The position numbers and the translations under genes are program-made. This document shows, in pieces, positions 1-34,368 of a DNA stretch of 34,368 bases. Within the stretch, counting starts at the first letter, position 1; the number at the start of each line of letters is the position of its first letter. Origin of the DNA: Methanohalophilus euhalobius (GTDB lineage Archaea > Halobacteriota > Methanosarcinia > Methanosarcinales > Methanosarcinaceae); the NCBI RefSeq assembly GCF_900215215.1, contig NZ_OBDR01000016.1, forward strand, positions 1 to 34,368, in the 5' to 3' direction. The notes beneath the pieces were generated by a model that worked only from the letters and a program-made list of their open reading frames with translations, was not told the DNA's origin and made no database searches.

Positions 1-533
1 TCCGGCGCCTCGCCACTTCTAAGCAGCAGGAAATCGATCTCTGAGTGAGTCATTCCTTTTCTTTTGGCTTTCCTTTTTATGGATTTGACATATTTTTCTT
101 CATCTTCAGGCTCAAGCATTCTCAAGAAATAACAGATCCAATTCAGATAGGCTCTCTTGCCAGGCAGCCATGACCTGTTCTCTACACTTTTTATCACATA
201 ATCCAGCACAAATTCAAATTCACTGAGTGTGAGGGGTCTCTTTTTGAATACTTCCGTCATAGTCGCGATAATCGATAACTCAAGGGGATGGGAGAAATAA
301 CTGATTTTATTCTCCAAGTGAAACATTATATTGAACAATCTCATTTCAACGTCATTATCGGTCAGATCCTGGTCCTGCTTATAATAGTACTGAGCGATGG
401 TATGCTCGAGTTTGCCAATGTGGAAAGTATATTCATCCGGTCTTTCTTTCGGGTCCATACCTTCTTTGATCTCTGCAGTATCCTCATCAAGCAAATCGGC
501 CAATGAATTGTCTTTATCTATATTTTCATTCAT
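1..533 (-). CDS. Unknown protein, 3' end outside the window
   Basis: I do not recognise this protein. A minus-strand frame stays open from an ATG at 533 to the left edge, giving at least 177 residues with no stop. The start follows a GGGGA ribosome-binding site seven bases upstream. The product begins MNENIDKDNSLADLLDED, is acidic at its N-terminus, then becomes helical and mixed, with the segments ENRSWLPGKRAYLNWICYFL and EDEEKYVKSIKRKAKRKG. I see no signal peptide, clear membrane helix, metal motif or nucleotide-binding motif. The basic stretch near the visible end could contact nucleic acid, but that is a guess. The amino-acid composition looks like a real soluble protein, and the plus-strand frames over it are not credible. 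The next gene on the same strand, an orphan antitoxin, ends about 210 bases upstream. Confidence 0.75.
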   Translation of the reverse strand, partial: MNENIDKDNSLADLLDEDTAEIKEGMDPKERPDEYTFHIGKLEHTIAQYYYKQDQDLTDNDVEMRLFNIMFHLENKISYFSHPLELSIIATMTEVFKKRPLTLSEFEFVLDYVIKSVENRSWLPGKRAYLNWICYFLRMLEPEDEEKYVKSIKRKAKRKGMTHSEIDFLLLRSGEAP

Positions 534-745
534 GTTTTGTCCCCTTAATCACAATTTTAGGCAAGTAATGGATGAAAAATTTAGTTGTAAAAAGCAATTC
601 ATATCTGGTGGTGCAATTTACATTGAACACAAAAAACGCGATTTCAGGTATATCCTGGAATATCAGAGATGCTTGTCAGCCACCCAGACCAATGTTAATT
701 GACATTCAAGCCTTTGCCGTCAGGGAGGGGTGGTTGACATTTCCG
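534..745. other. Intergenic, no gene seen
   Basis: Neither strand holds a credible coding frame between the unknown protein and the antitoxin. The right part contains the first copy of the imperfect repeat (697-737). No toxin gene follows the antitoxin here, although that is where one would be expected. Confidence 0.6.
697..737 (+). repeat. Imperfect direct repeat, copy 1
   Basis: This segment begins AATTGACATT and ends GGTTGAC. It matches 986-1024 in the same orientation: the first ten bases are identical, a CCGT-c/t-AGGG core is shared, and both end in GTTGAC. The two copies flank the antitoxin gene. The middle can fold with G-U pairs (CCTTTGCC against GGGAGGGG around GTCA). The layout, a hairpin followed by GGTTGAC, resembles right ends of IS200/IS605-family elements and the 3' part of their TnpB guide RNAs. 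No tnpB gene is present, so this is at most a remnant. Confidence 0.5.
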
Positions 746-928
746 TCAATGAGATAAACTTATCCTTTCTTCCAGACGCTTGTACATTCTGTCCATGAAT
801 TCCTCCCTATCCATCATCCTTGTGAGAATATCACTATAGGTCTCCCCTTTATGGCCATAGTTTTTCAGCCTGTCTCTTATCGCTTTTGTTGTGGGGATAG
901 TCGTCGTCTGGCTAACGTGTGTACTCAT
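746..928 (-). CDS. VapB-like small antitoxin, orphan
   Basis: A 60-residue protein, MSTHVSQTTTIPTTKAIR..., with a short beta-like N-terminus (TTTIPTTKAIRDRLKNYG) followed by helices (ETYSDILTRMMDREEFMDRMYKRLEE). This is the pattern of small archaeal antitoxins of the VapB/DUF7557 type, where the N-terminal part binds operator DNA and the C-terminal helix neutralises a PIN-domain toxin. The start ATG follows GGAGATAGGAC, a good ribosome-binding site. The stop is TGA. The usual partner, a PIN or RelE-type toxin directly downstream, is absent: the next 200 bases are non-coding. It is therefore either a solitary antitoxin or the surviving half of a pair. The assignment rests on length, fold pattern and motif only. 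Confidence 0.7.
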   Translation of the reverse strand: MSTHVSQTTTIPTTKAIRDRLKNYGHKGETYSDILTRMMDREEFMDRMYKRLEERISLSH

Positions 929-985
929 GTGTCCTATCTCCTATGATTATTAGACGTGTCAACTAATTCTCCTGGATGAATGCTT

Positions 986-1024
986 AATTGACATTTAACC
1001 CACTTCCGTTAGGGTGTAGTTGAC
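986..1024 (+). repeat. Imperfect direct repeat, copy 2
   Basis: Second copy of the repeat at 697-737, in the same orientation and 58 bases upstream of the antitoxin start. It shares AATTGACATT, CCGTTAGGG and GTTGAC with copy 1. The middle has drifted and the possible hairpin is weaker (ACTTCC against GGGTGT around GTTA). Confidence 0.5.
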
Positions 1025-1126
1025 TGCAGCCAAATTAAGCATTATAGGTATATTTGTTCACACGTTATTTATATTACGTGAATAAAAATGGACATGATAT
1101 ATGTCCCTGTGCAATTATGGAGGCGC

Positions 1127-1315
1127 TTACCCGCTGTAGGCAATCCTGTCCAGTTTCCTGGAAACCTCCGGCTTGTAGTAAGCCTCCCCGCAGGTATCAC
1201 ACACATAGGCAGGTACTCTCAAAGAAACACGTTTCCCATCTGCTTTCTGGATTTCCACCTCGGTGTTTTTATAAACCAATTTGCCCTGGCAGAAATTACA
1301 ACTGTCCGGTAACAT
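1127..1315 (-). CDS. YgiT-type zinc-finger protein (MqsA N-terminal-like)
   Basis: A 62-residue protein with two CxxC pairs, C6-N-F-C9 near the N-terminus and C39-D-T-C42 later, separated by a beta-rich linker (YKNTEVEIQKADGKRVSLRVPAYVC), and ending in YYKPEVSRKLDRI. This is the YgiT-type zinc-finger layout found as the N-terminal domain of the MqsA antitoxin and as stand-alone small proteins next to DUF4258 toxins in archaea. The four cysteines should bind one zinc. I see no DUF4258 toxin upstream or MqsR-like toxin nearby, so it is an orphan. The ATG start has no clear ribosome-binding site. A TATA-like element at 1393-1403 would give a leader of about 60 bases. The overlapping plus-strand frames are shadows. 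Confidence 0.75.
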   Translation of the reverse strand: MLPDSCNFCQGKLVYKNTEVEIQKADGKRVSLRVPAYVCDTCGEAYYKPEVSRKLDRIAYSG

Positions 1316-1392
1316 ATTGATTCATATCTTCTGGATAGCCCAAATAGTCTTTGTCTGGAAGGAAATTTCTGGCTAATATGCAAAGGATTGAT

Positions 1393-1403
1393 TTTATATA
1401 TTA
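1393..1403 (-). promoter_or_regulatory. TATA box of the zinc-finger gene
   Basis: On the minus strand this reads TAATATATAAA, a good archaeal TATA element. Transcription would start near 1375. It lies in an otherwise non-coding stretch upstream of the zinc-finger gene. Confidence 0.5.
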
Positions 1404-1490
1404 TTGTTTGCACAATAATTGTTGTGGCAATAAAAAGTGAATTCATCATCAGGCAGCCAGAACCAGCTGGTAGATATAGATGCCTGCAAT

Positions 1491-1510
1491 CCCGGATTGA
1501 TAAATCCGGG
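1491..1510 (-). terminator. Perfect 8-bp hairpin
   Basis: CCCGGATT, a GATA loop, then AATCCGGG. It lies 73 bases downstream of the YdjM-like gene. There is no long T-run after it, so it may be a processing hairpin rather than a true terminator. Confidence 0.45.
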
Positions 1511-1565
1511 CTTGTCTTCCATATACGATAAATCCTACTATTTTATCGAATACAGTCGACAAAAT

Positions 1566-1584
1566 ATACAGACATAATCTGTAT
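1566..1584 (-). terminator. Hairpin overlapping the stop codon of the YdjM-like gene
   Basis: ATACAGA, a CATAA loop, then TCTGTAT: a perfect 7-bp stem whose inner end overlaps the TGA stop codon by one base. On the minus strand it is followed by ATTTTG. The same arrangement recurs at several other genes in the window. Confidence 0.5.
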
Positions 1585-2117
1585 CATTTCACCCTACTGT
1601 ACCATCGCACAGCACCCACCATACAGATCACAATCCCGAATACCTCCGATATAAAAACCATCGATATGGCCGGGTCATAGCAGTTGGAGAAAACGTGCAT
1701 CAGGTAATCCAGAAATCCGCCTGCAATCTCATCGGCCGGGAAACTCCAACCCAGAAACGGCCAGAACAAAACTTCGGGAGTCTGCCACATCGAATCTTCC
1801 AGTAAATGCAAAACTGCTGCACCGGGCAATACCAATAAGAAATCTGCCCGCCACTTCTGCCATATCAAAACAATAATGAGGCCAACCAGTATCCAGAAAC
1901 TCAGGGTATGGGCAAATATCCTGCCGCTTGCAAGGGTATCTGCCAGCAAAAACCGGCCCAGCGGCTTGTCGATCAGATCCGGCAGCAGCGCTCCTATTGC
2001 CACAAACCCATAATTCACTTTGCCCTGCAACCTGGGCAGCCATTGCTCTGCCAGATAGAAGGCAAGTAAGGTCAGTCCGATATGGCCAAACACAAACATC
2101 AATGGTGGAATTATCAA
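1584..2117 (-). CDS. YdjM/DUF457-like membrane-bound metal-dependent hydrolase
   Basis: A 177-residue membrane protein with four to five hydrophobic segments. It carries the scattered polar motifs of the YdjM (DUF457) family: GH near residue 11, PDLIDKP at about 46-52, HTLSF near 70 and HLLEDSMW near 104. In this family the conserved His and Asp residues are thought to bind a metal; the physiological substrate is generally unknown. The start is uncertain. The longest frame begins with TTG at 2117, and an ATG (MFVFGHIG) lies at 2099. Neither has a ribosome-binding site. AT-rich elements about 27 bases upstream of each could support leaderless transcription. It stands alone on the minus strand and ends in a hairpin. 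Confidence 0.7.
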   Translation of the reverse strand: MIIPPLMFVFGHIGLTLLAFYLAEQWLPRLQGKVNYGFVAIGALLPDLIDKPLGRFLLADTLASGRIFAHTLSFWILVGLIIVLIWQKWRADFLLVLPGAAVLHLLEDSMWQTPEVLFWPFLGWSFPADEIAGGFLDYLMHVFSNCYDPAISMVFISEVFGIVICMVGAVRWYSRVK

Positions 2118-2431
2118 TAGATGTGTTTAAGTTTATGCTTATTTTTTAAATTTAGAGCAGGAAGTATCCTGCTCCATTTCAGCGATCGCCCTTTTGCCTG
2201 GTCAGAAGTGCTGCACCTGCAATGATTGCTGCTGTCGGATTGATACTGAGGCAGCAGGACTGATTTGAAGTAAGCGGAAACCTGCTTTATTATTATTTTT
2301 TTAGGACTTTTCTTCTTCTCTCAGTGTATTGAAAATTCGTTTCCCGGCTACAATATGAATTCTATACCTGCTGACCGAATAATATTTAAGTATTGTAACA
2401 ATTGATTCTGCAATCAATTTGAGGGTACATA
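2118..2431. other. Intergenic region with promoter and a possible gene remnant
   Basis: The right end is the promoter region of the DUF1616 gene. On the minus strand at about 2183-2250 a frame reads INPTAAIIAGAALLTRQKGD and then stops. This looks like the C-terminal membrane anchor of a lost surface or membrane protein. It has no start codon and only about 33 residues. I see nothing else here. Confidence 0.35.
2381..2418 (+). promoter_or_regulatory. Promoter with palindrome at the predicted transcription start
   Basis: TAATATTTAA at 2381-2390 is a plausible TATA box. A perfect inverted repeat, ATTGATT-CTGC-AATCAAT at 2401-2418, lies where transcription should begin and just before the GAGGG ribosome-binding site. 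It could be an operator or a 5' hairpin. Confidence 0.4.
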
Positions 2432-3316
2432 TTGGCGGATATAAAAAAAATCCCTGTTGACATACAAATTGTCGTAGGCCTGGTACTCCTGACGGCAGTA
2501 TTTATTCTTATTCCACAGCTCAGTGATTCAGCCATACGTACTGTGCTGGGTCTGCCCATGGTATTGTTCCTTCCGGGTTATGCCCTGATTGCCGCCCTAT
2601 TTCCCAAAAACGATGACCTGGATGGTATTGAGCGTGTGGCCTTGAGTTTTGGTCTTAGCATTGCCGTTGTGCCTCTGATTGGCCTGGGATTGAACTACAC
2701 ACCCTGGGGTATCCGTCTGTTGCCTATCCTGATCTCATTATCCATCTTCACAATCGGTATGTGTATCATAGCCGTGGTGCGCCGCTCCAATCTGGTCGAG
2801 GAAGAAGCATTTTACGTCCCCCTAAGGCAATCCTACGAGTCCCTGCAGGATGAATTTCATTCAGAGTCCCAATCTCGGCTGGATAAGGCACTAACACTAA
2901 TTCTGGTGATTTCGATTCTGGCCTCGGTCGTGACCCTGATCTATGTGGTAGTAACTCCGAAACAGGGCGAACAATTCACCGAATTCTATATCCTGGGCCC
3001 GGGAGGAATGGCGGATGATTACCCGGTCAATTATACTCTCGGAGACAGTGGAAAGGTAATTATCGGGGTGGTAAATCATGAATATGAGGATGTCAATTAT
3101 ACTATTGACATACAATTGGAGAATCAATCCCTGCAAACCATACAAGAGGTAAACCTTGAGCATAATCAGACCTGGGAGCAACCTGTCACGATAACTCCGC
3201 CGTTTCAAGGCACGGACATGAAACTGCAGTTTTTGCTTTACAAAGATGGTAACTACACAGAATCCTACAGGGACCTGCATCTCTGGATCAATGTATCGGA
3301 GGATGCAAATGAGTGA
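2432..3316 (+). CDS. DUF1616 family membrane protein
   Basis: A 294-residue protein matching the archaeal DUF1616 pattern. It has four membrane helices in the first half (about residues 13-30, 38-58, 68-86, 92-114), with the GLPMVLFLPGYALIAALFP segment typical of the family. A cytoplasmic linker (RRSNLVEEEAFYVPL...) follows, then another helix at about 150-172, then an extracellular domain of roughly 115 residues with several N-x-S/T sites. The function of the family is not established; members often sit near surface-glycan or surface-protein genes. The start is TTG, chosen because GAGGG lies seven bases upstream. The last codons overlap the start of the next gene by 8 bp, so the two are translationally coupled. 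Confidence 0.85.
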   Translation: MADIKKIPVDIQIVVGLVLLTAVFILIPQLSDSAIRTVLGLPMVLFLPGYALIAALFPKNDDLDGIERVALSFGLSIAVVPLIGLGLNYTPWGIRLLPILISLSIFTIGMCIIAVVRRSNLVEEEAFYVPLRQSYESLQDEFHSESQSRLDKALTLILVISILASVVTLIYVVVTPKQGEQFTEFYILGPGGMADDYPVNYTLGDSGKVIIGVVNHEYEDVNYTIDIQLENQSLQTIQEVNLEHNQTWEQPVTITPPFQGTDMKLQFLLYKDGNYTESYRDLHLWINVSEDANE

Positions 3317-4145
3317 ATTTCATCCTTTCAAAAACATGGATCTGCCGGATCTTTCAGATGTACAGTTTAACCGGGATTCAGCTGTAATCATGGTGCCGGT
3401 ACTGCTCATTATGCTGGCAGAACTGCTACTTTTTGCCGAAATGGATTATCTTTCCATCTGTATCCATGTGGCTTTACTTCTCGGCCTGCCCCTGGCATCA
3501 ATCCATTTTAGCAAAAAGGAAGTCACAATGGCCTTTCAGGCCCTGATGTTGCTGCCTCTGTTGCGCCTGGTAAATATCTCGATGCCTATCTTTTTCGATA
3601 CGACCCTGTACGTATTCATATTCATTTATGCCCCACTTATAATTCCTGTTTATCTGGTTGCAAAAGATCAGGATATTACGCTTTCTTTAAGGGGGTTTAG
3701 GGATGTAAACAGGATGTGGCTGGTTTATATATTTCTGGCAATTCTTGTGGCGATTCTGATTGCCCAGGGAGAATATGCAATCCTGGCGAGTAGTTACCTG
3801 ATTTCGGATCTGTCATTTATCAGTTTGCTCAAGATTTCTCTGGTAATGGTGATTTTTGTGGGTTTTGTTGAGGAGTTGATTTTCAGGTTCATACTCCAGA
3901 CCAGGCTTGCAGATACTTTTGGAACATGGCCGGGTCTGATTATAACCAGCTTGTTGTTTGGTGTTATGCATTCGGGCTATGGTGCCCCTTTAGAAGTACT
4001 TATGACGGCATTTGCAGGAGTGATCCTGGGTTACATGTTCCTCAGGACTAAAAGTATCTCTTTTGTTTCTTTAACCCACGGATTTGTAAATGTATTCCTT
4101 TTTGGAGTAATCCCTCATCTGGGTCCCGGGTTGGGCCTGTTCTGA
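3309..4145 (+). CDS. CPBP family intramembrane metalloprotease
   Basis: A 278-residue protein with about eight membrane helices. It carries the three CPBP (Abi/CAAX-protease-like) motifs in order near the C-terminus: EELIFR (EExxxR), FGVMH (FxxxH) and THGFVN (HxxxN). These residues form the intramembrane glutamate/histidine active site that cleaves membrane-embedded or prenylated substrates; the substrate here is unknown. The start ATG at 3309 has GGAGG six bases upstream. A longer frame to 3246 overlaps the DUF1616 coding sequence and is not needed. The 8-bp overlap with the DUF1616 gene implies co-expression and possibly joint action on surface proteins. Confidence 0.88.
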   Translation: MSEFHPFKNMDLPDLSDVQFNRDSAVIMVPVLLIMLAELLLFAEMDYLSICIHVALLLGLPLASIHFSKKEVTMAFQALMLLPLLRLVNISMPIFFDTTLYVFIFIYAPLIIPVYLVAKDQDITLSLRGFRDVNRMWLVYIFLAILVAILIAQGEYAILASSYLISDLSFISLLKISLVMVIFVGFVEELIFRFILQTRLADTFGTWPGLIITSLLFGVMHSGYGAPLEVLMTAFAGVILGYMFLRTKSISFVSLTHGFVNVFLFGVIPHLGPGLGLF

Positions 4146-4159
4146 TAACTAACAATCAA

Positions 4160-4178
4160 CAGTCTATGAGATAGACTG
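4160..4178 (+). terminator. Hairpin after the CPBP gene
   Basis: CAGTCTAT, a GAG loop, then ATAGACTG: a perfect 8-bp stem 14 bases after the CPBP stop codon, followed by a weakly T-rich stretch. Confidence 0.5.
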
Positions 4179-4248
4179 CATTTCAAACCCAGTTCAAAAC
4201 AATTCAAAATAAGTAAAAATTATGTGGGAAAAAGAGATGTAAAGGAAA

Positions 4249-4506
4249 TTACACTATTTCTGCTACCTTGAACACAACGATGGCCACAAAAGCCACCAAA
4301 AGTGGCATTATTCCCATGTTAAGAGATGTATTGAGTGTTTTATTCCATTTACTGGAAGCGGAAAGTATCTCTTTGGCTGATAATAGTAGAATAAGGCCGA
4401 TTACAGCCAGTACGCCGTATTCCGGCAGTCCGATGCCTGTAGTCATTGAAATGGCACCTGCCGCGGATGAAATTGCACTGGTTGTTGAAATTACACTGGT
4501 AAGCAC
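4249..4506 (-). CDS. 85-residue two-helix membrane protein, copy A
   Basis: I do not recognise the family. The protein has a small-residue-rich N-terminus (MLTSVISTTSAISSAAGAIS), a short GIGLPEYG segment, a first membrane helix (VLAVIGLILLLSAKEI), a polar linker with SSKWNKTLNTS, and a second helix at the C-terminus (GIMPLLVAFVAIVVFKVAEIV). It starts with GTG behind AGGAAGTGG. It is a tandem paralogue of the gene at 4675-4932. The proteins differ by a single Lys/Arg exchange, while about 38 of 258 bases differ. That pattern shows both copies are under strong protein-level selection and confirms that the minus-strand frame is the real one. Confidence 0.8.
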   Translation of the reverse strand: MLTSVISTTSAISSAAGAISMTTGIGLPEYGVLAVIGLILLLSAKEILSASSKWNKTLNTSLNMGIMPLLVAFVAIVVFKVAEIV

Positions 4507-4674
4507 TATTATCCACTTCCTACCTATGTATATAGAAATATAATTATTTAAGTCTTTGCTTTACTCCAAATGAGGTTGTGATTTTTTAATATAATCAATT
4601 CATAGTGTGTAGTATTGGAATGCTATGAATAATTATGAAATAAAAAATTAAATGTAAAAAAAGAGAAAATAGTT

Positions 4675-4932
4675 TCACACTATTTCTGCGACTTTGAATA
4701 CCACTATTGCAACAAAAGCCACCAATAGTGGCATAATTCCCATATTCAGGGAGGTATTGAGTGTCCTGTTCCATTTGCTGGAAGCGGAAAGTATCTCTTT
4801 TGCCGATAACAATAAAATAAGTCCTATTACTGCCAGTACTCCATACTCCGGCAGCCCAATACCTGTGGTCATTGATATGGCACCTGCCGCGGAAGAAATT
4901 GCACTGGTTGTTGAAATTACGCTTGTAAGCAT
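4675..4932 (-). CDS. 85-residue two-helix membrane protein, copy B
   Basis: Tandem paralogue of the gene at 4249-4506; 84 of 85 residues are identical, with SSKWNRTLNTS in place of SSKWNKTLNTS. It starts with ATG behind GAGGA (four bases), while copy A starts with GTG. The two stop codons also differ (TGA here, TAA in copy A). Each copy has its own AT-rich upstream region, so they may be expressed separately. Two helices joined by a positively charged loop could suit a pore, an anchor or a small-protein regulator, but nothing in the sequence decides between these. The neighbouring surface-protein genes point to an envelope role. Confidence 0.8.
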   Translation of the reverse strand: MLTSVISTTSAISSAAGAISMTTGIGLPEYGVLAVIGLILLLSAKEILSASSKWNRTLNTSLNMGIMPLLVAFVAIVVFKVAEIV

Positions 4933-5005
4933 GATTTTCCTCTGAAGTTCCTATTTTTAGGATTATAATATTACTATTAATAGGTATTGGTTTTTCCCGG
5001 AAAGA

Positions 5006-5030
5006 ATATGCAGGTAAAAAACCTGCATAT
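5006..5030 (-). terminator. 10-bp perfect hairpin after the PGF-CTERM gene
   Basis: ATATGCAGGT, a five-base A loop, then ACCTGCATAT. On the minus strand it begins eight bases after the TAA stop codon and has a T-only loop. It is the strongest intergenic hairpin in this part of the window. Confidence 0.65.
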
Positions 5031-5038
5031 CAATTCCT

Positions 5039-7030
5039 TTACAGTTTTCTCCTTCTCAAAAGACCTGCTACTGCCAGCAATCCCGCAATGGCAAAGATTG
5101 CTTCAAATCCAGGTATTCCTTTATCTTCTTCCTGTGCAGTTACTGTGATCAGGTCCGTCTTCTCCACAACATCGGCTCCACCTTCGCCCTCAACTGTCAG
5201 TACAACAGTGTAGGTGCCAGGTTCTTCATAGGTGTGGGTTGGGTTCTGTTCTGTTGATGTGCTGCCGTCACCGAAGTCCCATTGCCAGGAGTCGACATTA
5301 TCTGCCTCTGCTGTAAAGGTGACTTCCAATGGACTCTGTCCTTCTACAGGAGTTGCCGTGAAGTCCGCCTCCATCTCTGCTGGGCCAGTAACCGGTGCAG
5401 ATTCCGTGTCAGCCACAATTGCGAAACTGGAAAAGCCCGGTGTGTCTGCAGTATAGTACACCTTATCTTCATCTTCTCCGATCATTGTGGTTGGAAGGGG
5501 TGTCCATTCTGTGGTGTATCTCAGCAATCTGATGTTTGAAGAGTCCACATCATTTTCATCCAGCCAGGTTTTGTCCACACTGAAGGAGATCGTAGCATCC
5601 TCGATCACATCTTCATAGAGTCTTGAACCTATCCAGATGTTAATATTGCTGTAGAGCAGACCTGACGGCTTTGTATCAACCAGAGTGGATGTGTCTTTCA
5701 GTACTTCGACTACTACACTGGTATAGCCTGCATTGATCAGCGGCGTGAAGATAATGTTTTCCACCGGTCCGCTGCCTTGAGCGAAACTGTAATCTGTCGG
5801 GGTATTCCTGGCTATGTATTTACCGGCTACTTCTCTTTGTTCAACGTTTTGATAGGATTCTCCACTTACAGCAGCTCCACTGACGCCTCCATCACTTCTA
5901 CCTCCTCCGGCAGAGCCATTATCCTCCTCTTCTGCAGATACAGCAGGGTACTGGTTGAAGGCAAGTAGATCTCCTCCTGATCTGACCATTGTAAATAGGA
6001 TATAATCGCCTTCATCAAGTCCTGCAGTATTTAAATTCAGGGTTGCAGTGGTATCAGATGAACTTACTTCTTTAATGACGACTTTGTCCTGTCCGGCGCT
6101 TGCATTGATCTTATCCTTGAAATCAGATGATGCTGGATTAGAGAAATCAATTCCTGTCAGAGATAGCCCTTCAAGAAGGGATACGTCATTTACGGATGTA
6201 TTGAGGCCTTCTCTGCTTCCGTTGTATTGCATGTAGGCTTCTGCCCGGTATTCACTTTCCTCAATGTACATTGCTTCATATGTATAATCAGATAGAGGAG
6301 CATTCGGCATACTGATGGTAACTTTTTTTCCGCTTTCAGTATCTTCTACTTTTACAGTAGAATCGTAGTCTAAAACCGTGAATGCGGTGGCTGAGAGTAA
6401 TCTATTGGTTGTGGCATCATCTCCCATGATCACTACTATATAGTCAGCAGGGTCAAGAGAGTCATAATTCACAGCGCAATTTCCTTTTTCATCAAGGGTT
6501 TTAGTATCTGGATCTTTATCAGAATTCATCAAATTTACAATATTATCTTTGTTTCCATCCATCAGCTTATCAATAGCCGAATACAATCCGGAAGCATTTG
6601 TCTTGATCAACGATATTTCCACAACTTTACCAGCAAAAGATTCTGAACCATCAAAAGTAAAAGACACATCATCACCAGTGACATACATCGGATGTGTTTT
6701 GTATGGATAGATGATAGTGTGGTCAGAGTAACTATCCACATTCAGATCGATGTCGACAGAAATCCCTTTTTTTGTGAATGTGGATTTATTTATTCCGTTA
6801 TAAGTAAAAGAAATGGGATAGGGCAACTGGAATGGTTCTCCGCCCTGTAATTGTATCCAGTTGCCGTCTATATCAGACTCGTGGTTGGTAAAGTTAAACG
6901 TGGTGTCATCAACTGTCATATTCATAATGACATCATCGTTGGTTGCTGCTCCTGCAGATCCAAAAATAATCAATGCCGCTGATATTATAAGCAAAAATAA
7001 TACAAAGATGCTATGTTTTAGTTCCCTCAT
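5039..7030 (-). CDS. PGF-pre-PGF / PKD surface protein with PGF-CTERM anchor
   Basis: A 663-residue exported protein. Visible parts in order: an N-terminal signal segment (about residues 7-28); a methanogen extracellular region resembling TIGR04279 up to about 370; an acidic, Gly/Ser-rich hinge ([16 protein letters not shown]); a PGF-pre-PGF domain at about 405-545 ([32 protein letters not shown]); a PKD domain at about 553-632 with WDFGDGSTS; and a C-terminal PGF-CTERM signal ([13 protein letters not shown], hydrophobic helix, RRRKL). Proteins with this tail are processed by archaeosortase A and joined to a lipid in the cell envelope. The PKD and pre-PGF modules suggest a structural or adhesive role. 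GGAG lies 14 bases before the ATG, an unusually long spacing. Confidence 0.9.
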
Positions 7031-7215
7031 ATGTTCTTAATTCTCCGGTATGGTGTAATGTGTTAGGATTATAATGGCAATTTGCTTTTATTGATATTAT
7101 GGTTACAAATTTTCAATTGATAAAACTTGTCCCTGAAAACTAATATTAATATGAGATTATCAAATTAGCTTTTCGCTTTAAAAGTGTAACTCATTTTCTC
7201 ATTACCACTGAACGT

Positions 7216-7236
7216 TGCATGAGCGTAGCTCATGCA
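7216..7236. repeat. 9-bp perfect hairpin upstream of the transposase remnant
   Basis: TGCATGAGC, a GTA loop, then GCTCATGCA. It lies just upstream of a TATA-like run (TTATATTTATATATA) and the start of the transposase remnant. Stem and loop lengths equal those of the hairpin at 7617-7637 inside the remnant. It could be part of the original element's left end. Confidence 0.5.
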
Positions 7237-7268
7237 TTATATTTATATATAAGAAAATATGCCAGTTC

Positions 7269-8216
7269 ATGAAATATTATCACAATGTTTTGGACGGAAT
7301 CTATACCAGAGATTCAATAGTCAGTTATCTGAACAAAGACAGCGTATCAATATGCCAGTTATTGTATTTCCTGGATATCGATGACATTGCTTCCTATGTA
7401 GAACGTAATTATTATGCCGATAAGGATTGGCACTTCAGGTATAAGATTTCTTCAATGATAAAGTTCATCGTTGTAAAATCCTACAGAAACCTCTCTTTTG
7501 AAAAAACAATATCTACCTTAACAAATGAGAAAGCCAGACTTCTGTGTTTTGAAGATGATAATGGTATTATTAATCTTCCCTCTCATGCAACACTGTTACT
7601 ACTATGTAGTAACTCCCGTTAAATCTTCGATTTAACGCGATTAACCATTTTGTAAAATACAGGTTGGGGGAAGAGGGATTTAATGAAATAATGTTCAGGA
7701 TTGGAAAGAAAATATCCAGAATTACAAAGATCAGGGATGTGAAAACAGATTCGACATCTCTTGAAGCATCCAGATATGATGGATATGCGGATTATAATCC
7801 GCATTACAAATGTAAGATGGATAAGGCACATATCACGATGATTGGTACACTTCCAATCTATATGACACATACAAAAGGTGCTGCAAATGATTCACCCGAT
7901 GTATTGGTAAAAATGGGAGTGGACATCGATACTTATGCACTGGATGGGGGGTATGATTCGTTCAATAATCATGCTGATGTATAGTATAAATTGAAGGCAA
8001 TACCTGTTTTGCGTGTATTCTTCTGATTCGAAAATACATAATGAGGGAACGATGAAACGAATAGATCACTGGGTCAATAAGATGTGGAAAATCGGCGGAT
8101 CGATTCATATGAAGTATGAGAAAAAACTTCGTTTGCTCTATGAAAACGGAAGAAAAAAACAGGTTGGGATGCACCTGCGCAATAAACTTAAAAAATGGTA
8201 TGCCAATATCGGACAT
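7269..8216 (+). pseudogene. Decayed DDE transposase (IS4/IS5-like)
   Basis: Three frame segments read as one transposase: MKYYHNVLDGIYTRDSIVSY... from 7269 to about 7594; then NHFVKYRLGEEGFNEIMFR... to about 7981, with the DDE-type pieces VKTDSTSLE and YALDGGYDSFN; then from about 8015 SSDSKIHNEG...WVNKMWKIGGSIHMKYEKKLRLLYENGRKKQVGMHLRNKL. Lesions: about 46 bases of palindromic sequence interrupt the frame at 7595-7640; TAG at 7982-7984 replaces a sense codon; and a shift of frame follows near 8010. The C-terminal end is missing, and the remnant stops at the stop codon of the convergent surface-protein gene. The family name is tentative because only two acidic positions are clear. A TATA-like run upstream would permit leaderless transcription, but no functional enzyme can result. 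Confidence 0.75.
7596..7637. repeat. Double-palindrome insert in the transposase remnant
   Basis: Two adjacent perfect hairpins: TTACTAC-TAT-GTAGTAA at 7596-7612 and CGTTAAATC-TTC-GATTTAACG at 7617-7637. Removing roughly this block restores the transposase reading from LPSHATL into NHFVKYRLG, so it looks like an insertion rather than drift. Confidence 0.6.
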
Positions 8217-8219
8217 ACC

Positions 8220-9518
8220 TCATTGTCTGTTTTTCTTCATTTTCCAGGCCGTCATTGCTACCAGCCCAGCCACAACTCCTCCTATGAGTATCCACTCAGC
8301 ATTCAGACCCTGTCTGGAATTTGCTGGTGTTTCAGAGCTGTCTTGTTGTCCGTTTTCAGCTGTGGTGTTTGTCTGATTACTATCAGTTTGATTATCAGTA
8401 TTTGTTGTTTGCTTGGCTTCCCCTGCAATCGCAAAGGGAGAAAAATGAGTGACATTTGCTTGGTAAAGGGTATATTGATCATTCTTGGAGATCATATCCG
8501 TAGGCAGTCGAGTCCATTGGTCAGCATCCTCCTCATAATGCATTAAAACAACTGACTTTGGTTCAATGTTATCAATGTTATTATCCTCTATCCAGTTGTT
8601 TTCAACCTGGAAAATAACTTTTGCAGATTTGATATTTTCAGGAATCGCAAAACCGGCGTTTCCCACCCATATGTTAATGTGCTTATAAACGTTGCCATTT
8701 GGCTCTTTTTTGACCATTACTGATGTATCTTTTAAAACTTCTATTCGTACAGGTACATTCATTACAGTGATAGCGGATGTAAGATTGATGGACTTGATAG
8801 GGACTTCGGGGTTGGAAAAACGAAATTCCACTGGGGTATTACTGAAAACCCTTTTTGTGCTCAGTTCTTCTACATCCACATTATTATCTGAACTGTCCGG
8901 AGTGGAACCGCCTCCACCTCCTGAACTACCTGAGCCTCCGCTACTGCTGCCTGGAGACCTCAATGTAATAGTTTTTGTCTCACCTGCCACAGTTACTTTG
9001 AATTGTCCTGGAGGAATACTGATTGTATTATATTCTCCCTTAAATACACCATTTTCTACGTCTATATTCTGAGAAGCTGTAATTGTAAGATCCACAGAAC
9101 TTGTTCCGGTTGCAGCCGGACCGTCAATTTGTATATCATAGGTTCCAGAAGGCACATTTGACTGGGATACTCTTGCCACACCCGAGGAGGATACATATTC
9201 TGCACTTTTTGTGATCCAGAATAGGATTTTGACCCGCACATTCAGATCCTCGACTCCCTCTGCCTTTACCATAAATGTATTGGATCCCTTTGGAATTTCT
9301 ACATCATTGATGCGGTATTTATATTCTCCGCCTTTTACTGGCACGGTCTTGGTAAATTCCACATTGGCTTTAACCGAGTCGGCAGAAGATGTGCCGCTTA
9401 TTGTAATTGTATCTCCAACTGTCGGATTTGCAGGGGACACTTCAAAAGCAGTGGCTGTAGAAATTCCCAATAGCAGGGCGATAAACAGTAATAATATATA
9501 TTTATTCAATCGTTTCAA
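8220..9518 (-). CDS. PGF-pre-PGF domain surface protein with membrane anchor
   Basis: A 432-residue exported protein. It has a signal segment (MKRLNKYILLLFIALLLGISTATA), an Ig-like beta region (SPANPTVGDTITISG), a Ser/Gly hinge (GSSSGGSGSSGGGGGS) at about residue 195, and a PGF-pre-PGF domain at about 225-370 (VRIEVLKDTSVMV, INIWVGN, THFSPFAIAG). A Thr/Asn/Gln-rich stalk follows, with several N-x-T sites, and then a C-terminal helix (WILIGGVVAGLVAMTAW) ending in KMKKNRQ. It has no PGF tripeptide at the tail, so it is probably held by this helix rather than processed by archaeosortase. I place the start at TTG 9518 because AGGTG lies six bases upstream; GTG at 9527 would add three residues. 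It shares its domain with the protein at 5039-7030. Confidence 0.85.
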   Translation of the reverse strand: MKRLNKYILLLFIALLLGISTATAFEVSPANPTVGDTITISGTSSADSVKANVEFTKTVPVKGGEYKYRINDVEIPKGSNTFMVKAEGVEDLNVRVKILFWITKSAEYVSSSGVARVSQSNVPSGTYDIQIDGPAATGTSSVDLTITASQNIDVENGVFKGEYNTISIPPGQFKVTVAGETKTITLRSPGSSSGGSGSSGGGGGSTPDSSDNNVDVEELSTKRVFSNTPVEFRFSNPEVPIKSINLTSAITVMNVPVRIEVLKDTSVMVKKEPNGNVYKHINIWVGNAGFAIPENIKSAKVIFQVENNWIEDNNIDNIEPKSVVLMHYEEDADQWTRLPTDMISKNDQYTLYQANVTHFSPFAIAGEAKQTTNTDNQTDSNQTNTTAENGQQDSSETPANSRQGLNAEWILIGGVVAGLVAMTAWKMKKNRQ

Positions 9519-9678
9519 TGATGACACCTTTTATTGATATACTATACTCTCTTTTTCTACTAACAGTTAATATTTGTGATGTACAAAAAACTATCGAATA
9601 TTTGTCATTCACAGACCAAAACCTAATATCAATTGGACACATCAGACTTAACAGAAAATGTTACCAGAGGATACTGAA

Positions 9679-10539
9679 ATGGATGTAAAAAAGGCCGTGA
9701 TACCGGTGGCGGGGCTGGGGACCCGTTTCCTGCCGGTTACAAAATCAATGCCCAAGGAAATGTTGCCGATAATTGACACTCCCGTGATCCATTATGTGGT
9801 GCAGGAAGCCATTGAATCCGGAATCGATGACATCATATTTGTAACCGGGCGTAACAAGCGGGCAATCGAGGATTATTTTGACGGCTGTCCTGAACTGGAG
9901 ATGCATCTGCAGGCCCGGGGCAAGTATGATATGCTGGAAATGGTTCAGGAGATCTCTTCCATGGTGGATATCCACTACATCCGCCAGAAGGAGCCCAATG
10001 GACTGGGGGATGCCATAATGACCGCTCGCAAGCATGTCAGCGGGGATCCTTTCGCAGTGCTGCTGGGGGATGATATCATTGTCAATGAAAAACCCTGCAC
10101 ACGTCAGTTGATCGATGTCTTCCGCAAATACGGTCGCTCCACGATCGCGGTGGAGGAAGTGCCGCAGGACAAGGTCAGCAGTTACGGGATAATAAGCTGC
10201 AGTCCTGTGGATGACCACCTGTATGCCCTGGATGATATCGTGGAAAAACCTTCTGTGGAGGAGGCTCCCTCCAATATCGGTGCCATCGGGCGTTACGTCT
10301 TCACTCCGGAGATCTTCGATTGCATAGAGCAGACCTCCAAAGGTGTGGATGGCGAGCTCCAGCTGACCGACGGGATCCGGTTGCTCAATGATTCACAGAA
10401 GGTTTATGCGCACCAGTTCACCGGCCAGCGTTATGATTCCGGCAATAAGGTGGAGTATGTGAAGGCTGTACTGGATTTTGCCCTGAAGGATGAAGTGATG
10501 AGGGACGAGATTCTGGGACATTTGGAGAAGCTGGGCTGA
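9679..10539 (+). CDS. galU: UTP--glucose-1-phosphate uridylyltransferase
   Basis: A 286-residue nucleotidyltransferase that makes UDP-glucose from UTP and glucose 1-phosphate, supplying surface glycans. Family signatures: KAVIPVAGLGTRFLPVTKSMPKEMLP at the N-terminus (G-x-G-T-R-F nucleotide loop, catalytic K), then ILPIIDTPVI-type spacing, VLLGDDI with the metal-binding Asp, and IVEKP near residue 195. The length is usual for GalU. I chose ATG 9679 because GAGGA lies seven bases upstream; ATG 9658 would add seven residues without a ribosome-binding site. It stands alone, divergent from the surface protein. GC content in the third codon positions looks higher than in the surface-protein genes to the left. 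Confidence 0.93.
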   Translation: MDVKKAVIPVAGLGTRFLPVTKSMPKEMLPIIDTPVIHYVVQEAIESGIDDIIFVTGRNKRAIEDYFDGCPELEMHLQARGKYDMLEMVQEISSMVDIHYIRQKEPNGLGDAIMTARKHVSGDPFAVLLGDDIIVNEKPCTRQLIDVFRKYGRSTIAVEEVPQDKVSSYGIISCSPVDDHLYALDDIVEKPSVEEAPSNIGAIGRYVFTPEIFDCIEQTSKGVDGELQLTDGIRLLNDSQKVYAHQFTGQRYDSGNKVEYVKAVLDFALKDEVMRDEILGHLEKLG

Positions 10540-10593
10540 AGCGGTTATTGATTTTATGGAATGTATTCCCTGCAGCAAATCAAGACATTTTTG

Positions 10594-10798
10594 CTAAAAA
10601 CCTCTTTTTCTCATTCCCTTTTTTGAAATCAAAAGATCGGTTTCGGCAAGAAGTAGCAATCCAATGCAGACAATTGGATAATTAGGGGATACTGCCCACC
10701 AAATCCATCAGTTGCGGTGTGCCTGGACAATATTCCCGCATAAGCCCACACAATAACAAGGCCATAGGCAACATCCCTGTTTTTCAGTAAAGCTATCG
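10594..10798 (-). pseudogene. 3' fragment of a small membrane protein gene
   Basis: A minus-strand frame from about 10798 reads LLKNRDVAYGLVIVWAYAGI followed by LSRHTATDGFGGQYPLII. After a frame change it continues as PIVCIGLLLLAETDLLISKK and stops at 10594-10596. This looks like two helices of a membrane protein with one frameshift and no 5' end. The KNRDVAYGLVIVWA segment reminds me of the last part of TspO-like tryptophan-rich proteins, but I am not sure of the family. Confidence 0.4.
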
Positions 10799-10947
10799 GG
10801 AGGTGTTGTTAAGTTCAGGTGCTCAAAATTAGCTAAGTACTGTAATTAACTTTTAGATTTTTGCTAACCCAAATGAAGTCACAAAAAAATATAATATTAA
10901 TTATGGCGTAAACTGCTTCTGTGGAGAATTACACTTCACCAAATGTA

Positions 10948-10955
10948 TTTATATA
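10948..10955 (+). promoter_or_regulatory. TATA box of the AhpD-like gene
   Basis: TTTATATA, about 30 bases before the expected transcription start near 10978 and 48 bases before the ATG. Confidence 0.6.
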
Positions 10956-10995
10956 GCATGCAACCAGAAACGCATGTACTAAATTGGGGTATAAC

Positions 10996-11361
10996 ATGTC
11001 AGAACATGATGAACTTGAACATGAAGAATTACTGGACAGTATGAGCAACAAACTGGGTTTCACTCCTCAAATCCTGAAAACATTGGGTGAGATCGATCCG
11101 CATTTCCTGAAAAAATACAATCATTGCAATCAGAAACTCCTATCCGATGGTGCGCTGCCTGCAAAGATGAAAATTCTTATGGCACTTGCAGTGGTGGCAT
11201 CCAAGCAATGTGAACGATGCACGGTTGTACAGATGCAGAGTGCCTTGAAAAACGGGGCCACTGCTGAAGAGATTATGGAGACCATGGAAGTCATATCCAT
11301 AACCTCGGGTGCACCCGCTGTAGCTGCCTGCAGGGATGCTTTGAAACTTCTCAAGGAATAA
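10996..11361 (+). CDS. Carboxymuconolactone decarboxylase (AhpD-like) family protein
   Basis: A 121-residue all-helical protein. It contains the AhpD/CMD signature: a CxxC pair ([21 protein letters not shown]) with the following acidic/helix motif ([20 protein letters not shown]). Members with this pair act as thiol-dependent peroxidases or disulfide reductases, often protecting against peroxide; others decarboxylate gamma-carboxymuconolactone, which is unlikely in a methanogen. ATG 10996 is preferred over the upstream TTG at 10984 because GGGG lies six bases before it. A TATA box sits at 10948. A hairpin overlapping the stop codon follows. The DJ-1-like gene 45 bases downstream may still be partly co-transcribed and suggests a shared stress role. 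Confidence 0.88.
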
Positions 11362-11375
11362 TCCCGAATTATTCC
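11355..11375 (+). terminator. Hairpin overlapping the AhpD-like stop codon
   Basis: GGAATAAT, a CCCGA loop, then ATTATTCC, an 8-bp perfect stem, followed by GGTTTTTC and a second T-run. The TAA stop codon lies inside the left arm. Confidence 0.65.
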
Positions 11376-11406
11376 GGTTTTTCAATTTTTACGGGGGTAC
11401 ATTTGA

Positions 11407-11910
11407 ATGAAAGTTTTGGTTTTTGGGGCTGATGGTTTTGAAGATCTCGAGTTGTTTTATCCTTTGCACAGGTTGAAAGAGGAATGTATCGATGCGAGGG
11501 TGGTATCTGTTTCCCGTGGGACTATTGAGGGTAAACATGGCTATCATGTTGAAGCGGACCTGTCTTTTGATGAGGTCGATCCCAATGAATACGATGCACT
11601 GGTAATTTCCGGTGGCAAGGGGCCTGAGATCATGCGGCTGAATGAATATGCGCTGGATATAGTGAAGCATTTCATGAATGAAGAAAAACCTGTGGCTGCT
11701 ATCTGTCACGGCCCTCAGCTTCTGATCTCCGCCCGGGTGCTGGATGGTCGCAAGGCCACCTGTTGGCCCGGTATCAGGGATGACCTGATCGTAGCAGGTG
11801 CAGATTACAGGGATAGTGAAGTAGTAGTTGATGGCAATCTTATAACTTCACGTCATCCGGGTGACCTTTTCGCCTTTGGACGTGAGTTGCTTGGTTTGAT
11901 TAAAGGATGA
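11407..11910 (+). CDS. DJ-1/PfpI family protein
   Basis: A 167-residue glutamine-amidotransferase-fold protein. The nucleophile elbow AAICHGPQLLISA holds the conserved Cys (about residue 99), and the expected glutamate comes from the N-terminal acidic turn (FGADGFEDLELFYPL). VISGGKGPEIMRL precedes the elbow as in PfpI-type proteins, and TSRHPGDLFAFGREL closes the fold. The length matches the PfpI/YhbO subgroup, whose members act as stress-protection proteins with deglycase, chaperone or protease activities; which applies here is open. GGGGG lies nine bases upstream of the ATG. A terminator hairpin follows. Confidence 0.9.
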   Translation: MKVLVFGADGFEDLELFYPLHRLKEECIDARVVSVSRGTIEGKHGYHVEADLSFDEVDPNEYDALVISGGKGPEIMRLNEYALDIVKHFMNEEKPVAAICHGPQLLISARVLDGRKATCWPGIRDDLIVAGADYRDSEVVVDGNLITSRHPGDLFAFGRELLGLIKG

Positions 11911-11919
11911 AATATGGTT

Positions 11920-11935
11920 TCCGGGATTTCCCGGA
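11920..11935 (+). terminator. Hairpin plus T-run after the DJ-1-like gene
   Basis: TCCGGGA, a TT loop, then TCCCGGA, followed within six bases by TTTTTT. This is the classic hairpin and T-tract shape. Confidence 0.7.
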
Positions 11936-12070
11936 TCCTGTTTTTTGCTATAATTCGTCTAATTTTCAGTTTGATTTATTGAATTCGAAATGTTGTAGGT
12001 TTGTAAATCTGTCTGAAAATAATTAACTATATATTAAAATAATATCTTTTTTTAAATTCTGTCGGTTATA

Positions 12071-12080
12071 TTTATATATA
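12071..12080 (+). promoter_or_regulatory. TATA box of the sulfite-reductase-like gene
   Basis: TTTATATATA, placing transcription start near 12100 and giving a leader of only about 15 bases before the ATG at 12116. Confidence 0.6.
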
Positions 12081-12115
12081 CTTTTCTTCATAACCCCGGC
12101 TAATAAGTGATCATT

Positions 12116-12970
12116 ATGAGTAATGAGAAAAACAACCTTAAATCGTTGAAGAATAATGGTTTTCTGCCCCAGAAACAGGACCACAAATTTTCAATGCGTA
12201 CACATCTTGTTGGCGGGTATGTAGAGGCAAACCAGTTGCGTGCCCTTGCCGATGCTGCAGAAAAATATGGGGCAGGGCATATCCATATTACCTCGCGGCA
12301 GGGTGCGGAGATTCCTTTTGTGGATTTGGATGATGTTGCAAATATAAGTGAAGAGATGAAATATTCAGGTCTCTTTGGCGGGGCAAGTGGCCAGAAGGTA
12401 CGGGGTGTAGTGTCATGTCAGGGTAACACCGTCTGCAACCACGGTCTCATTAACTGTCCTGAACTGGCTGCAAGAATCGATGAGATATATTTTGGAACCT
12501 ACGTTCCCAAAAAATTCAAGATTGCAATAACCGGCTGTCCTGCATCCTGCATGAAACCTCAGGAAAATGATTTCGGTATTATGGGGGTGGTACGACCTGA
12601 ATGGGTGGAAAACAATTGTGTGGCCTGTGGCCTCTGTGAAAAGGTTTGCAAGGCCGGTGCCATAACCATTGATAACGGCCAGGTAGACATCGACAGTAAC
12701 AGTTGCATATATTGTGGTGAATGCATCACTTCCTGCAAAAAAGATGCAATCCTGGGAGTAGAATCCGGTTACACTATATTTGTAGGAGGCAAGGTTGGAC
12801 GCTTCCCTCGCGCCTGTGACAAACTCATAGAATTAACCGATGAACAAAGCCTGTTCTCTATTCTCGAAAAGACGCTTGCCTATTACAGGAAATACGGACA
12901 GGATGGAGAACGTTTTGGTGACCTGCTTGACAGGCGGGGATTTGCTGAATACAGGGATGCGGTCCTTTAA
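12116..12970 (+). CDS. Small siroheme sulfite/nitrite reductase-like protein with ferredoxin domain
   Basis: A 284-residue protein. The N-terminal part has the ferrodoxin-like sulfite-reductase repeat (GGYVEANQLRALADAAEKYG, HITSRQGAEIPFV). Cys101-x5-Cys107 and Cys141-x3-Cys145 (TGCPASCM) are the ligands that hold the coupled siroheme and 4Fe-4S centre. An inserted two-cluster ferredoxin follows (CVACGLCEKVC at about 168-178 and CIYCGECITSC at about 197-207). This matches the small group I dissimilatory sulfite-reductase-like proteins of methanogens, which are shorter than DsrA/DsrB and lack the F420-oxidising domain of Fsr. Their physiological reaction is unsettled; sulfite detoxification or assimilatory sulfur reduction are candidates. 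ATG 12116 is preferred over GTG 12107 because relatives usually start near here and the leader is short. Confidence 0.88.
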   Translation: MSNEKNNLKSLKNNGFLPQKQDHKFSMRTHLVGGYVEANQLRALADAAEKYGAGHIHITSRQGAEIPFVDLDDVANISEEMKYSGLFGGASGQKVRGVVSCQGNTVCNHGLINCPELAARIDEIYFGTYVPKKFKIAITGCPASCMKPQENDFGIMGVVRPEWVENNCVACGLCEKVCKAGAITIDNGQVDIDSNSCIYCGECITSCKKDAILGVESGYTIFVGGKVGRFPRACDKLIELTDEQSLFSILEKTLAYYRKYGQDGERFGDLLDRRGFAEYRDAVL

Positions 12971-12975
12971 TTCCA

Positions 12976-14199
12976 TTATTTTTTACGGGCGACACCACTC
13001 TTTATAGCCGCATCTGCAACAGCCTTTGCCACAGCAGGGACAACTCTCCTGTCAAGAGGATTGGGTATTATGTAATCTTCTTCAATGCCGTCCTCTTCTA
13101 CAATTGCAGCAAGGGCATTAGCGGCTGCAAGTTCCATCTCCAGATTGATCTGGATGGCCCTGGTGTCCAGTGCACCTTTAAAGATCCCCGGAAATCCCAA
13201 ACAATTGTTGATCTGGTTGGGACAATCAGATCTTCCGGTTGCCACTATACGAGCGCCTGCTTCAAAGGCTTTAAGGGGCATGATTTCAGGTATGGGATTT
13301 GCCATAGCAAAGATAATGGCGTCATTGTTCATGGAAGCAACCATATCTTCTGTAAGGATTTCGGGAACAGAAACGCCTATAAATACGTCAGATCCAGCTA
13401 CGGCGTCAGTAAGACTTCCCTTTTTTTCTTCAGGATTTGAAAATTCAGCGATTTTCACTTTTTCAGGATTCATCCCCTCTGTACGTTTTTTGCGAATAAT
13501 TCCATGTCTGTCACATACAAGCAGGTTTTCAGATCTCACTCCTGTATGAAGGAGTTTTCTGGCAATGGCCATGCCGGCAGCACCGGCCCCAGATATAACG
13601 AGTTTAATCTCGTTGATTTTTTTGCCGGTAAGTTTAAGTGCATTCAGCAGGCCTGCGATTGTAACAATTGCGGTTCCATGTTGATCGTCATGTATTACGG
13701 GTATTGGCAATTCCTTTTTGAGCCGCCTTTCAATTTCAAAGCAGCGGGGTGCACTTATGTCTTCGAGATTGATCCCTCCGAAAACCGGGGCGATATTTTT
13801 GACAGTTTTAATAATTTCTTCGGTGTCCTGGGTATCAAGACATATCGGGAATGCATTAATTCCTGCAAGTTCCTTGAATATGATAGCTTTACCTTCCATC
13901 ACAGGTAAACCTGCAGATGCACCGATGTTTCCCAGCCCCAGAATAGCTGAGCCGTCTGTTATGATTGCGACGGTGTTCTCTTTCAGTGTATATTTATATA
14001 CATCATCATTGTTTTCAGCGATTCGTTTGCAGGGCTCGGCAACACCGGGAGTATAGGCAATGCTTAAGTCCCGGGTATTGTCCAGACGGACTTTACTTGC
14101 CACTTCAAGGACACCATGATGTTTTTCGTGTAATTGGAGGGACTCCTCTCCCAGTGAGTCATCGGCTTGTATGCACGATTTTACTGTCAATTTTTTCAA
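12976..14199 (-). CDS. NAD(P)-dependent malic enzyme
   Basis: A 407-residue enzyme that oxidatively decarboxylates malate to pyruvate. Visible: SIAYTPGVAEPCK and the Lys/Asp region VMEGKAIIFKELAGINAFPI, the metal-binding acidic stretch INLEDISAPRCFEIE followed by IPVIHDDQHGTAIV, and the NAD(P) loop VISGAGAAGMAIARKLL. It is the short form without the phosphotransacetylase-like C-terminal domain of bacterial MaeB. The start is TTG with AAGGAG seven bases upstream. The gene converges with the siroheme protein gene; their stop codons are only five bases apart. It diverges from the FKBP gene. In a methanogen it may adjust the malate, pyruvate and NADPH pools alongside the partial oxidative branch that includes the aconitase here. 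Confidence 0.92.
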   Translation of the reverse strand: MKKLTVKSCIQADDSLGEESLQLHEKHHGVLEVASKVRLDNTRDLSIAYTPGVAEPCKRIAENNDDVYKYTLKENTVAIITDGSAILGLGNIGASAGLPVMEGKAIIFKELAGINAFPICLDTQDTEEIIKTVKNIAPVFGGINLEDISAPRCFEIERRLKKELPIPVIHDDQHGTAIVTIAGLLNALKLTGKKINEIKLVISGAGAAGMAIARKLLHTGVRSENLLVCDRHGIIRKKRTEGMNPEKVKIAEFSNPEEKKGSLTDAVAGSDVFIGVSVPEILTEDMVASMNNDAIIFAMANPIPEIMPLKAFEAGARIVATGRSDCPNQINNCLGFPGIFKGALDTRAIQINLEMELAAANALAAIVEEDGIEEDYIIPNPLDRRVVPAVAKAVADAAIKSGVARKK

Positions 14200-14273
14200 C
14201 TTTTACTCTCCTTTATACTGCTTAATTCCCGGATTTATAATTATGAAAGTTATCTACTTATAATCTCGCTAAT

Positions 14274-14284
14274 GTGAATTTCAC
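14274..14284. promoter_or_regulatory. Small palindrome between divergent promoters
   Basis: GTGAA-T-TTCAC, a perfect short palindrome between the malic enzyme and FKBP starts. It could be an operator serving either gene, but it is short enough to occur by chance. Confidence 0.25.
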
Positions 14285-14368
14285 CCAAAACACCTAAGTA
14301 AGGTAGACAACCTCGGTTGGCTATGAGATGAGTGAGAACTCGTTTTTATACAACACTGAGTTGATATA

Positions 14369-14800
14369 TTGTCAATAAAAGATGGCGACACAATAAAGAT
14401 CGATTATACAGGCACTCTGGATGATGGCACAGTTTTCGACAGTTCCGAAAATCATGAGGAGCCTCTTGAATTTACTGTAGGGGCAGGTCAGGTTATTCAG
14501 GGATTTGACGATGCTGTCAGAGATATGGAAGAAGGTGAAGAAAAAGAGTTCAGACTTGAGCCTTCTGAAGCCTATGGTGAATACAAAGATGGTCTTTCCC
14601 AACCAGTACCTAAAGACAACATTCAGTCAGATATTGACGTTGAAGTTGGAATGATGTTGCTGGTAAAAACACCAGATGGCCAGGAACTTCCTGCAAAGAT
14701 TGTCGAAGTGGGTGATGAGGAAGTCATACTCGATATGAATCATCCCCTCGCCGGTAAGGCATTGAATTTCAATATACAGGTCAAAGAGATATCAGCCTGA
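14369..14800 (+). CDS. FKBP-type peptidyl-prolyl isomerase, SlyD-like
   Basis: A 143-residue protein that speeds proline isomerisation and helps protein folding in the cytoplasm. It opens with the FKBP motif GDTIKIDYTGTLDDGTVFDSS, has GAGQVIQGFDDAVRDMEEGE as the catalytic-loop half, and then the inserted IF chaperone domain (SEAYGEYKDGLSQPVPKDNI ... VEVGMMLLVKTPDGQELPAKIVEV) before closing with DMNHPLAGKALNFNIQV. That order is typical of archaeal short FKBPs and bacterial SlyD; no His-rich tail is present. The start is TTG. A TATA-like TTTTTATAC at about 14343 puts the transcription start close to it, so it may be leaderless. A 12-bp terminator hairpin overlaps its end. Confidence 0.92.
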   Translation: MSIKDGDTIKIDYTGTLDDGTVFDSSENHEEPLEFTVGAGQVIQGFDDAVRDMEEGEEKEFRLEPSEAYGEYKDGLSQPVPKDNIQSDIDVEVGMMLLVKTPDGQELPAKIVEVGDEEVILDMNHPLAGKALNFNIQVKEISA

Positions 14801-14809
14801 TATCTCTTT
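14783..14809 (+). terminator. 12-bp hairpin overlapping the FKBP stop codon
   Basis: AAAGAGATATCA, a GCC loop, then TGATATCTCTTT, followed by TT. The TGA stop codon is the first part of the right arm. A perfect 12-bp stem is very unlikely by chance and doubles as a T-rich terminator. Confidence 0.75.
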
Positions 14810-14977
14810 TTATCTAATTTCCTAATTCCTTTCCTGAAATTACTGCTGACTGATTAACGTTTTTTATCGATATTTTCTACCTAGGGAAGGCTCTGGAAAT
14901 GTATCGCTTAGGTAGCAAAATATTATGTGAATCAAATATAGGTATAATTTTCTGGAAAAATATGAAAAAAGGAGAAG

Positions 14978-14993
14978 AGGGGATTATTCCCCT
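14978..14993 (-). terminator. Hairpin spanning the aconitase stop codon
   Basis: AGGGG-ATTATT-CCCCT, with the TAA stop codon in the loop. On the minus strand a TTTTTT run follows about ten bases later. Confidence 0.5.
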
Positions 14994-17761
14994 TTTACCT
15001 TATCTCTCAGGAACTTGTGCAGAATTCCACCGTTTTTGCAGTAGTCCACCTCTATATCGGAATTGAGGTTTACAGTTACATTGAATGTGACTTCTTTTCC
15101 ATCTGGATTACGGGCTACAACCTCGAGTTCTCCGCCGGGTTTCATTTCTGAGATGCCCTTGATGGTGTAGGTTTCATCGCCTTTAAGCCCCAGGCTTTCT
15201 TTGCTTTCGCCTTCCCTGAACTGCAGAGGGATTACTCCCATTCCTACAAGATTACTGCGGTGAATCCTTTCGTAGGACTGTGCGATCACAACTTTGACAC
15301 CGAGCAGTTGTGTGCCCTTGGCTGCCCAATCACGGGAACTGCCTGTTCCATATTCCTTGCCTGCAATTACCACCAGAGGTATGTCATTTTCCATGTATTT
15401 CATGGCAGCATCATAGATTGGCATCTCTTCTCCGTCAGGTAGGTAAACTGTCCATGAACCTTCCTTACCAGGTACAAGCTTGTTTTTCAGGCGCACGTTA
15501 CCGAAGGTTCCACGCATCATTACTTCGTGGTTACCCCTTCTGGACCCGTAGGAATTGAATTCTTCTTCCGCTACACCGTGTTCCATCAGGTACCTGCCTG
15601 CTGGATAATCTGCGGGAATCGAGCCTGCAGGTGAAATATGATCGGTGGTAATGCTGTCATCCACAACCACAAGTGCTCTTGCATCCTTTATGTCTTCCAT
15701 ATTCCCAATATTCAGCGGGAAATCCTGGAAGAAAGGAGGTTCCTGGATATAAGTGGATTCATTGTTCCAGTCATAAAGCAGTCCTTCCGGTGCATCGAGT
15801 TCCTGCCAGCGTTCAGTTCCCTGAAATACATTGGCATATTCTTTCTCGTACATTTCTGGCTGCACATATTTACCACAATACTGCTCGATCTCACCGTTTG
15901 CAGGCCATATATCCTTCAGGTAGACTGGTTCACCGTTCGGGTCACATGCAATAGGTTCTTTTGTGAGGTCAATATCCACCGTACCTGCCAGGGCAAAGGC
16001 AACCACGAGCATAGGGGATGCCAGGTAATTGGCTTTTACATGGGGGCTGATCCTGCCCTCGAAATTCCTGTTTCCGCTGAGTACCGATGCAACAGTCAGG
16101 TCACGCTCCTCAATTTCCTTTACTACCGATTTATGCAGGGGTCCACTGTTCCCGATGCATGTGAGACAGCCGTACCCCACAAGATGGAATCCCAGGGCTT
16201 CTAAATAAGGTACAAGGCCGGCTGCTTCCAGATAGTCCATTACCGCCTTTGATCCGGGTCCAAGACTGGTTTTCACGAATGGTTTGACCTTAAGCCCTCT
16301 TTCAACTGCCTTTTTCGCAACAAGTCCGGCACCGATAAGTACTGAAGGATTTGAGGTATTGGTACAGGATGTGATGGAAGCAATAGCAACAGAACCGTGG
16401 TTTAAGTCGACCTCTTCTCCTTCACATTTTATCTTCCTGATCCCACTGTGGCCGGGATGTGTTTTTTCCACAATACTATAACCACCCTCTTCAAGCCAGC
16501 GACTGTAATCCGAATCATTCTCGAAATCTTCACTTCCCTTTTTCAGTGAGAATACATCTTTCATTGTCCTGTGGAATGCTGTGGACATGTCGCTGAGCAC
16601 AATTCGGTCCTGTGGTCTTTTCGGACCTGCAAGGGAGGGCTATACGGTACCCATGTCAAGTCCAAGGGTAGAGGTATACTCCGGTACCGGTGCATCCCTT
16701 TCCGCAAAAAGGCCCTGCTCTTTGCAATATTGGGAAACCATGTTAACATGTTCTTCACTGCGTCCGGTCATGCGCATGTAATCCAGTGTAACTTCATCAA
16801 CAGGGCAAAATCCCATTGTTGCGCCGTATTCCGGACCCATGTTGGCAAGGATTGCCCTGTCAGGCAGGGAAAGTTTCCTGTAACCGGGACCATAGAATTC
16901 CACGAATTTACCTACAACACCGTGTTCCCTGAGCATCTGGGTTACTGTGAGTACAAGATCTGTGGCTGTGATTCCTTCTTTCAGTTCTCCTCTTAGTTCA
17001 AAACCCACAACTTCAGGTATTGGCATATAGTAGGGCTGGCCAAGCATAACCGCTTCGGCCTCGATCCCACCGACACCCCATCCCAGGACACCCAGACCAT
17101 TGATCATTGTTGTATGGGAATCGGTTCCTACAAGAGTATCGGGATAGGCGACAGTTTCGCCGTTTTCTTCCCGCAGATGTACCACATTTGCCAGGTGTTC
17201 AAGGTTTACCTGGTGGATTATGCCGCTTCCCGGAGGTACTACGTTGAAATTGTCAAAGGCATTCTGTGCCCAGTGCAGCAGTTCGTAACGTTCCCTGTTT
17301 CTCTGGAACTCATGTTTCTCATTACAGTTTCTTGCATAGGAAGTGCCGTAACAATCGACCTGTACTGAGTGGTCTATAATAAGATCTGCAGGAATTACAG
17401 GGTTAATTTCTTCCGGATTTCCACCAAGTTTTTTCATTGCAGACCTCATTGCGGCAATATCCACAACCGCAGGTACGCCTGTAAAATCCTGCAGGATTAC
17501 CCTTGAAGGAATATATGGGATGTCTGTTTTTGGTACATTGCCGGGTTTCCAGCCTGCAAGGTTTTTTACATCCTCTTCGGTTACAACCTTGCCATCTGTA
17601 TTCCGTACCAGATTTTCCAGTAATACCCGGATGGAATAGGGAAGAGAAGTAATTTTGCAAAGGCCATTTTCCTCAAGTTTATCCAGACGGTATATGGTAC
17701 TTTTCTTACCCCTGGTATCAAGAGTATCTCTTGCTTTAAAAGAAATTGAATTATTATCCAT
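14984..17761 (-). CDS. acnA: Aconitate hydratase A with an in-frame UAG codon
   Basis: Read through one TAG, this is a full-length aconitase of 925 residues, the usual AcnA/IRP1 size. It interconverts citrate and isocitrate on the way to 2-oxoglutarate. The cluster ligands Cys466 ([10 protein letters not shown]), Cys532 and Cys535 (GCLTC) are intact. So are the N-terminal part ([22 protein letters not shown]) and the C-terminal swivel domain ([24 protein letters not shown]). The TAG is codon 374 (16640-16642). The residues before it (LGLDMGTV) and after it ([12 protein letters not shown]) match the family without a gap. Relatives have Glu or Val at this point. The start is ATG 17761 behind AGGTG; GTG 17770 would add three residues. 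A GTG at 16600 could restart translation of the second half, but no ribosome-binding site is obvious. A 19-base palindrome sits just upstream. It is either a pyrrolysine protein or a gene split by a nonsense mutation. Confidence 0.85.
16640..16642 (-). other. In-frame TAG codon 374 of acnA (possible pyrrolysine)
   Basis: The codon reads TAG on the minus strand between GTA (Val) and CCC (Pro). The 13 codons to the GTG at 16600 and the following 538 codons remain in the same frame. GAG to TAG is a single-base change. UAG is translated as pyrrolysine in methylamine-using Methanosarcinales. Confidence 0.8.
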
Positions 17762-17780
17762 AATTGGCACCTGTAAATAT

Positions 17781-17799
17781 AAATTCGTTAAACGAATTT
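17781..17799. promoter_or_regulatory. Perfect 9+1+9 palindrome upstream of acnA
   Basis: AAATTCGTT-A-AACGAATTT, whose proximal edge lies 19 bases before the acnA ATG and overlaps an AATTTATATTTA TATA-like run on the minus strand. Position and symmetry suggest a dimeric repressor or activator site controlling aconitase. The regulator is not identified. Confidence 0.55.
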
Positions 17800-18140
17800 G
17801 CGCGTGGTCTTATCAATCTGTTATCTGAATATTGTTCGAGACAATGTGCAAAGTCAGCCCGATATCCTTCCAGTGGCAAAAACTGCCGTTGCAAGTTTGG
17901 GAGGGTGTCAAGCTATTTGTAGACGACACCGGAATAAAAATCGACATTCGGGTATATAGGTTTACCCCTTTTTACACATATTTTTCATATGCCTTTCTCT
18001 ATCTTCTCGGTAATCTCGAACCACTATTAGGTCACATCGATCATGATAGTTTTCCAAAAAAAGTAAGAAATAATAATCGGTGTTTTCCTGTATGACCAAC
18101 CGATTTTCTATTGTGCTTTTTCACCAGATGTACAGGAGTT
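17800..18140. other. Intergenic, no gene seen
   Basis: About 340 bases between aconitase and the CDGSH gene. I see no convincing frame on either strand. A GGTGTC ... GACACC pairing at about 17906-17930 and a TATA-like GGTATATAGG at about 17950 are the only structures noted, and neither is strong. Confidence 0.5.
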
Positions 18141-18779
18141 TCAGTTTTTCTCATCCCCGAATTCAATGTACCGGTGACTTCCATCGCAGAATGGTTTGTT
18201 TTTGGAGCCCCCGCATCTGCACAGGCAATAGTGGTCCTGGGTCTCAGGTTCAGATCCATCAGTATCCTCAAGTTCAATATTTCCCACCACATTATAGGCA
18301 TTGTCCTTCCCGACGAATACTTCCGCATCATGAGGGTAATCTTTGTGCAGCTGTCCATCAATTGTGTAGCTCAATGCTCCGGACGGGCACATCCTGATAA
18401 CCCTCGCAATCTCTTCTGGATCTGCGCCGTCAGGGTCTATCCAGGGTTCAACGCCTCTTCTGAAAACCGAAGGCAAATTATCTGTACAGTGACCCCTGTG
18501 GGAACATACACCACGGTTGTCATGGATCGTGATTGATTTTCCTTTGTAAGTATCCATTTTGTCAGGAACGCGGTCTTCTTTCTTTTCCCCTGAAAAATCG
18601 TTCTTCATGTGTGTGCCATCGCAAAAAGGCTTGCTTGCGGACCCTCCACATCTGCACATTGCCATGGTGGGCTTTGTTTCAATGAATACCCCTTTTGAAT
18701 TACGCAGGGTTTTTAGATTGCTTACAATGTATGGTCCGTCTTTTGATACTCTTATAATGGTTTTGTCTTCTTTATCCAT
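18141..18779 (-). CDS. CDGSH / divergent 4Fe-4S / CDGSH iron-sulfur protein
   Basis: A 212-residue soluble protein with three predicted iron-sulfur modules. The N-terminal CDGSH motif (CRCGGSASKPFCDGTH, about residues 42-57) supplies the 3Cys-1His ligands of a 2Fe-2S cluster. A middle domain has the divergent mono-cluster ferredoxin pattern (CSHRGHC ... RMCPSGALSY). A second CDGSH motif (CRCGGSKNKPFCDGSH) lies near the C-terminus. CDGSH proteins are redox-active and can transfer their cluster. This combination is known in bacteria and archaea, with an undefined electron-transfer or repair role. GGGGA six bases before ATG 18779 favours that start over ATG 18785. The CoA-binding-like gene lies 72 bases upstream on the same strand, so the two may be one operon. 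Confidence 0.88.
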   Translation of the reverse strand: MDKEDKTIIRVSKDGPYIVSNLKTLRNSKGVFIETKPTMAMCRCGGSASKPFCDGTHMKNDFSGEKKEDRVPDKMDTYKGKSITIHDNRGVCSHRGHCTDNLPSVFRRGVEPWIDPDGADPEEIARVIRMCPSGALSYTIDGQLHKDYPHDAEVFVGKDNAYNVVGNIELEDTDGSEPETQDHYCLCRCGGSKNKPFCDGSHRYIEFGDEKN

Positions 18780-18851
18780 TGACATTCCCCTTGCATAGAC
18801 TTTTGTCTGAATAGCTTAAGTAATTATTACGAAATAATGTCTATGTTTTAT

Positions 18852-19277
18852 TCAGTATTTTCCTGTAAATTTAGCAATTGATCTGTGCAGACCATGGATG
18901 CTGAAATCCTTCCCCAGGTACATCATAGGACATTTTCCCTTGATTATCTGTATACCAGGGTCCCTCATCTCCTCAATTTCTGGAGTTTCGGTACGCCAGT
19001 GTATCCAGAAATTAGAACATCCTTTTTTTTTGAGAGCCTGCACAAAGTCTGCTGGATCGGAGGTTGTGATTCCCAGTACAGCATTTTCTACATTATCTGG
19101 TATATCATCAATACTTTTTATGTCTCCTTTATCGGGGTTAGCTGATAAATCAAAAACGTACACTTCTTTACCTCTATTATTGAGTTCATCTATAGTGTAT
19201 TTCATTGCTGGTTTGGTATTGTCAGTTATTACTACAAAGGATTGTTTTTCCCAGAAAATTTCCCTATCGTTGTTCAT
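18852..19277 (-). CDS. CoA-binding (YccU-like) Rossmann-fold protein
   Basis: A 141-residue single-domain protein with alternating beta strands and helices: SFVVITDNTKPAMKYTIDEL, GKEVYVFDLSA, IPDNVENAVLGITTSDPADF, GCSNFWIHWRTETPEI, IQIIKGKCPMMYL. The order resembles the CoA-binding domain family typified by YccU and the N-terminus of succinyl-CoA synthetase alpha, including the late Lys-Cys-Pro-Met segment. The usual N-terminal glycine loop is poorly conserved here (VITDNTKPAMK), so CoA binding is uncertain. The start ATG follows AGGAGG, one of the best ribosome-binding sites in the window. It is the likely first gene of an operon with the CDGSH protein. Function unknown. Confidence 0.75.
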   Translation of the reverse strand: MNNDREIFWEKQSFVVITDNTKPAMKYTIDELNNRGKEVYVFDLSANPDKGDIKSIDDIPDNVENAVLGITTSDPADFVQALKKKGCSNFWIHWRTETPEIEEMRDPGIQIIKGKCPMMYLGKDFSIHGLHRSIAKFTGKY

Positions 19278-19699
19278 GGAATTCCTCCTATCAAGTAATA
19301 TTGTACTTCTGGTTACTAACAGATGTCGGTTTTAGAATGTACCAATATGTATGATATCGGGTCGGATTAGACGGGATAATGGAAAATAGGATTAACGTTA
19401 ATCTTTACTTTCTGTTAACCACTGCTTCAAGTGCAAAGAATATATTGCAAATGTACATTTAATGTGGTTCTATAGTTATTGGTTTAATTACTCTTTTACA
19501 ATTACAACTAGTTAATATCTTTTAACTTTTATTTTGCTCTGTTCAATTGGGTTTAAATATGTTGAATGCATATAGAGCAACGTTGTGATTGCATAATTTA
19601 TTATCAGGAATTGGTTTTGTTTTAGGGATAATTTGTATTAATTCCGCCTTCTGATTACTAAAATAAAATTCCTTCATAAAATCTAAATGAGGTATCAAT
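19278..19699. other. Long intergenic region before aIF1A
   Basis: No gene is visible on either strand. It contains a perfect 14-base palindrome (GATTAACGTTAATC, 19390-19403) and very AT-rich sequence that must include the divergent promoters of the CoA-binding-like gene and aIF1A. GTTAAC-like pieces recur near the palindrome (19413-19419). Confidence 0.5.
19390..19403. promoter_or_regulatory. 14-base perfect palindrome
   Basis: GATTAACGTTAATC lies 113 bases upstream of the CoA-binding-like gene and 297 bases before aIF1A. A possible operator; no regulator is assigned. Confidence 0.35.
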
Positions 19700-20035
19700 C
19701 TGGCTTATAACAACTATAATAAAAAAAAGAATAAGAATAAACAGCAGAACGAGGGTGCACAATTTACTAAAGTCCGTACTCCGCGTAAGGACAGGAATGA
19801 GATTGTTGCTACAGTAACCAGGATGCTTGGAGGCAAAAGGCTTGATCTTCAATGTATGGATGGTGTTGTAAGAATGGGAAGAATTCCCGGTTCCCGTAAA
19901 AGACGTATGAGAATACGGGAAGGTGACGTGGTCCTTGCAGTACCTTGGGACATTCAGGATTCAAAAGCCGATGTCGTCTGGAAATACAGAAGACAGGAAG
20001 TCGCCTGGCTTCAGAAAAAAGGTTATCTGAAATAA
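19700..20035 (+). CDS. Translation initiation factor 1A with a CTG start
   Basis: A 111-residue aIF1A. It binds the small ribosomal subunit A site and, with aIF1, helps choose the start codon. It has the basic, Asn/Lys/Gln-rich N-terminal tail ([18 protein letters not shown]), then [20 protein letters not shown], the OB fold ([39 protein letters not shown]) and the closing WLQKKGYLK. Length and sequence match the family only if translation begins at CTG 19700. A TGA stop lies four codons upstream in frame. The codons between are GGT, ATC and AAT. No ATG, GTG or TTG occurs in frame until ATG 19823, inside the conserved domain. GAGGT ends six bases before the CTG, which is ideal spacing. A hairpin follows the gene. 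Confidence 0.9.
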
Positions 20036-20056
20036 TTTTCACTTAATGTGTTGCAG

Positions 20057-20078
20057 GGATGGAGCGTTTTTTCCATCC
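20057..20078 (+). terminator. Hairpin after aIF1A
   Basis: GGATGGA, a T-rich eight-base loop (GCGTTTTT), then TCCATCC: a 7-bp perfect stem 21 bases after the stop codon. Confidence 0.5.
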
Positions 20079-20190
20079 ATTCACACAATCAGTTTTTAAT
20101 TAGACACCTTTTTGGGCTTGTCTGGATGTGTTTTTTTGTCTGGATTTGAGCAATACAACTTTGCTCTATTTACAAATATCTACCATAAAC

Positions 20191-20201
20191 AATATATTTT
20201 A
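20191..20201 (+). promoter_or_regulatory. TATA box of the KamA-family gene
   Basis: AATATATTTTA, about 45 bases before the ATG; transcription would start near 20222, close to AAGGAG. Confidence 0.5.
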
Positions 20202-20236
20202 TGACTATTATCTCTTGATAAGGAGTATTCACTATA

Positions 20237-21313
20237 ATGAGTGAAGAATGGAAAGATCAAATTACTAATCAAATTAACTCTCTTGAAAAGCTCGAAGAAA
20301 TAATCAATCTGACTGAATCTGAAAGGGAAGCCATAAAAACCCTTGATACACACTGGGGTACTACACCTTATTTTGCTTCCCTTATGGACAAGGATGATCC
20401 GGAGTGTCCAATCAGGAAACAGATTGTCCCATCCCTTCAGGAAACTCATAACAGGTATGGGATGAAAGATTACCTTGTCTGGAAAGAAAACAGGGCCACC
20501 GATGAAGTACGCCCTGATAGTATAGCCAGGCAGTATAAGGACAGGGTCGCATTTACGGTTTTCCAGAAATGTGGTATCTATTGTCGCCATTGTTTCAGGA
20601 AAGAACTGGTTGTGAATCATGATCTGAAACTGGATTTTAATGTGGACGATGGTATTGAATGGATTCGCCAGCATCCTGAGGTTCGGGATGTTCTGATAAC
20701 TGGTGGGGATCCGCTTCTTTTATCGGATGAAAAGATTGAATATATTATTGGAAGTCTTCGGGATATTCCCCATGTTGAGATGATTCGTATTGGCTCACGT
20801 TTGCCTATAGTTTTGCCTCACAGGATTACTGATAATCTGAAAAGGATACTGGGTGGATATCATGATGTACCAATTTGGCTGAATACCCAGTGCAATCATC
20901 CCAAAGAGATTACTGATAAAACAAAACGTGCGGTCTATGATCTTGTATCTGCAGGTGTTAACGTAGGTAATCAGGCCGTATTGCTGAAAGGCATAAATGA
21001 TGATGTGCAAACCATAAGGGATTTGCATCAGAAATTATTGACTGCAAGAATCAGGCCATATTATCTGTTCTACTGTGAACCTGCACCGGGAATCGATCAT
21101 TTCCGTACTCCGGTAGAAAAAGGTGCGGAATTGATACGCGATGGTCTGCGTGGGCACACAACAGGACTTGCTCAGCCAATGTATGTAATTGCAACCAACG
21201 TTGGTAAAATTCCTTTGATGCCGGATTATTATATGGTAGATAAAGATGAGGAAAAATATATTCTCAGGAACCATCGGGGTGAATTAACGGAAATCCCGAA
21301 CATACCCGAGTAA
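20237..21313 (+). CDS. KamA-family radical SAM aminomutase
   Basis: A 358-residue radical SAM enzyme of the lysine 2,3-aminomutase family. The cluster motif is CGIYCRHCFRK (CxxxCxxC, about residues 112-119). ITGGDPLLL, GSRLPIVLPHRIT, NTQCNHPKEIT and NQAVLLKGINDD follow in the family order, and they include the PLP-binding region. Such enzymes move an amino group from carbon 2 to carbon 3; in methanogens AblA makes beta-lysine for the osmolyte N-acetyl-beta-lysine. Two points argue for caution. It is shorter than the roughly 415-residue classical KamA. Where that enzyme has the Asp pair that holds the lysine side chain (CDLS and VVDAPGG), this one reads CEPA and VIATNVG. No acetyltransferase (ablB) is adjacent, so the substrate may differ. 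AAGGAG lies 12 bases before the ATG. Confidence 0.85.
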   Translation: MSEEWKDQITNQINSLEKLEEIINLTESEREAIKTLDTHWGTTPYFASLMDKDDPECPIRKQIVPSLQETHNRYGMKDYLVWKENRATDEVRPDSIARQYKDRVAFTVFQKCGIYCRHCFRKELVVNHDLKLDFNVDDGIEWIRQHPEVRDVLITGGDPLLLSDEKIEYIIGSLRDIPHVEMIRIGSRLPIVLPHRITDNLKRILGGYHDVPIWLNTQCNHPKEITDKTKRAVYDLVSAGVNVGNQAVLLKGINDDVQTIRDLHQKLLTARIRPYYLFYCEPAPGIDHFRTPVEKGAELIRDGLRGHTTGLAQPMYVIATNVGKIPLMPDYYMVDKDEEKYILRNHRGELTEIPNIPE

Positions 21314-21339
21314 AAGGGAACTGTTTCTTCAGGTTATAC

Positions 21340-21359
21340 GGTGTCAGTGCGCTGGCACC
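21340..21359 (+). terminator. Hairpin after the KamA-family gene
   Basis: GGTGTCAG, a TGCG loop, then CTGGCACC, an 8-bp stem with one G-U pair, 26 bases after the stop codon. No T-run follows directly. Confidence 0.5.
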
Positions 21360-21474
21360 AATGATCTATAATATTTATATATTTCTTATAATTGTATATT
21401 TTTGAGCTTATCAATAAGTTCTATTTTATTTTCAGTTTAAATAATTTTAATCTAGGGTCTTCCTATGCGACAAG

Positions 21475-21660
21475 TATATATATGTTAAAATTGGTTTGTA
21501 GCACTCGCTCCAAACGGGAGGGATTCTGCTTGTATCCCTCCCCCAGTTCATTTACAGTTTTCATCATTTTCTACGCTTGTCAGGGCATTCTCTATTCTGT
21601 AAATTATCCAGGGGTTAAATTTATATTTCATTATTCTAATTGTTCGGTAAATTGACTATT
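21475..21660 (+). ncRNA. Possible structured leader or small RNA before marR
   Basis: TATATATAT at 21475-21483 is a strong TATA box that would start a transcript near 21505. Within about 10 bases comes a 9-bp perfect hairpin: GGGAGGGAT (21516-21524), a nine-base loop, ATCCCTCCC (21534-21542). No open frame of quality follows before the marR-like gene at 21694. A second TATA-like run (TTAAATTTATATTT, 21615-21628) could serve that gene by itself, which would leave 21505 to about 21600 as a separate small RNA. I cannot tell these two options apart. Confidence 0.4.
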
Positions 21661-21693
21661 TGGAATATGAAATATTCGTGGAGTTGTTGTTAA

Positions 21694-22176
21694 TTGGAAG
21701 ATGCTCATTCATCTATGAAGGAACTTGCCGAACTGAAACTGGAATATGATATCTTGTCCAGAAAAGTTATTTATGATGTCGTGGGAAAAGTTTTTGATGA
21801 CAAATCTGAGCAGTTGCCAAACTTAAAAAATCGCAACCATGCAATCCTTATCCTTGGCCTGGAAAAAGAGATGATGCCTTCCACCCTGGCCAGGTTCCTG
21901 AACCTGAAAAAAAGCAGTGTGACAAGCATTATTGATTCTCTTGAGAAGGAGGGTCTGGTAAAAAGGACAGCAGATCCTATGGATCGGAGAAAAATATGGG
22001 TCTCACTAACCTCCTCTGGTTACAGGTATATAGATGTTCTTGAAGGCTGTGTGGAGAAATTAGTCGATGTCATGCTTGAAGGGCTTGAAGAGGATGAAAT
22101 TGACGAAATGCTGCAAAGTATGCGTTCGGTAGTAAATCTGGAACGAAAAATAGCTGACAATGCTTTAAATACTTAA
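21694..22176 (+). CDS. MarR family transcriptional regulator
   Basis: A 160-residue winged-helix regulator. The MarR core is visible: a first helix region to about residue 45, HAILILGLEKEMMPSTLARFLN, the recognition helix region LKKSSVTSIIDSLEKEGLVKR, and the wing TADPMDRRKIWVSLTSSGYRYI, followed by long dimerisation helices. DPMDRRKIWVSLT is the typical DxRxxxxxLT wing. The start is TTG with GGAG upstream at long spacing; ATG 21715 would remove seven residues. The gene sits directly before an RND exporter operon in the same direction, as efflux repressors usually do. A candidate operator lies at 22270-22284. Confidence 0.88.
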   Translation: MEDAHSSMKELAELKLEYDILSRKVIYDVVGKVFDDKSEQLPNLKNRNHAILILGLEKEMMPSTLARFLNLKKSSVTSIIDSLEKEGLVKRTADPMDRRKIWVSLTSSGYRYIDVLEGCVEKLVDVMLEGLEEDEIDEMLQSMRSVVNLERKIADNALNT

Positions 22177-22269
22177 AATAATTGATAAAAATGAATTTTT
22201 TTGTGGGTAATGAATAAGTTATATATAGAAGAATTACATGAATCAGCCCCAATATGTAGTCAAGTACTC

Positions 22270-22306
22270 GTATACAAAATATACAGCATATTTGCGTATA
22301 TAAATA
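22270..22306 (+). promoter_or_regulatory. Exporter operon promoter with candidate MarR operator
   Basis: GTATATAAATA at 22296-22306 is a clear TATA box, putting the transcription start near 22325. Just upstream GTATA-CAAAA-TATAC (22270-22284) forms an inverted repeat of the size bound by MarR dimers. Position next to the TATA box is right for repression by blocking TBP or TFB. Confidence 0.5.
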
Positions 22307-22337
22307 TCTCTCTATAAATTAAAAGGAGTGTTTCCCT

Positions 22338-24716
22338 ATTAAAAACATCTTTGAGAAACTGGGTATTTTCGTTGAGGATCATTCGATTGCCATTGTGATA
22401 ATTGCAATGTTACTTGTTCTTGTTTCATTTGAAGGTGCTCAGCTGATCAAGATGGATTCGGGTACAGAAACATTTGTAGATAAAGATTCACAGCTGTATC
22501 AGAATTATGATCATCTTTACCTGAGTCTTTTTAGTAAGGAAGCCATCGTTGTTATGGTGGAAGGGGGTGATGTAAGGGACAGGGCTTTGCTGGAAGCGCT
22601 CGATCGTCTGGAAAAGATGTCGTCTTCGATACCGGGTGTGCTGAGTACACAAAGTGCTTCTTCGGTTGTAAAGGAAGCCAACAAGCTGGAAAACGGCAGA
22701 TTTGAAATTCCTCAAAATGATGAACAGTTGTCCGAATTGATTCCTTATATCCCATCGTCCCTGTCTCCGGATAAAACTCATACACTTGTTTATATTGAAA
22801 TGGCAGGGGATACCAGTGAGGTCCGAAAACAGGAAATTCTCAATGAAGTTGAAACTTCGGTAGACCTGGCAGAGATCCCTCCTGGTTACACTTCGATTGT
22901 CACCGGTGACCCTGCATTTGAGATAGGGATGAATAAGGAAATGATGTCCAGCATGGGCGTCTTACTCTTGCTCTCTGTCTTTTTGATGATCATTGTTCTC
23001 TATCTTGTATTCAAACACGTAAGATGGAGATTGATGCCCCTTGCAATTGTGCTTCTGGGAATAATCTATACTTTCGGTGCAATGGGTTATCTGGGTATAC
23101 CCATGACCATGGTGTCCATGGCAGCGTTTCCGGTACTTATCGGTCTGGGAATCGATTATGCCATACAGTTCCATAACCGTATTGAGGAAGAACTGGATAG
23201 GGGTGAATCCCCCAAAGAAGCTGTTATCGACACGATCAAACATACCGGTCCGGCTGTCATGATTGCGCTTATAATCACATCACTTGGCTTTGTTTCTCTG
23301 GCAACTTCCACAGTACCTATGGTGCAGGATTTTGCAAAACTCCTTCTTATTGGTGTGGTTATGTGTTTCCTGTCCTCTCTTTTTGTAGGTGTGACTGTTA
23401 TATACGGGCTTGATACATTTGCAAAAAAAAGACAGGAAAAAGCAAAAAAACATCGTGTAGATTCTCTTCGTCACAGGCTTATCACCCGCAGGTTCAAAAA
23501 ACCTCATAAAAAGCAAACCACTACAGATTCACCCGGCTTTATTGACAATACCCTGCGTTCGGTTGCGACTTTTACAATGAAACGTCCCGTACCTGTACTC
23601 ATCATTGCAGGTTTGATCTGTGTAAACGGTCTCTACACAGATACCTTTGTGCCAATCCAGACCGACACTGAAACCTTTGTGCCGGAAGATATGCCTCCCC
23701 TCATAGACCTTCAGCATCTAAGGGATATTGCAGGTGGGGATGATGAGATCAACATAATCATAAAGACTTCAAATGTTGCAGATCCGGACCTTTTACATTG
23801 GGTCGATAAATTCAGCCGGCATGAAGTTGAGAATCGTGAGAATATCTATGGAGCCACAAGTCTGGCTACCCTTGTCAAATCGAACAATGATGGAGTGCTT
23901 CCGGATTCAGAGGAAGGGGTAAGGCATGTTCTTTCAGAAATTCCTGATTCTGCAAAGGAGCGATACATAAGTGGCCAGAATATAATGGTTGTCAACCTCA
24001 ACATCGGTGATGCCATGAGCAGTCTGGGAATGGAAGGTATTGAAACTCTTGCCAACGTTATTGAAAACGACATTCAGTGGCTTGCTCCTCCGCCAGATGT
24101 AAGTGTGACAATCACGGGAAATTCTGTTGTGTTTATTGATGTCATAGATGCCCTTACATCTGGAAGAATTTTCATGACATACCTGGGTCTTGGAATGGTT
24201 TTTGCCGGTCTGCTTGTAATATACAGAGATTTCCTGAAAGCCTTTGTACCTGTCATAACCATGTTTATGGTAATTGGATGGACTGGAGGGCTTATGTACT
24301 ATCTGAATATGGAATATACGCCGATGACCGCGACCCTCGGAGCTCTGATACTGGGGGTTGGTTCGGAATATGCGGTACTTATGATGGAGCGCTACTTTGA
24401 AGAGAGGGAAAAGGGTGCTCTACCTGAAGCAGCCATGTGTGAAGCCAGTACTAAGATTGGTAAGGCTATCGTTACTTCCGGGTTGACCACATTATTCGGT
24501 TTCATGGCACTGGTTGCTTCTGCTTTTGGTATTATAAGCAGTTTTGGTATCATTACCGTAATCGATGTTGCCCTTGCTCTGATTGCTACATTTGTCATAT
24601 TCCCTCCCGTAATTGTGACCTTGGACAAATGGAGGGAAAAACACAGGGCAAAAAAAGCGGGGCAAAAACTCAATTCATCTGCAAATAATCTTCAAACAGG
24701 GGCTGATATCACATGA
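22338..24716 (+). CDS. RND superfamily exporter (MmpL/HpnN-like)
   Basis: A transporter of 792 residues with the duplicated RND layout. It has one helix at the N-terminus (IAIVIIAMLLVLVSFEGAQL), an extracellular loop (SGTETFVDKDSQLYQNYDHL), then five helices with GLGIDYAIQFHNRIEEEL. The second half repeats the pattern: TDTETFVPEDMPPL and LGALILGVGSEYAVLMMERYFEE. It resembles archaeal MmpL-type RND proteins rather than the tripartite AcrB type. The cargo is unknown; lipids or hydrophobic compounds are usual. No ATG, GTG or TTG gives a complete first helix. TAA lies in frame at 22320, and the next standard start (GTG 22395) falls inside the helix. ATT at 22338, after AAGGAGTG, yields the natural N-terminus xKNIFEKLGIFVEDHS. 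The stop overlaps the next start (ATGA). Confidence 0.9.
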   Translation: MKNIFEKLGIFVEDHSIAIVIIAMLLVLVSFEGAQLIKMDSGTETFVDKDSQLYQNYDHLYLSLFSKEAIVVMVEGGDVRDRALLEALDRLEKMSSSIPGVLSTQSASSVVKEANKLENGRFEIPQNDEQLSELIPYIPSSLSPDKTHTLVYIEMAGDTSEVRKQEILNEVETSVDLAEIPPGYTSIVTGDPAFEIGMNKEMMSSMGVLLLLSVFLMIIVLYLVFKHVRWRLMPLAIVLLGIIYTFGAMGYLGIPMTMVSMAAFPVLIGLGIDYAIQFHNRIEEELDRGESPKEAVIDTIKHTGPAVMIALIITSLGFVSLATSTVPMVQDFAKLLLIGVVMCFLSSLFVGVTVIYGLDTFAKKRQEKAKKHRVDSLRHRLITRRFKKPHKKQTTTDSPGFIDNTLRSVATFTMKRPVPVLIIAGLICVNGLYTDTFVPIQTDTETFVPEDMPPLIDLQHLRDIAGGDDEINIIIKTSNVADPDLLHWVDKFSRHEVENRENIYGATSLATLVKSNNDGVLPDSEEGVRHVLSEIPDSAKERYISGQNIMVVNLNIGDAMSSLGMEGIETLANVIENDIQWLAPPPDVSVTITGNSVVFIDVIDALTSGRIFMTYLGLGMVFAGLLVIYRDFLKAFVPVITMFMVIGWTGGLMYYLNMEYTPMTATLGALILGVGSEYAVLMMERYFEEREKGALPEAAMCEASTKIGKAIVTSGLTTLFGFMALVASAFGIISSFGIITVIDVALALIATFVIFPPVIVTLDKWREKHRAKKAGQKLNSSANNLQTGADIT

Positions 24717-25834
24717 GTAGAACCCAATATAATATAAAGAATTTCAGAAGACCACTGGTCTTTCTGTCCCTGGTCTCAGTAATACTGCTTGCAACTCTAT
24801 TTATTGGTGTAACTACGGCCCAATCGAAAGAGTACATTCCCCCGACTTATGAATATACTACAAATTATTACCGGGGGTATGGTGAACCGGAAATTCACGC
24901 TTCAGTAGTAGGGGACACTTATTTTGATCGGGGTGAAACAGCCAATGTCAATGTTATTCTCTCTAACAGGGGTATTTTGCATGGCTTGAAATCCGTCACA
25001 GATGTGAAGGGTGATAAGGCCAAACAAGCCCTTGCCATGAAAGAGATGGAATATGAAGCAAAACGCACAACTGCTTACGGTATAAAGGCAAGTCTCGTTT
25101 CCCCTACTGATTATATAGAGATCGATTCTTCGACCAGTGGCCAGACCCTGGAAAAACTGGCTCCCGGAGATTTACCCTCGCGTCCCATGACATTCACAAT
25201 TGAAATTTCGGATAATGCTCCAGCAGGAGACTATATACTCTTTCTCCCTGTAAGTTATGAATATCAGAAGGATGTCCGTATGACAGGTGGCCGAACTATT
25301 CAGCTAGGTCTACCTGATATGGATCATGCTACCTATTATAATAATTCGAATATAACTCTGCAAATACCGATCCATGTGGAAAAAGCAGCAGAATTTGAAG
25401 TCGTTGATGTCGATGGAGAGCTGGTTGCCGGTGGAGAAAGCCAAATAGTGGTGACTTATCGCAATGTGGGAGAATTGACCGCGGATGATGCTATTGCCAG
25501 GGTGGTTGTCATGGACCCCTTAAGTACCGGCAGTTCTACGGCATTGCTGGGTACTCTTGAACCGGGCGAAGAACATACAGTTTCATTTAATGTGAATTCA
25601 GACGCTATGGCTGTTGTCAAGGAATATGCAATAGATAGTGAGATACGTTATATAGATGAGGATGGCAATTACGCATTCTCTGATAACATGAAAATAAATG
25701 TGCCAATGCAATCATCAGATGGATGGATTGATATCACCCAGATTTCACTTTTATTGACTTTTTTGGTAATCATGTATCTGGTAGTTGACAGTATCCGTAA
25801 AAAGAAAAAAATAACTCTTAATGGAGAGGAGTGA
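24713..25834 (+). CDS. COG1361-like surface protein 1, exporter partner
   Basis: A 373-residue exported protein. It has an N-terminal signal helix (PLVFLSLVSVILLATLFIGVTTA), two or three beta-sandwich modules with the pattern found in COG1361 (S-layer-like/NEW3) proteins (RGETANVNVILSNRG, SDNAPAGDYILFLPVSYEYQ, GGESQIVVTYRNVGELTADDAIARVVV), then one C-terminal membrane helix (ISLLLTFLVIMYLVVDSI) and a KKKK tail. It would sit outside the membrane, anchored by the tail helix. The start overlaps the exporter stop by four bases, so translation is coupled. It is paralogous to the next protein; both begin with a Y-E/F-...-NYY-x-x-YG-x-P segment. It probably serves as an external partner or substrate binder for the RND exporter. 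Confidence 0.83.
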   Translation: MSRTQYNIKNFRRPLVFLSLVSVILLATLFIGVTTAQSKEYIPPTYEYTTNYYRGYGEPEIHASVVGDTYFDRGETANVNVILSNRGILHGLKSVTDVKGDKAKQALAMKEMEYEAKRTTAYGIKASLVSPTDYIEIDSSTSGQTLEKLAPGDLPSRPMTFTIEISDNAPAGDYILFLPVSYEYQKDVRMTGGRTIQLGLPDMDHATYYNNSNITLQIPIHVEKAAEFEVVDVDGELVAGGESQIVVTYRNVGELTADDAIARVVVMDPLSTGSSTALLGTLEPGEEHTVSFNVNSDAMAVVKEYAIDSEIRYIDEDGNYAFSDNMKINVPMQSSDGWIDITQISLLLTFLVIMYLVVDSIRKKKKITLNGEE

Positions 25835-25836
25835 GC

Positions 25837-26934
25837 ATGAACAACAGAAATTTAATGATAGGAATAATTGCACTGGGAATATCCCTGATGTGCCTGATTC
25901 CGGCCTCAGCTGCCGGCTTCATCCCACAGAATAATGCCTTGCCTGATTACTTTGATTTTAGTGACAACTACTACACTGTATATGGCGGTCCCGATGTAAG
26001 CGCAAACATCGTTGGTGATAATGAATTTTACCGTGGCGATAGTGTCACCCTTAATATTAATCTTATGAATAAGGGGGTGATTACAGGCTTTAAGTCGGAA
26101 AAGGATGATGACCCGATAGATAAACTTGATCAAAAACTACAGCAACAGGAACAATCCTATGAATCACAACGGACAACTGCGATTGGTATCGTGGCAATTC
26201 TTACTTCCCCTGATCCCAATGTAAAAGTAAAATCCGGCCCTCAGGAAGCCGGTTCACTGGCTGCCGGTGAGCAGACTACCTCTCCTATCATGTTTAATGT
26301 GGAATTTTCGGAGAATGCACCATCAGGAGAATATCCGCTGACTCTCAATCTTTATTATGGCTATCAGAAGAATGTCCAGGTTTCCGGTGATAATGAAACA
26401 AGTCTTGGTGTCACAAATATGGATGTGGGGCTATGGTATGATGTGGGTTCCCAGAATGTTACCATTCCCGTATATGTGAAAAAGGAAGCACAATTTGAGG
26501 TTACCAATGTTTCCGGGCAGCTGAATATAGGTGAAGAAGGAATGCTGCATGCTACCTATACCAATACGGGTAATGAACCCGTAAAGGATGCCATTGTTCG
26601 TATAAGTGCAGCTGATCCCTTCAGTACTACGGATGACCAGGCATATCTGGGGGATATGGATGTCGGGGAAAGTGCCGTTGCGGTATTTAAGATAAAAGTA
26701 GGGGATACTGCGATTGAAAAACCCTATGCCATAAACAGTGAAATCAAGTATGAGGACACTAAAGGTCATGACAGGGTTTCAGACAATGTGAAAATCAAAA
26801 CACAGGTATCGGCTTCATCCAATACCGATGCAAATGGATTAATGTTACCCGTGGGTTTTGTGATTGCAGTATTGGTTATAGGGGCTATTGTTCTATATAT
26901 GAGACGTAAACCACGTCAAAAACCAGAAGAGTGA
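25837..26934 (+). CDS. COG1361-like surface protein 2, exporter partner
   Basis: A 365-residue paralogue of the preceding protein. It has a signal helix (LMIGIIALGISLMCLIPASA), the shared DNYYTVYGGPDVSANIVGD opening, RGDSVTLNINLMNKGVITG, SENAPSGEYPLTLNLYYGYQ, the EGMLHATYTNTGNEPVKDAIV module, and a C-terminal helix (GFVIAVLVIGAIVLYM) ending in RRKPRQKPEE. I place the start at ATG 25837 because GGAGAGGAG precedes it by five bases; GTG 25831 would overlap the previous stop and has no room for the ribosome-binding site. With the RND protein and the upstream MarR regulator it forms a four-gene envelope-export module. A stop-overlapping hairpin ends the operon. Confidence 0.83.
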   Translation: MNNRNLMIGIIALGISLMCLIPASAAGFIPQNNALPDYFDFSDNYYTVYGGPDVSANIVGDNEFYRGDSVTLNINLMNKGVITGFKSEKDDDPIDKLDQKLQQQEQSYESQRTTAIGIVAILTSPDPNVKVKSGPQEAGSLAAGEQTTSPIMFNVEFSENAPSGEYPLTLNLYYGYQKNVQVSGDNETSLGVTNMDVGLWYDVGSQNVTIPVYVKKEAQFEVTNVSGQLNIGEEGMLHATYTNTGNEPVKDAIVRISAADPFSTTDDQAYLGDMDVGESAVAVFKIKVGDTAIEKPYAINSEIKYEDTKGHDRVSDNVKIKTQVSASSNTDANGLMLPVGFVIAVLVIGAIVLYMRRKPRQKPEE

Positions 26935-26948
26935 TGTCTTTATCACTC
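26929..26948 (+). terminator. Hairpin overlapping the end of the exporter operon
   Basis: GAGTGAT, a GTCTTT loop, then ATCACTC, followed by CTCCCCTTATTTTTG. The TGA stop codon lies in the left arm. Confidence 0.65.
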
Positions 26949-27084
26949 CTCCCCTTATTTTTGTACAATCCTGTTTTGACAGCAACATTTTTACGTAATT
27001 AGAATTATTAAGTGTTTCACGTTCAATTTCATCTTATATCAACTACATTTCTACTTTAGTCCCAAAAGGGAGGGAAATTAAAAA

Positions 27085-28311
27085 TTGAGTCAGCCTTGTG
27101 TTAATATTGGCATGGTAGGTCATGTCGATCATGGAAAAACCACTCTTGTACGTTCATTATCCGGTGTATGGACTGATAAGCATAGTGAAGAACTGAAAAG
27201 AGGTATCTCCATCCGTCTGGGTTATGCAGATACAACTTTTATGAAATGCCCCACCTGCCCTGAACCGCGGTGTTATTCAGTAAAGAAAGAATGTCCACAC
27301 TGTGGCGCAAAAACAGAGCCTGTCAGGACTGTATCCTTTGTAGATTCTCCCGGGCATGAAACACTGATGGCCACGATGCTTTCAGGTGCAGCCATAATGG
27401 ATGGTGCTATTCTTGTCATTGCCGCCAATGAAGAATGCCCCCAACCCCAGACCAAGGAACATCTCATGGCTCTTGACATCATTGGTATCAAAAATGTTGT
27501 CATAGTCCAGAACAAGATTGATCTTGTAAACAGAAAAGATGTCATAGAGAACTATAAACAGATAAAGGATTTTGTTAAAGGCACCGTTGCAGAGAACGCC
27601 CCCATAATTCCTATTTCTGCACAGCAGGATATCAATATAGATGCACTTATAGATGCAATGGAAAAAGTTATTCCAACTCCTACCTATAAACTTGATAGAG
27701 AGGCACGAATGCTCATTGCAAGATCATTTGATATAAACCGTCCAGGCTTGCCTATTGACCAGATATCAGGTGGTGTTATTGGTGGTACCCTTACGGAAGG
27801 CACATTGAAGACTGGTGATGATCTGGAGATAAAACCGGGCAGGAAAGTTGAAAGTGAAGGTGCCATTCACTGGGATCCTATTCATACCAGGGTAACTGGC
27901 ATTATAGCAGGTACGACTTCTGTTGATGAAGCAACTCCCGGGGGTCTTTTGGCAGTGGGTACTGAGCTTGATCCGGACCTGACAAAAAGTGATACTCTTA
28001 CCGGTCAGGTAGCAGGTAAACCTGGGACATTACCCAGTACCCATCATTCTTTCACCCTCAGGTTAAAACTTCTTGAACGTGTTGTCGGAGTGGATGATGA
28101 AGGGAAAATTGGTCAGATCAAGACAAGTGAGCCCCTGATGTTAAACGCCGGCACAGCCACAACTGTGGGTATTGTTACAAGTGCCAGGGAAGATGTTGCC
28201 GAGGTCAATCTTAAAAGACCTGTTTGTGCAGACATTGGTTCAATGGTTGCCATAAGCCGCAGGATTGGTTCTCGATGGAGATTGATCGGTATCGGGGTAA
28301 TTGAGGATTGA
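27085..28311 (+). CDS. Translation initiation factor 2, gamma subunit
   Basis: A 408-residue GTPase that delivers initiator tRNA to the ribosome as part of aIF2. GTP-binding motifs: [10 protein letters not shown] (G1), [11 protein letters not shown] (switch 1 region), DSPGHE (G3), NKIDLV (G4) and ISAQ (G5). The zinc ribbon typical of the gamma subunit is present ([19 protein letters not shown]). Two beta-barrel domains follow ([20 protein letters not shown]..., [16 protein letters not shown]...). The start is TTG behind GGGAGGG about ten bases upstream. It leads a seven-gene operon of translation and transcription factors on the plus strand, in an order common to euryarchaea. Confidence 0.95.
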
Positions 28312-28673
28312 ATGTTATTATTGACACAAACGGGCTGATGCTTCCAGCACAATTTGGTGTGGACATTTTCACAGAACTCAGGAGACTGGGTTTTGACCAA
28401 TTCCTTCTGCCCACAGCGATCCTGCACGAACTTGATGGTCTTGTACGAAGTTGTCGGGGTAAGGATAAAATAGCTGCGAAAGTAGCTATTTCATTATCCG
28501 AAAGATGTGATATTATAGAAGGAGAGGGATTTGCGGATGATGTTATTGTCCGTCTTGCACCCGTTTATGATGCAGCTGTATTGACCAATGATATTGAATT
28601 ACAGCAAAGGTTGAAAGAAAAGGAAATTCCTATTGTAAGGCTGAGGCAAAAGAACAAACTTGATTTCCTGTAA
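28308..28673 (+). CDS. PIN domain protein of the aIF2-gamma operon
   Basis: A 121-residue PIN-fold protein. It starts [20 protein letters not shown] with the first catalytic Asp in IIDTN, has the second acidic site in [11 protein letters not shown], and ends with the [23 protein letters not shown] element that carries the later Asp. PIN proteins are Mg-dependent ribonucleases. This one is conserved next to aIF2-gamma in euryarchaea, so it more likely acts in rRNA or mRNA handling than as a toxin; no antitoxin gene is adjacent. The start is TTG and overlaps the aIF2-gamma stop by four bases, so translation is coupled. Confidence 0.88.
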
Positions 28674-28751
28674 TCTGAATAATAGCACAATGGTTTATAA
28701 GGGATGAGAAGTTCTGGTATTCTTATATAATGATATTGCGGAGATAATTAT

Positions 28752-29315
28752 ATGTACAAGAGGATGAAGCTTGTTGATACAGTTCGGGTCGCTCCCAGTC
28801 TCCTTGCTGATGATGTAAGGGTCAGTGTCAAAAATGCTCTCAAAACTAAACTTGAAGGGCGTGTTGACAAAAAGATCGGTTCTGTTGTAGCGATCACTGA
28901 TATTGATGAGATTGGTGAAGGTCATATTCTTGTAGGAGATGGCGCAGTCTATTATGATGTTACTTTTGAAGCGATAATGTTCATACCGACGCTGCAGGAA
29001 GTAATCGAAGGTGAAGTTGTTGAAACCGTTGAATTTGGAGCTTTTGTCAGCATAGGTGCAATGGACGGTCTTCTGCATGTTAGCCAGATCACAGACGATT
29101 TCATGTCCTATGATGGAAAGAATGGCCGGCTGATCAGTAAGAACCTAAGTAAAGCTCTTTCCGAAGGCGATCGTGTAAGGGCTCGCATAGTGGCTGTGAG
29201 TATCAATGAAAGGGAGCCGCGTGATAGTAAGATCGGTCTGACAATGCGACAGCCTGCCCTAGGTAAGCTGGAATGGCTCGATGAACAGAGAAAACCCGCT
29301 GTAGCAAATAAATAA
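28752..29315 (+). CDS. RNA polymerase subunit Rpo7 (RpoE, E')
   Basis: A 187-residue stalk subunit of archaeal RNA polymerase, partner of Rpo4. The N-terminal RNP-like half reads MYKRMKLVDTVRVAPSLL through VVAITDIDEIGEGHILVGDGAVYYDVTFEAI. The S1 domain follows (GEVVETVEFGAFVSIGAMDGLLHVSQI ... LSEGDRVRARIVAVS). It binds the emerging RNA and helps initiation and termination. GGAG precedes the ATG by nine bases. A TATA-like CTTATATAATG at about 28724 suggests an extra promoter inside the operon. Confidence 0.94.
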   Translation: MYKRMKLVDTVRVAPSLLADDVRVSVKNALKTKLEGRVDKKIGSVVAITDIDEIGEGHILVGDGAVYYDVTFEAIMFIPTLQEVIEGEVVETVEFGAFVSIGAMDGLLHVSQITDDFMSYDGKNGRLISKNLSKALSEGDRVRARIVAVSINEREPRDSKIGLTMRQPALGKLEWLDEQRKPAVANK

Positions 29316-29329
29316 TCAGGAGTTTTAGT

Positions 29330-29515
29330 ATGGTTGAATCTGTTTGTATGGATTGTCACAGGCTTGTTTCAGGTCAGGAATGTCCGGTTTGTGGCACCAC
29401 TAACCTTAGTAACGATTGGAGCGGACTTTTGGTTATAGTGGACCCTGAAAAGTCCGAAATCGCAAAAAAGATAGGGGTTACGATTCCTGATAAATATGCT
29501 TTGAAGGTGCGATAA
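29330..29515 (+). CDS. Transcription elongation factor Spt4 (RpoE'')
   Basis: A 61-residue zinc protein. Two CxxC-like pairs, CMDCHRL and CPVCGTTN, form the zinc site, followed by the DWSGLLVIVDPEKSEIAKKIGV core typical of archaeal Spt4. It pairs with Spt5 on the polymerase clamp to keep elongation processive. AGGAG lies eight bases before the ATG. It sits 14 bases after rpo7, as in most euryarchaea. Confidence 0.94.
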   Translation: MVESVCMDCHRLVSGQECPVCGTTNLSNDWSGLLVIVDPEKSEIAKKIGVTIPDKYALKVR

Positions 29516-29516
29516 T

Positions 29517-30107
29517 TTGGGTGGAACGATTTCGATACCCGCACCCCTGCGTCCTTTGTTACGTAAAAAATTCGGAGTCCTCTATAAGGGACTCGGCGAA
29601 GAAAACATTGGAAAAGTATCAAGGGATCTTGATGACCCCATAAAACTTATATCTGTAGGTGATGTTACTACGTTTCACTTGCTCAAATCGAATATTATTC
29701 CAGATATACTTGTAATCGATGACAAAACTCATCGGCAACCTGCTTGCGAGCAGATGATCACAGGTACAAAACAATCAGGTTTCAAGGAATTGGTTGTAAA
29801 TAATCCCGCCGGTTCAATTACCGAAGAACTGGTGGATGCACTTGCGGAAGCATTAAATTCAAATCGACGATTCAGGATATTTGTGCAGGGAGAAGAAGAT
29901 CTTGCATCTCTTCCTGCAATAATGATGGCCCCTGTAGGATCCGTCGTTCTCTATGGACAACCTGGCGAAGGTATGATGTTTGTCCGTATTACTGCTTCCA
30001 AAAAGGAAGAGATGACAGAACTAATTGACAAGATCATTGATAAACAGCATTGTAAAGAACAATTATACACTATGTGGAGGAAGTTGTATGGATATCAGCA
30101 TAATTGA
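29517..30107 (+). CDS. GTP-dependent dephospho-CoA kinase (DUF359)
   Basis: A 196-residue protein of the DUF359 family, shown in archaea to phosphorylate dephospho-CoA with GTP as the last step of CoA synthesis. Family landmarks: ISVGDVTTFHLLK, ILVIDDKTHR with paired Asp residues, NPAGSITEELVDAL, FVQGEEDLASLPAIMMAPVGSVVLYGQPGEGMMFV and a final ELIDKIIDK. The start is TTG, one base after the Spt4 stop, with GGTG upstream. Its 3' end overlaps the S24e gene by 20 bases. Confidence 0.9.
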   Translation: MGGTISIPAPLRPLLRKKFGVLYKGLGEENIGKVSRDLDDPIKLISVGDVTTFHLLKSNIIPDILVIDDKTHRQPACEQMITGTKQSGFKELVVNNPAGSITEELVDALAEALNSNRRFRIFVQGEEDLASLPAIMMAPVGSVVLYGQPGEGMMFVRITASKKEEMTELIDKIIDKQHCKEQLYTMWRKLYGYQHN

Positions 30108-30396
30108 AGAGAAGAACAACACTCTTCTAAACAGAAAGGAACTGAAGTTCAATGTGACTTTTGAGGGACCAACACCTGCAAGAAATGATGTCAAATCAAA
30201 ACTTGCAGCCATGCTGAATGTGCCCATTGAACTTATTGTAGTTCAGGGCATGAGAAACATGTTCGGTAAGCAGGAATTATCCGGTTATGCCAGGGTCTAT
30301 GAAGATGCGTCCCGCATGAAAGAAGTTGAAAAGGGATATAGCCTCAAAAGAAATGAGGTTCCAGAACCTAAAGCAGAAGAAGCAAGTGAAGAATAA
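30088..30396 (+). CDS. 30S ribosomal protein S24e
   Basis: A 102-residue ribosomal protein. MDISIIEEKNNTLLNRKELKF, the IELIVVQGMRNMFGKQE loop and GYARVYEDASRMKEVEKGY match the archaeal S24e fold. The tail is acidic (KAEEASEE). I use ATG 30088, which follows GGAGGAAG; a longer frame from 30025 overlaps DUF359 and has no family support. The 20-base overlap with DUF359 implies coupled translation. Confidence 0.93.
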   Translation: MDISIIEEKNNTLLNRKELKFNVTFEGPTPARNDVKSKLAAMLNVPIELIVVQGMRNMFGKQELSGYARVYEDASRMKEVEKGYSLKRNEVPEPKAEEASEE

Positions 30397-30405
30397 GGTG
30401 GTTAC

Positions 30406-30552
30406 ATGGCTGTAAAAGAGTATTATAAAGTAGACGGCGATAATATCGAACGTACCAGGCAGTTCTGTCCCCGTTGTGGCGAAGGTGTATTCCTTGCCGA
30501 ACATAAGGACAGGTTGACCTGTGGTAAATGTGGCTATACTGAATTCAAATAA
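30406..30552 (+). CDS. 30S ribosomal protein S27ae
   Basis: A 48-residue ribosomal protein with one C4 zinc ribbon (CPRCGEGV ... [10 protein letters not shown]). It begins [20 protein letters not shown], the normal archaeal form without a ubiquitin-like domain. The ATG lies nine bases after the S24e stop, with GGTGG as ribosome-binding site. It is the last gene of the operon and stops six bases before the convergent response-regulator gene. Confidence 0.95.
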
Positions 30553-30558
30553 ATATTT

Positions 30559-30954
30559 TCACTTTTCTTTTTCTTTTTCTTTTCTGTAATTGTCCAGAGC
30601 TACTTTAATAGTATTTTGAAGGGTTTTTTCCTCAAAGGGCTTTGTAAGATAGCCGTAGGGGTTTGTTTTCTTTGACCTTTCAAGTATTTTATCATCCGAA
30701 TAAGCTGTAAGGTATACAACAGGGATGTCCATGGCGCCATATATTGTTTCAGCTGCTTTAATTCCATCAATCTTACCTTTCAGCATTATGTCCATAAGTA
30801 CAAGATCCGGAAAAGTGATCTCAGCTTTTTGTATAGCTTCTTCACCTGAAGCTGCTATGCTGGGCACCCTGAAACCCATTCCTTTGAGCATTTTTTTTAT
30901 GCCAAGGGCTACTATATTTTCATCTTCTACCACGAGAATTTTTTCACCTGACAT
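30559..30954 (-). CDS. Single-domain response regulator
   Basis: A 131-residue receiver domain with no output domain. It begins MSGEKILVVEDENIVALGIK with the acidic pair, has the phospho-acceptor Asp in PDLVLMDIMLKGKIDG (about residue 55), then Thr in VVYLTAYSD and Lys in GYLTKPF. LMDIMLKGKIDGI is typical of receivers paired with HisKA_2/HWE-like kinases in methanogens. The ATG at 30954 has GAGGG five bases before it; GTG 30960 would add two residues. It overlaps the kinase gene by 11 bases. The signal must pass to a separate partner or act by direct protein contact. Confidence 0.92.
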   Translation of the reverse strand: MSGEKILVVEDENIVALGIKKMLKGMGFRVPSIAASGEEAIQKAEITFPDLVLMDIMLKGKIDGIKAAETIYGAMDIPVVYLTAYSDDKILERSKKTNPYGYLTKPFEEKTLQNTIKVALDNYRKEKEKEK

Positions 30955-33211
30955 CTTCACCCTCTGTTACTTCTTGATTATTTTCCTGGAAAGTAATTTC
31001 AAACCTTGTACCATTTGATGTGTCTATTTCTATTGTTGCATTGATCTGTTCTGCAAGTGTATGGACAAGCAAAAGGCCAAGGGAATCTGTGTCTTCGAAA
31101 TCAATTTCATTCTCCATTCCAATACCATTGTCACTGACAACCAGTCTGTGATGATCATTTATTTTTCGAAGCTCGACTATTATAGTGCCTTTACCTTTAT
31201 CAAAAGCATACTTTAATGAATTGGATACAAGTTCATTAATAATTATTCCGAGTGGAACGGCTGTATCCATTCCCAAAAATATGTTTTCCACATTAATTTT
31301 TATATCTACTTCACTTTTATCAAGTACATAGGATTGGGACAGATAATTGATAAGATTTTTGCTATAGTCTGCAAAATCGATGCTCTCCATGTCCTTTGAC
31401 TGGTAAAGTTTCTCATGTACAAGAGCCATTGTGCGAACTCTGTCCCTGCTATTGTTGAAAGCACCCAGCACTTCATTGTCCCTGAATTTTTCAGACTCAA
31501 GGTACAATAGTGTGGATATAACCTGAAGATTATTCTTTATCCTGTGGTGTATTTCTTTTTTCCGTATATCTTCAATTTTAAGAAGGGCTTCTTCAGCTTG
31601 TTTCCTTTCATCGATATTCACGATTACGCCCTGGAGATATTTCACATCATGGCATTTGCCTTCCAGGTCAGAAACCTGGCTGTCGATGTCATTATCTTTA
31701 GTAATCATATTATGTATGATTTCACGCTGCTCTCTCTGGATGAAGGTACGCTCATCAACCCACCGGGTTTCACCGTCTTTTGTCAGTATCCTGTACTCTA
31801 TATTGAACTGGGTTTCCTTACCGGCGCATATTTCTCCTAGTTTTGCCTCAACCTCGGGTAGGTCATCCGGATGAACAATATCCCCGTAATCAAGGCCATT
31901 CGGTCCGAAATCTTCCGGAGAATATCCAAACTGGGATATGTTCTTTGATACAACTTCAACAGGCCAGTTTTTTTCTGCTTTCCATTTAAAAACAATTACC
32001 GGGCTGTTGTTGACAACTTTTTCCATCTCTTCTCGTAACTGACTGGCATTTTCAAGAGCATTGAGTATATCATTCAACCCTTGAGGTATTTCCCGGAAAT
32101 CAATATCTACGTCTGTTTCAGCCCGTTCATCAAGTTTCCCCCCGATAGCAGCATCAGATATATTCTTAAAGTCGTTCACTATTTCATTTATCGGGCCTGT
32201 CACCGACCTGGTAATCAAGATTGCAACAGCTCCCATGAATATCAATGATATTGAGGATATCAAAAGTAATCTATTCCTGAGGTCTGTTACTCCTGCAAGC
32301 ATCTCATCCTTTGGTACCACCAGGATAAATGCAAAATTTGAAGTCTTTATTGGTTCATAGAACATGACCACATCTTTGCCGGTAATGGGATCGATTGTTT
32401 CAATATAGCCACTATTGCCGAATTTTATTTCATCAGCCATCTGTGTAATTTCCGGTACACCGTAGTCATAGAGGGTTTTTGCTCCCACCAGTTCTTCATT
32501 TGTAGGATGGGATATGAGAATCCCCGTATTTCCAGTCATAATCGCATAACCGGTATCAAAGGCTTTTATATTGTTTACTATGCCATTCAGATGATTCAGG
32601 GATACATCGACACCCCCGATGCCGATAAACTCGCCCTCTCTTATTATGGGTGTGACATAACTTACAATGAATACACCTTCATAGTAATAGGGTTCAGTAA
32701 CGATATCCCGCTTTAGTTTCTTTGGCAGCTGGTAGTATCCGGACGTTTCATAATCAAGTAATGGATCAAGTGTTATATTTCCCGATATCCTGTTCCAGTA
32801 TGGAATAAATCTCCCGGTTTCATCATGACCGGTTGTGTTTGCATAACTACTATCCATACCATCAAAGGCATTTGGCTCAAAACAGACATAGGTTCCCAGC
32901 AAATCAGGATTTTTTTCCAGAAGCTTTAGCAATATATTGTTTACTTCTGTACGGTTTTCGGAATGGTACTGTGTAAGGGAATGGGCGATTGCCTGTCCTG
33001 TAGCCTGATTTGATCGCATTTCAGCATCAAACTTATTGGCATAGTTTTTCGCCTTCTCTATTGATTGCTGGTATGCCAGTTCCTCTTCCTGGGCAGTCAC
33101 TGTTGAAATAATTACTGCAGTTGATGTAATCAGTACCACAAGTATCCCTATCAGGATAAAAAACACAAGTTTGGATTTTAGTGGTACATTTTTCCATGCC
33201 ATTTCAATCAT
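30944..33211 (-). CDS. Cache-HAMP-PAS sensor histidine kinase (HisKA_2 type)
   Basis: A 755-residue membrane sensor. It has a helix at about 14-38, an extracellular double-Cache domain at about 40-310 (YVTPIIREGEFIGIGGVDVSLNHL, TGYAIMTGNTGILISHP, VMFYEPIKTSNFAFILVVPKDEM), a second helix at about 316-338, HAMP-like ITRSVTGPINEIVNDFKNI, and a PAS domain at about 405-550 (YSPEDFGP ... YGDIVHPDDLPEVEAKL, YRILTKDGETRWVDERT). The HisKA_2 dimerisation motif EIHHRIKNNLQVISTLLYLE carries the phosphorylated His, and a GHKL ATPase follows (INELVSNSLKYAF, VVSDNGIGM, SLGLLLVHTLAEQ). Double Cache domains bind small ligands such as amines or carboxylates. The gene overlaps both neighbours, so regulator, kinase and response regulator form one operon. 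Confidence 0.93.
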   Translation of the reverse strand: MIEMAWKNVPLKSKLVFFILIGILVVLITSTAVIISTVTAQEEELAYQQSIEKAKNYANKFDAEMRSNQATGQAIAHSLTQYHSENRTEVNNILLKLLEKNPDLLGTYVCFEPNAFDGMDSSYANTTGHDETGRFIPYWNRISGNITLDPLLDYETSGYYQLPKKLKRDIVTEPYYYEGVFIVSYVTPIIREGEFIGIGGVDVSLNHLNGIVNNIKAFDTGYAIMTGNTGILISHPTNEELVGAKTLYDYGVPEITQMADEIKFGNSGYIETIDPITGKDVVMFYEPIKTSNFAFILVVPKDEMLAGVTDLRNRLLLISSISLIFMGAVAILITRSVTGPINEIVNDFKNISDAAIGGKLDERAETDVDIDFREIPQGLNDILNALENASQLREEMEKVVNNSPVIVFKWKAEKNWPVEVVSKNISQFGYSPEDFGPNGLDYGDIVHPDDLPEVEAKLGEICAGKETQFNIEYRILTKDGETRWVDERTFIQREQREIIHNMITKDNDIDSQVSDLEGKCHDVKYLQGVIVNIDERKQAEEALLKIEDIRKKEIHHRIKNNLQVISTLLYLESEKFRDNEVLGAFNNSRDRVRTMALVHEKLYQSKDMESIDFADYSKNLINYLSQSYVLDKSEVDIKINVENIFLGMDTAVPLGIIINELVSNSLKYAFDKGKGTIIVELRKINDHHRLVVSDNGIGMENEIDFEDTDSLGLLLVHTLAEQINATIEIDTSNGTRFEITFQENNQEVTEGEDVR

Positions 33212-34001
33212 TCAGTTCGGGCAAATCCCATTCTATCAGAGTTGATTTCTGGCGGAAGTGCTTATATAATTCAGTCCCCCATTGAAGTGCACTTGCATCA
33301 AAACTCATTATTTTCTTATGATCGTACATATCGTTCTTATTGAAGAGGCAGAGATAAATGAACCTATCTGTTACAACGGATGTAAGATTGACTTCGTTGC
33401 AAATATATAGATTGGTATGTTCCCTTTCAACAATGTGGCGGAATTTATCAGTATGTTCTTCTTTCATCCGCTTGTAAATTGGCTCAGTAAGTATGAGATC
33501 TATCTGAACGCCGTTATTTGCCAGTTCATAATATAGATCGGGATACAGAGGATGGAAATAGGCCATTATTGTCATAACTTTATTAGACTTGATAAGATTC
33601 TTGCTGAATTCTTCGGGCAGATCAAAAAGGTGGTTCATATCCGGCTCTATTACCATACATTCCCCTATATCACCCAGCCGTGAATCAAGTTCTTCCGGAA
33701 TTGAACTTAAATCCCGGGTTGCCCAGTAGTCGTTATTTTCCTCTATAACTCCCAGGGTTTTCAACAGTGGGACCATATTTTTCACTATAATTTCCCCTAT
33801 ATCCGAAAGCCGATAAACCCTGTCCTCTTCAATAATCAGGTTTTGTTCCCTGAGTATTTTTATCTGGGGCATCATTGCTTTTGATGTAACATTAAGGGAC
33901 GTTTTGATCTGGTCTATATTTCTGGGTCCTTCCATTAGTAGTAAAAGAAGCCTTTTCCTTTTTTCAGAGAGCCAGATAGTATCACTCAATGATGATTGCA
34001 T
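33204..34001 (-). CDS. HTH regulator with FilR1/DUF1724 domain (Msr-like)
   Basis: A 265-residue regulator. The N-terminal ArsR-like winged helix (SEKRKRLLLLLMEGPRNIDQIKTSLNVTSKAMMPQIKILREQNLI) is followed by a linker and the FilR1 (DUF1724) domain (CMVIEPDMNHLFDLPEEFSKNL, YFHPLYPDLYYELANNGVQIDLILTE, IYLCLFNKND, FDASALQWGTELYKHF). This is the layout of the Msr regulators that control methyltransferase genes in Methanosarcina. It lies back to back with a corrinoid-protein gene and leads an operon with a sensor kinase and receiver, so control of that methyltransferase system is likely. AGGTGA precedes the ATG by four bases. Its TATA box is at 34041-34055. Confidence 0.9.
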   Translation of the reverse strand: MQSSLSDTIWLSEKRKRLLLLLMEGPRNIDQIKTSLNVTSKAMMPQIKILREQNLIIEEDRVYRLSDIGEIIVKNMVPLLKTLGVIEENNDYWATRDLSSIPEELDSRLGDIGECMVIEPDMNHLFDLPEEFSKNLIKSNKVMTIMAYFHPLYPDLYYELANNGVQIDLILTEPIYKRMKEEHTDKFRHIVEREHTNLYICNEVNLTSVVTDRFIYLCLFNKNDMYDHKKIMSFDASALQWGTELYKHFRQKSTLIEWDLPELND

Positions 34002-34040
34002 ACATTCACCTTTTAGTTAAGGGGATTAAACTTCTTTTTT

Positions 34041-34055
34041 AATATTATTTATATC
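34041..34055 (-). promoter_or_regulatory. TATA box of the regulator/kinase operon
   Basis: On the minus strand GATATAAATAATATT, with transcription expected near 34020, about 20 bases before the ATG. Confidence 0.6.
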
Positions 34056-34201
34056 ATTTCAGAACAAGGTCCATTAAAACGAGGTTATGTATTTTAAAAC
34101 CGTTATAATTTCCCATACCACTGGTAATTACTTATGCCCCTTGACAAACCTCATAGGGTTCGCTCATTCATCTATCTTTCGCAAATTCGATGCAATTCAG
34201 G

Positions 34202-34253
34202 CTATATACAATTCATATCCTCTTTTTCATGTGAGTAAACCGATTGAATCGGT
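34202..34253 (+). promoter_or_regulatory. Promoter and palindrome before the corrinoid-protein gene
   Basis: CTATATACA at 34202-34210 is a TATA-like element with an expected start near 34235. Directly there lies a perfect 7+1+7 palindrome, ACCGATT-G-AATCGGT (34239-34253). It could be the operator of the adjacent FilR1 regulator or a 5' hairpin in the leader. The 180 bases between the two divergent promoters show no gene. Confidence 0.45.
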
Positions 34254-34288
34254 GGTCTCAGGATCTCTATGGAAAGGAGGTTGTAACA

Positions 34289-34368
34289 ACGACAAAAGAA
34301 GAATTATACAAAGAATTGTCTGACGCTATTGTAAGTTGCAAGAAAGACCAGGTTCTTGCTGCTGTCGA
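34289..34368 (+). CDS. Methylamine-type corrinoid protein, 5' part, apparent ACG start
   Basis: The last 80 bases encode (T/M)TKEELYKELSDAIVSCKKDQVLAAV and run off the edge. This closely resembles the N-terminal helical cap of methyltransferase cognate corrinoid proteins, most like the dimethylamine type (MtbC), though 26 residues cannot settle the subtype. Such proteins carry a methyl group on cobalamin from a substrate-specific methyltransferase to the CoM methylase. GGAAAGGAGG ends eight bases before ACG at 34289. No ATG, GTG or TTG lies at the proper place. TTG 34244 is in frame and open but would put the ribosome-binding site inside the gene; TTG 34313 would remove the first eight codons. 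ATG to ACG is a one-base change, so a true ACG start, a mutation or a base error are all possible. Confidence 0.7.

Follow-up and report, generated by a model that had tools for sequence, protein, structure and literature searches.

Comparative evidence strongly supports a CUG codon at 19700..19702 on the forward strand of the window as the real start of the aIF1A gene of Methanohalophilus euhalobius, selectively retained across most of the Halobacteriota. The window is the whole stretch of DNA that was analysed, 34,368 nucleotides in length. The factor aIF1A is essential in archaea, where it takes part in start-codon selection, and it is a homologue of IF1 and eIF1A, not of IF3. As read from its sequence, the gene encodes an initiation factor and begins with a rare, weak start codon other than AUG that has been conserved, and the arrangement suggests that synthesis of the factor is tied to the strictness with which the ribosome selects start codons.

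The product of the gene matches TIGR00523 with 115.3 bits against a cutoff of 102.9 in a profile search (i.e. it is aIF1A), and has a homologue of solved structure, 1jt8 (E 7e-29). It is the single match to PF01176 in a profile search of the genome (64.6 bits, cutoff 30.2); among named organisms, the genome is closest to Methanohalophilus sp. RSK and M. profundi. The coding sequence occupies 19700..20035 on the forward strand, comprising 111 codons followed by TAA. On direct reading of the sequence, the frame is closed three codons 5′ of the CTG by a TGA (19688..19690, forward strand), the letters GA of which are shared with a Shine-Dalgarno sequence GAGGT at 19689..19693 on the same strand. 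The latter lies in the register GGT-N6-CTG, with the 9-mer GGAGGTGAT beginning 12 bases 5′ of the start codon. The initial annotation had described this stop codon, the GAGGT six bases before the CTG, and the codons GGT, ATC, AAT and CTG as the only ones preceding the conserved Ala-Tyr, and had taken ATG 19823 within the core domain to be the next standard start. All of these hold on the coordinates. There is no earlier ATG, GTG or TTG in the frame, and the first in-frame ATG (19823..19825, forward strand) is codon 42, lying within the OB-fold core, and is an implausible start.

The intergenic leader region of aIF1A (19278..19699, forward strand) was searched for an inverted repeat, and none was found. 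Folding around the start showed no excess when compared with simple shuffles (mean z 0.01). An out-of-frame ATG located 13 bases upstream (ATGAGGT, opening a frame of seven codons in the genus) was rejected as a candidate element; it is no more frequent than base composition predicts, and it is not conserved. The neighbouring gene 5′ of the leader (18852-19277) is on the opposite strand, and therefore aIF1A presumably has its own promoter. On the 3′ side the window contains a radical SAM lysine 2,3-aminomutase-like gene (20237-21313), unlike many relatives, where a RIO1-kinase-like gene is found near aIF1A.

Within the genus, GGT-N6-CTG was found in the orthologue or nearest aIF1A copy of all seven other genomes. 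One copy in the genus (L008 of genome G002) has an ATG two codons 5′ of the CTG, abutting the Shine-Dalgarno sequence, and the CTG is retained. The same layout of Shine-Dalgarno sequence and start codon is present in nearly all copies in Methanosarcina (with CTG, or in some TTG), in the genes of Methanolobus, Methanococcoides, Methanosalsum and Methanohalobium, in the other families of the order (f2-f5), in a Methanotrichaceae-like family (f6) and in a further family (f9). The last of these looks Archaeoglobi-like, because dsrA scored above cutoff in two of five members tested and mcrA was absent from three of four. CTG was also found in ten additional families, with one or two aIF1A genes examined in each. 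The survey of aIF1A starts was confined to the Halobacteriota; there CTG is the predominant start in each of the six families sampled from the class, and likewise in the Archaeoglobi-like family and the majority of the remaining methanogen-like families, while ATG is used by haloarchaea-like genomes, Methanimicrococcus and some Methanomicrobiales. The natural ATG replacements (L034 and Methanimicrococcus) fall at or adjoin the homologous CTG position, which marks that position as the start. The proposal in the initial annotation that aIF1A begins at CUG is thus strongly supported by conservation over most of the phylum. It had named ATG starts in all close relatives as the observation that would tell against it, and the comparison gave the opposite outcome. 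The conservation of the codon also rules out a sequencing or assembly error as the source of the CTG.

Some unusual copies were noted. A second and divergent copy of aIF1A is present in two genomes of the genus (L002 in G007 and L010 in G002), and its nearest start is GTG, not CTG. In Methanohalophilus profundi SLHTYRO (L003 and L012) the run of A after codon 7 has nine nucleotides rather than eight, giving a frameshift that could be either a sequencing error or poly-A slippage. A Methanosarcinaceae genome (genus g5) has an extra copy with one in-frame TAG (G114:C1:2640085-2640273).

Across 227 distinct aIF1A genes of the Halobacteriota the start is CTG in 180, TTG in 24, ATG in 20 and GTG in one; the two unassigned genes are L206, in which direct reading gives CTG, and the frameshifted L003. 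Note that the assignment of starts in this count made use of the Shine-Dalgarno sequence, whereas a codon-blind test did not. In the latter, the strongest match to the anti-Shine-Dalgarno complement GGAGGTGAT was located, and the in-frame codon was then read at each distance from it. At 12 bases from the start of the 9-mer the codon was CTG in 112/133 cases and TTG in 5/133, and with a shift of one base (i.e. at 13 bases) it was CTG in 11/17. A comparable majority codon was seen at no other distance. Within these genes, leucine is encoded by all six of its codons (CTG 27.7%, TTG 7.3%; n = 1213), so that the CTG at the start is not behaving as a leucine codon. For 160 of the 199 assigned non-AUG starts there is no ATG, GTG or TTG back to the upstream in-frame stop, and the Shine-Dalgarno register is 12 in 179 of them. 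With a Shine-Dalgarno sequence defined by at least four matches, register 12 was found in 179/204 non-AUG genes against 0/20 ATG genes, an association that is partly circular since assignment of the non-AUG starts used the Shine-Dalgarno sequence, although its absence from the ATG genes was read directly. Three of the 20 ATG genes have a sequence of at least four matches, at other spacing. It seems that the CUG depends on strong recruitment, or that the Shine-Dalgarno sequence and the codon are tuned together.

The background level of CTG starts was taken from neighbouring genes in the aIF1A loci and from a genome-wide pattern scan. CTG accompanies the best Shine-Dalgarno sequence in 115/160 aIF1A ORFs, compared with 3/531 ORFs that belong to other families at these loci, the latter including some spurious antisense ORFs. 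The start of aIF1 (SUI1) is ATG in 30/30 genomes of the phylum, and also in this genome, and aIF2β has an ATG within reach in 27/30. One aIF2β gene (L279 of G020) has no ATG near the conserved N-terminus, with only GTG codons upstream. The pattern GAGGTN6CTG occurs 40 times in this genome, but resembles a gene start only at aIF1A and at one MBL-fold hydrolase (L307/L330; G000:C14:126126 onward), which has AGGAGGT-N6-CTG and where no standard start precedes codon 8. In two of three congeners this hydrolase starts with TTG; in several genera beyond, where a start could be read, it has ATG. The aIF1, neighbouring-gene and MBL-fold controls thus indicate that conservation of the CTG is specific to aIF1A, and not general to CTG starts. 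Together with the conservation itself, and the ATG genes that lack a Shine-Dalgarno sequence in fixed register, they argue for the CUG being a real start under selection.

Start selection in archaea involves aIF1, aIF1A and aIF2 on the 30S subunit (PMC7531240, PMC6412873). We suggest that initiator Met-tRNA would start aIF1A at CUG 19700, placed there by the strong Shine-Dalgarno sequence in its fixed register. The latter would bring in the 30S subunit, with the yield then set by the extent to which the pre-initiation complex (aIF1, aIF1A and aIF2) tolerates a mismatch at the first base, so that an increase in stringency would lower the production of aIF1A. This might hold the factor at a set level, regulated either on its own or relative to aIF1, and negative feedback of the kind that IF3 exerts through the AUU of infC is the most likely means. 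We infer that control by start-codon stringency is the best explanation for the retained CUG, and we lean slightly towards a CUG start with stringency-sensitive synthesis that holds the level of aIF1A, most likely by negative feedback. From the sequences, such autoregulation fits an initiation-factor gene, a weak codon, its persistence, and the plain ATG of aIF1. It also has precedents in infC and eIF1, and aIF1 of Sulfolobus solfataricus destabilises non-AUG complexes, as cited in PMC6237735.

Several points count against this. In archaea it is aIF1 that is documented to discriminate between start codons, and here its gene starts with ATG. The effect of aIF1A hinges on aIF1: in reconstituted complexes of P. 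abyssi without aIF1, aIF1A stabilises the initiator tRNA, and with aIF1 it makes the complex more dynamic (PMC6237735). In addition the N-terminal tail of yeast eIF1A favours suboptimal sites (PMC5756025), and from these two sets of data the sign of the feedback could go either way. TTG, the start in 24/227 genes, is an ordinary archaeal start codon that is probably less discriminated, and haloarchaea-like lineages and Methanimicrococcus manage without CUG. A broader proposal, which we put forward only tentatively, is that aIF1A and its CUG form an archaeal stringency-sensing feedback loop that arose before Methanosarcinia and Archaeoglobi diverged, making it a third type of autocontrol of translation initiation after those of infC and eIF1.

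Autocontrol by stringency has two serious rivals, fixed tuning and cross-control by aIF1. In the former, the CUG and the strong Shine-Dalgarno sequence would simply provide a fixed, modest output of aIF1A with no feedback. The same conservation is predicted, and the pairing of a strong Shine-Dalgarno sequence with CUG, while ATG genes have none in fixed register, is expected if the two signals compensate. However, GTG, TTG, a weaker Shine-Dalgarno sequence or a weaker promoter could equally give a low fixed output, and this explanation does not account for why CTG itself has persisted across many families and several paralogues; we consider fixed tuning possible, if unlikely. In cross-control the CUG would sense the activity of aIF1, with aIF1A matched to aIF1 or to the supply of initiator tRNA and aIF2. 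This agrees with aIF1 being the factor documented to discriminate (PMC6237735), and the ATG start of its own gene leaves it outside such control, yet the same step is also acted on by aIF1A, and this explanation appears rather improbable. We give little credence to the CTG being a cost-free ancestral codon that persisted by chance. The simplest history would be one origin followed by vertical inheritance, but around the retained codon both the leader and the N-terminal tail have varied freely, the start of the other CTG gene (the MBL-fold hydrolase) turns over while the register in aIF1A is fixed, and neutral persistence at the level of a class is unlikely. Initiation elsewhere, e.g. at the ATH/GTH codon two triplets 5′ (GGT-ATT-AAT-CTG), where ATT, ATC or ATA is common and AUU is the start codon of infC, is scarcely credible, because other lineages have GTT, GTC, GAT or GGT there, the codon abuts the Shine-Dalgarno sequence with zero spacing, and the ATG replacement of L034 adjoins the CTG position.

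To our knowledge, and in the open-access papers that were searched, a CUG start of aIF1A conserved over most of an archaeal phylum is unreported. No paper that we found there names the start codon of aIF1A, absence from the open-access literature being weak evidence, and the open-access reviews of archaeal initiation and recoding that were searched do not mention a CUG start. Of the unannotated small ORFs of M. mazei, 5% are reported to start with CTG (PMC11456600). A gene finder that accepts only ATG, GTG and TTG would overlook the start of this essential factor or put it in the wrong place. The CUG of aIF1A also provides a natural reporter for testing start-codon discrimination in archaea. 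If the feedback by stringency is correct, then bacteria, eukaryotes and archaea would each have a different initiation factor under such control.

The closest parallel systems are infC, eIF1 and sigR. IF3 limits its own synthesis through the AUU or AUC start of infC (PMC5472188 and references therein). Like infC, aIF1A encodes an initiation factor and has conserved a non-canonical start of the class that is rejected by fidelity factors. By contrast, infC is the bacterial IF3 gene, with AUU or AUC and a known negative translational feedback, whereas aIF1A is archaeal and uses CUG, with feedback that is only inferred. The eukaryotic eIF1 (SUI1), likewise a small component of this pre-initiation core, limits its own synthesis through the stringency of start-site selection, acting at an AUG in poor context (PMC5756025, PMC6237735); this operates in eIF1 rather than eIF1A, and aIF1 has a plain ATG here. 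In Streptomyces, sigR resembles aIF1A in that an extended, conserved Shine-Dalgarno sequence (AGGAGGTG) precedes a rare start codon, GTC, which is also conserved and is controlled by IF3 (PMC5472188). However, the target there is a sigma factor in one bacterial genus, whereas in aIF1A it is the initiation machinery itself, over most of an archaeal phylum.
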